Part shown: one piece after another, positions 1 to 64,000 of the stretch | Layout of the letters: every line of letters begins with the position of its first letter | Numbering within the stretch: position 1 is the first letter of the stretch | Origin: Deltaproteobacteria bacterium | Lineage (GTDB): Bacteria > Desulfobacterota > Desulfobulbia > Desulfobulbales > Desulfurivibrionaceae | DNA: 64,000 nt | Direction of reading: 5' to 3' | NCBI GenBank assembly: GCA_021802645.1 | Contig: JAJZRO010000002.1 | Location: forward strand, 128,257-192,256 | Translations under genes and position numbers: made by a program | Notes under the pieces: model-generated | Seen by the model: only the letters and a program-made list of their open reading frames with translations | What the model was told of the DNA's origin: nothing | Database searches by the model: none

Positions 1-207
1 CACCAACTCCTCCTTGGCGCGGGCGCGGGCCTCGGGGGACAGGGTGACCACCACGGCCGGTGGCGTGGGCGATGTGGGGTTGCGGCCGGTGCCTTCGAAG
101 TCCGGCCGTTCGTTGCCTTGCCAGAAGTGGAGTGTCTCCTCCTGGAGCCGTTGTTGTTCGTGCAGATGGGTGCTGGTAAGCGCCACCGTGGCTTCACTGA
201 TCCGCAT
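1..207 (-). CDS. Hypothetical protein, N-terminal part (runs off the window edge)
   Basis: The reading frame starts at an ATG (205-207) preceded by a GGGAGG ribosome binding site and stays open for 69 codons to the window edge. The visible part begins MRISEATVAL and is polar, with a Gln/Glu-rich stretch followed by a Pro/Thr-rich stretch and a charged Ala/Arg segment. I recognise no domain. It resembles short uncharacterised proteins with this kind of N-terminus in Desulfobacterota, but that is only an impression. The product and full length cannot be given from this window. Confidence 0.6.
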   Translation of the reverse strand, partial: MRISEATVALTSTHLHEQQRLQEETLHFWQGNERPDFEGTGRNPTSPTPPAVVVTLSPEARARAKEELV

Positions 208-281
208 GGTTCCCTCCCGACGGATGGTGGTGTTACCAGACGTATCGGCAGACGGGAGAAAAAGTTAAATAGCGGGGAAAG

Positions 282-1118
282 TCAGTGCGGGAGGAATTCC
301 ATGCTGATGTCGATGGCTGGCGCCGAGTGGGTGAGGGCGCCGATGGAGATGCAATCGACCCCGGTTTCCGCGATACGGCGGATGTTTTTGAGTGTCACCC
401 CGCCCGAAGCCTCGGTGATGGCGGCATTATTCACCAGGGCCACGGCTCTGCGCATGGTGGCGAGACGCATGTTGTCGAGCATGATGATGTCGGCCTTGGC
501 AGCCAGGGCCTGCCGCACCTGGGCCAGGGTTTCGCATTCCACCTCAACCTTGAGTCCTTTGGGGGCGTAATCACGCGCCTTCTGCACCGCAATGCCGATG
601 GAGCCGGCAGCGGCGATATGGTTGTCCTTGATGAGAATCAGGTCGTGCAGGGAGAAACGATGGTTGTGGCCGCCGCCGACGGTGACCGCGTACTTTTCCA
701 GCATGCGCAGGCCCGGCGTGGTTTTGCGGGTGTCGAGAATCCGCACCGGCAGCCCCTTGACCTGATCGACGAAGCGGCGGGTCAACGTCGCGATGCCGCT
801 CAGGCGTTGGCAGAGATTCAGAGCCACCCGCTCGGCCGCCAGCAAAGCGAGGATGGGGCCGCTGACCGTGAGCAGGATGTCGCCGGCCTTGACGCTGGTG
901 CCGTCCGCGACCGGTTGGCAGCAAACCGCGGGATTACGGGCCTGGAAGACGAGGGGCGCCACGGTTTCGACGCCAGCCACCACGCATTTCTGCCTGGCGA
1001 TGAAGATCGCTCTGCCGGTTTGTTCGGGGGTGAAGATGGCCTCGCTGGTGACATCGCCACCAGCGAGATCCTCCGCCAGAAATCGGATAATAGCCCCCTC
1101 CAGGGCTTGGCGATCCAT
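282..1118 (-). CDS. nadC: Nicotinate-nucleotide pyrophosphorylase (carboxylating), NadC
   Basis: This cytoplasmic enzyme converts quinolinate and PRPP to nicotinate mononucleotide, CO2 and pyrophosphate in de novo NAD synthesis. The 278-aa length is typical of the family. The hallmark catalytic region is present: RKTTPG at residues 131-136, the GGGHNHR stretch around 148-154 and KDNHI at 164-168, which line the quinolinate and PRPP site. The C-terminal barrel segment with GGV and ISIGALTHS is also intact. The gene lies 9 bp downstream of the lipoprotein gene on the same strand, so the two may be co-transcribed, although no functional link is evident. Confidence 0.96.
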   Translation of the reverse strand: MDRQALEGAIIRFLAEDLAGGDVTSEAIFTPEQTGRAIFIARQKCVVAGVETVAPLVFQARNPAVCCQPVADGTSVKAGDILLTVSGPILALLAAERVALNLCQRLSGIATLTRRFVDQVKGLPVRILDTRKTTPGLRMLEKYAVTVGGGHNHRFSLHDLILIKDNHIAAAGSIGIAVQKARDYAPKGLKVEVECETLAQVRQALAAKADIIMLDNMRLATMRRAVALVNNAAITEASGGVTLKNIRRIAETGVDCISIGALTHSAPAIDISMEFLPH

Positions 1119-1127
1119 CCGGTCAGC

Positions 1128-1580
1128 TTACTGCTGCTGCAACACCCACTGGCCCTGGTCGTTGCGGCAGGCAGTGGCCAAGGTTTTCTGCTTCCTGCCG
1201 TCGATGACCGCCACGATCTCTGCCTTGCGGCATACCCGGTCGGCGTTGTCCTGATAGGCAGGTTCAGGGGTGACGGAATAGCTCTTGCCGGTATCGGGAT
1301 TCACCCAGGTGGTGGTCTTGTAGGAAGGGCTCCGGTCGTACGCCGCGGTGAGCTGCTGATGGTCATACTTATCCATCTCGTTGCCGACGATATAGCCAAG
1401 CACGCCGCCGATGGCTGCCCCCAGCAAGGTGGCCTTGGTGTCCCTGCCGATCGCCTGGCCGAGCACGGCGCCGGCCGCGGCGCCGCCGACGCCGCCGATC
1501 GCTGCCTTGTTGGTGTCCATGGTGGCGCAGGCAGTGAGCAGGGCAGCGACGACCAGTGCACATACGGTATTTTTGAACAT
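1128..1580 (-). CDS. Glycine-zipper outer-membrane lipoprotein
   Basis: The product is a 150-aa predicted lipoprotein. The start is placed at the ATG at 1578-1580 because an AGGAGAAGGAT ribosome binding site lies just upstream; a longer frame reaching 1697 lacks such a site. The N-terminus is a hydrophobic signal with a lipobox LTAC, so Cys18 is the probable lipidated residue. Residues of about 25-65 form a Gly/Ala-rich glycine-zipper segment (GGVGGAAAGAVLGQAIG, then GAAIGGVLGYIVG), as in Rickettsia 17-kDa/SlyB-type proteins that associate with membranes. The C-terminal part is polar and has paired cysteines. The role is unknown; envelope integrity is the usual inference. Confidence 0.8.
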   Translation of the reverse strand: MFKNTVCALVVAALLTACATMDTNKAAIGGVGGAAAGAVLGQAIGRDTKATLLGAAIGGVLGYIVGNEMDKYDHQQLTAAYDRSPSYKTTTWVNPDTGKSYSVTPEPAYQDNADRVCRKAEIVAVIDGRKQKTLATACRNDQGQWVLQQQ

Positions 1581-1774
1581 ATCCTTCTCCTCCTTGTCTG
1601 TTATGGTGAGAGGTACCGTTGTTGTGAATATGAGTGATGCCCTTCCTCTTGTCAAGGGTAAGCGGCAGCGGCAGAAGGACCGCCCGTCATAAAACAACGA
1701 TTGCCAGCGACGCGGAAAACCAATATGCTACCCACCGGAAAGCGCAACAATAAAGCCACCACAAGGAGAGAATC

Positions 1775-2392
1775 ATGACGGGCGAAGCCAAACAGCCGGC
1801 CAACACTACGGTCAAAAAGGAAACCCTCTATCTCGTGGCCAGCGTCTGCCTCATCATCGGCTTCCTGGGCGGAATCGTCTTCAGCGTTTTCAAGTCGCCG
1901 ACCGCCATGACCCGCAGCGCCTCAGCGCCGCAAGAGGGCGAACAGGTCCGGTTGACACCGGAACAGACGACGGCCATGCTCAATCTGGAACGCGAGGTGG
2001 CGGCCAACCCGAACAACGGTGAGGCATGGACCCAGCTCGGCCATCTTTATTTCGATTCGGATCAGCCGCAAAAGGCGATCAACGCCTATACCCATTCGTT
2101 GGCGATCAACCCCAACAACGCCGACGTCCTCACCGACTTGGGGGTTATGTACCGCAACAACGATGAGCCGCAAAAGGCGATCGCCTCCTTCGACAAGGCC
2201 ATTGCCCTGAACCCGAAACACGAGGCCGCCCGCTTTAACAAGGGGGTGGTGTTGCTCTACGACCTGAAGGACAAGGCGGGAGCCATCAAAAGCTGGGAGG
2301 AGCTGGTGGCGATCAATCCGCAGGCGGCCGGCCCGAACGGCCAGTCAGTCAAAGAGATCCTGGCTGAAGTCAAGGGCCGGAACAAGAAATGA
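1775..2392 (+). CDS. Membrane-anchored TPR protein
   Basis: The product is 205 aa. After a short polar N-terminus a single hydrophobic helix (about residues 18-40, LYLVASVCLIIGFLGGIVF) should anchor it in the inner membrane. The rest carries about three tetratricopeptide repeats (residues of about 75-180) with the typical NPNNGEAWTQLGHLYF and AINPNNADVLTDLGVMY signatures. TPRs mediate protein-protein contacts; the overall layout is like CcmI/NrfG-type assembly factors, but no cytochrome maturation gene is adjacent, so the partner is unknown. The start ATG has an AAGGAGAG site. The stop codon overlaps a rho-independent terminator. Confidence 0.85.
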   Translation: MTGEAKQPANTTVKKETLYLVASVCLIIGFLGGIVFSVFKSPTAMTRSASAPQEGEQVRLTPEQTTAMLNLEREVAANPNNGEAWTQLGHLYFDSDQPQKAINAYTHSLAINPNNADVLTDLGVMYRNNDEPQKAIASFDKAIALNPKHEAARFNKGVVLLYDLKDKAGAIKSWEELVAINPQAAGPNGQSVKEILAEVKGRNKK

Positions 2393-2425
2393 AAAGTGCT
2401 TGAACCACTTTTCATTTTTTTATTT
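2389..2425 (+). terminator. Rho-independent terminator after the TPR gene
   Basis: A perfect 10-bp stem (ATGAAAAGTG paired with CACTTTTCAT) with a 7-nt loop is followed by a run of seven T residues. The first arm contains the TGA stop codon of the TPR gene. Confidence 0.9.
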
Positions 2426-2535
2426 TGACATCAAATCGTTAGGGTGATAATTTCCTTCAGGAACCAGGGAGATATATTGCGCTGGGGGGCGCATTGGGAA
2501 GATCGGCATCCAATTTGGAGGGGCGTCGGGGGCGC

Positions 2536-2985
2536 ATGGGGAAAGAGAATCGTCGTTCTCCGCGGTACAAAAGCAATCTGCCAGTGACGTTGCTGCTGCG
2601 TGAAAACGCCAGCGGCAGTAACCTTGTCGATCCGCTCGCCGGCTCCCTCGATGACCTTTCCCTCCATGGGGTCCGCCTCTCCGTTCCCCATATCCGTATC
2701 GGCGACCACCACCTTTTTTACACCTTTGCCGACAACCAACGACAGACCATCTACCTGGAGATCCCGCTACCGCATGGGAGCAGCCCCCCACTTTGCATTC
2801 CGGTACGGCCGGTCTGGTTCGACCATCTCCTGTCGCTGCCTGCTCAGCCTTTCCAGATCGGCATGGAGTTTCTGCTGCCCATTGAGGATGAACAACTTCT
2901 GCAACTGAACGCCTTGTTTGTGGAGAAAAGGGCGCGCGAGGGTTCCTGGTGGCGTTGGTTGCTGGGCAGCCACGCTGGCACCTGA
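2536..2985 (+). CDS. PilZ domain protein (probable c-di-GMP binding)
   Basis: The frame encodes a small PilZ protein of about 149 aa. Both c-di-GMP contact motifs are visible near the N-terminus: RRSPR (RxxxR type) at residues 5-9 and DLSLHG (DxSxxG type) about 35 residues later. The remaining sequence is a beta-rich barrel. A start at ATG 2536 puts the RxxxR motif right at the N-terminus, as is usual, and a GGAGGGG sits upstream; a TTG at 2494 would add 14 residues and is less likely. It faces a convergent PAS-GGDEF diguanylate cyclase 18 bp away, so the two could work in one c-di-GMP circuit (inference). Confidence 0.82.
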   Translation: MGKENRRSPRYKSNLPVTLLLRENASGSNLVDPLAGSLDDLSLHGVRLSVPHIRIGDHHLFYTFADNQRQTIYLEIPLPHGSSPPLCIPVRPVWFDHLLSLPAQPFQIGMEFLLPIEDEQLLQLNALFVEKRAREGSWWRWLLGSHAGT

Positions 2986-3003
2986 CCACTTATTTCCCCT
3001 CTC

Positions 3004-3906
3004 TTAAGGGCGCGGATCGGTCGAGACCCGGTTCTTGCCAGCCTTTTTGCTCTGATACATGAGCTGATCCGCCCGTCGTATCGCATCCTCCACCGTATCG
3101 TCCGGCCGCAGCAGCGTGGCTCCGATGGAGACGGTCACCCTGATCAGGGCGCCTGCGCCAACGGGAATGTCGGCGTGGCTGATGAGCATGCGCAACTTTT
3201 CCGCCACGCCGACCAGCTGCTGCTGGTCCACGCTGCGGATCTCGCCGACAAACTCCTCGCCGCCCCAACGACCGAACAGATCGAAGCCCCGCGAGTTGGT
3301 CAGCAAGGTGATGGCGATCTGCCGCAGCACCGCATCGCCGGCATCGTGGCCATAGGTGTCGTTGACTTCTTTGAAATTGTCCACATCCATGAAGAGGATA
3401 CCCGTGGGCCAGCCGTAACGGTCCAGCTCCCGGAGGCGATTTTCGATGGAGTTTGCCATAAAACGGCGGTTGGCGAGGCGGGTGAGGGAGTCGAGCAGGG
3501 CAAGTTGCTCCAGTTCCGCCATGCGGTTGGTGATGACCGAGGCGGCGCTGTTGTCGCTGAAGAGTTCCGCCGCGCCGACAATCTCACCCTCCACATCGCG
3601 GATGGGGCTGATGCGGATGCGCACCGGCACCCGATGGCCGTCTTTGTGGTGGAGATACACCTCGGCCTCCCGGTTCTGGCCGTCCTGCAGGCAGGCGGCC
3701 AGCGGACAGCTCCCTTCGCAGAGCAGGGTACCCTGCGCGTCCACATGGCGCAACAGCTGGTCGGAACAGCGTCTCCCAACGACCTCGGCGGCGCCGTATC
3801 CGGTGAGTTCCTCGGCCGCCCGGTTCCAGTAGGTGATCTGCCGACGGGTGTCGACGAAATAGATGCCGTCGTAAAGATTGTCCAGAATGGCCTTGTAACG
3901 CTTCAT
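3004..3906 (-). CDS. PAS-GGDEF diguanylate cyclase
   Basis: This 300-aa protein would synthesise c-di-GMP from two GTP. A PAS sensor domain covers about residues 6-125, followed by a GGDEF domain to the C-terminus. The active-site signature GGEEF is at residues 215-219. An RxxD inhibitory site (RGFD, 206-209) lies exactly five residues upstream, so product inhibition is expected. There is no membrane segment, and the PAS part contains two cysteines (LLCEGSCP) that might sense redox state or bind a ligand. The ATG at 3904-3906 follows an AGGAG site and is preferred over an upstream start. It lies 13 bp after pgl and is probably the last gene of the gnd-zwf-pgl operon. Confidence 0.93.
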   Translation of the reverse strand: MKRYKAILDNLYDGIYFVDTRRQITYWNRAAEELTGYGAAEVVGRRCSDQLLRHVDAQGTLLCEGSCPLAACLQDGQNREAEVYLHHKDGHRVPVRIRISPIRDVEGEIVGAAELFSDNSAASVITNRMAELEQLALLDSLTRLANRRFMANSIENRLRELDRYGWPTGILFMDVDNFKEVNDTYGHDAGDAVLRQIAITLLTNSRGFDLFGRWGGEEFVGEIRSVDQQQLVGVAEKLRMLISHADIPVGAGALIRVTVSIGATLLRPDDTVEDAIRRADQLMYQSKKAGKNRVSTDPRP

Positions 3907-3919
3907 GAAGGCTCCTCTT

Positions 3920-4645
3920 TCAGGGGGCAACGAACCAGATGAGGGTCGCCGGTTGTTGCAGCAAGGCCGCGGGATAAGGGAGCAGGGCCGGGTCCGGCGC
4001 CGTCACGATCTCATCGAGGATGGCCGCCTTCCGCGGGCCACTGATCAGAAAAACGAGCCGTTTCGCGTTGTTCAACACCGGCAAGGTCAGGGTGACGCGC
4101 GGCACCGGCGGCGAACCGCCTGGCCCGCATGCCGCGGCCCAGCGCTGCCGTTCGGCCAGAAGCGGCGAGACGGGAAACAACGAGGCGATGTGGCCGTCTT
4201 CCCCCATGCCGAGCAGGACGCAGTCGAAGCGGGGGAAACCCTGCGGGCTCAGCCGGCTGGGGGTGAAGAAACGGCGGAGTTCCTTCTCGTAGGCCACTGC
4301 CGCTCTTTCCGGTGAGGCGCCATCGGGAACGATGGCATGGATATGGGTGGCCGGCAACGGGATGTGATCCAGCAGGGTGGCCCTGGCCATGCCAAGGTTG
4401 CTGGCCGGATCATCCTGCGGCACCATGCGCTCGTCCCCCCAAAAAAGGTGCATCCGCGACCAGGGCAGCCTGCCCGCCATGGCCGGCGAGGCCAGCTCAC
4501 GGTACAGGGCTTGCGGGGTGGAGCCGCCGGCCAGCACGAGGGTGCATTCTCCACGGCGCCCCACCTCCTCCCCGGCCACGGCCGCGAGATAGTCCGCCAG
4601 TTCCCGGCTCGCCTCGGTGAGATCGGCAAAACGGCGGATTTCCAT
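3920..4645 (-). CDS. pgl: 6-phosphogluconolactonase
   Basis: The enzyme hydrolyses 6-phosphogluconolactone to 6-phosphogluconate, the second step of the oxidative pentose phosphate pathway. The 241-aa product belongs to the NagB/RpiA-related DevB family. Typical motifs are LVLAGGSTPQALY near residue 40, FWGDERMVPQDDPASN around 88-103, and LLGMGEDGHIASLFP near 165, which form the phosphate and lactone site. The ATG at 4643-4645 follows the zwf stop codon by 2 bp, indicating translational coupling. The neighbouring gnd and zwf genes confirm the assignment. Confidence 0.95.
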   Translation of the reverse strand: MEIRRFADLTEASRELADYLAAVAGEEVGRRGECTLVLAGGSTPQALYRELASPAMAGRLPWSRMHLFWGDERMVPQDDPASNLGMARATLLDHIPLPATHIHAIVPDGASPERAAVAYEKELRRFFTPSRLSPQGFPRFDCVLLGMGEDGHIASLFPVSPLLAERQRWAAACGPGGSPPVPRVTLTLPVLNNAKRLVFLISGPRKAAILDEIVTAPDPALLPYPAALLQQPATLIWFVAP

Positions 4646-4647
4646 GG

Positions 4648-6234
4648 TCAACGCTCATCCATCAGGAGGCGCATCCAGGGTTGGGCCGCGGCAGGACCGA
4701 GGCTGCCGGCCGGGTAGGGGTGCAGCCGCTGGTTGGTCATGCTGCACACCTCGCACACCTCGAGAATGGAGGAGAGAAACGACCAGGTCAACGCCACCCC
4801 GTCCTGCCGCCAGAAGAGGAGATGATCGCCCTGGATGCAATCGAGCAGCACCTTCTCGTAGGCCGCCAGGGTAGGCCCCCGATACCCCTGGTAATACTTG
4901 AACTCCATGGTGACCGGCCGCAGGCAATCCTTGGCCCCTGGGGTCTTGGTCTGGAAGGTGAGGGATATCTCCTCCTCGGGGTATATCCCCAGGATGAGCC
5001 GGTTGGCGACGATGTCCTCTTCGAACACGTTCCGGAACATGGAATGGGGTACCTGCTTGAACTGGATCACGATGCGGGTTTCCTTGCGAGCCAGACGTTT
5101 GCCCGAGGCCAGATAGAACGGCACCCCGCGCCAGCGCCAGTTGTCGATGAAGGTCCGCATCACCGCAAAGGTGGGGGTGGACGAATGCGGCCCGACGCCA
5201 GGTTCCTCACGATATCCGGGCGCGGCGCCGCCGTCGATGCTGCCTGGCGCATACTGGCCGAGAACGAGGTTTTCCGACCAGCGTTCCACGTCGAACGGCT
5301 TGAGGGAGCGAAAGACCTTGGCCTTCTCGTCCTGGACGCGCTCTGCCTCGAAATGGGAGGGCGGCTCCAGGGCGGTAAGGGCCAGCAGCTGCAGCATATG
5401 ATTCTGGAACATGTCCCGGATAACGCCGGCCTGTTCGTAATAGCCGGCCCGGTGCTCCACTCCCAGTTTCTCTGCCGCGACGATCCCCACGTAGTCGATG
5501 TAGCCGCGATTCCAGAGCGGCTCGAAGATGGCATTGGCAAAACGCAGCATCAGGATGTTCTGGACCGTCTCCTTGGCCAGGTAGTGGTCGATGCGGAAGA
5601 TCTGGTGCTCTTCGAAGTTGCTGTGCAGCGTACGCTCAAGGGCGTCGGCCGACGCCGCATCACGACCGAAGGGCTTTTCGACCACGATGCGCGCCCACCT
5701 TTTTTCTTGCTCCTGCTCCCGGGATAAGCCGGACTGGCCAAGCAACTCGGCAATGGTGGGATAGAGGGTGGGCGGCACCGCCAGGTAAAAGAGGCGGTTG
5801 GCGCCGGTCTTGGTGGCGCTGTCCAGCTTGGTCAGAAAGCGGTGCAATTCCTGGTAGTCGGTAAGAACGTCGTAGTGGAGGGGGATAAAATAAAGGTGGG
5901 CGGCAAATTCCGGCCAGTGGCTCAGGTCGATTCCACCCTCACGATGCAGCGCCGCCTGCAAATTGTCACGGAAAGCATCGTGCGAAAGGTTGGTCCGGCC
6001 GCAGCCCACGATATTGAACGAGGTCGGCAGGCCGTGGTTGGCGAACAGGTTGTAGAGGGCCGGTATCAGCTTGCGGGTGGCCAGATCGCCGGAGGCCCCG
6101 AAAATGACGATGGTGCAGGGGGCAAGATCAGCGCCGGAGGGGAGTTGGCAGGCGCCGGCAACAGCCTGGGCCTTGGCCTGAACAGCCACCTCTTCTTCTT
6201 GGCGAGACGTTGCCGGGTTATTGTGTGTCGCCAT
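4648..6234 (-). CDS. zwf: Glucose-6-phosphate 1-dehydrogenase
   Basis: The enzyme oxidises glucose 6-phosphate to 6-phosphogluconolactone with NADP+ or NAD+. The 528-aa length includes an N-terminal extension of about 40 residues before the dinucleotide-binding motif (IVIFGASGDLATRKL). The active-site signature RIDHYLAKE, with the catalytic His-containing strand, is intact, as is the EKPFGRD motif. The ATG at 6232-6234 has a GGAG site at good spacing; a GTG at 6247-6249 that overlaps the gnd stop is an alternative start. It is the middle gene of the gnd-zwf-pgl operon, which would supply NADPH and pentoses. Confidence 0.95.
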   Translation of the reverse strand: MATHNNPATSRQEEEVAVQAKAQAVAGACQLPSGADLAPCTIVIFGASGDLATRKLIPALYNLFANHGLPTSFNIVGCGRTNLSHDAFRDNLQAALHREGGIDLSHWPEFAAHLYFIPLHYDVLTDYQELHRFLTKLDSATKTGANRLFYLAVPPTLYPTIAELLGQSGLSREQEQEKRWARIVVEKPFGRDAASADALERTLHSNFEEHQIFRIDHYLAKETVQNILMLRFANAIFEPLWNRGYIDYVGIVAAEKLGVEHRAGYYEQAGVIRDMFQNHMLQLLALTALEPPSHFEAERVQDEKAKVFRSLKPFDVERWSENLVLGQYAPGSIDGGAAPGYREEPGVGPHSSTPTFAVMRTFIDNWRWRGVPFYLASGKRLARKETRIVIQFKQVPHSMFRNVFEEDIVANRLILGIYPEEEISLTFQTKTPGAKDCLRPVTMEFKYYQGYRGPTLAAYEKVLLDCIQGDHLLFWRQDGVALTWSFLSSILEVCEVCSMTNQRLHPYPAGSLGPAAAQPWMRLLMDER

Positions 6235-6245
6235 CCGCCGCTCCG

Positions 6246-7163
6246 TCACGGTTTGGTCGGTTCGGCGTTCCGGGTGGGATGACCGCCGAACTCGCGGCGC
6301 AGGGCGGCCAGAACCCGGTTGGCAAAGCTGTTGGCGTCGCGGGATTGGAAACGTTGGAAGAGGGCGAGGGCGATCGCCGGCGTTGCCACCCCGAAATCGA
6401 CGGCCTCCTGCACCGTCCAGCGCCCTTCGCCGGAATCATCCACATAGCCCTGAAGCTTCTCCAGGCCGGGGTCCACGGCAAAGGCGGTTTCGAGCAGCTC
6501 CAGGAGCCACGAACGGATGACGCTTCCCTGGTTCCACAGGCGGGCGACCTGGGAGTAGTCGAGCCCCTTGCCATAGGGCGAGGCGTCGAGCAGGGCGAAT
6601 CCCTCGCCATAGGCCTGCATCATGCCGTACTCGATGCCGTTGTGCACCATCTTGACGAAATGGCCGGCCCCGGTCGGACCGCAGTGGAGGTAGCCGTTGG
6701 GGGGCGCCAGGGCGATGAAGAGCGGTTCCAGATGGCGGAAGATTTCCGGCTCGGCGCCGAGCATCAGGCAGTAGCCGACGGTGAGGCCCCAGATGCCGCC
6801 GCTCACCCCAGCATCGACATAGTGGAGGTCCCGTGCCGCCAGGGATTCGAAGCGGCGGCGGTCATCCTTGTAGTGGCTGTTGCCGCCGTCGATGAGGATG
6901 TCCCCCGGCGTCAGCAGGTCGGCCAGTTCGTTGAGGTGGTCGTCCACCGTCTGGCCGGCGGGCAGCATGAGCCAGATGACCCGGGGCGGGGTCAGTTTGC
7001 CGGTCAGTTCGCCGAGGGAGAAGGCACCGGTAGCCCCTTCCTGCATAACCTCTTCCGTCTTGGTCGGCGTCCGGTTGTAGGCCACCACCTGATGCCCCTC
7101 CCGCAGGAGGCGCCGGGCCATGTTCATTCCCATCCTGCCAAGTCCCACCAGGCCGATCTGCAT
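6246..7163 (-). CDS. gnd: 6-phosphogluconate dehydrogenase, decarboxylating (short form)
   Basis: The enzyme oxidatively decarboxylates 6-phosphogluconate to ribulose 5-phosphate. The N-terminal Rossmann motif is GLGRMGMNMARRL, and the substrate signature (DAGVSGGIWG) and the catalytic Lys region (GAGHFVKMVHNGIEYG) are present. At 305 aa it belongs to the short YqeC/GndA class rather than the 470-aa class; several short-class enzymes prefer NAD+, so cofactor preference should not be assumed. It heads the operon, with zwf and pgl immediately downstream. Confidence 0.94.
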   Translation of the reverse strand: MQIGLVGLGRMGMNMARRLLREGHQVVAYNRTPTKTEEVMQEGATGAFSLGELTGKLTPPRVIWLMLPAGQTVDDHLNELADLLTPGDILIDGGNSHYKDDRRRFESLAARDLHYVDAGVSGGIWGLTVGYCLMLGAEPEIFRHLEPLFIALAPPNGYLHCGPTGAGHFVKMVHNGIEYGMMQAYGEGFALLDASPYGKGLDYSQVARLWNQGSVIRSWLLELLETAFAVDPGLEKLQGYVDDSGEGRWTVQEAVDFGVATPAIALALFQRFQSRDANSFANRVLAALRREFGGHPTRNAEPTKP

Positions 7164-7253
7164 CGCCTCCCTCCATCGTGTTGGGTCTTTTTTTTAAATT
7201 TACCACAACTAAGAAGGGGAGGGGAATGGGGCAAATTGTTCGCGCCGCCGAGG

Positions 7254-10200
7254 TTATTTTGGGGGGGCAGCCCCCGGCCCGGGAAGGATAGGGCTCAAGA
7301 TGCGGAAGGGCAGCAGCAGGGTGTTCTTGACCAGATTGAGCAGCCCCTCGCCCACGGCGTCCGGCGCCAGGACGGTGACGTCGGGATCGCGGATGTCGCC
7401 CTTGATCCCCACCGGGATGGTGATGATCGCCGCTTCCCTGCCGCCGATCACCCGGCCGACCAGGGGCACATGGCCGACAATGGTGTCGATGGTCTTGAAG
7501 GGCGCGATGAGCAGGGTGATATCGGCCTGGTGGGTCCCGAGATTCAGCTTGCCGCGGGCAAAGAGGTTCAATCCCTCACCCCGTACCATTGCCTTGTCGA
7601 TGATCAGCTCGTTTTCCTTGATGTGGCTCTCGATGAGCAGTTCCGAATAGGCAAAGCCCTTTTCCGCAAAATTGGGAAAGCCATCCGAGGTGAAAAGGTC
7701 GGTCAGGTTGACCACGCTGAAGACCTTGGACAACAGCTTCATCCGCAGAATACGGCCCTTGCCGGAAGTGATGGTGGCCCGACCGTGATGCCAGAAAGAG
7801 GGAACGCCGAAGAGATCGGCGTTCAGGAGGAACTCCCCCTGGACCACATTCTGTTTGATGCCGACACAGGGGAGCACCTCTTCGAACTTGGGCGGGGTGG
7901 GGCAGGTGGTGGCAAGGGAAAAGTGGCTGACGCCCAGCACCGGATCGGAAACCCAGGTGCCCTTGATATCCAGGCAGCAGAGTTTGGCGGTTTCGATCTC
8001 CGCGCTCATGCGGCCGTGTGGCTTCAGGGTGAGCACCCCCTTGATCGGACTCCAGATCAACGGTCCCTCGTCCTCCGCCGCCTCCTCCTTGTTGGGGCCG
8101 GAGATGAATTTGTCGAGATCGAAGCGGACGGTGCCGGTAATGGCGCGGCCGACCGTTTTTTTGTCGGCCTTTTCCGGAGCGCCCACCTTGCTGCGGAGTT
8201 TTTTGAGTTGCTCCAGGAAATCCTCGGCGGTCTTTTTGGTGAGCTGCGGCGAGGTCAGGTTGAGAGCCAGGGTCAGGCCGCCAGGCACCGCGTGCACCTC
8301 GCCGGCGAGGGTCAGTTGTTCCTGCTCGGTCAGGCCGAGGACCAGCCGTTGGATCATGGCCATGCCCCGACCACCCGCCAGTTTGAGTTCCCTGATGTCG
8401 AGATACTTGGCGGCGGTTTCATCCAACGGCAGCCGACAGCCGGTGACGCTCAATTGGCCGACCACGCTGGGGGGGGCCGGTTCGGTCGGCACGGTGATGG
8501 TGCAGTTGCCCTTGATCGCCCCGGTAAAGAGGGTGTCGTTGGCGATCAGGCGCTTGAGCGTTTGAGCGGTCAATTCGCCCTGCCAGCCAAGGCGGAAGGT
8601 CTCCGGGTCCTGGTCGAGCAGGTCAAACTGAAGACGGCCATGCTGTGCCTGTCCCACCACCTCGATGGCCAACGCCAGGGGGTTCTGCTCCGAGCTTCTG
8701 ACATTGAAGGTGAGTTGGGGTGGTTTTTTGAGTCCGGCCCCTCCGGCGACGAGGGTGCCGGTGGCAGTAAGGTTCTTGTCGTTCCAGTCGAGATGCATGT
8801 CGGTGATTTTGGCAGGCAACCGTGGCTGCGCCACGTAGGGTAGCCAACCCTGGTTGCGCAGCCACGGACCGAGCTCTTCGGCCAGGTTGCCGCTGAGATC
8901 GACCGTACCCTGCCAGTTGGCGAGCAACTGGTGTTGGAAGGTTCCATCCACATTGAGATTGCTCTTCTGGAAACGGGCCGCGTTATGGCTGAGCTTGATG
9001 ACCTTGTCGTTGAGGGAGAGTTCGCCGGAATGGCCGGTGACCGGGGCGCCGTCCAGTAACGGACTCGTCCATGAGAGGTTTTTCAGGGTGGCCAGCGCGG
9101 TGTAATGCCATTTCTCGTAGTCGAGCGGCGGCCCCTCGAAGGTGCCTTGGGTCACCTGGATGGTGCCGGCCAGCGAGGTAAGGATCGGGGCAAGATAATC
9201 GGCCACCGCCTTGTAATGACTGAGGTCCGACAGGAGGGTCTTGCCGTCGAGGGTGGCGTTGATGTTGTCGATGTGCAGCAGCGGCTCATGCTCCCAATCC
9301 ATCGAGCCGGTCAGGCCGCGGATTTGGTGGTTGCCGAGATTGCCGACTATGCCGGCCCAGGAGACCCGGTGGGGCTCGATCTGCATGGTGCCCTTTCGGA
9401 TATGAAAAGGGGAGGCGAGGCGGCCATAGCGGCCCTTGACATCCATGGCGGTGACGTTGACCCCCACCCCGAAGTTCTGGAGAGTGGGGCCGATCCGGAG
9501 ATGGCCGGAACCGGTGCCTTCCACATTGCTCAGCTGCGAGAGCTCCCGGCGAAAGTCCTCGTAAGGAATGAGGCCGTACAAGGTGCGCACGAGATCGGTG
9601 GCGTCGGCATCGATGTCCACATCAAGGCTGAAGGGTGGATTTTTGATCTCGTCGAGAAGGTTGAACTTCAGGGAGCAGTTTTTTCCCTTGCTCTTGCCCA
9701 GCCGGCCATTGGCATCGGTGACAAACAGGGTGCCGCCCTCGATGCGCATCCATCCGTTGACCCCCTCCAGGGTGAGTTTGGCGGCCGGGATATGGATGAT
9801 GGCATCCGCCGCCTCGGCGGTGATGACCTGATATTTGAGGTATTCGAAGTCCGCCGCCCGCCCATTGAAGGTATAGGTGGCTGTTTTGACCGTTCCTCCC
9901 CGCACCACATTGAAGAGGTCGCGGACAATGGGATTGTCGCCGTACAGGGTAAGGAGGGTCTTGCGGATCTTGCCGACATCGAGATCCTTGCCAACGAGGT
10001 CGAGCCGCCAAATCGGCTCCGCGCCCTCGGTCGCCATCGTTCGCTTGATCGTGCCGCTCAGATGGAGGCCGGGCGTATCCATCGCCAGCTCCTTCACGGC
10101 GATGGCGATCTCGTTGCCGATCTTGTCCAGGTGCAGGTTGACCAGGCCGCAGTCAAAGAGCACCTTCTCGTTTTTGGGCTTGTACAGAAAACAGGGCAGT

Positions 10201-10940
10201 TCACCCTCCAGATCGGCGCTGACCGTTGCGGTGCCGGTGCCGCTGACCTTGGCCTGGAAGTTGGCCGCGGAGTCGAGCGGGATCAGGGTGCCGTGGGCGG
10301 TGGAGGTGATTGCCTGATGGAGGTGCAATCCTTCCCATCTGGTTTCCAGGGCATATTTATGTTCCTTTAAGGCGTAGTCGCCTTTCAGGCTCAGGGATTT
10401 GCTGAAGGTGGCCTTGGCGTTGAGTTGCAAGGCGATATGGTCGGGGGAGAGTCTCGCCGAGGCGGCAATAGCGGTAAGGTCAAAGGTCTTGGTCACCACC
10501 CCGAAGAGGGGGGCCAGGCTCTGCACATGGAGGATGCCGCCATCAATGGCGATTTTCAATCTGGGGAGGGTGATCTCCGGCAGAGACTCCGAAAAATCGC
10601 CACGGATCCGCAGGGTGATCTCCGGCCTTTTCAGGACGATCTTGCTCACCGTCGCTTTGGAACCGAAGAGAGAGAACCAGTCGGGATAGAGCCGGGCCTC
10701 CGGCAGGACCAGGTCCGCGGCCTCGTAATGAAGGCGGGTATTGTAAAGGCCCACGTAGGGTAGCGGAAACCAGTGCCAGCGGACCGACTCAATCTGCACC
10801 GGCTGGCCGAGTTTTTCGCTCAACTGGGTGGTGAGCTGCGCCTGAATACGATCGACCCTGATCAGCCGCGGAACCAGGAAATAGCCGGCCAGCGCGCCGA
10901 GGAGGAGAATGAGCGCGACGATTTTGAGCCAGGTTTTCAT
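7254..10940 (-). CDS. AsmA-like inner-membrane-anchored envelope protein
   Basis: A 1228-aa protein with one N-terminal hydrophobic helix (about residues 6-26) followed by a very long periplasmic beta-rich region. The start (KIVALILLLGALAGYFLVPRLI, shown in part) and the C-terminal block containing FARGKLNLGT and the VGRVIGGREAAIITIPVGIKG stretch fit the AsmA_2/YhdP-type family, known in E. coli as bridge-like proteins that help move phospholipids to the outer membrane. The closing Gly/Pro-rich tail is short. It is a single gene, divergent from the lipid A genes at 11163-13316, which fits an envelope role. The specific cargo is not known. Confidence 0.82.
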   Translation of the reverse strand: MKTWLKIVALILLLGALAGYFLVPRLIRVDRIQAQLTTQLSEKLGQPVQIESVRWHWFPLPYVGLYNTRLHYEAADLVLPEARLYPDWFSLFGSKATVSKIVLKRPEITLRIRGDFSESLPEITLPRLKIAIDGGILHVQSLAPLFGVVTKTFDLTAIAASARLSPDHIALQLNAKATFSKSLSLKGDYALKEHKYALETRWEGLHLHQAITSTAHGTLIPLDSAANFQAKVSGTGTATVSADLEGELPCFLYKPKNEKVLFDCGLVNLHLDKIGNEIAIAVKELAMDTPGLHLSGTIKRTMATEGAEPIWRLDLVGKDLDVGKIRKTLLTLYGDNPIVRDLFNVVRGGTVKTATYTFNGRAADFEYLKYQVITAEAADAIIHIPAAKLTLEGVNGWMRIEGGTLFVTDANGRLGKSKGKNCSLKFNLLDEIKNPPFSLDVDIDADATDLVRTLYGLIPYEDFRRELSQLSNVEGTGSGHLRIGPTLQNFGVGVNVTAMDVKGRYGRLASPFHIRKGTMQIEPHRVSWAGIVGNLGNHQIRGLTGSMDWEHEPLLHIDNINATLDGKTLLSDLSHYKAVADYLAPILTSLAGTIQVTQGTFEGPPLDYEKWHYTALATLKNLSWTSPLLDGAPVTGHSGELSLNDKVIKLSHNAARFQKSNLNVDGTFQHQLLANWQGTVDLSGNLAEELGPWLRNQGWLPYVAQPRLPAKITDMHLDWNDKNLTATGTLVAGGAGLKKPPQLTFNVRSSEQNPLALAIEVVGQAQHGRLQFDLLDQDPETFRLGWQGELTAQTLKRLIANDTLFTGAIKGNCTITVPTEPAPPSVVGQLSVTGCRLPLDETAAKYLDIRELKLAGGRGMAMIQRLVLGLTEQEQLTLAGEVHAVPGGLTLALNLTSPQLTKKTAEDFLEQLKKLRSKVGAPEKADKKTVGRAITGTVRFDLDKFISGPNKEEAAEDEGPLIWSPIKGVLTLKPHGRMSAEIETAKLCCLDIKGTWVSDPVLGVSHFSLATTCPTPPKFEEVLPCVGIKQNVVQGEFLLNADLFGVPSFWHHGRATITSGKGRILRMKLLSKVFSVVNLTDLFTSDGFPNFAEKGFAYSELLIESHIKENELIIDKAMVRGEGLNLFARGKLNLGTHQADITLLIAPFKTIDTIVGHVPLVGRVIGGREAAIITIPVGIKGDIRDPDVTVLAPDAVGEGLLNLVKNTLLLPFRILSPILPGPGAAPPK

Positions 10941-11162
10941 GACCGGTGCATCAAGGGTGTCGACGGTGTGAAAGGTGTGGTTTCTTCGTGATGGTTTCCA
11001 TTATAACAAGATCACCAATCATATCACACCACGGCGGGATAACAAGTTGATTGTCACCCGGCGGCATGGTATGAAACGGCGCAGACGCGGTTCGGTGGCC
11101 AGGGCAGGCGTGTCGCCCGTGAGGCTGGAACAGTTCTATGACTATCATGGCATAACCACACT

Positions 11163-12134
11163 ATGCGGAAGATCAAGGTTGGGGTCATCGGGGTCGGCTA
11201 TCTCGGCAAGTTCCATGCGGAAAAATACGCCGCCATGGCGGAGGCGGAACTGGTCGGCGTGGCGGACACCAATCCGGAACAGGCGGCGGCCGTGGCGCAA
11301 AAGTGCGGCACCAAGGCCTTCGCCGACTACCGGGAACTCCTCAAGGCGGTTGAGGCGGTCAGCGTGGTGGTGCCGACCAGCCTCCATCACAAGGTGGGCA
11401 TGGAGTGCCTGGCCAGCGGCGTCGATATGATGCTGGAAAAGCCGATGACCACCACCCTCGCCGAGGCGGACGAATTGATCGCCCTGGCTGCGGCCGATGG
11501 GCGGGTGCTGCAGGTCGGCCACCTGGAACGGTACAATCCGGCCATCCTCGCCATGGAGCAGTACCTCACCCAACCGCTGTTCATCGAATCGCACCGCATC
11601 CACAGCTTCAAGCCGCGGGGCACCGATGTGGACGTGGTGCTCGACCTGATGATCCACGACATCGACATCGTCCTCTCCGTGGTCAACGCCCCACTCGCCA
11701 CCATCCACACGGTGGGCGTGCCGGTGGTCACTCCCCTTACCGACATCGCCAACGCCCGTCTGATCTTCGAGAACGGCTGCACCGCCAACATCACGGTGAG
11801 CCGCATCTCGAAGGAAAACATCCGGCGGCTCCGCATCTTCCAGCCCCGCTCCTACCTCTCGGTCGACTATGCCAAAAAGGAGATCATGGTCATCCGCCTC
11901 CAGAACGAGCTTACCGAGGCAGGGCTGCCCAAGGAGGAGATCATCAACGCCTGCTTCGTGGAGCAGGACGCCCTGGAGGCGGAGCTGCGGGACTTTGTCG
12001 CCAACGTCCGCACACGCGCCGTGCCGAGGGTTTCCGGTCAGCAAGGCAGAAATGCCCTGGCAGTGGCGCAGCAGATCATGGACCAGATTCGCGAGAATGC
12101 CGAGCGCTACTCCCATCTGCTGCGGAACCCCTAA
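11163..12134 (+). CDS. Gfo/Idh/MocA family oxidoreductase, possibly GnnA-like (lipid A sugar modification)
   Basis: The 323-aa product has an N-terminal NAD(P)-binding Rossmann fold (VGVIGVGYLGKFHAEKY) and the EKPMTTT motif at about residues 93-99, whose Lys is the usual catalytic residue, followed by the GHLERYNPAI segment. It lies 3 bp upstream of lpxB and is clearly co-transcribed with it. In some bacteria (for example Acidithiobacillus) GnnA, a member of this family, oxidises C3 of UDP-GlcNAc and lies among the lpx genes; the aminotransferase GnnB then makes the 3-amino sugar for amide-linked lipid A. No gnnB or lpxA is in the window, so this role is inferred only. Confidence 0.85.
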   Translation: MRKIKVGVIGVGYLGKFHAEKYAAMAEAELVGVADTNPEQAAAVAQKCGTKAFADYRELLKAVEAVSVVVPTSLHHKVGMECLASGVDMMLEKPMTTTLAEADELIALAAADGRVLQVGHLERYNPAILAMEQYLTQPLFIESHRIHSFKPRGTDVDVVLDLMIHDIDIVLSVVNAPLATIHTVGVPVVTPLTDIANARLIFENGCTANITVSRISKENIRRLRIFQPRSYLSVDYAKKEIMVIRLQNELTEAGLPKEEIINACFVEQDALEAELRDFVANVRTRAVPRVSGQQGRNALAVAQQIMDQIRENAERYSHLLRNP

Positions 12135-12137
12135 AGT

Positions 12138-13316
12138 ATGGGCCGGTCAGCGCCCCATATCCTCATCGTTGCCGGCGAGGCCTCGGGTGATCTGCATGGC
12201 GCCCATCTGGCCAGGGCGTTGCAGGAACTGGCCCCGGGGGTGACCATCGCCGCCATGGGCGGTCCGGCCCTGGCGGCCCAGGGAGCGACCATGCTGGCCG
12301 ATGCGGCCAAGCTCGCGGTGGTGGGTCTCGTCGAGGTGGTGAGCCATTTTGGCGAGATCCGGGCGGCCATGGCCGCTCTCACCCACCATCTCCGCACCGA
12401 GCGGCCGGATCTGGTGGTGCTCATCGACTACCCGGATTTCAACCTGCATCTGGCCCGCAAGGCGAAGAAACTCAACATCCCGATCCTCTACTACATCAGC
12501 CCCCAGGTCTGGGCCTGGCGCAGCGGCCGGGTCCGGACCATCCGCCGCTTGGTCGACCGCATGGCCGTGATCCTGCCCTTTGAACAAAATTTTTACGCCC
12601 GCTACGGCATGGCGGTGGATTTTGTCGGCCATCCGTTGCTGGATTCGGTTTGCGCCAGCCTCTCGCGCGAGAAATTTTGTGCCCGCCATGGGATTCCGCC
12701 GGGCAATACGCTGATCGGTCTGTTGCCCGGCAGTCGCCAACGGGAACTCGCCGTCATGCTGCCGATCTTCCTTGCCGCCGCCGAACAACTGGCGGCCAAC
12801 CAGCCGAATCTCACCTTCCTGCTTCCCATGGCGCCCACCGTGAGCCGGCCCGATCTCGATCGGTGCGGCCTGGCCGCCACCACTCTCGACGTGCGGGTCG
12901 TGGCGGAGGGACGCTACGATCTCATGGCCGCCTGCCAGGTGGCCATGGCGGCTTCCGGCACCGTCACCCTGGAGCTGGCCATCCTCGGCGTCCCGATGGT
13001 GGTTTCCTACCGCGTCTCCAAATTGACCTATGGGCTGGGCCGGCGACTGATCAAGGTGGCGTATGCCTCCTTGGTCAATCTGGTGGCCAACGAAAGGGTG
13101 GTGGAGGAATTGTTGCAGGCTGAGGCCACGCCGGAGAAGATCAGCCAGGCGGTGGGACGATTGCTGGATGACGACGAGTACCGCCGGGCGATGATCGGAA
13201 AACTGCACCAGGTGCGGCAGGCGCTGGGCAAACCCGGTGCCTCGCGCCGCACCGCCCAGCTTGCCCTCGCGATGATCGACAGGAGCGCCATTTCCCAGGA
13301 ACGCAAAGACGAGTAG
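12138..13316 (+). CDS. lpxB: Lipid-A-disaccharide synthase
   Basis: This family GT19 glycosyltransferase joins UDP-2,3-diacylglucosamine and lipid X to form the lipid A disaccharide on the inner face of the inner membrane. The 392-aa length is typical. Diagnostic segments include IVAGEASGDLHGAHL at the N-terminus, YYISPQVWAWR around residue 120, VGHPLLD, LLPGSRQRE and the donor-site ASGTVTLELA region near residue 275. It follows the Gfo/Idh/MocA gene by 3 bp. A lipid A gene confirms a Gram-negative envelope. Confidence 0.96.
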   Translation: MGRSAPHILIVAGEASGDLHGAHLARALQELAPGVTIAAMGGPALAAQGATMLADAAKLAVVGLVEVVSHFGEIRAAMAALTHHLRTERPDLVVLIDYPDFNLHLARKAKKLNIPILYYISPQVWAWRSGRVRTIRRLVDRMAVILPFEQNFYARYGMAVDFVGHPLLDSVCASLSREKFCARHGIPPGNTLIGLLPGSRQRELAVMLPIFLAAAEQLAANQPNLTFLLPMAPTVSRPDLDRCGLAATTLDVRVVAEGRYDLMAACQVAMAASGTVTLELAILGVPMVVSYRVSKLTYGLGRRLIKVAYASLVNLVANERVVEELLQAEATPEKISQAVGRLLDDDEYRRAMIGKLHQVRQALGKPGASRRTAQLALAMIDRSAISQERKDE

Positions 13317-13399
13317 TGAGCAGCGGCAAGACAGCACTCACGGTACGGCGAAGGGCCGTGCAGCGCAGCCGACCGCGTTGACGCCTGCTCGGGGAACGG

Positions 13400-13861
13400 C
13401 TAGCTGTTCTGGCGGATCGCCTCGTAGAGAACCACTGCCGCGGCCATGGCGAGATTGATGCTGCGGATGTTGGGGTTGGTCATCGGGATGCTGGCGCAAC
13501 GGTCCGCATAGAGCCGGAGAATCTCTGGCGGCAATCCCTTGGTTTCCTTGCCGAAGACCAGATAATCTCCCGGCTGGTAGCGCACCTCGGTGTACCGACG
13601 ACTCACCTTCTTGCTCAGGAAATGAAGCCGGCGCTCGTCCTGGGCCGCGAGAAACGTTTCCAGGTTGTCCCAGTAGACGATCTGCACATGTTCCCAGTAA
13701 TCGAGACCGGCGCGCTTGAGCTGTTTGTCGTCGGTGCTGAAGCCGAGCGGTCTGACCAGATGGAGCACGGTGTCGGTGGCGCCGCAGAGCCGCGCGATGC
13801 TGCCGGTGTTGGGCGGAATCTCCGGCTCCACCAGCACGATGTGGAAAGGCGGCTGGCGCAT
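13400..13861 (-). CDS. trmL: tRNA (cytidine(34)-2'-O)-methyltransferase, TrmL
   Basis: This SPOUT-class enzyme methylates the wobble 2'-OH in tRNA-Leu species using S-adenosylmethionine. The product is 153 aa. Recognisable segments are IVLVEPEIPPNTGSIARL at the N-terminus, GKETKGLP near residue 100, and the C-terminal knot sequence IPMTNPNIRSINLAMA. The ATG at 13859-13861 gives the standard family N-terminus; an in-frame extension upstream overlaps the M23 gene and is not credible. The gene ends facing lpxB and starts 13 bp after the M23 peptidase gene, so it is likely transcribed with it. Confidence 0.94.
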   Translation of the reverse strand: MRQPPFHIVLVEPEIPPNTGSIARLCGATDTVLHLVRPLGFSTDDKQLKRAGLDYWEHVQIVYWDNLETFLAAQDERRLHFLSKKVSRRYTEVRYQPGDYLVFGKETKGLPPEILRLYADRCASIPMTNPNIRSINLAMAAAVVLYEAIRQNS

Positions 13862-13874
13862 GGGCGACCAACGA

Positions 13875-15323
13875 TTAGAGGAAGGTGAACTTGCTCTCCG
13901 GGGCAACGGTGACGTTGTTGACCAATACCCGCCCGGGGTCGTCAAGTGTGTTGGAGAGCCGCGCCACCATCTCCTCCTGCTGCCGGAAACGGGCCAGATC
14001 CTGCCCCTGGAGCACGGAACGCGGCCGGAATTTCTGGGCAAAAGGGTTGACGAAGTCGTGATGGTATTCCATGCGGTAGTCGAGGTGTGGTCCGGTGGCA
14101 AGACCGGTAGCGCCCACGTAGCCAATGATCTCTTTTTGCTGAACGCGGCTGCCCTCGGTAAGGCCCGCCCGGAAACGGGACAAATGACCGTAAAGGGTAC
14201 GATAGCCGTTTCCGTGGTCGATGATGAGCTGCTTGCCATAACCGCCATTCCAGCCCAGACTCACCACCTTGCCGTCGGCGGCGGCCATGATCGGGGTGCC
14301 GGTCGGGGCGGCCAGGTCCACCCCGAGATGGGGCCGGAAGATGCCGAGCACCGGGTGGAGACGGCTGAGACTGAAGGTGGAACTCACGCGCGCCATGGGC
14401 ACGGGTGAACGGATGAAGGAGGTTCCCAATTCCTCGCCGTTGAGATCGAAATAGGAGCCGTTCTCGCCGCTTCCCGGCGTGTAGTAGAATCCAACGATGG
14501 GTGTTGCGTCCTTCCGGTCATATTCGGCCATGAGAATCTTGCCGTAGCCGACGAATTCTCCGCCCTTGTAGTACTTTTCAACGACCATGCTGAAGCGGTC
14601 GCCGATCTGCACCTCGGTGTTGAAGTCAATGCGGGAGGCGAAGATGTCGGCAAAGGCGTAAATCAGCCGCGGCTCCTCTTTGGAGGGGGCAAAGGCAGCA
14701 TAGAGCGACTCGGTGACTTCGCCGCTCACCTTGACCGTACGCCGCTCCAGCGGGACGCTGAGGCGTTCCGCATAAAAGCTGCCGTCCTGCTGGCGGATCA
14801 CCCGGTGGACATTGAGCGGACCGGATTCAAAGGTGCACTGCTGCAATTCACCCTGTGCATCGAGTTGCACGTCATAGCGGTCGTGGGGGCGCAGGCCGCG
14901 AAAGTCGATGGCACCGCGCAATGCCTCGATCACCTGGTTGCCGACGTTCTCGGGAATCTGGCACCGCTGGAAGGAGGTGCTCAAGGTGTCGCCCGGTAAA
15001 AGGCTGCCGGTAATCCGTTGCGTTTGGGGGCACACTTGGCTGGTAGCCACCGGGGCGGCGGCACCACGCCAGAATTTTGACCAGCCACTGGCGCCATTCG
15101 GCGTGGTGGGGGAGGGGGCGTTGGCAAAGATGGTGGCCACGACGCAGACGGCAATGACCACCGTGGGAAAATGCGAGGTGTTGATGAAAAACTTGAGCGT
15201 CTTCCGGCAACAGGAGCAGGAAAAATGGGCGGTGCTGAGAAAAGGGCGGAACCGACAGCTATAGAAAACCCTCAGGGTCGACCATATGGTTTTGACGGTC
15301 CGGAGTAGTGCGTTTCCGGTCAT
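13875..15323 (-). CDS. M23 family peptidase (murein endopeptidase-like), membrane anchored
   Basis: The product is 482 aa. It has a cysteine-rich cytoplasmic N-terminus, one hydrophobic segment (about residues 52-68), an OapA/LysM-like middle region (about 100-300), and a C-terminal M23 domain. The Zn-binding HxxxD is H332/D336 (PHLGVDLA) and the LYGHLS histidine is H380. The usual HxH motif reads GPHLDYR, so the last His is replaced by Asp415. This could still bind metal or could mean reduced activity. The ATG at 15321-15323 has an AAGGGGA site; a GTG at 15354-15356 is an alternative. Periplasmic peptidoglycan remodelling is the expected role. Confidence 0.88.
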   Translation of the reverse strand: MTGNALLRTVKTIWSTLRVFYSCRFRPFLSTAHFSCSCCRKTLKFFINTSHFPTVVIAVCVVATIFANAPSPTTPNGASGWSKFWRGAAAPVATSQVCPQTQRITGSLLPGDTLSTSFQRCQIPENVGNQVIEALRGAIDFRGLRPHDRYDVQLDAQGELQQCTFESGPLNVHRVIRQQDGSFYAERLSVPLERRTVKVSGEVTESLYAAFAPSKEEPRLIYAFADIFASRIDFNTEVQIGDRFSMVVEKYYKGGEFVGYGKILMAEYDRKDATPIVGFYYTPGSGENGSYFDLNGEELGTSFIRSPVPMARVSSTFSLSRLHPVLGIFRPHLGVDLAAPTGTPIMAAADGKVVSLGWNGGYGKQLIIDHGNGYRTLYGHLSRFRAGLTEGSRVQQKEIIGYVGATGLATGPHLDYRMEYHHDFVNPFAQKFRPRSVLQGQDLARFRQQEEMVARLSNTLDDPGRVLVNNVTVAPESKFTFL

Positions 15324-15693
15324 TATATCCCCTTGTGTTCTTGAAATGCGCGCCACGTTTGCCCTCTATCAAACGCGGTTGCTCCTTTCTAGCAAAACAA
15401 CCAGGCGATGACAAGCAACTTTTCGCCAGCAAGGCAATTTTACCGGCGGTGTCCGACCTTCTGCGCCTGACGCCAGCGCCTGTGAGTCGGCGGTATTTTC
15501 CCTATCGGTCCTTCGGAAAAAAAATGTAGTCCGGCGGACGATTTCTTGTTACATACTGAGTCAGTCGGCGGTAGCGGCCGCCTGAGCACTCGTGGTCTCC
15601 CGGTTCCCGCGGTTTGGCAACCGGTATTTTTATTGCCGGTGCATCGGTTGTGTTCCGGAACCACCATCAATCGATGGAGCAGAAGAAAACAAG
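15324..15693. other. Divergent intergenic region between the M23 peptidase gene and lysC
   Basis: This 370-bp region must hold the promoters for both divergent genes. I cannot place a convincing -35/-10 pair. An imperfect hairpin (CCGGTT at 15600-15605 paired with AACCGG at 15619-15624) followed by TATTTTTATT lies in the lysC leader and could act as a weak attenuator; the loop is long (13 nt). No small gene with a credible ribosome binding site is visible. Confidence 0.4.
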
Positions 15694-16998
15694 ATGGCAT
15701 TGATCGTCCAGAAATTCGGCGGCACCTCGGTCGCCAACCCCGACAAGATCAAGGCGGTGGCGGATCGGGTGCTCTTATCCCGCAAACAGGGCCACCAGAT
15801 GGTGGTGGTGCTGTCGGCCATGGCCGGCGAGACCAACCGCTTTGTTGCCCTGGCCAATGAGATGCAATCCATGCCCGATCCGCGGGAGATGGATGTGCTG
15901 CTCGCCACCGGCGAGCAGGTAACGGTCGCCCTCTTTGCCATGGCGGTGAAGGAGCGCGGCTTTGACGCCGTCTCGCTCCTGGGCGACCAGGTGAAGATCC
16001 ATACCGACACCATGCACACCAAGGCCCGCATTACTTCCATCGACACCGAGCTGATCCGCCGCCATCTCAAGGCTGGCAAGGTGGTGGTGGTGGCCGGTTT
16101 CCAGGGGGTGACCGACAACGGCAACCTCTCCACCCTCGGCCGCGGCGGTTCCGATACGACGGCGGTGGCCCTGGCCGCGGCGCTCAAGGCCGATCAGTGC
16201 GACATCTTCACCGACGTGGAGGGGGTCTACACCACCGACCCCAATGTCTGCGCCACCGCCCGCAAGATCGACCGCATCTCCTACGACGAGATGTTGGAGC
16301 TGGCGAGCCTCGGGGCCAAGGTGCTCGACATCCGCTCGGTGAGCTTCGCCAAACGCTACAAGGTGCCGGTGCAAGTCCGGTCCACCTTTACCACTACTGA
16401 AGGAACCTGGGTTGTTGAGGAGGATAAGGCCATGGAATCGAATCCGGTATCCGGTGTCACCTATAGCAAGAACGAGGCGAGGATCACCATCAGCAAGGTG
16501 CCGGACAAGCCGGGCATCGCCTCCCGCATCTTCACGCCGATTTCCAACGAGGGCATCGTCGTGGACATGATCATCCAGAATACCCGCGACGGCAACCTCA
16601 CCGACATGACCTTCACCGTGCCGCGGCCGGACTACAAGAAGGCCATGGCGATCATCGAGAAGACCGCCAAGGCCATTGGCGCCGAGAGGGTGACCGGTTC
16701 CGAGTCCATCGCCAAGGTTTCCATCGTCGGGGTGGGCATGCGCAACCATGCGGGCATTGCCACCACCATGTTCAAGGTGCTTTCCGACGAAGGGATCAAC
16801 ATCATGATGATCAGCACCTCGGAGATCAAGGTCTCCTGCGTCATTGAGGAGAAATATACCGAGCTGGCGGTCCGCACCCTGCACGATGCCTTTGGACTCG
16901 ACAAGGCGCCGAAGAAGGGAACCAAGGCCTGTGCGGCGTGCAAGACCAAGGGCGCGGCCAAGGCCACCAAACCGGCCGTCAAAACCAAAAAGAAGTAA
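15694..16998 (+). CDS. lysC: Aspartate kinase
   Basis: The enzyme phosphorylates aspartate, the first step to lysine, threonine and methionine. The 434-aa product has the N-terminal kinase signature KFGGTSVANPDKI, the GRGGSDTTA motif near residue 150, and two C-terminal ACT domains (about 265-415) that bind feedback inhibitors. The ATG at 15694 gives the family N-terminus. After the ACT domains there is an unusual tail of about 30 residues rich in Lys and Ala with two Cys (CAAC). The gene is followed 9 bp later by cimA, so the pair forms an amino-acid biosynthesis operon. Confidence 0.95.
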   Translation: MALIVQKFGGTSVANPDKIKAVADRVLLSRKQGHQMVVVLSAMAGETNRFVALANEMQSMPDPREMDVLLATGEQVTVALFAMAVKERGFDAVSLLGDQVKIHTDTMHTKARITSIDTELIRRHLKAGKVVVVAGFQGVTDNGNLSTLGRGGSDTTAVALAAALKADQCDIFTDVEGVYTTDPNVCATARKIDRISYDEMLELASLGAKVLDIRSVSFAKRYKVPVQVRSTFTTTEGTWVVEEDKAMESNPVSGVTYSKNEARITISKVPDKPGIASRIFTPISNEGIVVDMIIQNTRDGNLTDMTFTVPRPDYKKAMAIIEKTAKAIGAERVTGSESIAKVSIVGVGMRNHAGIATTMFKVLSDEGINIMMISTSEIKVSCVIEEKYTELAVRTLHDAFGLDKAPKKGTKACAACKTKGAAKATKPAVKTKKK

Positions 16999-17007
16999 CC
17001 ATTGCGT

Positions 17008-18615
17008 ATGGCCGACCAACTCGTCATCTACGACACCACGCTCCGTGATGGGACCCAGGCTGAGAACTTCAACCTGTCGGTGGATGACAAGGTCCGCATT
17101 ACGCTCAAACTCGACGAGCTGGGCATCGACTTCATCGAAGGCGGCTGGCCCGGTGCCAATCCGGCCTCGACCGAGTACTTTCAGGAGATCCGGAATTACA
17201 ACCTGAAGCACGCCACGGTCGCCGCCTTTGGCAGCACCCGCAACTTCAAGAATCCAGCCGACCAGGACCCGAACCTGCAGGCTCTGGTGGCGGCCAAGAC
17301 GGGGGCGATCACCATCTTCGGCAAGACCTGGGACGTCCATGTGCGGGACGCCCTAGGGATCGGTCTCGAGGACAACCTCACGATCATCGAGGATTCGCTG
17401 GCCTTCCTGCGGCCGCACGTTTCCCATCTCTTCTACGATGCCGAGCACTTCTTCGACGGCTTCAAGGCCAACCAGGAGTATGCCCTGGCTACCCTCGGCC
17501 GGGCGGTGGCCGGCGGGGCGGACTGCCTGGTGCTCTGCGACACCAACGGCGGCACCCTGCCCACCGAGATTCCAGCCATCATGGACGAGGTGAAAAAACA
17601 CTTCGCCGCCCAGGGCAAGAACGTGGCCCTGGGCATCCACGCCCATAACGACTCGGAAACCGCGGTGGCCAACTCCCTGATGGCCGTCACCTGGGGGGCG
17701 AACCATGTGCAGGGCACCATCAACGGCATCGGCGAGCGGTGCGGCAATGCCAATCTCAGTTCGATCATGCCGGCGCTGGCCCTCAAGCTGGGGCGGGAGT
17801 TCCATGCCGCGGCCAATCTCGCCATGCTCACCGAGGCCTCGCGCTTTGTCACCGAACTCGGCAACCTGCCGCACAACAAGTATCAGCCCTATGTGGGCCA
17901 GGCCGCCTTTGCCCACAAGGCCGGCATCCACGTCAGCGCCGTGCAGAAGAATCCGCTCACCTACGAGCACATCGAGCCGGAGAAGGTCGGCAACATCCGG
18001 CGTATCCTCATCTCCGACCAGGCCGGCAAGAGCAACATCCTGCACAAGGCGAAGAAGTTCGGCCTCGACCTTGACAGCAAGGACCCGATGGTCAACGCCA
18101 TCCTCAAGGAATTGAAGGAGCTGGAAAACCAGGGCTTCCAGTACGAGGGGGCCGAAGCCTCCTTCGAGCTGCTCATGCGCCGGGCGCTGGGCACCCAGAA
18201 GCACTACTTCGAACTCAAGGGGTTCCGGGTCATCAGCCAGAAGGACCCGGACGGCCAGGTGTACGAAGAGGCGACCATCCGGCTGGAAGTGGGCGGCGAA
18301 CCCGTGCATACCGCGGCGTTGGGCAATGGCCCGGTCAACGCCCTGGACAACGCCCTGCGCAAGGCCTTGAAGCGGTTCTATCCCCAGCTTGGCGAAGTGG
18401 AACTGCTGGACTACAAGGTCCGGGTGCTGGCCAGCGAACACGGCACCGGCGCCAGGGTCCGGGTGTTGATCGAGTCGGGCGACGCCGCCGGCCGCTGGGG
18501 CACGGTGGGGGTATCGTACGATATCATCGAGGCGAGCTGGCAGGCGCTGGTGGACAGCATCACCTACAAGCTCATGAAGGATGAGCAACGCCACGGCCGC
18601 GGCGGCGCCCACTGA
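17008..18615 (+). CDS. cimA: (R)-citramalate synthase
   Basis: The enzyme condenses acetyl-CoA and pyruvate to citramalate, giving a threonine-independent route to 2-oxobutyrate and isoleucine. The 535-aa product has the DRE-TIM metallolyase signature DTTLRDGTQ at the N-terminus, the metal-binding HAHND motif near residue 210, and a C-terminal LeuA-type dimer regulatory domain (about 390-515). The [11 protein letters not shown] motif near residue 45 is typical of the CimA TIGR00977 type rather than of LeuA. The start is taken at ATG 17008; a TTG lies 6 bp upstream. It follows lysC by 9 bp and overlaps the next gene by 35 bp. Confidence 0.92.
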
Positions 18616-19015
18616 GCGCGATCCGCGCACCCTGGTGCTGCTGGGCCTCAGCCTGGTGATCTGGCTGGGGGCGGCGGTACGCTCTTATCTCCCGCCCTTG
18701 CTGCAGCCGTTCCCTGCTGCCAACCATCAGTCAGGGGCAGGGGAGGGGAGTCCGTCGGGACGCGCCGAGGAACAGACCGGGCCGGGAGGAAATTCCGCGG
18801 CCCAAGCCCTGGTCGCCTTTCAGCCCATTCCCATCAACCACGCCGATCGCGAGGCGCTCATCGCCCTGGATGGCATCGGGCCGGTCTTGGCCGACCGGCT
18901 CATCGAGTGGCGCAAGGAACACGGCCGGTTCCGTAACGGTGACGATCTGCTTGCCGTGCGCGGCATCGGCCCCAAGAAACTCGCCAAGATTCTGCCGCAG
19001 ATTACCTTCCAATAA
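18581..19015 (+). CDS. ComEA-like helix-hairpin-helix protein with membrane anchor
   Basis: The product is 144 aa. A hydrophobic helix (about residues 16-36) should anchor it in the inner membrane, followed by a low-complexity Gly/Ser linker and a C-terminal tandem helix-hairpin-helix domain (about 85-142: [20 protein letters not shown], then [16 protein letters not shown]). ComEA proteins bind double-stranded DNA in the periplasm during natural transformation, but many bacteria without known competence also carry them. The gene overlaps the cimA end by 35 bp in another frame, so it depends on translational coupling. DNA binding is likely; competence is not shown. Confidence 0.85.
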
Positions 19016-19026
19016 ATAAACGGCTG

Positions 19027-19677
19027 CTAGCCGAGTCGGCGCTGGACCAGCTCGTCCATATTGGCCCGCAGTTGGGTATATTCCGCGGCCGACAACCCGG
19101 CGCCGCGGCCGACCTTTTCCGCCATTTCCTTGGTCAGAAAATCCCCCGGCCCATGGGCATCGGCGTTCACCGCCAAGCGGGCGCCGGCTGCCCGGGCCAC
19201 CGCCGCCACGTGGCCATTGGTCAGCGAATGGCCCCGCCGACCCGAGAGCTCGAGCAGCACCCCTTTTTGGGCGGCCAGTGCCGCATCCTCCTTGCTGAGA
19301 AAACCCGGATGGGCGAGGATATCGACCCCGGCCTCGATGGCCGCCCGGTTGGTGCCGGGCTTGACCGGCTCCACCACGGTCTCGCCGTGGCCCACCACGA
19401 TCAGCGCCCCGAGTTTTCGCGCCTTGGCGGTGAGTTCGGCGAACAGCTCCGGCGGCACATGGGTCAGTTCGATGCCAGGCAGCAGGGTGGTCTTGCTGTA
19501 GCGGTTGAGGTCCGCCGCGGCCTGCACCAAGCGGGGAATGACAAAGTCGAGGGTCGAGGAGTCGGCGTGGTCGGTGATCGCCACCGCGCGGTAGCCCAGG
19601 ATTTCCACCCGGCGCAGGTGCTCGGCCGGAATGAGTTCGCCGTCGCTGAAAAGGCAATGGGTGTGGAGGTCGATCAT
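19027..19677 (-). CDS. PHP domain metal-dependent phosphohydrolase
   Basis: The 216-aa product is a single PHP domain. Metal-binding motifs are visible: DLHTHCLFSDGE at the N-terminus, ITDHAD near residue 37, VGHGE in the middle, ILAHPGF, and NADAHGPGDFL near the C-terminus. Members of this histidinol-phosphatase-like group hydrolyse phosphoesters, but the substrate here cannot be deduced; histidinol phosphate or nucleotide substrates are both possible. The start ATG overlaps the miaB stop as ATGA, showing tight coupling in the DUF4911-tolC-miaB-PHP operon. Confidence 0.88.
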   Translation of the reverse strand: MIDLHTHCLFSDGELIPAEHLRRVEILGYRAVAITDHADSSTLDFVIPRLVQAAADLNRYSKTTLLPGIELTHVPPELFAELTAKARKLGALIVVGHGETVVEPVKPGTNRAAIEAGVDILAHPGFLSKEDAALAAQKGVLLELSGRRGHSLTNGHVAAVARAAGARLAVNADAHGPGDFLTKEMAEKVGRGAGLSAAEYTQLRANMDELVQRRLG

Positions 19678-21032
19678 GCGGGTTGCTCCTCGTGTTGGAT
19701 GATGGTGCCGCGGAAGGAGTTCTGGCACGCCTCGTCGAGCTGGACCATGACGAGCTGCCCCGGGGTGAACGTCTCGACGGCGGTGAAGTTGACGATGACA
19801 TTGGCCGCGGTCCGGCCGCTCCATTGGTCGCCGTTTTTGCTGCCGCCCTCGATCATCACCTCGGTCACGGTACCGACCAGTTCCTGCTTGCGCGCAAAGG
19901 TGATTTCCTCCTGCCGGGCCTGCAGCCGGCTCAGCCGCTCGCCCTTGATTGCCTCCGGCACCTTGTCGCCGAACTGTGCCGAGGCGGCATGGGGGCGGTC
20001 CGAATACTTGAAGGAGAAGGCCCCGTGGTAGCGGACGATTTCAAGCAGCTCCATGGTGGCCGCAAAATCCGCCTCGCTCTCGCCGGGAAAGCCGACGATG
20101 ATGTCGGTGGTGATGGCGATGTCGGGCCGGATCGCCCGCAGCCTGGCGACCTTGTCGAGATACTCTGCCCGCGTGTACTTGCGGTTCATGCGCTTAAGCA
20201 CCGCATCCGAACCCGACTGCACCGGCAGGTGGAAGTGGGGGCAGAGGGCATCGATGCTGGCAAAGCACTGCATAAGCTCCTCGGAGAGATCCTTGGGATG
20301 CGAGGTGGTGAAGCGTAGCCGCTCGATCCCTGGAATGGCGGCAACCTCATGGAGCAATTCGGCGAAAGAGGGGAGCCCTGGTCGGTCCTGACCGTACGAA
20401 TTGACATTCTGCCCCAGCAGCGTCACCTCCCGCACCCCGAGCCGGGCCAGGTGATCGACCTCGGCCAGGATATCCCCTGGCTCGCGGCTGATCTCGCGGC
20501 CGCGGGTGTAGGGCACCACGCAGTAGGTGCAGAAGTTGTTGCACCCCTGCATGATGGTGACAAAGCGTTTATGGGCCGGCCCGTTGCCTAGTTCCGGCAG
20601 GAAGGGCGGGATGACAAAGGCCGGCGATTGGCCGGTGGCGCAATGCTGACCGGCACCATTCCGGACCGCGGCCACCAGTTCCGGCAACTGGTAGATCTCC
20701 TGCGGGCCCACCACCAGATCGAGATGACCCATGCGTTCGAGCAGCGCCACGCCCTCCTGTTGGGCCACGCAGCCGGCCACCGCTACCACCAGCCGCGGAT
20801 TCTTTTTCTTGAGTTTGCGGTAGCGGCCCAGGAGGCTCATGGCCTTCTGTTCCGCCTTGCCCCGGATACTGCAGGTATTGACCACGATGAGATCGGCCTC
20901 TTCCGGCGCCGCGGTCGTGAGGTATCCCTCTGCCGCCATGAGCTGGGCCATGATCTCCGAGTCCCGTTCGTTCATCTGGCAACCGAAGGTCTCGATATGG
21001 AGCAGCCGGCTGCTATTGCGCGAAGCGCGCAT
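19674..21032 (-). CDS. miaB: tRNA-2-methylthio-N6-dimethylallyladenosine synthase, MiaB
   Basis: This radical SAM methylthiotransferase adds a methylthio group to i6A37 of tRNA. The 452-aa product has the N-terminal UPF0004 domain (TFGCQMNERDSE and the further Cys residues for the auxiliary 4Fe-4S cluster), the radical SAM motif CNNFCTYC near residue 155, and a C-terminal TRAM domain (about 380-450). Its substrate-making partner MiaA is encoded at 26629-27585. The start overlaps the end of tolC by 20 bp and its stop overlaps the PHP gene start. Confidence 0.96.
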   Translation of the reverse strand: MRASRNSSRLLHIETFGCQMNERDSEIMAQLMAAEGYLTTAAPEEADLIVVNTCSIRGKAEQKAMSLLGRYRKLKKKNPRLVVAVAGCVAQQEGVALLERMGHLDLVVGPQEIYQLPELVAAVRNGAGQHCATGQSPAFVIPPFLPELGNGPAHKRFVTIMQGCNNFCTYCVVPYTRGREISREPGDILAEVDHLARLGVREVTLLGQNVNSYGQDRPGLPSFAELLHEVAAIPGIERLRFTTSHPKDLSEELMQCFASIDALCPHFHLPVQSGSDAVLKRMNRKYTRAEYLDKVARLRAIRPDIAITTDIIVGFPGESEADFAATMELLEIVRYHGAFSFKYSDRPHAASAQFGDKVPEAIKGERLSRLQARQEEITFARKQELVGTVTEVMIEGGSKNGDQWSGRTAANVIVNFTAVETFTPGQLVMVQLDEACQNSFRGTIIQHEEQPA

Positions 21033-22323
21033 CGCTCACCTCCGTGGCGCCGCTGGCCCAGTCCACCGTGGCACTGGCGATGTTGTAATCGTACACCGCG
21101 TTCCAGTAGTTGGTCTTGGCCTTGACCAGCAGGGTCTGGGCATCCAGCAAATCGGTGGACGTGGCCACCTGGGCCTGATAGCGGGATTCATTGATGCGAT
21201 AATTTTCGTCGGCCTGGGTAATGGCCTTTTCGGTGACGCCGATGTTCTGCCGGGTCTCTTCCAGGTTGAGGTACGCCTCGCGCAGTTGGAGGACCACGTC
21301 GTCCTGGACCAAGGCTGCCGTCTCCCTGGCCTTGATCTGCCGCCGTTCCGCCGCCGCGACCCGATCGCGGCTCTGGCCCCAGGCCCAGAACTTCCAGGTG
21401 GCGACCGCCTGGGCGCTCTTGATCTCCGTGGTGCCGTAGGGGTTGGAGTCGGCGCCGGGATTGTCGCCCTGTTTCTCATAGGTGGCGGAGAGGGTAATGG
21501 AGGGGAAGTACTCGGCCTGGGCCAGGTTCACCTCTTTCGCCGCCCGCTGGGTATCGATGTCGGCCTGACGCAATTCCGGCCGTTGCGTCCTGGCCTGAGC
21601 GAGTAACGCGGTCCACTCCACCGGCTTCGGGGTGTAGGCGAAGGCGTCGGCCACCTGCACCTCTTGATCCGCGGGCTGGCGCATCAGGATGTTCAGCGAG
21701 GTGGCCGCCAGCTTGGCCTGATTTTGGGCGCGGACCAGATCCTGGCGGCCCTGCGCCAGTTCCAGTTCGCTGGTCAGGAGGTCGTTTTTGGGGATGAGGC
21801 CGGCTTCGTAGTAATTCTTGGCGTCGGCCAGGTGCTTTTCAAGACGCACCACGGCCTGGCGGCTCTCCTCTGCGAGTTTTTGCTGTTTGAGCAAGGAAAA
21901 ATACGCCTTCTCGGTGGCGAGGACGAGGTCGTTGCGCGTCTGCACGGTGGTACTCTCGGCGCGTTCCAGATCGAGCTCGCTGATCCGCATGGTGTTTACC
22001 AGCGCCCCGCCCCGGAACAGGGGCTGCGAGACGGTGACGCCGTAGTTGTAATAATTCTCCGGCACCCGGCTCATGATGGCAGCGCCGGACGATTCCCGCT
22101 GGTAGGAGTAATCGGCGGAAAGCGAGGGGAGGAGATCCTTTTGGGCCGCCCGCAGGGTGGCGCGTTTTTCCTCGTGGCCGGCGTGGGCCACCGCCATTTT
22201 CGGGTTTTTCGCCAGCACCTCGCTCAGGCACTGGCCCAGGGTAAGGGGTTCGGCCTCGGCGACGGTGGCGCCGAACAGCAGGGCCAGGAGGGGCAGCGCG
22301 AACCGCGGCAAAAGGTTGTTCAT
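21013..22323 (-). CDS. TolC family outer-membrane efflux protein
   Basis: The 436-aa product has a clear signal peptide (about residues 1-24, ending TVAEA) and the long helical repeats of the outer-membrane efflux protein family, with two OEP domains (about 30-215 and 240-425). Such trimers form the outer-membrane duct of RND, ABC or MFS export systems. No inner-membrane pump or periplasmic adaptor gene is adjacent, so the substrate and partner are unknown. The start overlaps the DUF4911 stop as ATGA and the end overlaps miaB. Confidence 0.9.
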   Translation of the reverse strand: MNNLLPRFALPLLALLFGATVAEAEPLTLGQCLSEVLAKNPKMAVAHAGHEEKRATLRAAQKDLLPSLSADYSYQRESSGAAIMSRVPENYYNYGVTVSQPLFRGGALVNTMRISELDLERAESTTVQTRNDLVLATEKAYFSLLKQQKLAEESRQAVVRLEKHLADAKNYYEAGLIPKNDLLTSELELAQGRQDLVRAQNQAKLAATSLNILMRQPADQEVQVADAFAYTPKPVEWTALLAQARTQRPELRQADIDTQRAAKEVNLAQAEYFPSITLSATYEKQGDNPGADSNPYGTTEIKSAQAVATWKFWAWGQSRDRVAAAERRQIKARETAALVQDDVVLQLREAYLNLEETRQNIGVTEKAITQADENYRINESRYQAQVATSTDLLDAQTLLVKAKTNYWNAVYDYNIASATVDWASGATEVSDARFAQ

Positions 22324-22562
22324 TGGGGGTACCGTGCGGTCATGGTGTTTGTGGTTGCCGACAGCAAGCCGATCTGCGGGGCGAGATCGGCAAGCAACGC
22401 CTCCACCTCCAGGCGGACCTCGGCGGCGAACCGGAGCCTGACCAATCCTGCCTTTTCATCCAGGGTGGAGAGCACCGCAAGCCCGTCATAGGCCTCGAGG
22501 ATGAACTTGAGGAAGTGGATGCGCTCCGCGCTGATCCTGGCCTCGATGGTCTGTAGCCGCAT
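22320..22562 (-). CDS. DUF4911-like small protein
   Basis: An 80-aa protein whose central segment (FLKFILEAYDGLAVLSTLD) followed by a Val/Leu-rich strand matches my recollection of the DUF4911 family, small proteins seen mainly in Desulfobacterota. The structure is probably one alpha-beta unit. The function is unknown. The ATG at 22560-22562 is used; a GTG one codon upstream is possible. The stop overlaps the tolC start by ATGA, so the two are co-translated. The start lies 17 bp from the stop of purB, which is transcribed in the same direction. Confidence 0.75.
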   Translation of the reverse strand: MRLQTIEARISAERIHFLKFILEAYDGLAVLSTLDEKAGLVRLRFAAEVRLEVEALLADLAPQIGLLSATTNTMTARYPQ

Positions 22563-22579
22563 CACTATACCATAAAGAG

Positions 22580-24025
22580 TCAGACGGCAAGGGTGGCGTC
22601 CACGTTGCCGAGCAGTTCCTGATACCGGGCAAGGCGCGGCAACACCACCTCGTCGAGGAATTCGTCGGTCTGTTCGGCGGCCCGGCCGGTGAACTCGTTG
22701 GGATTGCCGACCAGGGCCTCCAATTCGGCGCGGGAGAAGGGGACCCGATCGTCAGCGGCGAGGCGGGTGAGCAGATCGTTGTCGCCGCCTTCCTCCTTCA
22801 CCACCTTGCCGGCCGCCACCGAGTGCACCTTGATCACCTCGTGCATCTCCTGTCGGCTCTTGCCTTTTTCCACCGCGGCCATGAGGATCTTTTCCGTGGC
22901 CATGAAGGGGAGTTCCTGACGGAGAAGGCGTTCAATTTGTTTCGGATAAACAACCATTCCAGAGGTAATATTCATAAACAACTTTAATATGGCGTCGGTG
23001 AGCAGAAAGGCCTGGGGGATATCCATGCGCCGGATGGCGGAGTCATCCAGGGTGCGCTCGAACCACTGGTTGGCGTAGGTGGCGTAGAAATCCGCCGGCA
23101 AGCCCATGAGCTTGCGGGCCAGGCCGGTCATGCGTTCCGAGCGCATGGGGTTGCGCTTGTAGGCCATGGCCGAACTGCCTACCTGGTTTTTCTCGAAAGG
23201 CTCTTCCTGGACCTTGAGGTTGGAAAGGAGCCGCAGGTCCACGGCGAACTTGTGGGCCGAGGCGCCGATGCCGGCCAGGGTTTCGGCGATCTTGGTGTCG
23301 AGCTTGCGGGTGTAGGTCTGGCCGGTCACGGCAAAGACCTGGTCAAAGCCGAGTTTTTTGGCGACCAACTCGTCGAGTTGGCGTACCTTTTTGTGATCGC
23401 CCTTGAAGAGTTCGAGAAAGGTGGCCTGGGTGCCCACGGTGCCCTTGGCGCCCCGCGCCTTGATCTGCCCCTCGACCATCTCGATATAGTCGAGATCCAT
23501 GAGCAGGTCCTGGATGTACAAGGTATGACGCTTGCCTACCGTGGTTGGTTGGGCCGGCTGGTAGTGGGTGTAGCCCAGGGTGGCGAGCTGCTTGTGCTCG
23601 CGGCAGAAGCGGGCGAGGTTCTGAATCACGTTGACCAGCCCCTTTTTGACCAGGGCCAGGGCCTGCTTCTGGAGCAAAAGGTCGGTGTGACACCCCACGT
23701 ACTGGGAGGTGGCGCCGAGATGGATGATGGGTTCGGCGGTAGGGCACTGCTGGCCATAGGCAAAGACATGGGCCATGACGTCGTGGCGGATTTCCTTTTC
23801 CTTCTGGCTGGCCACCTCGAAGTTGATGTCCGTGGCGTGGCTTTTGAGTTCCTCAAGCATGGGCCGGGTGATGATGTCCGTGAGGCCCAATTCGTGTTGG
23901 GCCTCGGCCAGGGCGATCCAGCAGCGGCGCCAGGTTTCGAATTTGGTGCGTTCCGAGAACAGGGCCTGCATGGCCGGGCTGGTGTAGCGGCTGACCAGGG
24001 GCTCCTGATAGATGTCGCGGTTCAT
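22580..24025 (-). CDS. purB: Adenylosuccinate lyase
   Basis: The enzyme cleaves SAICAR and adenylosuccinate to release fumarate in purine synthesis. The 481-aa length and the fumarase/aspartase-family signature GSSAMAYKRNPMRSE (with the catalytic serine loop) near residue 290 identify it, along with the GATSQYVGCHTDL segment around residue 105. The N-terminus (NRDIYQEPLVSRYTSPAM) fits the long eukaryote-like PurB subgroup. The gene has its own upstream AT-rich region (24026-24239), which also contains the recJ terminator. Confidence 0.95.
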   Translation of the reverse strand: MNRDIYQEPLVSRYTSPAMQALFSERTKFETWRRCWIALAEAQHELGLTDIITRPMLEELKSHATDINFEVASQKEKEIRHDVMAHVFAYGQQCPTAEPIIHLGATSQYVGCHTDLLLQKQALALVKKGLVNVIQNLARFCREHKQLATLGYTHYQPAQPTTVGKRHTLYIQDLLMDLDYIEMVEGQIKARGAKGTVGTQATFLELFKGDHKKVRQLDELVAKKLGFDQVFAVTGQTYTRKLDTKIAETLAGIGASAHKFAVDLRLLSNLKVQEEPFEKNQVGSSAMAYKRNPMRSERMTGLARKLMGLPADFYATYANQWFERTLDDSAIRRMDIPQAFLLTDAILKLFMNITSGMVVYPKQIERLLRQELPFMATEKILMAAVEKGKSRQEMHEVIKVHSVAAGKVVKEEGGDNDLLTRLAADDRVPFSRAELEALVGNPNEFTGRAAEQTDEFLDEVVLPRLARYQELLGNVDATLAV

Positions 24026-24118
24026 TCCGAATCTCCGTTATGCAAATTATCTTTCTGTTTTATCGTTATTGTTTACCAAAAATAACCACGAAAGTGCCGG
24101 ATTCTTTGTACCAGAAAT

Positions 24119-24172
24119 GAAAAAAAAATGCTCCTGTTTCAAGGGGATATTTGAGCCGTTGAGAAACAGAGC
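24119..24172 (-). terminator. Rho-independent terminator downstream of recJ
   Basis: On the minus strand a 10-bp stem with one bulge (GCTCTGTTTC paired with GAAACAGGAGC, 24130-24172) is followed by ATTTTTTTT. It lies 68 bp past the recJ stop and upstream of purB, so it should separate the two transcripts. The rest of 24026-24239 is AT-rich and presumably carries the purB promoter; I see no gene in it. Confidence 0.85.
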
Positions 24173-24239
24173 GAACTTTGCGCGCTACTGCAATGTCGCA
24201 TAATGTATATTATGTGTAATTAAATAAAATAACAAAAAA

Positions 24240-25973
24240 TCAGCCATTTAGAAAATTAACAGCATGGCCGTGGAGCTGCCAGCTTTCCCTGCCCTGGAAG
24301 GTGTTGCGGCGGAGCGAAAAGGCAAAATCCATGGGGCAATTGGCCGGCGGTTCGGATTGGCCTTTCTCCCACAGATTGAACACAATGGCCTCATGCGTGC
24401 GGTCGGCCATTGGCCAGCGGAACTTGCCATGTCGTCCTCCCACGATTCTGAATTGTTGCGGTACCCCGCGACCGCCCAAGACCGGTTCCGGGTTGCCGAC
24501 GCCAAAGGGTTCGAGGTGCGGATACCAGGTAATGAGCTCGCCAAGCTCCTGGCCGTCGGGAAGCAGTTCCACCGCAAGCGGCATGGCCAGAGCCTCCGGT
24601 CGCACCATGGCCGCCACCCCTTCCATGGTGGCGATGAATTCGGGCAGATTCTCGGCCGCCAAAGAGAGGCCAAGGGCCATGGGGTGGCCACCATATTCCG
24701 TCAGATAGCTGGCCCCGCAGGCGAGCATGCCCAGGAGATCGATGCCTCCCACCGAGCGTCCCGAGCCCTTGGCCACCCCCTGGCGGACCGCAAAGACCAG
24801 GGCTGGCCGCTGGTATTCCCGGCTGAGCCGCGAGGCCACGATGCCTAACACTCCAGGGTGCCAGTCCGGGTCGGCAAAGATCAGCACCCCTTTGCCCTGA
24901 CCCACCGCCTCTTCCGCCAGGGGACGCACCGCCTCATAGACCGCGGTGCCCAGTTGCCGCCGTTTTTGGTTGGCCTGTTCAAGGGTCGCGGCCAGGGCGC
25001 CTCCCTCCACGGGATCATCGGTGATCAGCAGGTTGAAGGCATTGGCGGCGCTCCCCAGCCGGCTGGCGGCATTGAGCCTCGGTGCCAGCTGGTAGGCGAT
25101 GTCGTCGGCGTGGATGGTGCCGCCAAGCCCCGCCTGGTCGCAGAGGCAAGCCAGGCCGACCCGCTTGCGTTGGCTCAGCACCGCGAGGCCGGCCTTGGTC
25201 AGCACCCGGTTCACTTCGGTCAACGCCACCATGTCGGCCACCGTGCCCAGGGCCACCAGATCGAGATACTCCTTGAGATTGGGCGGCGGAGTCGCCCAGA
25301 ACCCCTCGGCCGCAAGCCGGCTGCGAAGCCCCATCACGAGGTAAAAGGCCACCCCCACCCCGGCCAACTCCTTGAAGGGAAAGGAACAGTCGGCGCGATG
25401 GGGGTTGAGGATGGCGTCCGCCGCCGGCAATTCGCCTTCAGGCTGATGGTGGTCGGTGATGATGACGGTAAAACCGAGTTCCTTGGCGGTGGCTACCGCT
25501 TCGTGGCTGGTGATGCCACAATCCACCGTGATAAGCAGCGGCGTTTCTTCCGGCGGCAGGGTTGCCCGAAGCTGGTGCAAGCAATGGCGGTGCAGGCCGT
25601 AGCCATCGGTAAGACGATCGGGCTGAAAGGCCTGCACCCTTGCCCCGGCCCGGCGGAGAAAAAGAAGCAGCAGGGCGCTGCCGGTCAGGCCGTCCACGTC
25701 ATAGTCACCGTAAATCACCATTGGCTGCCCTTCGCGGATCGCTGCGGCCAGGAGGGTCACGGCGGTTTCCATATCCTGCATGAGGCTTGGGGAAGGAAGA
25801 TCGGCGAGGGTTGGCGAGAGAAAGGCGCGGGCCGCCTCGGCGGTGGCGATCTCGCGATTGAGCAACAACGCGGCCACCGCCTCCGGCACCTTGGCCTCCC
25901 TGGCCAGGCAGGCGCAGGCGGCGTGGTCGCGGGACCTGATGGGCCAAGATAATGGCGGCTGTGGCACTGACAT
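24240..25973 (-). CDS. recJ: Single-stranded-DNA-specific exonuclease RecJ
   Basis: This 5'-3' exonuclease acts on single-stranded DNA in recombination and repair. The 577-aa length is typical. The DHH-family motifs are intact: GDYDVDGLTGSALL near residue 85 (motif I), DCGIT near 150, the DHH motif in ITDHHQPEGELP near 175, and the DHHA1-domain glycine motif (GGIDLLGML, and later YGGHPMALG). A C-terminal OB-fold region completes it. It is a single transcription unit, with its own terminator downstream and pgsA 67 bp upstream in the same direction. Confidence 0.96.
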   Translation of the reverse strand: MSVPQPPLSWPIRSRDHAACACLAREAKVPEAVAALLLNREIATAEAARAFLSPTLADLPSPSLMQDMETAVTLLAAAIREGQPMVIYGDYDVDGLTGSALLLLFLRRAGARVQAFQPDRLTDGYGLHRHCLHQLRATLPPEETPLLITVDCGITSHEAVATAKELGFTVIITDHHQPEGELPAADAILNPHRADCSFPFKELAGVGVAFYLVMGLRSRLAAEGFWATPPPNLKEYLDLVALGTVADMVALTEVNRVLTKAGLAVLSQRKRVGLACLCDQAGLGGTIHADDIAYQLAPRLNAASRLGSAANAFNLLITDDPVEGGALAATLEQANQKRRQLGTAVYEAVRPLAEEAVGQGKGVLIFADPDWHPGVLGIVASRLSREYQRPALVFAVRQGVAKGSGRSVGGIDLLGMLACGASYLTEYGGHPMALGLSLAAENLPEFIATMEGVAAMVRPEALAMPLAVELLPDGQELGELITWYPHLEPFGVGNPEPVLGGRGVPQQFRIVGGRHGKFRWPMADRTHEAIVFNLWEKGQSEPPANCPMDFAFSLRRNTFQGRESWQLHGHAVNFLNG

Positions 25974-26040
25974 CTTGCTTAATGTATGCAGTTTAACTTG
26001 TTGTCATTACGTATTTTCAAGAGAAACGACATCACGCTCC

Positions 26041-26601
26041 CTACCGCCGGGGCTGCCCCTCTGCCCCGTTTCCCTCTCCAAGGAGATGAAAACCCACGCC
26101 AATGTAATGAGCGCCGGAAAGGAGGGTCAGGCTGGCGGTGACGATCAGCAAAGGTCGCCCCAGCGGCAGCAGCGTTGGCGGCAGATGCTGGTGACCGAGG
26201 GCAAAGGCCACGGTGGCAAGCTGCATCAGGGTGGTGGCCTTGCTGAGATAGGAGGGCCGGATGGCGACCTCGTGCCGGTTGAACATCAGGATGCCGATGC
26301 CCACCACGATGATGACATCGCGGCTGATGACCAGCACGGTGAGCCACGAGGGGATGAGGCGCACCACCGCCAGCATGATAAAGGCGGTGATCAGCAGGGC
26401 CTTGTCGGCAATGGGGTCCAACAAGGCGCCGAAGCGCGTCTTCTGGTTGAGGATCCGGGCCAGAAAACCGTCGAGGCCGTCACTGACCCCGGCGATTGCG
26501 AAGACAAGAAAGGCGAATTCATAGTCGCCATCCAACACGAAGATGGCAAAGAGCGGCACCAGCAGCACCCGGATCAGGGTGATACAGTTCGGCAGGTTCA
26601 T
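26041..26601 (-). CDS. pgsA: CDP-diacylglycerol--glycerol-3-phosphate 3-phosphatidyltransferase
   Basis: This membrane enzyme makes phosphatidylglycerol phosphate. The 186-aa product begins MNLPNCITLIR, the standard family start, with a GGAG site upstream of ATG 26599-26601. The CDP-alcohol phosphatidyltransferase signature is complete (DG at SDGLDGFLAR, then G..LLDPIADK with both Asp residues), and four to six hydrophobic segments follow. The gene lies between miaA upstream (27 bp from its stop) and recJ downstream. Confidence 0.92.
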   Translation of the reverse strand: MNLPNCITLIRVLLVPLFAIFVLDGDYEFAFLVFAIAGVSDGLDGFLARILNQKTRFGALLDPIADKALLITAFIMLAVVRLIPSWLTVLVISRDVIIVVGIGILMFNRHEVAIRPSYLSKATTLMQLATVAFALGHQHLPPTLLPLGRPLLIVTASLTLLSGAHYIGVGFHLLGEGNGAEGQPRR

Positions 26602-26628
26602 CGCGCTTCTCCTCGCAACCGGCACTCC

Positions 26629-27585
26629 TTACGTCAGATAATCCGTTACGGTCTCGCGGATGGCGGCGGTCTCATTCGGGGCAAACCACCGGACGCCGGC
26701 CAGGTGGCGAAACCAGGTGAGCTGCCGCTTGGCGTAGCGCCGCGTGTCGCGGGCCAGCAGTTCCAGCGCCTCTGCCCAACCCCAGTTGCCGTGCAGATAT
26801 TCGATCATATGCCGGTAGCCGATGGATTGCAAGGACTTGAGTGACGGGGCATAGCCCATGGCCAGCACTCTCTCCACCTCCTCCCGCAACCCCGCTGCCA
26901 CCATCTGATCGACCCGGGCGTTGATCCGCTGATAGAGCTGCTCGCGGTCGCAAGCCAGACCAAGAAGAAGAACGTTATCAAGGAGCGGCGCCTGGTCCCG
27001 CTCGGCCAGGTGGCGCGACCAGGGGATGCCGGTGGCCGTCATGATTTCCAGGGCGCGGAGCAACCGCTGGCGGTCGCCGGGCGGGATGCGGCGGGCGGAG
27101 TCCGGGTCGAGCCGGGCCAGTTCCGCATGGAGCGCCCCCTCCCCTTCCCTTTCCAGCCGCTGCCGGAGTTCCTGGCGGATCTCCGGGGGAATCGGCGGCA
27201 TCCGAAACAACCCTTCGAGCAGTCCCTTCAGGTAAAGGCCGGTGCCGCCCACCAAAAGCGGCAGCCTGCCCCGGCGCCGGATACCGGCAATGGCCGCAGC
27301 CGCATCGGCGATGAAGCGGGCCACGTGGTATTCTTCGTCCGGGTCGACGAGGTCGATGAGGTGGTGCACCACCTGCTGCCGCTCGGCCTTGGTGGCCTTG
27401 GCCGTGCCGATGTCCAGGTAGCGGTAGACCTGCATGGAATCGACGCTGACGATCTCGGCATCGAGTTCGGCGGCCAGGGCCAGGGAAAGCCCGGTCTTGC
27501 CGATGGCGGTCGGGCCGATGAGGCAGATCGCCGGGAGGTGGTCGGTGGAAGGATGGGGCGAGTGCTCGCTCAGCTCGGGCGCCAC
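26629..27585 (-). CDS. miaA: tRNA dimethylallyltransferase, MiaA
   Basis: The enzyme transfers a dimethylallyl group to A37 of tRNAs that read UNN codons; MiaB then methylthiolates the product. The frame has the P-loop IGPTAIGKTGLSLALA, the DSMQVYR motif with the catalytic region, and the GGTGLYLKGL segment. No ATG lies near the expected N-terminus. A GTG at 27583-27585, seven bases after an AGGA site, gives a 318-aa protein and is my choice. The frame stays open farther upstream through the serC gene on the other strand; that extension is a compositional shadow. Confidence 0.9.
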   Translation of the reverse strand: MAPELSEHSPHPSTDHLPAICLIGPTAIGKTGLSLALAAELDAEIVSVDSMQVYRYLDIGTAKATKAERQQVVHHLIDLVDPDEEYHVARFIADAAAAIAGIRRRGRLPLLVGGTGLYLKGLLEGLFRMPPIPPEIRQELRQRLEREGEGALHAELARLDPDSARRIPPGDRQRLLRALEIMTATGIPWSRHLAERDQAPLLDNVLLLGLACDREQLYQRINARVDQMVAAGLREEVERVLAMGYAPSLKSLQSIGYRHMIEYLHGNWGWAEALELLARDTRRYAKRQLTWFRHLAGVRWFAPNETAAIRETVTDYLT

Positions 27586-27732
27586 GGGGGGTCCTGGAGA
27601 AAAACTGTTGTTGAAATGGGCGCGGTTCGGTAAAGTAGCGTTCTTTTGAACCGTTTCGTTCCCGTTATTCCCCGCTGGCGGCCAGGGAACGTGCCCACAG
27701 CATACCATATCCGCACGAAAGGAGAAGCAATT

Positions 27733-28815
27733 ATGCCGGACCGCATCTACAACTTCAGCCCCGGACCCGCCACCCTGCCCCAGGAGGTGCTGACCCAGGC
27801 CGCCAAGGACATCGTCAACTACAATAATAAGGGCATGGGCCTCATCGAGATGAGCCACCGCTCCAAGGATTTCATCGCCATCACCGACGAGACCGAGCAG
27901 CTCCTCCGCGACCTCGTCGGCATTCCGGCCAACTACAAGGTGCTCTTTCTCCAGGGCGGCGCCTCCACCCAGTTCGCCATGGTGCCGATGAACCTCATGA
28001 ATCCGGGCAAGACCGGAAGCTACCTCAACACCGGGGTCTGGGCCAAGAAGGCGATCAAGGAGGCCAAGCTCTTCGGCAACGTCCATGTTGCCTACACCAG
28101 CGAGCCTTCCAACTACAACCATGTGCCCAAGCAGGGCGACTACCAGGTGGACCCGGCGGCGGAGTATCTCTACTTCGTCTCCAACAACACCATCTACGGC
28201 ACCCAGTTCCATACCTACCCGCAGAGCGAGAAGATGTTGGTCTGCGACATGTCCTCCGACATCCTTTCCCATCCCTTCGACATCACGCCCTTTGGCCTCG
28301 TCTTTGCCGGCGCCCAGAAGAACATGGGACCCGCCGGGGTCACCGTGGTCATTGTCCGCGAGGACCTGCTCGACCGGGTGCCGGAGAACGTACCCACCAT
28401 GTTCCGCTACAAGACCCACGCGGACAACGGCTCCATGTTCAACACCCCGCCCTGCTTCGCCATCTACGTGGTGAACCTGGTGCTCAAGTGGTTGCAGAAA
28501 CTCGGCGGCCTTGCCGTGATGGAGAAGATGAACCAGGACAAGGCGGCGATCCTCTACCATGCCATTGACGCCACCTCCTTCTACAAGGGCCATGCCCAGC
28601 CGGATTCGCGTTCGCTGATGAACGTCACCTTCAACCTGCCCACCCCGGAACTGGAGGCCCAGTTCATCAAGGAGGCCACGGCCATCGGCCTCGACGGCCT
28701 CAAGGGCCACCGCTCGGTGGGCGGCGTCCGCGCCTCGATCTACAACGCCTTCCCCAAGGCAGGGGTGGAGAAGCTGGTGGCCTTCATGGCCGAGTTCGCC
28801 CAAAAGAACGGGTAA
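27733..28815 (+). CDS. serC: Phosphoserine aminotransferase
   Basis: This PLP enzyme transaminates 3-phosphohydroxypyruvate in serine synthesis (and related steps in pyridoxal phosphate synthesis). The 360-aa product starts with YNFSPGPATLP, the SerC hallmark, followed by GMGLIEMSHRSKDF; the PLP lysine is in the GAQKNMGPAG motif near residue 197. An AAAGGAGAAG site precedes the ATG. It is divergent from miaA, leaving about 147 bp for both promoters. Confidence 0.96.
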   Translation: MPDRIYNFSPGPATLPQEVLTQAAKDIVNYNNKGMGLIEMSHRSKDFIAITDETEQLLRDLVGIPANYKVLFLQGGASTQFAMVPMNLMNPGKTGSYLNTGVWAKKAIKEAKLFGNVHVAYTSEPSNYNHVPKQGDYQVDPAAEYLYFVSNNTIYGTQFHTYPQSEKMLVCDMSSDILSHPFDITPFGLVFAGAQKNMGPAGVTVVIVREDLLDRVPENVPTMFRYKTHADNGSMFNTPPCFAIYVVNLVLKWLQKLGGLAVMEKMNQDKAAILYHAIDATSFYKGHAQPDSRSLMNVTFNLPTPELEAQFIKEATAIGLDGLKGHRSVGGVRASIYNAFPKAGVEKLVAFMAEFAQKNG

Positions 28816-28838
28816 TCACAGACTCCAAAGTCTGCCGC

Positions 28839-28868
28839 AAAAGGGATTGGTGCGAGCCAATCCCTTTT
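28839..28868 (+). terminator. Strong hairpin after serC (probable terminator)
   Basis: A perfect 12-bp inverted repeat (AAAAGGGATTGG and CCAATCCCTTTT) with a 6-nt loop lies between serC and the radical SAM gene. The second arm ends in TTTT, followed by CGCGTTTT, so the U-tract is short; termination may be partial. Confidence 0.65.
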
Positions 28869-28893
28869 CGCGTTTTCGAGGCCGAGCAACGCG

Positions 28894-29766
28894 ATGCACT
28901 ACGAAGGCGAGCACATCATCCGGCCGCCCAGCGAGGCGGACAGCATCATCCTCCAGGTGACGGTGGGGTGCTCCCACAACCGCTGCACCTTCTGCGGCAC
29001 CTACAAGGCGGAGCGCTTCCGCCTCAAGGACGAGGCGACCATTGCCGCGGACCTCGCCTTTGCCAGCCGCTACTGCCGCCGTCAAAATCGGCTCTTTCTG
29101 GCGGACGGCGATGTGCTCATCCTGCCGCAGCACCGGCTGGTCGCCCTGCTCGCCGCCATCCGCGCGCAGTTGCCCTGGGTCAACCGGGTAAGCCTCTATG
29201 GCAACGCCAAGGCGATCCGCAGCAAGAGCGTGGCGGAGTTGCAGGCCTTGCAGGAACTGGGGCTCGACCGGGTCTACATGGGGCTGGAGAGCGGCCACGA
29301 TCCGACTCTGGTTGCCATCCACAAGGGTGCGGACAGCGCGCAGATGATCGCGGCCGGGCAACGGGTGCGCGAGGCCGGGTTGTTTCTCTCGGTCACCGCC
29401 CTCTTGGGCATCGCCGGCGAGGCGGAGTCGCTTGCCCATGCCGAGGCCACCGGCCAAGTACTCTCTGCCATGGCGCCCAACCAGATCGGCATATTGACCC
29501 TCATGCTGCTGCCCGGCACCCCGCTTTTCGCCGAGGCCGAAGCCGGCCGCTTTTGCCTGCCCGACCAGGCCGGGCTGCTGCGCGAACTCAAGGTGATGGT
29601 GGAAAACCTCCACCTTGACCGGGCGCTGCTCATGACCAACCATGCCTCCAATTACCTGCCGATCAATGCCCGCCTGCCCCGCGACAAGGCCGCGGTGCTC
29701 GCCACCATCGACCAGGCCCTGGCCGGCGAGCGCGCCCTCAAACCCGAACATCTGCGAGCCCTGTAG
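28894..29766 (+). CDS. Radical SAM protein of unknown substrate
   Basis: The 290-aa product has a radical SAM core. The cluster-binding cysteines read CSHNRCTFC, that is a Cx4Cx2C spacing rather than the common Cx3Cx2C, as in some Elp3/COG1032-type members. Later conserved segments include a GLESG motif (MGLESGHDPTL) and a C-terminal helix-rich part. There is no auxiliary cluster motif and no cobalamin-binding domain. It is followed 3 bp later by rlmN, also a radical SAM enzyme, so the two are co-transcribed. The substrate cannot be inferred. Confidence 0.85.
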   Translation: MHYEGEHIIRPPSEADSIILQVTVGCSHNRCTFCGTYKAERFRLKDEATIAADLAFASRYCRRQNRLFLADGDVLILPQHRLVALLAAIRAQLPWVNRVSLYGNAKAIRSKSVAELQALQELGLDRVYMGLESGHDPTLVAIHKGADSAQMIAAGQRVREAGLFLSVTALLGIAGEAESLAHAEATGQVLSAMAPNQIGILTLMLLPGTPLFAEAEAGRFCLPDQAGLLRELKVMVENLHLDRALLMTNHASNYLPINARLPRDKAAVLATIDQALAGERALKPEHLRAL

Positions 29767-29769
29767 CGC

Positions 29770-30819
29770 ATGAGCAAAGTGGATTTAAAAAATCTGACCC
29801 TGCCGGAACTGACCGAATTTGTGATTCACCAGGGGCTCAAGCCCTTCCGCGCCGGCCAGATCTTTGCCTGGCTCTACCGCCCCGGCATTCGTTCTTTCGA
29901 TCAGATGACCGACATTGCCAAGGAGGTGCGGCAGCAGTTGGCCGCGGTGGCGATGATCAGCCGGCTCGAAGTCGCCAAGGAGGAACGCTCTGCCGACGGC
30001 ACCGTCAAGTTCGGCCTGCGGCTTGACGATGGCGAGCTCATCGAAAGCGTGCTCATTCCGGAAGAGGAGCGCCACACCCTCTGCGTCTCCTCCCAGGTGG
30101 GCTGCGCCATGGGCTGCGGCTTCTGCCTCACCGGCACCATGGGGTTCAAACGGAATCTTACGCCCAGCGAGATCGTGGGGCAGGTCAATGCCGCCTCCGA
30201 CTGGCTCGCGGCACATGGCAAGCCAGCGCGGGTCAACAACCTCGTCTTCATGGGCATGGGCGAGCCGCTCTTGAACTTCGACAATCTGATCACCGCGCTG
30301 CGCATCCTCATGGAGCAGCGGGGCCACGACTTCTCCGGCCGCCGCATCACCATCTCCACCTGCGGCATCGTGCCGAAGATGCGGGCCCTGGGCGAGGCGG
30401 TGCCGGTCAACCTCGCCATCTCGCTCCACGCCGCGGACGACGCCATCCGCGACCAGCTCATGCCGGTCAACCGCACCTACCCGCTGGACCAGCTGCTGGA
30501 TGCCTGCCGGGAGTTCCCGCTGCCGCCCCGGCGGCGGATCATGATGGAGTATATCCTGATCAAGGATCTCAACGACAACCCGGCCCAGGCGAAAAAACTC
30601 ATCAAGCGGCTGCACGGCATCCGTTGCAAGGTCAACCTGCTGCCCTACAACGAGAACGAGGTCTTCCCCTTCGAGCGGCCGCCGGAGGAGCGGGTGCTCG
30701 CCTTCCAGAAGATGCTGCGCGACGCCGGCATCACCACCCTCATTCGCACCAGCCGCGGCAGCGACATCTCCGCGGCCTGCGGCCAATTGGCCGTGCAGGG
30801 GCTGGACGACGAGGAGTAA
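29770..30819 (+). CDS. rlmN: Dual-specificity RNA methyltransferase RlmN
   Basis: This radical SAM enzyme methylates C2 of A2503 in 23S rRNA and A37 of some tRNAs. The 349-aa product shows the N-terminal accessory domain ([14 protein letters not shown]), the radical SAM motif CAMGCGFC near residue 115, the GMGEPLLN motif, and the C-terminal region with the methyl-carrying Cys ([20 protein letters not shown]). It is the second gene after the radical SAM gene at 28894 and is followed by the Fe-S/LuxR gene 22 bp later. Confidence 0.96.
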
Positions 30820-30841
30820 CCAAAGGCAAGGAGGAAAAAGC

Positions 30842-31645
30842 ATGCTGGTGCAGGACGCCAAAAACCTGGTGATCGAACGCGGAGGGGTACTGAACTGCCT
30901 CGGCCCCAAACTGGGCGCCCGCTTCGACTACGATGCCGACCTGCGTCCCCTCTTCCCGCTCATCAAGGGCAACCTGGCCAACGCCCAGCTGTACGACCGG
31001 CCGGAGCGGGTGCAATTTCTGCTCGACGGCATCCTCTGCACCATCTACGCCCAGGAGGTGGTGGCGGCCCCCTTTTTAGAGCGCGATCAGGTGCTGCGCT
31101 TCATCCACCGCCTCACCGCCACCCTCAACGATCTTTATACCCGCCGGCATTCCTTGGGGCGCAATCACCGTAAGACGACCATGCTGCCGGTGTACGATAT
31201 CTACCGGCTGCTGCCGGGCACCAACTGCACGGCCTGCGGTCAGCCGAGCTGTCTGGCCTTTGCCGCGGCCTTGAGCAGGGGCAGGAGCTATCCGGATCGC
31301 TGCCCCGGTTTCCGCCAGCCCATTGCCCATCACGCCGTCTACCCGGTCTATGACCAAAACGGCAACCTCGTTTCGACCCTGGAGATGGAACTGGCCGCTG
31401 ACGCGGATGAACTGAACCGTCAGGCCCAGCCGACCAGAGAGCACCCGGCGGTCGCCCTGCTCACCGCGCGGGAAGAAGAGGTGTTGCGGCTGTTGGCGAA
31501 AGGCGCCTCCAACCCGGAGATTGCCGTGGCGCTAGCCATCAGCCCCCATACCGTGAAGACTCACGTAGGCCATCTCTTTGACAAGCTCGGCGTCAACGAC
31601 CGCACCCAGGCGGCGGTCTGGGCGCACACGCACCATTATCTCTGA
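30842..31645 (+). CDS. Transcription regulator with AcsC-type 4Fe-4S domain and LuxR-type HTH
   Basis: The 267-aa product has three parts: an N-terminal alpha-beta region (1-115) resembling DUF3786-type proteins, a 4Fe-4S domain with C129, C132, C137 and C154, and a C-terminal LuxR-type helix-turn-helix (about 205-265; [20 protein letters not shown] and the [19 protein letters not shown] stretch). The Cys spacing is identical to that of AcsC encoded at 48315-49670 (C17, C20, C25, C42) and of the DUF3786 protein just downstream. An oxygen- or redox-responsive regulator, perhaps of one-carbon metabolism, is the natural inference; targets are not visible. It has a strong AAGGAGG ribosome binding site. 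Confidence 0.85.
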
Positions 31646-31661
31646 CGACCCTCCCTAAAAA

Positions 31662-31691
31662 AAATCGCCGCCTCCCCCATTCGGGCGATTT
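31662..31691. terminator. Hairpin between the Fe-S/LuxR gene and the DUF3786 gene
   Basis: An 8-bp stem AAATCGCC / GGCGATTT with a 14-nt loop lies 17 bp after the stop codon. The A-run before it and the short T-run after it suggest a terminator that works weakly in the plus direction. It suggests the DUF3786 gene has its own promoter in 31692-31768. Confidence 0.6.
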
Positions 31692-31768
31692 CTTATCCGG
31701 TGGCGTATGGTTTTCTCCCTCCAGATGCCCTGATTCCCTGAGCGAACAACACACCGGAAGGAGCAGCG

Positions 31769-32587
31769 ATGGCCAACGCGAAAACCCCGCTTGAGATTTA
31801 CGCCCTGCTACAAAAAACGAACTGCGGCCAGTGTCAGGAGCCATCCTGCATGGCCTTTGCCGTGGCCGTGATTCAGGGGCGGAAAAAGGCCGGAGAATGC
31901 CTCTTTCTCGATGCGGCCCAGGCAGCGCAGATCAGCGGGGGGATCGAACAACGCAAACCAGCGGCCAGCGATCAGCAGGAGGTTATCGACCAACTGCGGC
32001 ACCAACTGGCAACCATTGATTTTGCCGCGGCCGCTCCCCGGCTGGGCGCTGCCCTCATGGAGGGCAAGCTGGCAATCCCCTGCCTGGGCAAAGATTTTCT
32101 GGTCGATCCGCAAGGTCGGTTGTTGTCGCAGTGCCATGTGAATCACTGGGTGCTCGCCCCGCTGCTGCACTACATCGTCTCTTGCCAAGGCAGGGAAGCC
32201 GAGGGCCACTGGGTTGCCTTTGCCGAATTGCAGGGCACCCTCGACTGGCAGCGCTTCTTTGCCCACCGTTGCGAGGAGGCGCTCCGGCAGCTCGTTGACG
32301 CCCATGCCGAACTGGTCATCGAGATCCTGATGCTGCTGGGCGCGAAAACGGCAACCGGCTCCGTTGCTGCCGATCATGCCGTGGTGCTTTATCCGTTACC
32401 CCGGGTTCCCTTGCTGGTCTGCTACTGGCGGCCGGAGGAGCACTTCGAATCCAGGTTGCAGCTCCTCTTCGACCGCTCGGCAACGGCCAACGCCGCCCCA
32501 GAGGGCTTGTATCTGCTTACCAGGGGAATTATCGAGATGATCCGGCAGCTCATTGTGCGCCATAGCCGGGACGGCAAACTCTTCTGA
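31769..32587 (+). CDS. AcsC-type 4Fe-4S domain plus DUF3786 protein
   Basis: The 272-aa product begins with a 4Fe-4S domain (C19, C22, C27, C44; NCGQCQEPSCMAFA) with the same cysteine spacing as the corrinoid protein AcsC. Residues of about 90-270 match the DUF3786 family, which often occurs with this Fe-S domain in anaerobes and is uncharacterised. No membrane segment or signal is seen, so it is probably cytoplasmic. It has a GGAAGGAG ribosome binding site. Its position after the Fe-S/LuxR regulator suggests a shared role, possibly corrinoid or one-carbon related, but that is inference. Confidence 0.83.
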   Translation: MANAKTPLEIYALLQKTNCGQCQEPSCMAFAVAVIQGRKKAGECLFLDAAQAAQISGGIEQRKPAASDQQEVIDQLRHQLATIDFAAAAPRLGAALMEGKLAIPCLGKDFLVDPQGRLLSQCHVNHWVLAPLLHYIVSCQGREAEGHWVAFAELQGTLDWQRFFAHRCEEALRQLVDAHAELVIEILMLLGAKTATGSVAADHAVVLYPLPRVPLLVCYWRPEEHFESRLQLLFDRSATANAAPEGLYLLTRGIIEMIRQLIVRHSRDGKLF

Positions 32588-32648
32588 CCGGCGCGGGGTT
32601 TTCGTTGGCCGTGCAACGGCTCAAGGATTCGGGTATAGTGCTGGCATT

Positions 32649-33443
32649 ATGATTGCCAAACCCGCTCCGGTAGCCAGCCCGGCTGCCCCCACGCCCACCA
32701 CCATCCTGCTGGCGGACAATTCCGCCAAGGCGCGGACCCTGCTGGCCAATCTGCTGACCAATCGCCTGGGCTGCGAGGCGGTGCTGGAGGCGGCCAACGG
32801 CGTTGAGGCCTGGCAGATCATCGAGCACCGCAAGGTGGACGCCATCATCACCAACCGCCGCCTGCCCAAGATGAGCGGCCTGGAGCTGCTGGTGAAGCTG
32901 CGGGAGTCCGAGGCCTTTGCCAAGCTGCCGGTGCTGATGATCATGAACAGCAGCGACGACGAGGCGGTCCTGAAGGCGGTGCACCTCGGCATCTCCGACT
33001 TCCTGGTCAAGCCCTTCACGCCCCACGACTTCGTGGTCAAATACCGCCGCCTGCTCCTGAACGAGGAGCGGCGCGGCCTGCCCCGCCAGCAGGTCACCGC
33101 GGTGCGCAGCAAGATCACGCTCGTGGACAAGGCCATCGGCGCGCTCGCCGGCACGGCAATCAACCTGAGCATGAGCGGCCTCTTGGCCAAGATGCAGTTC
33201 AGCCGCAATCTCGCGGTCTACGACAAGGTGGACCTGCGCATCCAGTTCTTCATCGGCGAGGCGGAGGATCTCTCCAAGACCATCCAGGCCCAGGTGGTGC
33301 GGGTAGAGTGGAACCTGAAACTCCAAGAACGCAACACCGCCTACTACGCCTTTGCCTTCAACGTGGAGCGGCCGGACCAGAAGAAGTTCCTGGAAAAGGT
33401 GATCCACCACCTCAAGGCCACCCTGCCGCCGGTGATCAAGTAG
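32649..33443 (+). CDS. Atypical response-regulator receiver fused to PilZ
   Basis: The 264-aa product has an N-terminal CheY-like receiver (about 17-140) and a C-terminal PilZ domain (about 145-255) with RGLPR (RxxxR) and NLSMSG (NxSxxG). In the receiver, D23 of the acidic pair and K121 (VKPF) are present, but the phospho-acceptor aligns with Asn69 (IITNRRLP), so normal Asp phosphorylation is not expected. It could sense something else or work through c-di-GMP binding alone. The ATG at 32649 is used, because upstream in-frame sequence overlaps the preceding gene. No histidine kinase gene is adjacent. Confidence 0.87.
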   Translation: MIAKPAPVASPAAPTPTTILLADNSAKARTLLANLLTNRLGCEAVLEAANGVEAWQIIEHRKVDAIITNRRLPKMSGLELLVKLRESEAFAKLPVLMIMNSSDDEAVLKAVHLGISDFLVKPFTPHDFVVKYRRLLLNEERRGLPRQQVTAVRSKITLVDKAIGALAGTAINLSMSGLLAKMQFSRNLAVYDKVDLRIQFFIGEAEDLSKTIQAQVVRVEWNLKLQERNTAYYAFAFNVERPDQKKFLEKVIHHLKATLPPVIK

Positions 33444-33483
33444 TTCGTTGGGTTGCGCGTGACGCGGAAAGGGTGAGGGCTGG

Positions 33484-33822
33484 TCAGCCCGCCACGAGTT
33501 CGTTCAGCCCCTCGACCACCAGCGCCAGTTCCCTGGCAGAGACCTTGCCGATCTTCTCGCCCAGCCGCTTGACGGACAGGGTTCTAATCTGGCTGATTTT
33601 AACCCAGGATTTCTTGGGGAGCTTGGCGGAAGCGAGTTCCAGGGTGAGAGGGAAGCCGGCCTTTTGCGGCTGGCTGGTGATGGCCACGGCAATCACCGTG
33701 CCGGAGTGCTTGTTGAAGACGTCGCGGCTCAAAATAAGCACCGGCCGCAGGCCGGCCTGTTCATGGCCGACCGTGGGATTCAGGTTGGCCCAATAGATCT
33801 CGCCCCTCAATATTCCGGCCAT
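33484..33822 (-). CDS. MazF/PemK family mRNA interferase toxin
   Basis: The 112-aa product starts MAGILRGEIYWANLNPTVG and continues with the HEQAGLRPVLILSRD segment, the hallmark of MazF/PemK/ChpB endoribonucleases that cleave mRNA in type II toxin-antitoxin systems. The later VKISQIRTLS strand is also typical. The gene begins 16 bp inside the end of the ribbon-helix-helix antitoxin gene, the usual overlapped arrangement. The active-site Arg and Ser/Thr positions look intact, so an active toxin is likely. Confidence 0.92.
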   Translation of the reverse strand: MAGILRGEIYWANLNPTVGHEQAGLRPVLILSRDVFNKHSGTVIAVAITSQPQKAGFPLTLELASAKLPKKSWVKISQIRTLSVKRLGEKIGKVSARELALVVEGLNELVAG

Positions 33823-34049
33823 TCTCCCCCCTCCGCGGACAACCCTTCGTCGGCCAGGGCCTGTTCAAAATCCGGATCGAGCTTGGCGCACTCCACTTCC
33901 AGCCGGTTCACTTCGACCTTGTTGAGCTTTTCTTTCAATGCCTCCTGGATCGCCTTGCTGCGGTTGGGAAAGGTGTGCGATTTGACCAGCAGATCGAGCC
34001 GGCGCAGGACATCCTCTTCAAGGGTGATAGCAATTTTTGCCGTTGCCAT
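33807..34049 (-). CDS. Ribbon-helix-helix antitoxin
   Basis: The 80-aa product begins with a beta-strand and two helices of a CopG/MetJ-type ribbon-helix-helix DNA-binding fold (KIAITLEEDVLRRLDLLV, then the NRSKAIQEALKEKL helix). The acidic C-terminal tail would wrap and neutralise the MazF-like toxin encoded downstream. The domain predicts autoregulation at the palindrome that lies 13 bp upstream of its start codon. Confidence 0.9.
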   Translation of the reverse strand: MATAKIAITLEEDVLRRLDLLVKSHTFPNRSKAIQEALKEKLNKVEVNRLEVECAKLDPDFEQALADEGLSAEGGEWPEY

Positions 34050-34062
34050 AAGGCCACCTCCT

Positions 34063-34083
34063 GGTATGACAATACATCATACC
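34063..34083 (-). promoter_or_regulatory. Palindromic operator upstream of the toxin-antitoxin operon
   Basis: The perfect inverted repeat GGTATGA-N7-TCATACC lies just upstream of the antitoxin start and its ribosome binding site (AGGAGGTGGCC on the minus strand). This is the expected place and shape for a site bound by the ribbon-helix-helix antitoxin, alone or with toxin. Confidence 0.7.
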
Positions 34084-34191
34084 AAGGCTGTCGGCAAGAC
34101 GATATGAAAGGCGGCAACGGAGTTCCGCTCCCCTCCCCTGCCGGCGTCGCAGCCAGGGCCATCCCCGCGCCGGTGGCCGGTCTGAAGCCGT

Positions 34192-34659
34192 CTACTTGGC
34201 GTGATTCAGACGGATGACATAGGCGATGACGTCGGCGATCTGCTGCTGGCTGAGTAGCTTGGTGGCACCCCAGGCCGGCATCTTGATGGCCGGGTCGGGA
34301 CCCTCCGGCGTGGAACCGTTCTGGATGAAGAGGTCGATGTTGTAGGCAAAGACCTTGGCGTCCTTGCTCACCATGGTCTTGTCGATGGGATTGAGCGGCG
34401 GCACGGTGCCGTCCGACGAGCCGGGGTTGGGAATCCCGCCCTTGCCTTGGGCGCCGTGGCAGGGCAGGCAGTTGGTGGCAAAGATTTTGGCGCCGGCCTT
34501 GGCATGGCCGGCCATGGTGGCTGCCGCCCCAGGGTCGCCCTGGTTCGACGGCCGCGCTATTTCCTCGGCCCGAGCTGATCCGACTTGGGCAACGCAGACA
34601 ACCAGGGCCGCCACGGTCAGCAAACCCCACAAGGAGTAGGTCCTTTTTTTGTTTTCCAT
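34192..34659 (-). CDS. Periplasmic monoheme c-type cytochrome
   Basis: The 155-aa product has a signal peptide (about residues 1-27, ending SARAEE) and one class I cytochrome c domain with the heme-binding motif CLPCH near residue 60 and a distal Met (IKMPAWG) near 130. It should be a soluble periplasmic electron carrier. The ATG at 34657-34659 with an AAGGGG site is preferred over upstream in-frame starts that run into the cassette array. It lies directly beyond the last attC site, so the array inserted just upstream of this gene; the cytochrome itself has neighbour-like GC content and is not cassette DNA. Confidence 0.88.
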   Translation of the reverse strand: MENKKRTYSLWGLLTVAALVVCVAQVGSARAEEIARPSNQGDPGAAATMAGHAKAGAKIFATNCLPCHGAQGKGGIPNPGSSDGTVPPLNPIDKTMVSKDAKVFAYNIDLFIQNGSTPEGPDPAIKMPAWGATKLLSQQQIADVIAYVIRLNHAK

Positions 34660-34696
34660 ATCATCCCCTTTGTACTGCTTATTTGCAGACTGGCAA

Positions 34697-34763
34697 TCAG
34701 AACGTTTGAATTCACCGGCCTGCGCGGCTCTTTGTGCAGGTCCGGTGGAATGATGGGTTGGGC
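34697..34763 (-). repeat. attC-like recombination site 1 (end of cassette array)
   Basis: On the minus strand the 67-nt site reads GCCCAAC ... GTTCTGA, with an inner inverted repeat (CCACCGGACCTG and CAGGCCGGTG) and the GGTGAATTCAAAC segment that attC sites often show before the recombination triplet. The start core GCCCAAC is complementary to the GTTGGGT that begins the same cassette at attC site 2, as expected for a mobile cassette. The last six bases belong to the chromosomal flank. Confidence 0.8.
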
Positions 34764-34778
34764 GGCGCTGCGACATCG

Positions 34779-35246
34779 TTATTGCTTTCGTTTCTGTGAA
34801 ACTGAGAGATCGGCGATATTTCCTCGGGTTCGATTGACGTCGACGTAAAAGAAACGATCGCCGGCATCCAGCGCTGCGCGGTCTCCGACGCGCTGGTCTT
34901 TGACGCTAGTCGGTTTATTAGCATCAATCACCGCTGAAAACGATACGGTAGTTTCGCCCACATGATCCATGCGGATCGTGACGCGTCCATCCGATGTGGT
35001 CGCTGACTGGCCCTCAAATACGGACAGCTTTTCTAGCCCAGAAGCCTCTTCCACGGGTATCGATGAGCTTCTTGAACCCAAGGCTGTTTTAGCACGTTGG
35101 ACTTCATCCTTAAGTTGAGCAATCTGAAAATCACGCGGAGACACTAGGACTTCTTGCGCAACTTTCCAGGTCACGCCTGCAACCGCGGCGCACACCATTA
35201 GCACCGAAATAAACCAGTTCTGCTTAAGGCGTTCCAAAATTGACAC
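34779..35246 (-). CDS. Cassette-borne membrane-anchored hypothetical protein
   Basis: The 155-aa product has one N-terminal hydrophobic helix (about residues 11-30), a short coiled-coil-like segment (about 38-55), and a C-terminal soluble domain of unknown fold (about 75-155) rich in beta-strand-like sequence with FFYVDVNRTRG near its end. The GTG start (35244-35246) follows a GAGGAG site. GC content is lower than in the surrounding genes. The stop codon lies 15 bp before attC site 1, the standard position for a cassette gene. I do not recognise the family; its orientation in the membrane suggests a periplasmic domain. Confidence 0.75.
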   Translation of the reverse strand: MSILERLKQNWFISVLMVCAAVAGVTWKVAQEVLVSPRDFQIAQLKDEVQRAKTALGSRSSSIPVEEASGLEKLSVFEGQSATTSDGRVTIRMDHVGETTVSFSAVIDANKPTSVKDQRVGDRAALDAGDRFFYVDVNRTRGNIADLSVSQKRKQ

Positions 35247-35280
35247 AAAAATCTCCTCTCTTCAAAGGCATGACTTCGAC

Positions 35281-35352
35281 ACCCAACGTTTGAATTCAGC
35301 GGACCGCCAAAAGCGGCGCTTTTTGGCGGTCCGCTAAAATTATTTGTTAGCC
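35281..35352 (-). repeat. attC-like recombination site 2
   Basis: The 72-nt site reads GGCTAAC ... GTTGGGT on the minus strand. Its inner stem is long (AGCGGACCGCCAAAA paired with TTTTGGCGGTCCGCT), and the 3' side carries the GAATTCAAAC segment seen in site 1. The TAA stop of the upstream cassette gene is inside the GGCTAAC core, a common feature of cassettes. Confidence 0.85.
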
Positions 35353-36042
35353 ATTGTTACGCAGCTCTGTAATAGCCTTTGAAACAATGGCCGTTCGCAT
35401 TTCAGTCAGTTCTTCGGTTCCTAAGATTGAGCGAAGACGGCGGATCATCATTGATACAGCTAGCTGGTCAGTAAGACGCTCACCTTGCCATTCTTCAAAC
35501 CCCATTACTTCTGCGAACGTACGGTACATGGCCTCCAGCTTTTGCTGCCTGTCTTCAGCGCTAGACGTGCCATAAACGTAACCCGCTATTGCACCAATAC
35601 GCCTGAGAGCAGCCTCAAAGGTTTCTAGTTCGGTCTCAATTTTCGCGGTGAGCCATACAGCATATTTCTGCTGGAGCATATAGAGAGCACTGGTGTGCCC
35701 GAGAACTTCTTCCGTAGGGCCTTCATGGAAGAGTGTGGTTAGTGTTTTATGTACTTCTTGCGCATATTCTTCGCTGAACTGAACGTGCTTATCGAAAGCA
35801 ACATTTGCCATATGCGAGCTTGCACCAAGCGAAAATTGGTTTTGCGCTGCAAGAATTAACAAGGCTCTTTCGTGGGCGGCTTGATCTCGCAGGATTTGAA
35901 GTAAGGCTGCAACAACCGAGCCGACGAGCGGGATACCGGCGAGCAGTTGAATGAATTCACCACCAGGATGCCAATAGAAAAATGCGAGAGAAGCCACAAA
36001 GATGATGGCGATTCCCAAGTATGTTTTTCTTGTTTTCGACAA
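35347..36042 (-). CDS. Cassette-borne two-helix membrane protein, hypothetical
   Basis: The 231-aa product has two hydrophobic helices near the N-terminus (about residues 8-24 and 31-49) and a long, mostly helical cytoplasmic part with a Glu/Leu-rich middle. No catalytic motif is recognised. The TTG start (36040-36042) is supported by an AGGAG site five bases upstream. The TAA stop is part of the attC site 2 core. Codon use and GC content differ from neighbours, as for a transferred gene. Membrane-hairpin proteins of this kind are seen as effectors in some defence and stress modules, but no such function can be assigned here. Confidence 0.75.
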   Translation of the reverse strand: MSKTRKTYLGIAIIFVASLAFFYWHPGGEFIQLLAGIPLVGSVVAALLQILRDQAAHERALLILAAQNQFSLGASSHMANVAFDKHVQFSEEYAQEVHKTLTTLFHEGPTEEVLGHTSALYMLQQKYAVWLTAKIETELETFEAALRRIGAIAGYVYGTSSAEDRQQKLEAMYRTFAEVMGFEEWQGERLTDQLAVSMMIRRLRSILGTEELTEMRTAIVSKAITELRNNG

Positions 36043-36056
36043 GTGCGCTCCTAAAT

Positions 36057-36117
36057 GGCTAACGCTCGCGTAATAGGCGCGAGCTTGCGAGCGTCCTTAT
36101 TGACGCGTTTGTTATGT
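36057..36117 (-). repeat. attC-like recombination site 3
   Basis: The 61-nt site reads ACATAAC ... GTTAGCC on the minus strand, with an inner imperfect stem (AAACGCGTCAATAAGGACGC against the CGCGCCTATTACGCGAGC side) and a small apical loop. The GTTAGCC that starts the next cassette is exactly complementary to the GGCTAAC core of site 2, so the intervening 776 bp form one circularisable cassette. The upstream gene ends with TGA directly against this site. Confidence 0.8.
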
Positions 36118-37716
36118 TCAGCTCAGTAGCCTTGTAGCTGGTTGAATAATGTCTTTCATCATTTGCAGTGTCTCGTTAGAGTCAATTAGCATTTTTCTTA
36201 CTGCTTGCTCATATTTCTCTCTTGATGGAAACAAAGCCTTTCTGGCTATTAATTCAAGAGCTGGGGTCTCCCTAAGAGGGTAGCGGGAAATAAGTTTTCC
36301 TATGTCCTTTCTATCAATTAAATCAGATAGTAACCCCAACTCTTCACTAAGAATTGGTGCCGAAGAAAACGCTACTTCCACATCACCTGCCAGTATCCTC
36401 CTCCAGTCTGGACATTCTCTATATGCATGATCCTTTACTTTTCTTTCGACCATTCTGGCAGCCATCCGATCTTTATGTTGATTTGCGGCTTGTGCTACGG
36501 AATCTATGATTTCAGCCATCGTAGCCTCAATATCAATTTCATTTACTGTAGCTACACGAGTTAACAAGGCACGTATGACCGAAGGGTGATAGTAAAGAGA
36601 TTCTACAGAATACTGCTCTAGCGGAATTATTCCGCCTTCTTGCAATCTCTCACACTCTTCATCTGTTCGATTATCCCTATCTATAATTCCGAACGCAGAT
36701 ATCCAATGATTATGCTCAGATGCTCTAATACCTGAAACGACCCTCTCTACATCAACGCAACTACCAAGTGGTTTTATACTTTTAGTGGGGTAAAGAATTT
36801 GATAAAGCTGAAGATCTAAGCTGGAACTTCTTCCCTCTACAAACAATAAAGTCCTTCTTGATCCAAGAACCGCTAAAGCTATGTCCTCATCCATCTCTTC
36901 AATATTTTCAACATGGTCAGCAGACCAATGTCTTGGCTGATGTGAATACTGTCTAAGTAAAAGTGCTCCGCATTTTTCTTGGTCGTGAGGCAATGTGATA
37001 TCGTGCGTTGAAACCACAAATGCGCAGTCCTCTCGATAGGCAAGCAACGTACTAATAAGGGGAGAAACAATTGAACGATGAAGATGCCTTTCAGGTTCAT
37101 CAAGTAGGACTAACGTATTTTTTGGTGCTGTGAGTACGTTCGCAATAATCAGCAGTGCATTTCTTTCGCCATCAGAAAGTTGCGCAATGCTATATGGTTG
37201 GCACCCCTCACGAATGGCAATCAGTCTGCTGCCTTGATCCACATCGACCCGAAAGTGAAGGTTGGAAATTTGGAGGATGTCATTCATCTTTGATATCGGG
37301 GATTGCTCTCTTGCCAATGTCTCGACATCAGCCATGTTTCCCGCTCTAGCGGCTTCAGCAATCTTCCTTGCGTCAACATTTTCAGAATCTATAAGATCAA
37401 ATATGTTTGCCTGTGACCTTTGATGAGCGTAATCGTCTTTCCACCTAGATTGTTCCTGACGATCTACGGTGGTAATGTTTGTTTCCATTTGCTGCCGTGA
37501 GGCGGGGGTCAAATCGACAGAGTCTGAGCTTAACCATATTTGTCTATGAGCAGTTATCCTACGCACTTTTCCAGTATTTTGTGTCGTAAAGGCATGCATA
37601 AGTGTCGACTTGCCTGTCCCATTTGGCCCGACCATAAAAAGTACTTCCCCGGACCTTATCGTTAGCTGCTTTTGCCGACCATCATTCTGGGGATAATTTA
37701 AATTAAACTCTGTCAT
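36118..37716 (-). CDS. ABC-type AAA ATPase with C-terminal TOPRIM-like domain (putative defence protein)
   Basis: The 532-aa product starts with an ABC/SMC-like ATPase: Walker A GPNGTGKST near residue 31, a signature-like LSDGERN near 180, Walker B LVLLDEPERHLH near 205 and the switch His in VSTHD near 236. The second half has TOPRIM-like acidic motifs (LLFVEGRSSS with Glu, then GIIDRDNRTDEE with DxD), as in OLD nucleases and the DUF4435 proteins. The ATPase plus DUF4435 combination is known from PARIS (AriA and AriB), where the parts are usually separate genes. The second ATG (37714-37716) fits the AAGGA site best; ATG 37720-37722 is an alternative. Low GC marks it as acquired. Confidence 0.82.
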   Translation of the reverse strand: MTEFNLNYPQNDGRQKQLTIRSGEVLFMVGPNGTGKSTLMHAFTTQNTGKVRRITAHRQIWLSSDSVDLTPASRQQMETNITTVDRQEQSRWKDDYAHQRSQANIFDLIDSENVDARKIAEAARAGNMADVETLAREQSPISKMNDILQISNLHFRVDVDQGSRLIAIREGCQPYSIAQLSDGERNALLIIANVLTAPKNTLVLLDEPERHLHRSIVSPLISTLLAYREDCAFVVSTHDITLPHDQEKCGALLLRQYSHQPRHWSADHVENIEEMDEDIALAVLGSRRTLLFVEGRSSSLDLQLYQILYPTKSIKPLGSCVDVERVVSGIRASEHNHWISAFGIIDRDNRTDEECERLQEGGIIPLEQYSVESLYYHPSVIRALLTRVATVNEIDIEATMAEIIDSVAQAANQHKDRMAARMVERKVKDHAYRECPDWRRILAGDVEVAFSSAPILSEELGLLSDLIDRKDIGKLISRYPLRETPALELIARKALFPSREKYEQAVRKMLIDSNETLQMMKDIIQPATRLLS

Positions 37717-37744
37717 TTGCATCCTTACTCTTTATAGAACATAA

Positions 37745-37985
37745 TAAGTGATTATACAGACCTGCATATCATCCCCCGGATGGGGGGCACCCCTGCCTAT
37801 ACGGTAGGTGCATCCTATCTGCCAATTTCCCATCTCTACCCTATCCTATTAATTTTGCAAGTTAAAGCACAAAAAACTTGACAGGATATTTTCTGAACTG
37901 GCACGTTCTCCCCTCCTACCACGCTCCGTTCACCTCCCATGGCAATTTGGGGGACATCATAATACCTATTCTCCGCAGGAAGCAC
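37745..37985. other. Intergenic region between the cassette array and the pit terminator
   Basis: About 240 bp with no convincing gene. It contains a short imperfect GC-rich palindrome (CCCCCGGATGGGGGG near 37776-37790) and AT-rich stretches that could supply the promoter for the cassette genes (the sequence just upstream of cassette A is AT-rich), but I cannot define one. I find no attI-like site and no integrase fragment. Confidence 0.4.
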
Positions 37986-38020
37986 AAAAAAACGGGGCCG
38001 GGCATGAAGCCCGACCCCGT
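37986..38020 (-). terminator. Rho-independent terminator after pit
   Basis: On the minus strand ACGGGGTCGGGC pairs with GCCCGGCCCCGT around a 5-nt loop, followed by seven T residues. It lies 33 bp downstream of the pit stop codon. Confidence 0.9.
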
Positions 38021-38052
38021 CACCGCACAGCGTGTGTTTTGCCTGGCTCCGG

Positions 38053-39411
38053 TCAAATCCCCAGGTGCAGGAGCAGTTCGTAGAAAAAGGCGGCCACGAG
38101 GCCGGCGGCCGGCAGGGTCAGCACCCAAGCGACAACCATGCTCTGGGCCACCCCCCAGCGCACTGCGCTGAGGCGCTTGCTGGTCCCCACCCCGAAGATG
38201 CTGCCGGAGATGACATGGGTGGTGCTTACCGGCATGCCGAAGTGGCTGGTCACGAAGAGGACGATGGCCGAGGAGGTCTCGGCGGCAAAGCCGTGGACCG
38301 GTTCCAGCCGGATGATCTTGTGCCCCATGGTCTTGATGATGCGCCAGCCGCCCACCGAGGTGCCGAGGGCCATGGCCACGGCGCAGGAGAAGACGACCCA
38401 GGTGGGCACCACCGGCTCGGAAATCAGCCGGGCGCTGAGGAGGGCCATGGTGATGATGCCCATGCTCTTCTGGGCATCGTTGAGGCCGTGGGTAAAGGCC
38501 ATGGCCGCGGCGGAGCCGATCTGCAAGTGGCGGAAGGTGGCGCTCACCCGGCCGGGATGGACGTGGGCCAGGGTTTTGAAGATAGCGCCCATCAGGAGAA
38601 AGCCGATGACAAAGCCCATGGCCGGTGAGCCCACCAGCGGCACCAGCACCTTCTGCACGATGCCGCCCCAGAGCACGGAAGGCAGCCCGCCGTGGATGAG
38701 GGCCGCCCCGCACAGGCCGCCGATCAGGGCATGGGAGGAGCTGCTGGGGATGCCGAACTTCCAGGTGATCAGGTTCCAGACGATGGCGCCGAGGATGGCG
38801 GCCAGGATCACCACCTGGAAGACCTGCTGGTTGGAATCGAGTTCCTGAGGATAGGCCTTTTCCAGCAACACTCGGTTGAGGCTGGCCAGCTCATCCGGCT
38901 TGAGGGTGGCGGCGCTTTCCGCCTTGGCCACGGTCTTGGGCCGCAGGGCGATGCCGGCGAAGCGTTCCGGCGAGTAGAGGTCCCGGCGGGTAAGGATCTG
39001 GTTCAACTCCGCCACCAGGGCGCCCCGCAATTCCGGGGAGGGCGCGCCGCCAGCCAGGTACTGGCCGAGCTGTTGCCGGGTGGCGGGCGAGAAGTGCTCC
39101 ACCAGATAACGGGAAACCGGCTCGGCCGGCTTCTGCAGCCGGGCAACGAAGAGGGCCGGGTGGCGGAGGTCGGCGAGCTGGAAATGGGTCGTGTCGACCA
39201 GGCCGCTGGCCACCGTGATCGCCACATGGGTGGAAAAGAGGGCACCGGCGAAATTGAGCACCGCGGCCATGATGATGGCGCTGCGCGGCGAAAGGACCCG
39301 GGTGGAGACCACCGTGGCAATGGCGTTGGCAGTGTCGTGGAAGCCGTTGATGTAGTCGAAGGCCAGGGCGCAGACCACGATCAGGACGAGCAGCAGCGAG
39401 AGGCTAAGCAT
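38053..39411 (-). CDS. pit: PiT family inorganic phosphate transporter
   Basis: The 452-aa product is a polytopic inner-membrane protein with the duplicated PiT signature: the N-terminal copy (FDYINGFHDTANAIATVVST) and the second copy (MAFTHGLNDAQKSMGI) near residue 315. It would import phosphate with protons or sodium. Between the halves is a long soluble loop of about 110 residues (about 85-195), typical of the longer PiT variants. Its start overlaps the end of the DUF47 gene by 8 bp, so the two are translationally coupled. Confidence 0.94.
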   Translation of the reverse strand: MLSLSLLLVLIVVCALAFDYINGFHDTANAIATVVSTRVLSPRSAIIMAAVLNFAGALFSTHVAITVASGLVDTTHFQLADLRHPALFVARLQKPAEPVSRYLVEHFSPATRQQLGQYLAGGAPSPELRGALVAELNQILTRRDLYSPERFAGIALRPKTVAKAESAATLKPDELASLNRVLLEKAYPQELDSNQQVFQVVILAAILGAIVWNLITWKFGIPSSSSHALIGGLCGAALIHGGLPSVLWGGIVQKVLVPLVGSPAMGFVIGFLLMGAIFKTLAHVHPGRVSATFRHLQIGSAAAMAFTHGLNDAQKSMGIITMALLSARLISEPVVPTWVVFSCAVAMALGTSVGGWRIIKTMGHKIIRLEPVHGFAAETSSAIVLFVTSHFGMPVSTTHVISGSIFGVGTSKRLSAVRWGVAQSMVVAWVLTLPAAGLVAAFFYELLLHLGI

Positions 39412-40033
39412 ACTTCACAACCACGCTCTCGATGATGTGGGCGACATCCTCGCATTTGTCCACCGCCGCCTCGATGCGGTCGTAGATCTCCTTCCACTTG
39501 ATCACCTTGATGGGATCGGCCTCGGGATCGTTGAGCAGGTTGGCCAGCGCCTTGCGGAAGGCGTTGTCGTGTTCGTTTTCGATCTGGTGGATGCGGATGA
39601 AGAGGTCCTGGATACTCTCGCGACTTGGCCGGGTGCGCAAGGTCTTGACCGCCTCCAGAGTGGCCTCGGTGATCCGCGCCAGGAGCATCACCAGCAGTTC
39701 CATGTCCGGCCGCATCTGGGTGAACTGGTAGAGCGCCATGCGGCCGGTGCAGGCCTCGATGCGGTCGGTGACGTCGTCCAGCTCGCTGGAGAGGGCGTGG
39801 AGATCCTCCTTGTCGAGCGGGGTAACAAAGGTGGTATCGATCAGGTTGGCCAGGTGGTGGGTGGTGTGATCGGCCTCGCTTTCGATTTCCTTGATCTTGG
39901 CCGCATACTGGGCCCGGTTGGTGAAATCGTGGATCAGCGCCTGGAATTCCTTGGCCGCCAACACCGCGGAATGGGCCTGTTTTTCAAGCAACTCGTAGAA
40001 GATATGTTTCTTGCTGACTCCTGGTATCCGCAC
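39404..40033 (-). CDS. DUF47 (PhoU-like) phosphate transport accessory protein
   Basis: The 209-aa product is almost all helical, with the paired EADHTTHHL and ENEHDNAF motifs that resemble PhoU metal-binding motifs. DUF47/TIGR00153 proteins are usually encoded next to PiT transporters and are thought to control their activity. The GTG start (40031-40033) is chosen because a GGAGG site lies eight bases upstream and the following VSKKHIFYELL is the usual family N-terminus; the longer frame has no such site. The gene overlaps pit by 8 bp. Confidence 0.9.
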   Translation of the reverse strand: MRIPGVSKKHIFYELLEKQAHSAVLAAKEFQALIHDFTNRAQYAAKIKEIESEADHTTHHLANLIDTTFVTPLDKEDLHALSSELDDVTDRIEACTGRMALYQFTQMRPDMELLVMLLARITEATLEAVKTLRTRPSRESIQDLFIRIHQIENEHDNAFRKALANLLNDPEADPIKVIKWKEIYDRIEAAVDKCEDVAHIIESVVVKYA

Positions 40034-40230
40034 GCCCCTACCTCCTCCCTGAAAATGAACAACGAACGCCGCCGACAAGGCGCTGCGCCCTTTTTGCCCC
40101 ATGTTTCGGTGCCCCACAAGCCCGGAGGAGCACCGACCATAATCCTGCGCTATAAAAAGTCATTCTGGGGCGATGGTCAAGCTAAAAGAGAAGGCCAGGG
40201 GAAAAGCCGCCTTCTCCGCCGGCCGCGCAC

Positions 40231-40266
40231 AAAAAAAGCGGGACCGGGCCTGAGGCCCGATCCCGC
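40231..40266 (-). terminator. Rho-independent terminator ending the acs-fdh-hdr operon
   Basis: On the minus strand GCGGGATCGGGCC pairs with GGCCCGGTCCCGC around a short loop, followed by seven T residues. It lies 30 bp after the mvhD stop and separates that operon from the DUF47-pit pair. The rest of 40034-40296 presumably holds the DUF47-pit promoter. Confidence 0.92.
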
Positions 40267-40296
40267 CAAGGGGTACGGAAGGGAGAAGTGCCGAGG

Positions 40297-40914
40297 TCAG
40301 GCGGCGTTGGATTCGCTCAAGCCGGCGGTGATGGTCTTGCCGAGTTTTTCCTCAATCACCGCGGTGATCTGCTCCTGGGTAAAGAGGGCGTCCTTGCGGA
40401 TCGCCTTGGTGGCGTTGCCGAGCCCCATGCGGAGCTTGCGGTCGCTCACCAGGGCCAGGGCCTTGGCGATGCGGGCCTTGGCCTCTTCCGGGCTCAACCC
40501 CTCGGCCTGGCCCACGGGACCCAGCGCCTGGATCTCCTTGGTGAACTCGGTGATGAGTTTGACGAAACGCGGCGCCTCGGCGGCCGAGGCCCACTGCAGG
40601 CCGAACCGCTCCGGTTTGATGCCGACTTCGCTCAATACTTTCTTGATCAGGGCATTTACGCCCATGGCGTCGTAATTACCAACCTGGTAATGGCATTCGC
40701 CGAGTTGTCAGCCACCGGTGAAGATGCCGGCCGCCCCTTCGGCAAAGCCGCGCAGGACAAAGGCCGGATCGAGCCGGCCGGTGCACATGATCCGGATGGT
40801 GCGCAGGTTCGGCGGATACTGGTAGCGCGAAACTCCGGCGCTATCGGCCGCCGCGTAGCAGCACCAGTTGCAGAGAAATCCCAGAATCCTGGGATTGAAG
40901 GTCGCGTCGCTCAT
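40297..40914 (-). CDS. mvhD: MvhD/HdrD-associated iron-sulfur subunit, selenocysteine-containing
   Basis: This 205-aa protein passes electrons between HdrA and a partner dehydrogenase through a 2Fe-2S cluster. The frame has one in-frame TGA at 40708-40710 (codon 69) in the motif FTGG-U-QLGECHY, where relatives have Cys (GGCxxGxCHY). Both sides read as continuous MvhD sequence, so selenocysteine is expected rather than a stop. The N-terminal FLCNWCCYAAAD and GRLDPAF motifs are intact. The C-terminal 60 residues extend past the core. The ATG follows the hdrA stop by 2 bp with an AAGGAG site. It is the last gene before the operon terminator. Confidence 0.92.
40675..40691 (-). promoter_or_regulatory. 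Candidate SECIS hairpin for mvhD
   Basis: A 6-bp stem ATTACC / GGTAAT closes an AGGTT loop. The loop begins 22 nt after the UGA codon and has G at its second position, which meets the usual bacterial SECIS rule of a G in the first two loop bases within about 16-37 nt. Confidence 0.65.
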
Positions 40915-40916
40915 GG

Positions 40917-43900
40917 TTACTCCTTGTTGCCTGTCTCGCCAAAGGCCTTGATCTGCGCGGTGATCTGCTCATCGGTAAAGCCGCCCATGGAGATGGCGAA
41001 TACCGGACAGTGGGAGGCGCAGATGCCGCAGCCCTTGCACGAGGCAGTGATGGTCTCGGCCTTGCGCTTGCCGCTCTCGTCCTTGGTGACCCGGATGGCC
41101 TGGTAGGGGCAGAGCGATTCGCACAGGCCGCAGCCGATGCACAGTTCCTTGTCCACGCTGGAGACGGTGGGCTCCACCGAGACGTGGCCCTTGACCAGCG
41201 GCATGGCCGCCTTGGCCGCCGCGGCCTGGGCCTGCACCACGATCTCGTCCACCGGTTTCGGCGAATGGGCCAAACCGCAGACATAGACGCCGGAGACCGG
41301 CAGTTCCACCGGCCGCAGCTTGACGTGGGCCTCGAGGTAGAACTTGTCCTGGTTGACCGGCACCTTGAGCAGCTTGCTCAGCTCCTCGGTGCCCTCGGGC
41401 ACGATGCCGACGGAGAGCGTCAGCAACTCGGGGGTCATGGTCACCTCCTCCCGCAGGATCGGGTCGTAGAAGGTCACCTTGAGGGACTTGCCGCTGCCGG
41501 CAATCTTCGGCTTGTTTTCCATGCTGTAGGGGATAAAGACCACGCCCTTTTCCCGCGCCTCGCGGTAGGCATCCTCGGCGTAGCCGTAGGTGCGCATGTC
41601 GCGGTAGAGCACCACCACTTGGGCGGCCGAATCGAGTTCCTTGATCTTCAGCGCGTTCTTCACCGCATGGTTGCAGCAGACCTTGCTGCAGTAGGCAAGG
41701 TCGTCGCCGCGGGAGCCGGCGCACTGAATCATCACGGTGGATTCCGGCGCCCGATCCTTGGCCTTGCCGGCCAGGCGCTTTTCGAGCTCCGCCTGGGTGA
41801 CGATCTTGTTCGAGTACTTGATCTCGTTGCCGAGCACCTTCTCCGGCCGGTGTTCGCGGCCGCCGGTGGCAATGATGATCACCCCGTGGTCGAGGGTGGA
41901 TTCCTTGGCGGACTTGCCCTTCCTGGTGACGAGCCGCGAGGAGAAGTTGCCGACAAAGCCGCTCACCTCGGCGACTTCGGTATTGGTCATCACCTCGATG
42001 AGCTTGTGCTTCTTCACCTGGTCGCTCACCTCCTTGAGCTGCTGCGCCACGTTGTCGCCGCGCAGGGTGTAGCTCAGGTGCTGGAGGTGGCCGCCCAGGG
42101 TCTCGCCTTTCTCGACGATGGTGGTATGGAAGCCCTGCTCCGCCAGGTTCAGGGCCGCGGTCATGCCGGCGATGCCGCCGCCCAGCACCAGCGCCTTGCT
42201 GATGACCGGCACGGTCTGTTCGGGCAACGGCTTGATGTGGCGGGCCTTGGCAATGCCCATCCGCACCAGGTCCTTGGACTTGGCGGTGGCGGCGGCGGGC
42301 TCGGTGGCATGGACCCAGGAACACTGGTCGCGGATGTTGACCATCTCGAAGAGACAACGATTGAGGCCGGCATCCTTCAAGGTTTCCTGGAAGAGCGGCT
42401 CGTGGGTACGCGGCGAGCAGGCCGCCACCACGACACGGTTCAGGTTGTGCTCCTTGATCTTCTGCTTGATGACCTCCTGGGCGTCCTGCGAGCAGGAGTA
42501 GAGGCTCTGGGCGTGGTAGACCACCCCTTCCATGCCTTCGGTGTATTGCTCCACCAGGGGCACGTCCACCACGCTGCCGATGTTGATGCCGCAGTGGCAG
42601 ACAAAGACGCCGATGCGCACCTCCTCGTCCTTGGTCAGTTCCCGCTCCTTAGGGTAGGACTTAACCACGTAGCCCTTGTTGCGGTCCTTCTTGATGAGCG
42701 CCGAGGCGATGCCGGCGGCGGCGCTCGACTGGGTGACGCTCTCCGGGATGTCCTTCGGACCCTGGAAGGCGCCGGCCACGAAGACGCCGGGCTTGGTGGT
42801 CAGGAGCGGGGCAAAGGTCTCGGTCTGGCAGAAGTCGTAGTGGTTCAACTCGAAGCCGGCGATATTGGCCAGATTCTTGGCATCGGCCGGGGCGTCGAGG
42901 CCCACCGAGAGAACCACCATGTCGAAGCCCTCGAAATGGTGGGTGCCGTCGAGGAGCGAATAGGTCAGCTTGAGCTGCTTGTTCCACGGCATGACATCTG
43001 CCACCCGGGCGCGGACGAACTTGATGCCCTTGGCCTCGGCCTTAAGCCGGGCCAGATCGAAGTCCTTGCCCTGGGTCCGCATGTCCATGTAGTAGATGGT
43101 GATCTCCACCTCCGGGTCATGCTCCTTGGCGACCAGGGCCTCCTTGATCGCGTACATGCAGCAGACCGACGAGCAGTAGCCGTTGTCGCAGCCCAGATCG
43201 CGGGAACCCACGCACTGGATGAAGGCGATCCGCTTCGGATGGCGGTGGTCGGTGAGGCACTTGACCTCGCCCTCGAAGGGACCGGAGGCGCAGAGCAGCC
43301 GCTCGAACTCCAGGCTGGTCAGCACGTCGGCGTGCTTGCCGTAGCTGTACTTGGCCAGGGTGTCGGTGCTGATCCGGCCAAAGCCAGGGGCCACGATCAC
43401 GGCGCCGATCTTCAGCTCCTTCGCCTCGGGCTTCTGCGAGAAATCGATGGCCTTGGAGCGGCAGACCGGCACGCAGATCTGGCAGGTGCCGTGCTGCAGG
43501 TGCAGGCATCCCTTCGGATCGATGAAATAGGAGGCCGGCACCGCCTGCGGATAGTCGATGTGGATCGGCCGGGTCACGGCCAGCCCCTCGTTGTACTGGT
43601 CCACCAGGTGGCGCGGGCAGTACTGGGTGCAGAGGCCGCAGGCCGTGCACTTCTCGGCGTCGATATACCGCGGCCTGATCTGCAGTTTGGCGGTAAAGTT
43701 GCCCGGCTTGCCGGAAAGCTCCAGCAGATCGGCGTTGCTCAGAATCTCGATGTTGGGAGACCGACCGGCCTCCACCAATTTTGGCGCGAGTATTCAGAGC
43801 GAGCAGTCGTTGGTCGGAAAGGTCTTATCGAGCTGCGCCATGGCGCCGCCGATAGCCGCCGACTTCTCGACCAGATAGACATAGTAGCCAAGCTCGGTCA

Positions 43901-43982
43901 AATCAAGCGCCGCCTGGACGCCGGCGACACCGCCGCCGACCACCATGACCGCCCCTGATTTCGTCTCCTTTGCCTGTCCCAT
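40917..43982 (-). CDS. hdrA: HdrA-like flavoprotein, tandem HdrA fusion, selenocysteine-containing
   Basis: The 1021-aa product is a double HdrA. The first unit (1 to about 440) has an FAD Rossmann motif ([15 protein letters not shown]), then [15 protein letters not shown] with Sec63 encoded by TGA 43794-43796 where relatives have Cys, and a 4Fe-4S domain ([12 protein letters not shown]). The second unit (about 450-1021) has its own CHCG segment, another FAD motif ([14 protein letters not shown]) but no NDCS-type motif, and two C-terminal 4Fe-4S motifs ([12 protein letters not shown] and [12 protein letters not shown]). HdrA is the flavin-based electron-bifurcating core of heterodisulfide-reductase complexes. 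Start ATG has a GGAG site. It lies between the formate dehydrogenase and mvhD genes. Confidence 0.93.
43756..43773 (-). promoter_or_regulatory. Candidate SECIS hairpin for hdrA
   Basis: On the minus strand GGAGGCC pairs with GGTCTCC (one G-U pair) around a GGTC tetraloop. The loop starts 27 nt after the UGA, and GGUC is the loop core of the E. coli fdhF SECIS. A second, weaker hairpin (43770-43790) lies nearer the UGA. Confidence 0.65.
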
Positions 43983-44059
43983 ACAGTAACTCCACTCTCA
44001 AAAGTTGGTCGGCCCTTCCCTGCTGGCGCAGGGCCAGGGCTGACAATTAAGAAACTACG

Positions 44060-47000
44060 TTAACTCGCCACCACCGCAACCTTCACCGCGCAGAGCTTGT
44101 ATTCCGGGGTGCGGGACAAGCGATCCAGGGCGTCCAGGGTGAGGAAATTGACCGGCGTCTCCACATAATTGTAGGTGGTGAAGACCGTGCCTTCCTGGCT
44201 GCGGTCGGTAATGGTGGCCCGCATCTCCACCGAACCGCGGCGCGAGGTGATGCGGACCCGGCTCCCTTCCTTGATGCCCAGGCGGGCGGCGTCGGCCGGG
44301 TTAATCTCGGCCAGGCACTCGGGGGCGATGGCGTCGATCTCCGGGGTCTTGCCGGTCATGGAGCTGAAGTTGTAGCGCGCATACTCGCGACCGGTGGTGA
44401 AGAGCATCGGGTACTCCTCGTCCGCCGGTTCCCGCGGCGGGATGTACTCCTCCACCACAAAGAGGCCGCGGCCCCGGGTGAAGGTCTTGGTATGGAGCAC
44501 CGGGGTGCCGGGATGCTCCTCGGTGGGCACCGGCCACTGGAGCCCCACTTCGTCGAGCCGCTGGTAGGTGATGCCGGCATACTGGGGCAGCAGCTTGCGC
44601 ACCTCCTCGAAGATATCCTCGGCGGAGGCGTATTCCATCTCGTAGCCCATCTTCTTCGAGAGTTCGCAGAAGATCTGCCAGTCCGGCTTGGCCTCGCCCG
44701 GCGGTTCCACCGCCTTGCGCACCCGCTGCACCCGCCGCTCGGTGGAGGCGAAGGTGCCGTCCTTCTCGGCAAAGCAGGCGGCCGGCAACACCACATCCGC
44801 CATCTTGGCGGTATCGGTCAGGAAGATATCCTGCACCACCAGGAAGTCCACCTCCTCGAGGGCGCTCTGGACGTGGGCGATGTTGGTGTCGGCCAGGGCC
44901 GGGTCCTCGCCGAAGACGTAGAGGCCGCGGATCTCGCCCTTGAGGATGTTCTCCCACACCTCGGTGGCCGGCTTGCCCGGCCGGCGGGGGAGTTTCACCT
45001 TCCAGAGTTTCTCGTACTTGTCGAAGAGCTCTTCGTTGTTCAAGCCGCCATAGCCCGGCAGGGTATTGAAGAGCGCCCCCATGTCGCAGGCGCCCTGCAC
45101 GTTGTTCTGGCCGCGCAGCGGGTTGCAGCCGCCGCCCTCCACCCCGACCTTGCCGCAGAGCATGGCGAGGTTGGCAATGGACTTCACCCGGTCGGTGCCG
45201 GTGGAGTAATGGGTGATGCCCATGCCGTGGAAAATGGCATGGCGCCCTGGGGCCGCGTACATGCGGGCGCACTGGCGGAGTTCATCCTCGGTGAGCCCGG
45301 TAATCCCGCTGACATACTCAGGGGTGTATTTTTCCACCACCCGCTGCACCTCGTCGAAATCCTCGGTGCGCTCCGTAACGAACTTCTTGTCCCAGAGGTC
45401 TTCCTTGAGGATGATGTGCATGAGCCCGTTCAGGAAGGCCACGTCGGTGCCCGGCTGGATGCGGAGCCAGAGATCGGCCCGCGCCGCGAGCTTGGTCTTG
45501 CGCGGATCGACCACGATGAGCTTGGCCCCGCGATCCAGGGCTTGGTGGACCCTGAGGCCGATGGTCGGGTGGCTGGTGTCCGGGTTCGAGCCGATCATCA
45601 AAAAGAGTTCCGTTTGACTCATGTCCGCGATGGAGTTGGTCATCGCGCCGCTGCCGAAGGTGATGGCCAGACTGGCCACCGTGGGAGCGTGTCAGAGTCG
45701 CGCACAGTGATCGATGTTGTTGGTGCCGATCGCTGTGCGCATGAATTTTTGCATCAGATAGTTTTCTTCGTTGGTGGCCCGGGCGCAGGAGAAACCCGCA
45801 ATGGCGTCGGGGCCGTACATCGCCTTGATATCGAAGAAGCGCTTGGCGGTGTAGTTGAGCGCCTCCTCCCAGGAGGTCTCGACCAGTTGCCCGCCGCGCC
45901 GAATGAGCGGCTTGGTCAGTCGATCGCGGTGCTGAACGAAGTGGAAGCCGAAGCGGCCCTTGACGCAGAGCGCCCCGTAGTTGGGGGCCAGCTCCGATTC
46001 CGCCGTCACTTCGAGGATGGTGTTGCCCTTGACCCGCAACAGCAACTGGCAGCCGGCGCCGCAGTACGGGCAGGTGGTGCGGACCTCGCGGATCTCCTCG
46101 CCGGTCACCGGCACGATCTGGTCCTTCTTGTTCAGCGCCCCGGTGGAGCAGTGGTCCACGCACTTGCCGCAGGAGATGCACTTGTCGTTGAACGTGAGCG
46201 AGATCGAACGCGGCCGGTCCTTTTCGTCGAAGTTGCCGCCAATGAGCTCCAACGCGTCGTATTCGCAGGAGTTCTTGCAGCGCTGGCAATAGATGCACTT
46301 GTTGAGATCGACCACGATGGCCGGATGGCGGTAATCCTTGGCGTAGACCGGCCTGGTGCCCATGCCGGTCTTGTTCGGGTCGATGCCGTGGTCGATGGCC
46401 AGTCTTTTCAGGTCGCAGCGGTCAAAGGCCGTGCAGCCGCAGGAAAGACAGCGTTTGGCCTCGGTCACCGCCATCTGCTCGGAGAAACCGAGCTTGACCT
46501 CGCCGAAGTCCTGGATGGCGATCTGCGGCGGCCGGGTCGGCATCTTCTCGCGCAGCTTGACACTGATGCCTTCGAAGTTGCGGAGATCGACATCGTCGAA
46601 GCCCTTGCCGCGGGTGAAATTGAAGCGACTTTCGTTCGTATCCCGCGCTTCGCCGGTGAGCTGGGCGTGGATATTTTCGGCGGCGCGGCGGGCGCTGACC
46701 ACCGCCTGAATCACCGAGCGGGGGCCGCTGGCGGCGTCGCCCGAGGCATAGATGCCCTTGTGGTTGGTGAGCGAGGTGCGCGGGTTGGCCTTGATGTTGT
46801 TCTTCGGCGTCAGCTCCAGGGTCGCTTCGAGTTCGCCGCCGCTAAACTTGTCCGCACAGGCCATCTGGCCGGTGGCCGCGATGACGGTGTCGACATGAAT
46901 GCGGATGGTGGAACCGGGGATCGCCACCGGAGAACGGACGCCCTTGTCATCCGGCTCGCCGAGCTTGGTGCGGATCAGTTCGACCTCCAGACCGTCGGCT

Positions 47001-48175
47001 GCCTCGCTGATCTGCACCGGCTGGGCCATGAGCAGAAACTGCACGCCCTCGCCTTCGGCCTGCCGGATGTTGCGCTGGTTGGCCGCCATCTCGGTCTGGG
47101 CGCGGGGATAGATGACGGTCACCTCGTCCGCCCCGGAGCGCAGCAGGGAACGAGCCGCCTCCATGGCCACGTTGTTGCCGCCAAAGACCACCGCCCGTTT
47201 GCCGTAATGGCCGGGATGGCCTTCGTTGATGTCCCGCAGCAGCTTGGTGGCGGGAATCACCTGGGAAAGGCCGCAGCCGGGGATGTCGAGCGGTTCGTCC
47301 ACGCCGGCGCCGACAGTGATGAGAATCGCCTCAAAGCCGGTGTCTTTCAAGGATTGCAGGGTGAAGTCCCTGCCCCACCGCTGGCTCAGGCGGACGGAGA
47401 TGCCCATGCGCAGGATGGTATTGATCTCGTAGTCAAGGACCTTGTCGGGAATCTTGTAGCGCGGCAGTCCGTAGCGCAGCATGCCGCCCAGCTTGGGCGC
47501 CGCTTCGAAGACCGTCACATCGTGGCCGCTCCTGGCGAGATAATAAGCGCCGGTAAGGCCCGAAGGACCGCCGCCGATGATGGCCACCTTCTTGCCGGTC
47601 GCCGCCGCGCGCGGGATCTTCAGATCGACCTTGTTGGTCATACACCAGTCGGCGACAAAGCGCTTCAGGTGGTTGATCGACACCGGCTCGTCCACCAGGA
47701 TGCGACGGCAGCGGGTTTCGCAGAAACGCGGGCAGACCCGGCCTACGGAGAAGGGAAAGGGGTTGCGCTCCATGATGAGCCGCACCGCTTCTTCATACTG
47801 ACCCTTGGCCACATGGGCGATATAGCCCTGGACGTTGATCTGGCCGGGGCAAGTCAGGTTGCACGGGGCCTTGCAGTCGCCGAAATGGGTCTCGGCCAAG
47901 GCGGCCAGTCGCTCCTGGCGCAGCTTCTTGAGCGCAGGGCTGTCGGTAACGACCTCCATGCCGCTGGTTGCCGGCGTGGCGCAGGCCCGCACCGGCTGCT
48001 CCCTCCCTGCCACCTCCACGACGCAGAGGCCGCACGGAGCCTCGGCCCCCTTCCCATTTACTTCGCACAGGGTCGGAATAGAGAAACCGGCCTTGCGCGC
48101 TGCCGAAAGGATGGTGTCGTCCGGGGCGGCGGTGATGGTGCTGCCGTTGATGGTGAGCGTCATCGTCTCTGCCAT
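44060..48175 (-). CDS. fdhA: Formate dehydrogenase, selenocysteine, multi-domain fusion (ferredoxin + GltD-like + Mo/W catalytic)
   Basis: The 1371-aa product joins a 2Fe-2S domain (about 5-80), a GltD-like Fe-S and FAD/NAD(P)H domain (about 85-520; IIGGGPSGLTGAYYLA and GGNNVAMEAARSL), two 4Fe-4S motifs (CIYCQRCKNSCE, CISCGKCVDHCS; about 615-690) and a molybdopterin catalytic domain from about 700 (CPYCGAGC). The TGA at 45692-45694 (residue 828) stands in DHCARL-U-HAPTV, the exact Sec position of FdhF enzymes; His follows it. This would oxidise formate or reduce CO2 and exchange electrons with NAD(P)H and HdrA/MvhD. ATG 48173-48175 is used; ATG 48161-48163 is possible. Confidence 0.93.
45662..45680 (-). 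promoter_or_regulatory. Candidate SECIS hairpin for fdhA
   Basis: On the minus strand GGTGGCC pairs with GGCCATC (one G-U pair) around an AGTCT loop. The loop starts 18 nt after the UGA and has G in its second position, close in form to the E. coli fdhF loop AGGUCU. Confidence 0.7.
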
Positions 48176-48314
48176 GATTTCTTCTACCGTTTGCCTCACT
48201 GTCGCGGCCAATCGCTGGCCGGAACAGGCCGGAAATGAAGGCAGGGTAACACGGACGCCCCTCCGGCGCCCTGCCCTGCCATCGTTTTCGTAGGTGTCAG
48301 TCCAACCGCGAGGT

Positions 48315-49670
48315 TCAGGCGGCCGGCTTCCACTCCTTGAGGAAGGCCGGGAGATGACCAGCCTCGCGGGGGCCGATGGTGATGGTCCAACCGGCCAGTT
48401 CCTCCTCCAGCTCGCCCTTCATCGAGGCCAGGTAACCGGGGATAATGAGTTCACGGTGCTTGACCTTGGACTCGATCTCCGCCTTCTTCATGAACTGGGC
48501 GATCATGTCGGCGCCGAACTTGCCGGCCGCCCACGCGGTGAGGACCGACAACCCCTCGGTGTCCTTGATCAGCAGCCAGCTCGGCACCTTGCTGCCTTCG
48601 ATCTCGCCGGAAACGATGAAGTAGGTGAGCGAGAAGTTGCAGGTGATGAGTACCGGCGAATTCTCGTTGGGGCCGTTGATCGGGTAGATGTCCTGCTGCA
48701 CCACCATCGGCCGCTGCGGATCGGTGAAGATGTTGAGTCGCTCGAGCAGCAACGGGAAGAGCATGTCGCCCTCCAGGTCGGACAACACCACGATACCGGC
48801 GTATTTGGCGATGAGCACCGAGGCGATCATCGCCTCCATCATCGCATCATCGGTCATCTCGCAGGGGAAGGCGATGGTCGGGAAACCGAGCGGCTTGTAC
48901 TTGGTCTTGATCGCGGCGCGACGGGCGATGACGTTGTCTTCCATGGCGGCCCGCACGGTGCGGGCGCCGGTATCGACGATCAGATCCTTGAGGCCGGCCG
49001 CCATCAGCTTCTCGCTGATCGCCACGGTGTCGTCCACATTGGCGCCCTTGACGCCCACCGGGCAGCCCAGTTCCTTGGCTGCATTGGCAAAGGCATCGGC
49101 ATTGGCCAGGGTGGCGCCGTAAATGAGCGGCTTGCGGTCGCCGCAGGCCTTGGCCGCGGCCGCCAGCGTCTCGACATTGTCGCTCATCAGGATGATGCCG
49201 GCATCGGCCGCGCCGCTGAGCACTTTCTGGACCAGCGCCGTATAGGCCGCAGCGTCGCCCTTGGTGTCCTTCACTGCCACCAGGTCGGCCTTGAGCATGA
49301 CGCCGACCCGCTCGTAGCGAAGCGAAGTGAAGCGGGAGAGGCGGCCATCGACATCGGCGTCGCCCATGTCGGTGGTGACCAGCACGGCAAACCCCGTGGG
49401 GTTCTCGAAGCGCTTCTCATGGCGGAAGAGACAGGTCTCGCCACCCACGGTAAAGGGGTGTTCGGCGGAACCGAACTTCACCGTGCGGATCGGCGGCGCC
49501 GAGGCCTCACCGATCTGCTCCTTCACCTCATCGCTCACGTAGGGGCATTCACCGATCTCGGTCTGGCCGGCTGCCACCTTCATGGCAAAGGCGAGACACG
49601 TCGGGATACCGCATTCCCCGCAGTTCTTCTTGGGGAGCATCTTGAGGATTTGTATACCTGTCAGGGCCAT
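48315..49670 (-). CDS. acsC: Corrinoid/iron-sulfur protein large subunit (AcsC/CdhE)
   Basis: With AcsD this subunit forms the cobamide-dependent methyl carrier between methyl-tetrahydrofolate and acetyl-CoA synthase. The 451-aa length matches the family. The N-terminal 4Fe-4S cluster is bound by C17, C20, C25 and C42 (KKNCGECGIPTCLAF), followed by a TIM-barrel and a C-terminal corrinoid-binding domain (about 320-450; NSPVLITCNFSLTYF). An AGGAGG site precedes the ATG. It lies 70 bp after acsB and 139 bp before the formate dehydrogenase gene in the operon. Confidence 0.96.
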   Translation of the reverse strand: MALTGIQILKMLPKKNCGECGIPTCLAFAMKVAAGQTEIGECPYVSDEVKEQIGEASAPPIRTVKFGSAEHPFTVGGETCLFRHEKRFENPTGFAVLVTTDMGDADVDGRLSRFTSLRYERVGVMLKADLVAVKDTKGDAAAYTALVQKVLSGAADAGIILMSDNVETLAAAAKACGDRKPLIYGATLANADAFANAAKELGCPVGVKGANVDDTVAISEKLMAAGLKDLIVDTGARTVRAAMEDNVIARRAAIKTKYKPLGFPTIAFPCEMTDDAMMEAMIASVLIAKYAGIVVLSDLEGDMLFPLLLERLNIFTDPQRPMVVQQDIYPINGPNENSPVLITCNFSLTYFIVSGEIEGSKVPSWLLIKDTEGLSVLTAWAAGKFGADMIAQFMKKAEIESKVKHRELIIPGYLASMKGELEEELAGWTITIGPREAGHLPAFLKEWKPAA

Positions 49671-49740
49671 TTGTGCGTTCCTCCTCGGTCAACCAACTCA
49701 AAATTTATAAAACGAATCCTTTCTCATTCGTCCTGTTCTA

Positions 49741-51945
49741 TCAGACAGCCGCTTCCATGGTCAGCGCCGGATGGCCGACCTTCTTGAGGAACGCCAGGAT
49801 CTCTTCCTCAGTGGTGCCGTTCTCCTCGGTGGCGATCATGTCGTAGAGTTCGGGCATGCCGATCGCCTTGCAGCGCTCGATCAGCTTGTCCTTGATCTCT
49901 TCCTTCATCATCTTGGGCAGCCAGACGATGCGCTTGAGTCCCCCTTCGGCCAGGAAGAGCTTGGGGCTGGTCATGAAGTGCTTGGAAACCCCCATGAAGC
50001 CCGGGGTCTGCGCACCGCCGCCGGCCATGCCGGCCAGGGTGGTGAACTTCATGCCGGACGGCGTCATGCCGAGATAGTCGCGGTTGACCACCATAATGCC
50101 GTTACACTGCGGCAGCATGGCGGCGATGGCCTCGAAGCAGCCGCAGGCGGTCATCGGGCTGTTCATCAGCGAGTAGCAGGCGAGCTCGGTCACCGCGCCG
50201 CGGGAGGCCTGCCCCACGAACTCGTTGATGCCCTGGAAGATGCCGAGGGACGGATCGAGGCATTCGCCCTTCTGGATCGGCTGGTTGGGGCCGGTGGGGT
50301 TGATCTGGTAGGAGGCCTTGCCGTCCAGCCAGTTGTAGGCACCGCACATGCCGATGCGCTCCGGGGTGATGACGCAGACGTGGCTCGGCGCGAAGGACTG
50401 GCACAGGGTGCAGGAGTAGAAGATCTCCTCGGTCTCGTCGGTCATGCTGCCCAACCGCTCGTCGCGCTCGGCGTAGACCCGCTTGGCCAGCTCCATGACC
50501 TCTTCGACCTTGGCCTTGTCGGTGTAGATCTTGACCTGAATCTTGTCGACGATGGCGCCGAATTCCTGGTGCAGCTTGCCATGGAGTACCTTGCCGAGGT
50601 GGGTGAAGGAAAGCCCCTTTTCCACCGCAGCCTTGCCGATGCGGACCCACATGATGTTCCGCTGGCCCATGTGCATGATGCCCTGGATGTAGTTGATCAG
50701 GTGGTGGAACTGGCGCTCGAGGATCGGCTCGAAGTCGGACTGCATCTCGCGGCCCGCGACCTCAACGAGGATGCCGAGCGGCAGGTTCTGCCCCTGCTGG
50801 ATGTCCTTGATATCCGGCCCCTCGATGGTGACCTTGCCGTCCTCCACCTCGCTCATGTCCTTGGAGACGAGGACCTCGACCCCCATGGTCCGGCCGCCGC
50901 CGCACTCCATGAAGAGGTCGTCCTTGCGGATGCGCTCGCCCTCGAAGGCCGGGCCGAAGGACATCGGGATGTCGATCTTGGAGACGGAAACCTTGAGTCC
51001 GCGCACCTCGATGGCCTTCTGGACGATCTCCTCGTGGGGTACGTTGCTCACCACATGCTCGTAGGTGCAGATGCCGGTGGGCAGCACCTGCGGGATGTCG
51101 TAGTCGGAGATGGTCGGGAAGCCCCAGTTGATGGCGCCGGCAGCGTTGGCATACCACTCGTCGGAGACCGGGCCGAAGGCCATGACAAAGGCGAAGGTGC
51201 GGTCCTTGTTGTAGATCAGGTTGCCCTTGAAGTCACCCGGCTTGATGCCGCCGAAGGCCATGGCGACGCGGCAGGCAAAGCCGATGGCAAAGACCGCCGA
51301 GGTGTAGTTGGGCGCAAAGGGCACCAGCCGGGTGCCCCAGCCGATCTGCACCCCGCTCTCCTTGAGCTGGTTGGCCATGTGCACGCCATTGGTCTGGTCG
51401 TGCATGAAGATGTAGAGGTTCTTCTCCTGGAGTTCCAGCGCGATCTTGCTGGCCAGCTCTTTGGTCGGCGGCGCGCCCATGATGGCGGCAAAGCCGGGAG
51501 CGGTACCGTCAACGAACTCGACGCCGCGCTTGCGGAAGATTACGTCGTCTGCCGCGCCCAGCCAGATGTTGTTCTCCAGCGGGTCTTCGGTCTTGGTATA
51601 GAAGTCCGGGGCGTCGAGGTAACGGATCGCCTCGAACATCTCCTCGGCAAAGAAGGTGGCCATGCCCGCATCGAGGGCCGGGGCCAGATACGGCAGCCAG
51701 ACGTTGTCGCTGACATAGTCGGGCAGCAGCTTGCGGCACTCGGCGAAGATATCCTTCATGTCGCCCAGGCGTTCCACCTTGGCGCCGAGCATGGAGTAGA
51801 TGATGGGCAGGAAATAGGCGGTGTTCGGGAAATGCACCTCCTGTTCGGCCCCGTATTTCTTGACGGCCTCCTCGTACTTCGCCTCGGCCATGTCAACGAT
51901 CTTGTGGGCGCCTCGAATGGCGGCGGAACAGATGATTTTTGACAT
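49741..51945 (-). CDS. acsB: Acetyl-CoA synthase (CO-methylating), AcsB/CdhC
   Basis: This enzyme joins a methyl group, CO and CoA to make acetyl-CoA at the Ni-Ni-4Fe4S A-cluster. The 734-aa length fits the full bacterial form including the N-terminal CODH-binding domain. A-cluster ligands are visible: CTLCQSFAPSHVC and MCGAYNW near residues 500-530 for the cubane, and the SPMTACGCFEA motif near 595 whose Cys-Gly-Cys holds the distal Ni. A GGAG site precedes the ATG. It is flanked by the metF-acsD fusion and acsC, so the whole carbonyl branch is co-transcribed. Confidence 0.97.
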   Translation of the reverse strand: MSKIICSAAIRGAHKIVDMAEAKYEEAVKKYGAEQEVHFPNTAYFLPIIYSMLGAKVERLGDMKDIFAECRKLLPDYVSDNVWLPYLAPALDAGMATFFAEEMFEAIRYLDAPDFYTKTEDPLENNIWLGAADDVIFRKRGVEFVDGTAPGFAAIMGAPPTKELASKIALELQEKNLYIFMHDQTNGVHMANQLKESGVQIGWGTRLVPFAPNYTSAVFAIGFACRVAMAFGGIKPGDFKGNLIYNKDRTFAFVMAFGPVSDEWYANAAGAINWGFPTISDYDIPQVLPTGICTYEHVVSNVPHEEIVQKAIEVRGLKVSVSKIDIPMSFGPAFEGERIRKDDLFMECGGGRTMGVEVLVSKDMSEVEDGKVTIEGPDIKDIQQGQNLPLGILVEVAGREMQSDFEPILERQFHHLINYIQGIMHMGQRNIMWVRIGKAAVEKGLSFTHLGKVLHGKLHQEFGAIVDKIQVKIYTDKAKVEEVMELAKRVYAERDERLGSMTDETEEIFYSCTLCQSFAPSHVCVITPERIGMCGAYNWLDGKASYQINPTGPNQPIQKGECLDPSLGIFQGINEFVGQASRGAVTELACYSLMNSPMTACGCFEAIAAMLPQCNGIMVVNRDYLGMTPSGMKFTTLAGMAGGGAQTPGFMGVSKHFMTSPKLFLAEGGLKRIVWLPKMMKEEIKDKLIERCKAIGMPELYDMIATEENGTTEEEILAFLKKVGHPALTMEAAV

Positions 51946-51991
51946 ATCACTTCTCCTCTCTACTCGTTATCCGAGTGGTTTCTGATCCAAC

Positions 51992-54619
51992 TTATCCCAT
52001 CAGGCCGTTGACGAGCGACTTGGTCATGGCGATCGCCTTCGGATGCCGCATGATCAGCACCTCGCCACCGGCCATCAGCATGCAGCTGGCGGTGATGGCC
52101 TCCATGAGGATGCCGCGGGTCTCCTGATCGCCGAGCATTGCATCGGAGGGCAGGCGACACTCCTTGGCCTTCCATACCTCGCGGCCGAGGTTGCAGATAA
52201 AGGGCACCTGGAGCTTCTCGTCCTTCTGGGTGAGCGCCGCCAGACGGATGCGCTCCATGACCGAGTAGCTGTACTCGATGCCGTAGCCGAGGGCGCCGAT
52301 GGAGGGGTCAACCAGCACCGAGTTGAGCGGCACGCCGAGATTTTCGAGCAGGATGTTGAGCTGCTTGGCCAGGTTGACGTCGATGGGCGACGAGGCCACC
52401 ATCGCGTGCTGGAAGGCCATGGCGGTAGCACCCAGGGAACGGTAGTTCTTGTCCTCAAGCGGGGCGAGGCAGATCTTCTTGTCGCCGATGATGGCGGTCA
52501 GCTCGCGCAGGGTCTCGGTGTCCTTCTCGCCGTTGCCGCAGCCCCAGACGATGATCGGCACCTCGACGGCCTTGACCACCTCGGCGGCGATCTTAGCGGC
52601 CTCGGAGGCCGGGCGGTTCATGCCGTTGGGGTCGGTGGAAACGAGCGAGATACAGATGGCCTCGGCCTGATAGTCGGCAACGCATTTCTGGGCCCAGGCC
52701 ACCGGGTTGTCGAGCACGCCGTCGAAGTGGCGGGCGAGAGAGGAGGGCCACTCCTCGGGTTTCACGTCGAGCACGTCCATGGCGATGAGCGGCTTCTTGG
52801 GCATGGCGCCTTCGAAAAGGTGGAATGGCAGGGTGGCGGTACCGCCCACCTGGACCGCCTGGCTGCCGTTACCCAAAGACACCTCGCGGATGGCGCCGGT
52901 GTAGGGCTGGGTATAAGAGGCAGCCGGTACCTTGCTGGCGCGGGTGGCCAGCGGGCTCTTCTCGACAGCGAGATCGGCCACCGCAATACCGGCCGGCGCC
53001 GCAGCGGGTGCCTTGGGGGCAGCCGGAGCCGGCGTGGGCGCAGCGGCCGCCGCTTTTTTGGCCTCCGCGGCCTTCTTCGCCTCTTCGGCGGCCTTGGCCT
53101 CGGCAGCGGCTTTGGCTGCCGCCGCCTTTTTGGCTTCTTCGGCGGCCTTGACCTCGGCAGCCTTCTTGGCCTCTTCCGCCGCCTTGGCTTCCGCGGCCTT
53201 CTTGGCCTCGTCCACCGCAGGGGCTGCCGGAGCCGCCGGCGCGGCAGGCTTCGGCGCCGGAGTCGCGGCCGGGGTTACAGCAGGAGCAACGGCAGCGGCC
53301 GGCTCGCGCTTCAGGATTGCCTCTGCCCCGGCAAACTGCGACACCGCAGCGAACTGCTCGTCGGTCAGACCAAAGGCCTTTTGCAGCGCAGCAAGGCCCG
53401 CGCGGACCGACTCCAAAGCCTGTTGACGTTCTCTTTCGTTCATCTCGTCTTCTCCTGCTTCGATTGCACTTATCGCCTCAGCCGCCAGAGCCTTCACGGC
53501 GGCAGCATCACCACCCTGGGCCTTGGCCAGCATTTCCGCAGCCGACGCCTTTGCAGCGGCAACAATCTTCTCCGCTTCGGCAAAGGCTGCAGCGAGAACC
53601 TTTTCTCTGTTTTCCGTTTCAGCGGCGCTCTCGGACACCATGATCGGGCCGGCGGCAGCGACCCGAATCGCCCCCGGCTCCTCGGCAAACTGCGGCCGCT
53701 CGGCAAGTCCGGCCCTTTTCACGATCTCGGCCACCGCGCTTTCCCACTCGATGGCCATGATGTGGACACCGGCGACGCCTTCGATCTCGCGAACCTGGTT
53801 GATGATGTCCACGCAGATGTTGATGCCCTCGTCTTCCTTGTCCTTGGCCCCCTGCATCCGCTTGATCACCTCGTCGGTCACGTCGAGGCCCGGCACCGAA
53901 CTCTTCATGTAGCGGGCCATGCCCAGAGAACGCGGCGGGGTGACACCGGCGAGGATATAGACCTTCTCGTGCAGCCCCAGGTCGCGCACCGCCGCCATGA
54001 ACTTGGCAAAGCGCTCGACATTGTAAATGATCTGGGTCTGCACGAAGTCCGCGCCGTTCATCACCTTCTTGGCCAAACGGGCGGCACGATACTGTTCGTT
54101 GGGACCGGCAAAGGGGTTGGCCGCTGCGCCCAGGAAGAGGCGGGGCTCGTGGCTTTTGATCGCCTCGCCGCACTGGAATTTCCTGCCATCCCGCATGTCG
54201 CGCACCATACCGAGCAACTGGATGGCGTCCATGTCGAAGACGCCCTTGGCGCCGGCGTGGTTGCCGAATTTCTGGTGGTCGCCGGTGAGGCAGAGCAGGT
54301 TCTTGAGCCCCATGGCGGTGGCGCCCAGCAGGTCGCTCTGCATGCCGATGCGGTTGCGATCGCGGCAGGTCATCTGGATGACCGGCTCCACCCCCTCGGA
54401 GAGGGCGAGGAGGCCGGCGCCGATGCTGGACATGCGGACAATGGCGGTCTGACAATCGGTGATGTTGACCGCGTCGACGTGCCCCTTCAGCAGTCGGGCC
54501 TTTTCCCGCACCACATCCGCGTTGCCGCTTTTAGGTGGCCCCAGTTCGCCGGTGACCGCAAAGGTGCCTGATTTGAGCACCCTTTCCAAACGGCTCCCGG
54601 ATTTCATCGCTGTTTCCAT
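51992..54619 (-). CDS. Fusion of methylene-tetrahydrofolate reductase (MetF) and corrinoid protein small subunit (AcsD)
   Basis: The 875-aa frame has three parts. Residues of about 10-300 form a MetF barrel (FAVTGELGPPKSGNADVV, NITDCQTAIVRMS, LLCLTGDHQKFGNH). Residues of about 300-545 are helical and end in an Ala/Lys/Pro-rich linker with AKAAEEAKKAAE-type repeats (about 438-545). Residues of about 550-875 match AcsD/CdhD (MDVLDVKPEEWP, VDPSIGALGYGIEYSYSVMERIRL). There is no stop between the parts. An internal ATG at 53441-53443 (residue 393) follows an AGGAG site eight bases upstream, so a separate AcsD could also be made. The fusion would join methylene-THF reduction to the methyl carrier. 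The ATG at 54617-54619 is used. Confidence 0.92.
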   Translation of the reverse strand: METAMKSGSRLERVLKSGTFAVTGELGPPKSGNADVVREKARLLKGHVDAVNITDCQTAIVRMSSIGAGLLALSEGVEPVIQMTCRDRNRIGMQSDLLGATAMGLKNLLCLTGDHQKFGNHAGAKGVFDMDAIQLLGMVRDMRDGRKFQCGEAIKSHEPRLFLGAAANPFAGPNEQYRAARLAKKVMNGADFVQTQIIYNVERFAKFMAAVRDLGLHEKVYILAGVTPPRSLGMARYMKSSVPGLDVTDEVIKRMQGAKDKEDEGINICVDIINQVREIEGVAGVHIMAIEWESAVAEIVKRAGLAERPQFAEEPGAIRVAAAGPIMVSESAAETENREKVLAAAFAEAEKIVAAAKASAAEMLAKAQGGDAAAVKALAAEAISAIEAGEDEMNERERQQALESVRAGLAALQKAFGLTDEQFAAVSQFAGAEAILKREPAAAVAPAVTPAATPAPKPAAPAAPAAPAVDEAKKAAEAKAAEEAKKAAEVKAAEEAKKAAAAKAAAEAKAAEEAKKAAEAKKAAAAAPTPAPAAPKAPAAAPAGIAVADLAVEKSPLATRASKVPAASYTQPYTGAIREVSLGNGSQAVQVGGTATLPFHLFEGAMPKKPLIAMDVLDVKPEEWPSSLARHFDGVLDNPVAWAQKCVADYQAEAICISLVSTDPNGMNRPASEAAKIAAEVVKAVEVPIIVWGCGNGEKDTETLRELTAIIGDKKICLAPLEDKNYRSLGATAMAFQHAMVASSPIDVNLAKQLNILLENLGVPLNSVLVDPSIGALGYGIEYSYSVMERIRLAALTQKDEKLQVPFICNLGREVWKAKECRLPSDAMLGDQETRGILMEAITASCMLMAGGEVLIMRHPKAIAMTKSLVNGLMG

Positions 54620-54664
54620 ATCGTCCAATCTTCCTTCGCAGAGAGTGTCGTTCGAGTTACGCCA

Positions 54665-56656
54665 TTACGCACCGCCAGGGCCGTGGCAGCCAACGCCGGG
54701 GACGCCGGCAGTCAGGTCGCGGCGCATCGCCATGTCGAAGAGGACGCGTTCCTTCTTCTTGTTGATGCCGAGGGCATCACGCTTGGCCTCGATCGCCGCG
54801 ATCATCAGCTTGGCGATCTCAAGCGGTTCCGAGGCCACGTTCCAGTGGGCGCCCACCTGACCCATCAGTCCTTCCAGCAGGTACTTGTTGAACTTCTTGG
54901 CCCCGAAGGTCGGCAGGCTCTGGAAGACGACCTGGGCGCCGCTGGCCACGAAGTACTGACCGATGGCCACCGCCTTCTCGCTCATCCACAGCGGCGCGGT
55001 GCCGATGGCCGGCAGGTCGCTGATGTCGTCGCCCAGGCCGCCCTGCTTCACCATCTGGGTGGCGGCGATGAGGATGCGGCTGTTGTCGACGCAGGAGCCC
55101 ATGTGGAGCACCGGCGGCATACCCACGGTTTCGCAGATCTCGGCCAGGGTGTCGCCGCAGTATTTGGCCGCCTCGGGGGTCATGAGGCCGGCACGCCCCA
55201 GCGAGGTGGCGGCGCAGCCGGTGGCCAACACCAGCACATTGTTCTTGATGAGCTCGCGGGCAATGACCTCGTGGGCATCGTCGGAGAGCTTGAAGTTGTC
55301 GCAGCCGACAATGGCGCCCACGCCGCGGATGCGGCCATTGATGATGTTGTCGTTCAAGGGCCGGTAGCTGGCGCGGAAACGGCCGCCGAGCATATAGTTG
55401 ATGGTCTCGTGGGAGAAACCCACCACCACGTCGAGTTTCTTCTCTTGCGGGATGAAGAAGTCGCGGCGCTTCTTGAAGTTCTTGATGGCATGGGAGAGAA
55501 TCTGCTTGGCCGACTCCAGGGCCGCGTGCTCGTCGAACTGGATGTGCACCGCCCCCGACATCTTGGCCCGGTAGTTGGTGGTGATGATGTCGGTGTGGAA
55601 GTTCTTGGCCACCTCGGTGACCGACGGCATGATGCACTGGACATCCACCACCATCGCCTCCACCGCGCCGGTGGCCAGGGCGATCTCCTGTTGAACAAAG
55701 CCGGCTGCCACCGGAATGCCCCGCCGCATGAGGATTTCGTTGCCGGTGCAGCAGACACCGGCCAGATTGATCCCCTTGGCGCCCTGCTTCTTGGCCAGCT
55801 CGATCATGTCCGGTTCCTGGGCGGCGATGCAGAGCGCCTCGGCCAGGAGCGGCTCATGGCCGTGGACCGTGATGTTCACCTGATCGGCCTTGAGCACGCC
55901 GAGATCGACGATGGCGCGGCGCGGCACCGGGGTGCCGAACATGATGTCGGTGAGTTCGGTGGAAAGCATCGAGGAGCCCCAGCCGTCGGAGAGCGCACAG
56001 CGGGAGGCCTGGAGCATGATGTTCTCGTACTCCTGGTCCACCCCCATGTGGGTGCGGTGCATCATCTCCACCACCTCGCGATCCACGCCGCGCGGGGCGA
56101 TACCGAGCTTCTTCCAGATGGCCTGGCGCTTCTCCGGCGCCCTTTTCGTCATGGCGAGCGGCTCGCTGTCCTGCTTGCCGAACTCGGCCAAGGCCTTTTC
56201 GCCCAGTTCCAACGCGATCTCGTTCACCTCGCGGCCCTCGGTGGCGATGCCGAAGACGGCGGCCAACGCTTTGAGCTTCTCCACGTCCTTGATGCAGTGC
56301 GGGCCTTCGCCCTTGGCGGTGTCGATGAAACCGCGCACCATTTCGCGGGCATGGTCGGTATGGGCCGCCGAACCGGCAGCCACCACGCGGGCGAAGTTAC
56401 GGGCCGCCACGGTATCGGCATTGGCGCCGCAGACCCCGAGCATATCGTCCACGCCGTCGATGATCTGGCACGGCCCCATGTTGCAGTTCCGGCAGCAGGT
56501 GCCGCCGGAGCCGAAGAGGCAGGCGGACATGCCGCGGGACTGCACGCGGTCGTAGGCGGTCTTGACGTTTTTGGCAACATCGTTGGAGAGAACCTGCTTC
56601 GTGGACACACAGGTGATCTCTGTGCAGCCCTCGCATCCGTTTCTGGTGATAGCCAT
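54665..56656 (-). CDS. cooS: Carbon monoxide dehydrogenase catalytic subunit (CooS/AcsA)
   Basis: The enzyme interconverts CO2 and CO at the Ni-Fe-S C-cluster and feeds CO to acetyl-CoA synthase. The 663-aa length fits the family. The N-terminal B- and D-cluster cysteines are seen (CLFGSGGTCCRNCNMGPC), with C-cluster ligands in HIQFDEH, VGCDNF, ATGCAATSLGRAG and MGSCVDNSR. The ATG at 56654-56656 follows a GAGG site and gives MAITRNGCEGC; an upstream TTG would add four residues. It sits 45 bp before the metF-acsD gene and 44 bp after folD, consistent with an acs operon. Confidence 0.96.
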   Translation of the reverse strand: MAITRNGCEGCTEITCVSTKQVLSNDVAKNVKTAYDRVQSRGMSACLFGSGGTCCRNCNMGPCQIIDGVDDMLGVCGANADTVAARNFARVVAAGSAAHTDHAREMVRGFIDTAKGEGPHCIKDVEKLKALAAVFGIATEGREVNEIALELGEKALAEFGKQDSEPLAMTKRAPEKRQAIWKKLGIAPRGVDREVVEMMHRTHMGVDQEYENIMLQASRCALSDGWGSSMLSTELTDIMFGTPVPRRAIVDLGVLKADQVNITVHGHEPLLAEALCIAAQEPDMIELAKKQGAKGINLAGVCCTGNEILMRRGIPVAAGFVQQEIALATGAVEAMVVDVQCIMPSVTEVAKNFHTDIITTNYRAKMSGAVHIQFDEHAALESAKQILSHAIKNFKKRRDFFIPQEKKLDVVVGFSHETINYMLGGRFRASYRPLNDNIINGRIRGVGAIVGCDNFKLSDDAHEVIARELIKNNVLVLATGCAATSLGRAGLMTPEAAKYCGDTLAEICETVGMPPVLHMGSCVDNSRILIAATQMVKQGGLGDDISDLPAIGTAPLWMSEKAVAIGQYFVASGAQVVFQSLPTFGAKKFNKYLLEGLMGQVGAHWNVASEPLEIAKLMIAAIEAKRDALGINKKKERVLFDMAMRRDLTAGVPGVGCHGPGGA

Positions 56657-56700
56657 GTCGTCCCTCAATAGCTCGGGTGTATGGTCGAAATTCTTTTGGG

Positions 56701-57588
56701 TTAGATCAGCCCGGCGGCCTGCTTGGCGGCCTGCACGGTGTTCTTCATCAGCATGGTGATGGTCATCGGACCGACACCACCGGGCACCGGGGTGATGAAG
56801 GAGGCCTTTTCCTTGACCGCGTCGTAATCCACGTCGCCGGCCAGGATCGCCTTGCCGGACTCACTCATGCCGATGCGATTGACGCCGACGTCGATGATGA
56901 CCGCCCCATCCTTCACCATGTCGGCGGTAACCATCTTCGGCACGCCGACCGCGGCGATGATGATGTCAGCCCGCTTACAGTGGGCGGCCAGATCCTTGGT
57001 GCGGGTATGGCAGAGGGTGACGGTGGCATCGCCGGCGTCGCGTTTCTGGAGCATCAGGTTGGCAATGGGCTTGCCCACGATGTTGCTGCGGCCGATCACC
57101 ACCACCTCGGCGCCGCTGGTCTTGACGCCGCTACGCTTCAGCAGCTCGAGGATGCCGTGCGGGGTGCAAGGCAGATAGCACTGCTCACCAAGCACCATCT
57201 TGCCGACGTTAACCGGGTGGAAGCCGTCCACATCCTTTTCCGGATCGATGGTGTAGAGCACCTTGGTCTCATTGATGTGCTTGGGCAGCGGCAGCTGGAC
57301 GAGGATGCCATTGATCTTGGGGTCCTTGTTGTACTTCTCGACGATCTTGAGCAGATCCGCCTCGCTGGTGTCGGCGGGCAAGGTCACCTGCTCGGAGTGG
57401 ATGCCCAGCGCATGCGCGGTTTTGTTCTTGGCGGCCACATACGACTGGGAGGCCGGATTCTCGCCCACCAGGATGGTGACAAGACCGGGCACCACATTGT
57501 GCTTGGCCTTCAGTTCGGCGATCTCCGCCGCCAGTTCCTCGCGAATGGTCTTCGCCACTTCGGTTCCGCTGATGATCTTGGCACTCAT
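56701..57588 (-). CDS. folD: Bifunctional methylene-tetrahydrofolate dehydrogenase/cyclohydrolase FolD
   Basis: The enzyme catalyses methenyl-THF cyclohydrolase and methylene-THF dehydrogenase steps of the methyl branch. The 295-aa product shows SYVAAKNKTAHALGI with the catalytic Lys, the QLPLPKHIN motif, DVDGFHPVN, and the NAD(P)-binding VVVIGRSNIVGKPIANLML. The AAGGAGAAGG site gives the ATG at 57586-57588. It is the first gene of the folD-cooS-metF/acsD-acsB-acsC run and explains why no separate fchA is needed. Confidence 0.97.
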   Translation of the reverse strand: MSAKIISGTEVAKTIREELAAEIAELKAKHNVVPGLVTILVGENPASQSYVAAKNKTAHALGIHSEQVTLPADTSEADLLKIVEKYNKDPKINGILVQLPLPKHINETKVLYTIDPEKDVDGFHPVNVGKMVLGEQCYLPCTPHGILELLKRSGVKTSGAEVVVIGRSNIVGKPIANLMLQKRDAGDATVTLCHTRTKDLAAHCKRADIIIAAVGVPKMVTADMVKDGAVIIDVGVNRIGMSESGKAILAGDVDYDAVKEKASFITPVPGGVGPMTITMLMKNTVQAAKQAAGLI

Positions 57589-57906
57589 TACCCTTCTCCT
57601 TGCACACTGGCTCTATAAAAAATCTAAATGATTTTATGATGTTAAACTGACCGGGCAGTTGGTTGTTGCCTGCCCCTGCTTCCGGGTTTTGGGCGCGTGA
57701 GACCACCCGCTTACCACATCGTAACAGCGTTTAGCCCGAAATGGAGGGTGTGATAAGGCCGTAAATCCCGCAACGTGAGCGTATCCAAGAGCCGGAATCA
57801 GAATGATTAACGAATTTCAATTCGTTTTTCAAGACAATTTGTTGCGAAATTTAGGAAAGGATAAAATTCCACGAAAGAAGGACTACAGCGGGACGACGAA
57901 CGCCGC
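57589..57906. other. Intergenic region between folD and the PilB-like gene
   Basis: This 318-bp region should hold the promoter for the folD-acs operon and the end of the PilB-like transcript. It contains a perfect palindrome AACGAAT-TTCA-ATTCGTT at 57809-57826 followed by TTTTTC in the plus direction. It could be a regulatory site or a stem-loop. The folD-proximal 60 bp are AT-rich and fit a promoter, but I cannot define -35 and -10 with confidence. No gene is seen. Confidence 0.45.
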
Positions 57907-60132
57907 TTAGCCGCCGGCCTGGCGGGCACGGTCGTTGGCGAGCTTGACGATGATACTGTTGGCTTGTCCCAGGCGATTTACCACGGTCTTGAACAGATGT
58001 TTGCCCACCTCGGGGTATTTTTCGATGACCTCCATGAGCTTGTCCCCCGGGAAACGCTTCACCTTGCAACGTCCTCGGGCGACGATGGAGGCGCTGCGGG
58101 GCTCCCCCGAAATGGCGCTCATCTCGCCGAAGTACTCGCCGGGTTCGGTGATCTCGGCGATCTTCTTGCCGTCCTTTGCCACCATCACCGCGCCGTTGAC
58201 CAGCTTGAAGAAATCCTTGTCGTTATTACCCTGGCGGATGACAAGATCGCCGTCCTGGTACTCCTCGATATCCGGGTGCACCAGGTAGGCAGGCAGACTT
58301 TCCTCGGTCACCACCGTCCGCCGTAATACCTCCTCAATGCTGGTCACCCCCTCGCGGATCTTTTGCAGGCCCGCCTCACGCAGGGTGATCATGCCGTTCT
58401 GCACCGCGATCTTGCGCAGTTGGTCCTCCGGCACCTGAGCGTTGATCGCCTTGCCCACTTCCTCGGTGATCTCCATGAGCTCGAAGAGGCCGACCCGCCC
58501 CTTGTAGCCGCCACCGTTGCAGGCGGGACATCCTTTGGGGCCATAAATCTGAAGGGTGGCAAGTTCCTCTTCCTTGAAGCCGAGTCTGAGCAGCTCACCC
58601 TTGTCGAGGGAGGCCATATCCACCGGTTCCTTGCATTTTGGGCAGAGGCGGCGGGCGAGGCGCTGGGAGAGAACCATGGTGATGGCCGAGGCCACCATGT
58701 ACGAGGGCACGCCGATATCGATGAGGCGGCCGATGGTGGCCGGACAGTCGTTGGTGTGGAGGGTACTGAACACAAGGTGGCCGGTCATTGCCGCCTTGAT
58801 CGCGATCTCGGCGGTCTCCATGTCGCGGATCTCGCCGACCATGATGATGTCCGGGTCCTGACGGAGAAAGGCCTTCAAGGCCGCGGCAAAGGTCATGCCT
58901 ACTTCGTTTCTGACATTGACCTGGTTGATGCCCTTGAAGTTGAACTCGACCGGATCCTCGGCGGTGAGGATCTTGGTGTCCTCGCTGTTCAGGGCGTTCA
59001 ACACCGAATAGAGGGTGACGGTCTTGCCGCTGCCAGTGGGGCCGGTAACCAGCAACAGCCCTTGGGGCCGATAAATACAGCGTTTCAAGGTCTCGAAGGT
59101 GCGCGCCTCGAAGCCGAGTTTGGTGAGATCGACATTGAGGCTCGACTTATCGAGAATACGGAGAACAATGGACTCGCCGAACAGGGTCGGCAGCGAAGAG
59201 ACGCGGAAGTCCACCGCCTTGGTGCGGCCCAGCTTGATGCGGATGCGACCGTCCTGCGGCACGCGACGCTCGGTGATGTCGAGCTGCGCCATGATCTTGA
59301 TCCGCGAGTTGAGCGCGTTCTTGATGGAGAGCGGCAGGTTCATCGACTTGTAGAGGGAGCCGTCCAGGCGGTAGCGCACCTGGAGGTTCTTCTCGTAGGG
59401 TTCGATGTGGATGTCGCTCACCCCGTCCTGCACCGCCTTGATGAGGATGCCGTTCACCAGTTTGATGATCGGCGCATCGGAGGCGGAGTATTGGTCGGCG
59501 CCGGCCGCCTCCTCGAAGCTTTGCAGCTCCATGCCCTCGGCCGCCTCGGAGGCCAGCGAGCCGAAGTCGTCGATCTGGGTGACCGGACCCTCGTCTTCCT
59601 CCTTGCCCCCGCCCTCATGAGACATGAGGGTGTTGTACTCCTCGTCGCCGATCTTGTAGTAGGTCCTGTAGGCCTCGATGATCTCCTTTTCCGCGGAAAC
59701 ACACACGGTAAGCGGCATCTTGACTTCGGACTGCAAGGCCTCCACCGCCCCGGTGTCGGTGGGTTCGGCCATGGTAATTTGTAAATTCTTGCCGATGACG
59801 CGCAGCGGAAAGGCGAGATAGCGCTTGGCTGTCTCGAAAGGCATTTTTTGGAGCGCATCCGGTTTCGGTGGCTCGCGGGAGATGAAGACCGGCTGGTAAT
59901 TGTGCTGACGGCTCAGGCAATTGAGCACAGTGGAGTCGTCGATGTGACCGAGCCTGAGCAGAATGGTGCTAAGCCGACCGCCAGACTTTTTCTGAATCCC
60001 CAGCGCTTCTTCCAGCTGGTTGCCGCTGATCTGGCCTGCCTTACGCAGCAGTTCGCCGATCTTTACCTTGCCAGCGCCCGACTGGTCCTTGACCGAGGCG
60101 CGGAGGGTCGATTTCTGTTCAGGGGCCGCCAT
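57907..60132 (-). CDS. PilB/GspE-type secretion ATPase with C-terminal cyclic-nucleotide-binding domain
   Basis: The 741-aa product has an N-terminal MshE_N-type domain (about 20-160), a GspE/PilB ATPase core (about 200-590), and a CRP-like cyclic nucleotide-binding domain at the C-terminus (about 610-735; DGDLVIRQGNNDKDFF, GEYFGEMSAISGEPRSASI). Walker A is GPTGSGKTVTLYSV, the Asp/Walker B region includes IIMVGEIRDMETAE and STLHTND, and the zinc motif CPKC...CPAC is present near 480-520. Such ATPases power type IV pilus or type II secretion. The extra regulatory domain is uncommon. No pilin, PilC or PilT gene lies nearby; it sits between folD and fhs. Confidence 0.9.
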   Translation of the reverse strand: MAAPEQKSTLRASVKDQSGAGKVKIGELLRKAGQISGNQLEEALGIQKKSGGRLSTILLRLGHIDDSTVLNCLSRQHNYQPVFISREPPKPDALQKMPFETAKRYLAFPLRVIGKNLQITMAEPTDTGAVEALQSEVKMPLTVCVSAEKEIIEAYRTYYKIGDEEYNTLMSHEGGGKEEDEGPVTQIDDFGSLASEAAEGMELQSFEEAAGADQYSASDAPIIKLVNGILIKAVQDGVSDIHIEPYEKNLQVRYRLDGSLYKSMNLPLSIKNALNSRIKIMAQLDITERRVPQDGRIRIKLGRTKAVDFRVSSLPTLFGESIVLRILDKSSLNVDLTKLGFEARTFETLKRCIYRPQGLLLVTGPTGSGKTVTLYSVLNALNSEDTKILTAEDPVEFNFKGINQVNVRNEVGMTFAAALKAFLRQDPDIIMVGEIRDMETAEIAIKAAMTGHLVFSTLHTNDCPATIGRLIDIGVPSYMVASAITMVLSQRLARRLCPKCKEPVDMASLDKGELLRLGFKEEELATLQIYGPKGCPACNGGGYKGRVGLFELMEITEEVGKAINAQVPEDQLRKIAVQNGMITLREAGLQKIREGVTSIEEVLRRTVVTEESLPAYLVHPDIEEYQDGDLVIRQGNNDKDFFKLVNGAVMVAKDGKKIAEITEPGEYFGEMSAISGEPRSASIVARGRCKVKRFPGDKLMEVIEKYPEVGKHLFKTVVNRLGQANSIIVKLANDRARQAGG

Positions 60133-60280
60133 GAGCGTATCGCGTTATCCCAAGATGTCGGAGTTGATCTGCATGAATATTTACTGTAGCAGAGAGTTCC
60201 CGCCCAAGGCAAGCCACTTATCACGATGAACTCCTTGAGAAAAGGCGCCACCTGGCGGTCAGCCGGGTCAACGAACAAGA

Positions 60281-60320
60281 ACAAGGGGGCATGGGAAAAA
60301 ACCGCGGTTCCCATGCCCCC
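60281..60320 (-). terminator. Strong hairpin downstream of fhs
   Basis: On the minus strand GGGGGCATGGGA pairs with TCCCATGCCCCC (12 bp) around a 12-nt loop, 24 bp after the fhs stop. The following U-rich tract (TTGTTCTTGTT) is discontinuous, so it is a probable but not textbook terminator. Confidence 0.7.
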
Positions 60321-60343
60321 TGCGACAGAACAGAATCATTACG

Positions 60344-62107
60344 TTAGAAGACGCCCTTCACCTTGCCGGTGTTGACGTCGACGTCGATGCGGCGATAGGC
60401 CGGATCGGAGGCGGTGCCCGGCATCAGGCTGATGGTGCCGGCCACCGGCACCACGAAACCCGCGCCCTTGTAGGTGAGGATGTCGCGGATCGGCAGGGTC
60501 CAGCCCTTCGGCACGCCCTTCTTGGCCGGCTCGTGAGAGAGCGACAGGTGGGTCTTGACCATGCAGGTTCCCATCTCCTTGAGATCCGGGTCGTTCTCCA
60601 TCCGCTTCAGCTTCTCCTGCGCCTCGGCGGTGTAGCTGACCCCGTCGGCACCGTAGACTTCCTTGGCGATGAGCTCGATCCGCTTGCTGAGCGGGGTCTC
60701 CAGGTCATAGAGGAACTTGAAGTCGTTCGGCTCCTCGCAGGCGTCGATGACCGCGTCGGCGAACTCCAGCGCGCCCTCGCCGCCCTTCTCCCAATGGCGC
60801 GACAGGGCCACGCGGGCGCCGGCCGACTCGCACAGACGACGCACCGCCTTGATCTCGTTGTCGGTGTCGGTGTAGAAGGCGTTGATGCAGACCACCGGAT
60901 TGATGCCGGCCTTCTTGACCGTCTCGATGTGGTGGATGAGGTTCTTGCACCCCTCTTCCACCCAGCCGACGTTCTCGCCCTTGTACTCCTCGGGCATCGG
61001 CTTGCCGGGGACCGGGATCGGCGCGCCGCCGTGGCACTTGAGGGCCCGGATGGTGGCGACCACCACCGCGCAGTTGGGCTTGTTGCCGGAGAAGCGGCAC
61101 TTGAGGTTCCAGAACTTCTCGAAGCCGATGTCGGCGCCGAAACCGGATTCGGTGACGTTGTAGTCGGCGACCTTGAGCGCCACCCGGTCGGCGATGACCG
61201 AGCTTTGTCCGATGGCGATGTTGGCAAACGGACCGGCGTGGACGATAACCGGCTGTCCTTCCAGCGTCTGCATGAGGTTGGGATTGAGCGCCTCGACCAT
61301 CCAGGCGGTCATGGCGCCGGCCACGTCGAGATCCTCGGTGGTGATCGGCTTGTCGTTCTTGTCGTAGCCGACGACGATCTTGCCCATCCGGCGCCGCATG
61401 TCGGCCAGATCGTTGGCAATGGCGAGAATGGCCATGACCTCGGAGGAGACGGCAATGGCGAACTTGGACTGCATGGTGTAGCCGTCCATCTTGCCGCCCA
61501 AGCCGATGGTGATGTTGCGGAGGGCCTGGGCGCAGTAGTCGATGATCCAGCCCATCTCCACCTTCTTGGGGTGGATGTCGAGCCGCTTCAGGCCGCGTTT
61601 GGCGAGCTGCTCGTCGGTGTAGTTGGACTCATGTTGCATCCGGCTGGTGAGCGCCACCATGGCCAGGTTGTGGGCGTTCATGATGGCGTTGATGTCGCCG
61701 GTGAGGCCCAGGGAGAACGGGGTAAGCGGGATGCACTGGGCCAAGCCCCCGCCGGCGGCGGAGCCCTTGACGTTCATGGTCGGGCCGCCGGAGGGCTGGC
61801 GGATGGCGCCGACTACGCTCTTCTGGCGCTTGCCCAACCCCTGCACCAACCCCATGCAGCAGGTGGACTTGCCCTCGCCGAGCGGAGTCGGGGTGATGGC
61901 GGTGACGTCGATGTACTTGCCGTCCGGCTTGTTGCCCAGCCGGTTCATGATCTTGCGGTAGTCGAGCTTGCCGTAATAATGGCCGTAGGGCAACAGCTCC
62001 TCCTTCTGCAAGCCAAGGATATCGCCCAGCTCGTACACCGTCTTCATGCGGCTCTCGGCCTCTTCCGCGATCTCCCAATCCGCGTGTTTGGTCGGATCTA
62101 ACACCAT
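60344..62107 (-). CDS. fhs: Formate--tetrahydrofolate ligase
   Basis: The enzyme uses ATP to make 10-formyl-THF from formate, the entry to the methyl branch. The 587-aa product has the nucleotide-binding [11 protein letters not shown] motif near residue 70, then [20 protein letters not shown], and the folate/ATP site segments HAGPFANIA and [13 protein letters not shown] strong AGGAGGGAG site precedes the ATG. It is separated from folD by the PilB-like gene, but all are on the same strand in the C1 cluster. It lies downstream of thyX, which consumes methylene-THF. Confidence 0.97.
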
Positions 62108-62190
62108 AACTCTCCCTCCTGTTTCTGTTGTTGAATTAGCCCAAACTCTGATTCAAAGGTGTACTGCAAAAACGAAAGGCACAGGGCCCG

Positions 62191-63147
62191 TTATTTCGAC
62201 TCTGGTTCGACGCCGTCAAAGATGGTGGCGAACTTCTGCTTCATCGCCAGGAGCAGCGGATTCATCACCTCGCGCATGGAGGGTTCGGCAGCCGGGGTGG
62301 TGCGGAGGCGGAAGATATGGAGCCATTCCAGGAGATTCGCGTAGACGATGATCTCGGTCTTGCAGGAGTTGGGCAGCACCGTGCGGGCTGCCTGGGGCGA
62401 GGAAGTCTCCAGGAGCTTCAGATAGATCGCCTCGGTCTCGGCCATGGCCTTTTCCCACAGCCGGTATTCCTCACTGCCTTCCTGAAAGAAGAGCGGCTTG
62501 ATGAAGGTCACCTCGTTGCCGAACTTCTCCTCGGAGTAGCGGCAGTAGCGCTGGCTCTCCTGCAGGAAGGAACAGGGCCGATGACGCACGATTTCGTGGG
62601 TCACTGCCCGGTTGGTGACAAAGCGCACCGCCACAAAGCGGTGCTTGGCCCGGAGGTCGGCGGAGAGGCCATCCACCTCGGCGAGCGTAAGCTTCTCCAC
62701 CTTGACCCCATCCTGGGGAATCCAGCCGCGCTTGGGGGTGAGATCGAAGTAGAAGAGCGGATAGCGTTCGCCCAGGAGGGCGGAGATGGCCTTGATGATC
62801 TTCACATTGCCGTGGTCCCGCGCCAGCTCCCGGAAGGCGCGCACGGTGCCGGTAACGAGCAGTTCCTTCTTGTCGAGCCGGTCGATCTGGAGAAACTTCG
62901 GCTGGACGCCGAAGAACTGGGTGGCCATGGATTCGGCATCGTAGGCAATGCGCAGAGTGAGGGCGGCCATCTCCATCACCGAATTGTGGCCGTGCTGGAC
63001 AATGCGTTTGATGAAGGGCTCGGTGGAGCCGGCCACGATTTTGTCTTCGCTCTTGTAGCAGAGCCGGCCGCACAACTCGATGCGGGTCGCCATCGACTGC
63101 CGGTCGAGGGACTCCAGTATTTCAAACGACGCAGGGATGACCCTCAT
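62191..63147 (-). CDS. thyX: Flavin-dependent thymidylate synthase ThyX
   Basis: The enzyme makes dTMP from dUMP, methylene-THF and reduced flavin. The 318-aa product carries the ThyX motif RHRPCSFLQESQRYCRYS near residue 185, matching RHRxxSxxxxSxR, and QHGHNSVMEMA near the N-terminus. It is longer than the usual 220-250-aa enzymes, with an extended middle. The ATG at 63145-63147 with an AAAGGTG site is preferred over a longer frame running into the cysteine desulfurase gene. It starts 13 bp after that gene and is probably co-transcribed with it. Confidence 0.94.
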   Translation of the reverse strand: MRVIPASFEILESLDRQSMATRIELCGRLCYKSEDKIVAGSTEPFIKRIVQHGHNSVMEMAALTLRIAYDAESMATQFFGVQPKFLQIDRLDKKELLVTGTVRAFRELARDHGNVKIIKAISALLGERYPLFYFDLTPKRGWIPQDGVKVEKLTLAEVDGLSADLRAKHRFVAVRFVTNRAVTHEIVRHRPCSFLQESQRYCRYSEEKFGNEVTFIKPLFFQEGSEEYRLWEKAMAETEAIYLKLLETSSPQAARTVLPNSCKTEIIVYANLLEWLHIFRLRTTPAAEPSMREVMNPLLLAMKQKFATIFDGVEPESK

Positions 63148-63160
63148 GCCGCACCTTTCC

Positions 63161-64000
63161 TCAGGAACATTGACACTTGCAGGAAGCGCCGCCGATACTG
63201 CCCTGGTGCGCACTTTGCCAGAAGGGCGACATCGCCCGCAGCTTCTCGATGATCGGCGGCAGCTTTTCGAGCACGTAATCCACCTCGGCCTCGGTGTTGT
63301 AAACGCTCAAGCTCAACCGCACCGAGCCGTGGGCCGCAGTGAAAGGCACGCCCATGGCCCGCAGCACATGGGAAGGCTCCAGCGACCCCGAGGTGCAGGC
63401 CGAACCCGAAGAGGCGCAGATGCCGAACTGATCGAGATGGAGCAGGATCGCCTCCCCTTCCACGTATTCAAAGCTCACGTTGGCGGTGTTGGGAAGCCGC
63501 TCGGTCTTGTGACCGTTGAGCATGGCGTGGGGAATCGCGGCGAGCAGGCCGTCCTCCAGTTTGTCGCGCAGGGTCTTGACCCGGGTGTTTTCCTCGCTCA
63601 TGCGGTCGGCCGCCAGTTCACAGGCCTTACCGAGCCCGATGATGGAGGCGACGTTCTCGGTGCCGCCCCGGCGGCCCTTCTCCTGGTGGCCACCGATAAG
63701 AAACGGCACAAAGGGGGTGCCGCGCCGCACATAGAGCACGCCGATGCCCTTGGGGGCATGGAGCTTGTGGCCGGAGAGCGAAAGAAAGTCGATGGCGGAT
63801 TGGGAGAGGTCGATGGGCACCTTGCCCACGGCCTGCACCGCGTCGGTGTGGAAGAGGATGCCGCGGCTTTTCGCGATACGGGCCATCTCCTCCACCGGGA
63901 AGAGGACGCCGGTCTCGTTGTTGGCCCACATGACGCTGACAATGGCGGTGTCCTCGGCCAGGCTTTCTTCGTACTGTTTGAGGTCGAGCCGGCCCTCGCG
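63161..64000 (-). CDS. Cysteine desulfurase (NifS/IscS type), C-terminal part
   Basis: The frame is open from the window edge and covers the last 279 residues. The PLP lysine lies in SLSGHKLHAPKG, the loop HTDAVQAVGK is conserved, and the catalytic Cys is in SSGSACTSGS, which identifies a NifS/IscS class I desulfurase that supplies sulfur for Fe-S clusters. The C-terminus ends in a Cys-rich stretch (CKCQCS), a feature of the NifS subgroup. The N-terminal part and start codon lie beyond the window. Given the many Fe-S enzymes encoded nearby, cluster assembly is a fitting role, though thyX is the only clear operon partner. Confidence 0.92.
   Translation of the reverse strand, partial: REGRLDLKQYEESLAEDTAIVSVMWANNETGVLFPVEEMARIAKSRGILFHTDAVQAVGKVPIDLSQSAIDFLSLSGHKLHAPKGIGVLYVRRGTPFVPFLIGGHQEKGRRGGTENVASIIGLGKACELAADRMSEENTRVKTLRDKLEDGLLAAIPHAMLNGHKTERLPNTANVSFEYVEGEAILLHLDQFGICASSGSACTSGSLEPSHVLRAMGVPFTAAHGSVRLSLSVYNTEAEVDYVLEKLPPIIEKLRAMSPFWQSAHQGSIGGASCKCQCS

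Follow-up and report, generated by a model that had tools for sequence, protein, structure and literature searches.

Gene Content of the Locus

The window analyzed here, a stretch of 64,000 nucleotides from the genome of a Desulfurivibrionaceae bacterium (GCA_021802645.1, contig JAJZRO010000002.1), carries on its minus strand an intact and uninterrupted open reading frame (36118–37722, stop codon included; ariAB) which starts with ATG and encodes a protein of 534 amino acids. The start at 37716 used in the initial annotation corresponds to residue 3, the second ATG in frame; it is as plausible as the one at 37722 and gives a protein of 532 aa. Read along the minus strand, ariAB is followed by an attC site, an ORF of 231 aa, a second attC site, an ORF of 155 aa, a third attC site and a gene encoding a cytochrome c.

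The attC site of ariAB (36057–36119, minus strand; R'' GAACATAAC at 36119–36111, R' GTTAGCC) has a closure and stem score that was reached in none of 40 shuffles, and the 5' end of the cassette, TTATGTTC (37737–37744, minus strand), is the exact reverse complement of the R'' sequence GAACATAA (8 of 8 nucleotides). The ORF is thus followed by an attC and preceded by an end complementary to its own R'', as expected of an integron cassette, and this reciprocity over 8 nt bears out the mobile cassette proposed in the initial annotation, which had mentioned neither the minus strand nor the lack of an integron integrase in the genome. The second cassette (ORF at 35347–36042 with a TTG start; attC at 35281–35352, R'' GGCTAAC, R' GTTGGGT; both on the minus strand) begins with G|TTAGCCAT, reciprocal to the R'' sequence ATGGCTAAC over 8 of 8 positions. 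For the third (ORF at 34779–35246 with a GTG start; attC at 34697–34763, R'' GCCCAAC, R' GTTCTGA; both on the minus strand), with which the array ends, the start G|TTGGGTG matches the R'' sequence CGCCCAAC at 6 of the 7 positions after the G. The bottom strands of the three sites fold as attC-type hairpins (z of -2.4, -4.6 and -2.2, respectively), and GC content drops from 60–66% in the flanks to 40–49% across 35.0–38.0 kb. Neither companion cassette protein could be assigned to a family in Pfam, NCBIfam or PADLOC. By inspection, both begin with a likely membrane segment, in the 231-aa protein a probable N-terminal anchor.

The base preceding the first cassette is an A instead of the G of a regular junction, a deviation compatible with insertion at a secondary site or with decay of the junction. 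No protein of the genome (2.55 Mb, 99.4% complete) exceeded the cut-off of 265 bits for the integron integrase model TIGR02249, which is passed in 136 of 251 genomes of the order, the same genus included. The two tyrosine recombinases of the genome score 82 and 80 bits on this model, appear to be devoid of the integron-specific insert and are consistent with Xer-type enzymes. We therefore class the array as a cassette cluster without an integrase. Among the flanking genes, the phosphate transporter is retained in two members of the bacterial family at 82–83% identity. The cytochrome c gene is absent from all eight relatives searched, so that no clean empty site was found. A search of 27 genomes of the family matched the DNA upstream of the array only in short fragments and so gave no attI site. 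The listed start of the cytochrome c ORF (34192–34776, minus strand) overlaps the third attC; the gene probably begins at the ATG at 34659, immediately beyond the end of the array. Beyond this gene lie a MazF/PemK-type toxin gene (33484–33822) and, just upstream of it, a likely antitoxin gene (33484–34050 for the pair, minus strand).

An Rfam search returned no RNA feature above threshold. A terminator-like hairpin (38021–37991) follows the gene upstream of ariAB, and a consensus scan of the DNA before ariAB found no clear promoter-like site on its strand. Together with the lack of an integrase in a nearly complete genome, this would fit a gene that is intact but silent, stranded in an array that has neither an integrase nor the integrase's promoter, and of no present benefit to the host. 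We regard such a silent gene as rather unlikely, since the reading frame and all motifs are fully intact and consensus scans overlook many promoters. Moreover, internal promoters can drive the expression of defence genes in integrons, according to PMC12409362, which describes work in V. parahaemolyticus.

Domain Architecture and Family Assignment

In PADLOC, the protein matches the AriAB fusion model PDLC02982 (E = 9.5e-67, 223.9 bits) over residues 3–413, the final 120 residues falling outside the match, with the runners-up far behind (AriA alone at 3e-15, also PtuA, GajA and other ATPases). Pfam identifies AAA_21 (2.1e-14, 54.8 bits) and DUF4435, the AriB domain (7.9e-11, 42.6 bits), both above the gathering score; profile matches of this strength lie far beyond what chance would give. 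For separate domains, PARIS has been delimited by AAA_21 or AAA_15 together with DUF4435 at a Pfam score threshold of 27 (PMC9122126); here AAA_21 and DUF4435 both exceed 27 and lie in one chain. By sequence profile, the best PDB match is AriA, and AlphaFold modelled the full-length protein with high confidence (pLDDT 92.6, pTM 0.78).

The N-terminal half (residues 1–274, 36901–37722, minus strand) corresponds to AAA_21 and carries the Walker A motif GPNGTGKS (residues 32–39, 37606–37629), the ABC signature SDGER (residues 183–187, 37162–37176), the Walker B motif LVLLDEPE (residues 204–211, 37090–37113) and the switch histidine H240 (37003–37005). In an alignment of 86 family members, G32, G35, G37 and K38 of Walker A, S183 and E186 of the signature, P210 and E211 of Walker B and H240 are identical throughout, and D208 and E209 are identical in 85. 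The AlphaFold model of this half aligns with AriA (8v46_B, Z 15.1, rmsd 3.7, 237 residues; 8ux9_B, Z 14.9) and with PtuA of retron Ec78 and Septu (Z 15–16), AriA and PtuA being tied. As modelled, the N-terminal half is hence shown to be an AriA/PtuA-type ABC ATPase with all motifs.

The C-terminal half (residues 275–534, 36121–36900, minus strand) contains DUF4435 and comprises a TOPRIM and a helical part. When folded alone by AlphaFold (pLDDT 94.1), its best structural match is AriB (8ux9_A, Z 10.9, rmsd 6.2, 209 residues aligned within a span of residues 2–260, i.e., the whole domain), with 8v46_D giving Z 10.2 and rmsd 7.1 over 216 aligned residues, again spanning the whole domain. Below AriB follow the C-terminal regions of OLD proteins (Z 7.6–6.7), GajA (6.2–5.6), and Retron-Eco8 and the T. 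scotoductus OLD (5.8–5.3). These AriB matches come from a second-look structural aligner; Foldseek alone gave no match with E <0.001 for this half, and a sequence-profile search of the PDB with it recovered neither AriB nor OLD. The AriB call thus rests on DUF4435 and the PADLOC model at the level of sequence and on the second-look alignment at the level of structure. The comparison with AriA/AriB and OLD structures suggested in the initial annotation, which would have taken a failure of this half to fold as TOPRIM as a refutation, accordingly returned an AriB fold and did not refute the PARIS reading.

The TOPRIM glutamate E296 (36835–36837), both aspartates of the DxD motif D348-R-D350 (36673–36681) and E374 of a third metal motif, S372-V-E374 (36601–36609), are identical in 86 of 86 sequences, as are D303 (36814–36816), in the loop after the TOPRIM glutamate, and the glycines G287, G297 and G345. 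In the Bp OLD nuclease, the metals are held by E400, D455 and D457 and by E404, T506 and E508 (PMC6755086). By order and spacing along the chain, E296, D348, D350, S372 and E374 would correspond to these residues, and D303, a candidate second-metal acid, may on its spacing stand in place of E404. The modelled C-terminal half thus shows the AriB fold with a complete set of TOPRIM metal-binding residues.

Some of these features are also those of an OLD-family (Class 1 type) ATPase-TOPRIM nuclease, which would degrade DNA instead of tRNA: the domain order in one chain is that of OLD proteins, the SxE motif is spaced like T506/E508 of Bp OLD (PMC6755086), and the C-terminal half does resemble OLD C-terminal regions (Z 6.7–7.6). 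However, this half is closest to AriB in both comparisons (Z 10.9 and 10.2), DUF4435 is the AriB domain, and the PADLOC AriAB match (9.5e-67) stands far above any OLD or GajA model, which makes an OLD-type nuclease improbable. Of the original "PARIS/OLD-like" label, the PARIS part is therefore retained and the OLD part is less favoured.

The assignment to single-chain PARIS is well supported by the family profiles, the folds of both halves and the conserved catalytic residues: AAA_21 with DUF4435, the AriAB model, the AriA fold, the AriB fold and intact catalytic residues were all found. The initial annotation had proposed a PARIS-like candidate that combines an intact ABC ATPase and an acidic TOPRIM-like half in a single chain, and in these points it is confirmed. 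The single chain as such is not new, PARIS having been described before in the form of AriAB fusions encoded by one gene (PMC9122126, 2022; PMC12409363). A partial survey of the literature returned no experiment on a single-chain PARIS.

Distribution, Phylogeny, and Recurrence as Cassettes

Full-length homologs were detected by tblastn on plasmids of Acidiphilium (40% identity), Kocuria (31%) and others, including 5–6 kb plasmids of E. coli and Salmonella (32%); relatives also occur on small plasmids of Psychrobacter. A single-protein query against genomes and viral contigs retrieved no relative; an alignment query recovered 80 further loci in genomes and 20 viral contigs. The closest relatives (57–59% identical) are found in two gammaproteobacterial MAGs and one Sneathiella MAG. 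Within the order of the window's host, a match covering most of the query is limited to 5 of 258 genomes, and the only further genome from the host's genus lacks one. Single-chain PARIS is thus a widespread family, present in many phyla, with a patchy distribution that fits horizontal spread.

A tree of the 86 sequences separates two deep clades of 22 and 64 members (SH-aLRT 100), and the protein of the window belongs to the larger clade, where it forms a supported group with its relatives from the three closest MAGs. Those members of the smaller clade that were tested against the PADLOC AriAB model score 1e-175 or better, those of the larger clade 1e-43 to 1e-66. At the third TOPRIM motif (alignment position 372), 53 of 64 sequences of the larger clade read SVE and all 22 of the smaller clade EVE, a split that may mark a difference in metal binding.

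The initial annotation had noted that, at 532 aa, the protein is more compact than AriA plus AriB together. That length holds for the second ATG; the 534 aa from the first compare with a family median of 541 (range 478–637), and compactness is therefore a trait of the whole single-chain family. Integron-borne defence genes have been reported to be streamlined (Darracq et al., 2025, as described in PMC12409362); for ariAB we reject streamlining by the cassette on the grounds of this length comparison.

Our first attC detector was too strict, finding one of the three sites of the window and none elsewhere, so its negative result elsewhere carries no meaning; it was replaced by a test of the reciprocity of cassette ends. 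This test identified a clear cassette for a relative from the other clade in Neptunomonas marina, within a visible run of cassettes, and a probable one for a relative in Brasilonema. In a flank-swap control over 84 loci, scores of at least 12 were expected 0.33 times and seen twice, and scores of at least 10 were expected 1.07 times and seen six times. The window itself scores 10.5, and its case rests mainly on the three consecutive reciprocal cassettes. PARIS can hence be added to the types of defence genes carried by integron cassettes, with cases in two or more distinct branches of the family. In N. marina (L113:1–4440), the adjoining cassettes encode proteins of 334 and 172 aa, neither of which matches PADLOC, the latter also lacking a Pfam match.

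Other genomic settings were noted. On a plasmid of Paraburkholderia sabiae (L038:345–4620), a complete two-gene PARIS (AriA 345–1775, AriB 1789–2763) lies directly upstream of a single-chain AriAB (2899–4620) on the same strand. The E. coli and Salmonella plasmids with single-chain PARIS are small and mobilizable, and the only one whose whole sequence was read (L036) carries a ToxN/AbiQ-type toxin gene as well. One PADLOC scan of ten neighbors of relatives for defence islands gave no convincing defence gene, the kinase and GlgB matches belonging to broad families.

Predicted Mode of Action

The biochemistry of PARIS has been described for the two-gene form (PMC9122126, PMC12409363, PMC11455837), in which an AriA hexamer holds three AriB until a phage protein such as Ocr binds, whereupon AriB is released, pairs and cleaves tRNA-Lys(UUU) (PMC12409363, PMC11455837). 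By analogy, an anti-phage role can be inferred for ariAB: its ATPase half might assemble into an oligomer, sense some protein of the phage (for E. coli PARIS, Ocr or another anti-restriction protein) and keep the tethered TOPRIM half inactive until then, upon which the TOPRIM halves would pair and cleave a host tRNA (tRNA-Lys(UUU) in E. coli PARIS), translation would stop and phage would not be produced. An ATPase-gated TOPRIM tRNase causing abortive infection appears to be the most likely action, tRNA cleavage being predicted from a homology to AriB that is remote in sequence. As the effector is covalently attached and cannot leave as AriB does, activation would have to take place inside the complex, by rearrangement or by pairing. 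Overall, we consider it probable that ariAB is a single-chain PARIS defence gene (an AriA-AriB fusion) which was captured as an integron cassette, is now the first of three in an array without its own integrase, and is predicted to act by ATPase-gated tRNA cleavage.

Toxin-antitoxin cassettes are known to stabilize cassette arrays. The protein might in the same manner be a one-protein toxin that acts mainly to protect the array from loss, phage defence being incidental, and the relatives on small plasmids do adjoin toxin-antitoxin genes. This seems very unlikely indeed: a single chain comes without a separate antitoxin of lower stability, and E. coli PARIS did not become toxic when either ariA or ariB was deleted, an argument against a toxin-antitoxin system (PMC9122126).

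Returning to single-chain PARIS, profile positions 120–246 align to residues 304–431 of AriA, while the two N-termini are in register (residue 3 with residue 3). E. coli AriA must therefore contain about 184 additional residues between its Walker A and signature motifs. The protein of the window lacks them, and may not respond to a trigger of the Ocr type. A review of OLD nucleases calls it unclear whether the mechanism of single-gene AriAB is distinct from that of other OLD-type proteins (PMC10568477). It is tempting to speculate, albeit with some reservation, that single-chain PARIS could be a mechanistically distinct branch, which without these AriA residues and with its nuclease tethered would respond to another trigger and pair its TOPRIM domains in the complex without release, and which recurs as integron cassettes (in the window, in N. 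marina and probably in Brasilonema). As an intact and compact single gene whose product has over 80 relatives and is confidently modelled, ariAB is a convenient subject for asking whether, and by what, a tethered AriB is activated.

Comparison With Known Systems

The gene of the window represents no new kind of system but a well-supported further example, the fusions being known since 2022 (PMC9122126) and defence cassettes since 2025 (as cited in PMC12409362). It is closest to the other single-gene PARIS fusions (PADLOC AriAB; AAA_21 and DUF4435 fusions of Rousset et al., 2022, PMC9122126), with which it has the domain order, a length of about 540 aa, the catalytic residues and full-length homology in common, and from which it differs by its place in the larger clade, a weaker score on the AriAB model and SVE instead of EVE as third motif. 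The two-gene PARIS of E. coli B185 (PDB 8ux9, 8v45–8v49) shares the folds of both halves, the ATPase motifs and the TOPRIM acids, whereas ariAB has one chain, a 1:1 ratio of the two halves and a tethered effector. OLD nucleases and GajA likewise carry a TOPRIM domain behind an ABC ATPase in a single chain, together with the E, DxD and SxE/TxE metal motifs; they are less similar to the C-terminal half (Z 7.6 or lower, compared to 10.9 for AriB), are without DUF4435 and target DNA. Gabija would in addition require the helicase partner gene gajB, which is absent beside ariAB, its neighbors being the two cassette ORFs of no family and the phosphate transporter. PtuA of Septu and retron Ec78/Eco7 is as close to the ATPase half as AriA (Z 15–16), but has no TOPRIM domain and works with the HNH protein PtuB. 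Finally, like the integron defence cassettes of Darracq (2025) and Kieffer (2025), as these are cited in PMC12409362, ariAB is a single-gene defence cassette between attC sites, but it lies in an array without integrase and encodes a protein no shorter than its non-cassette relatives.
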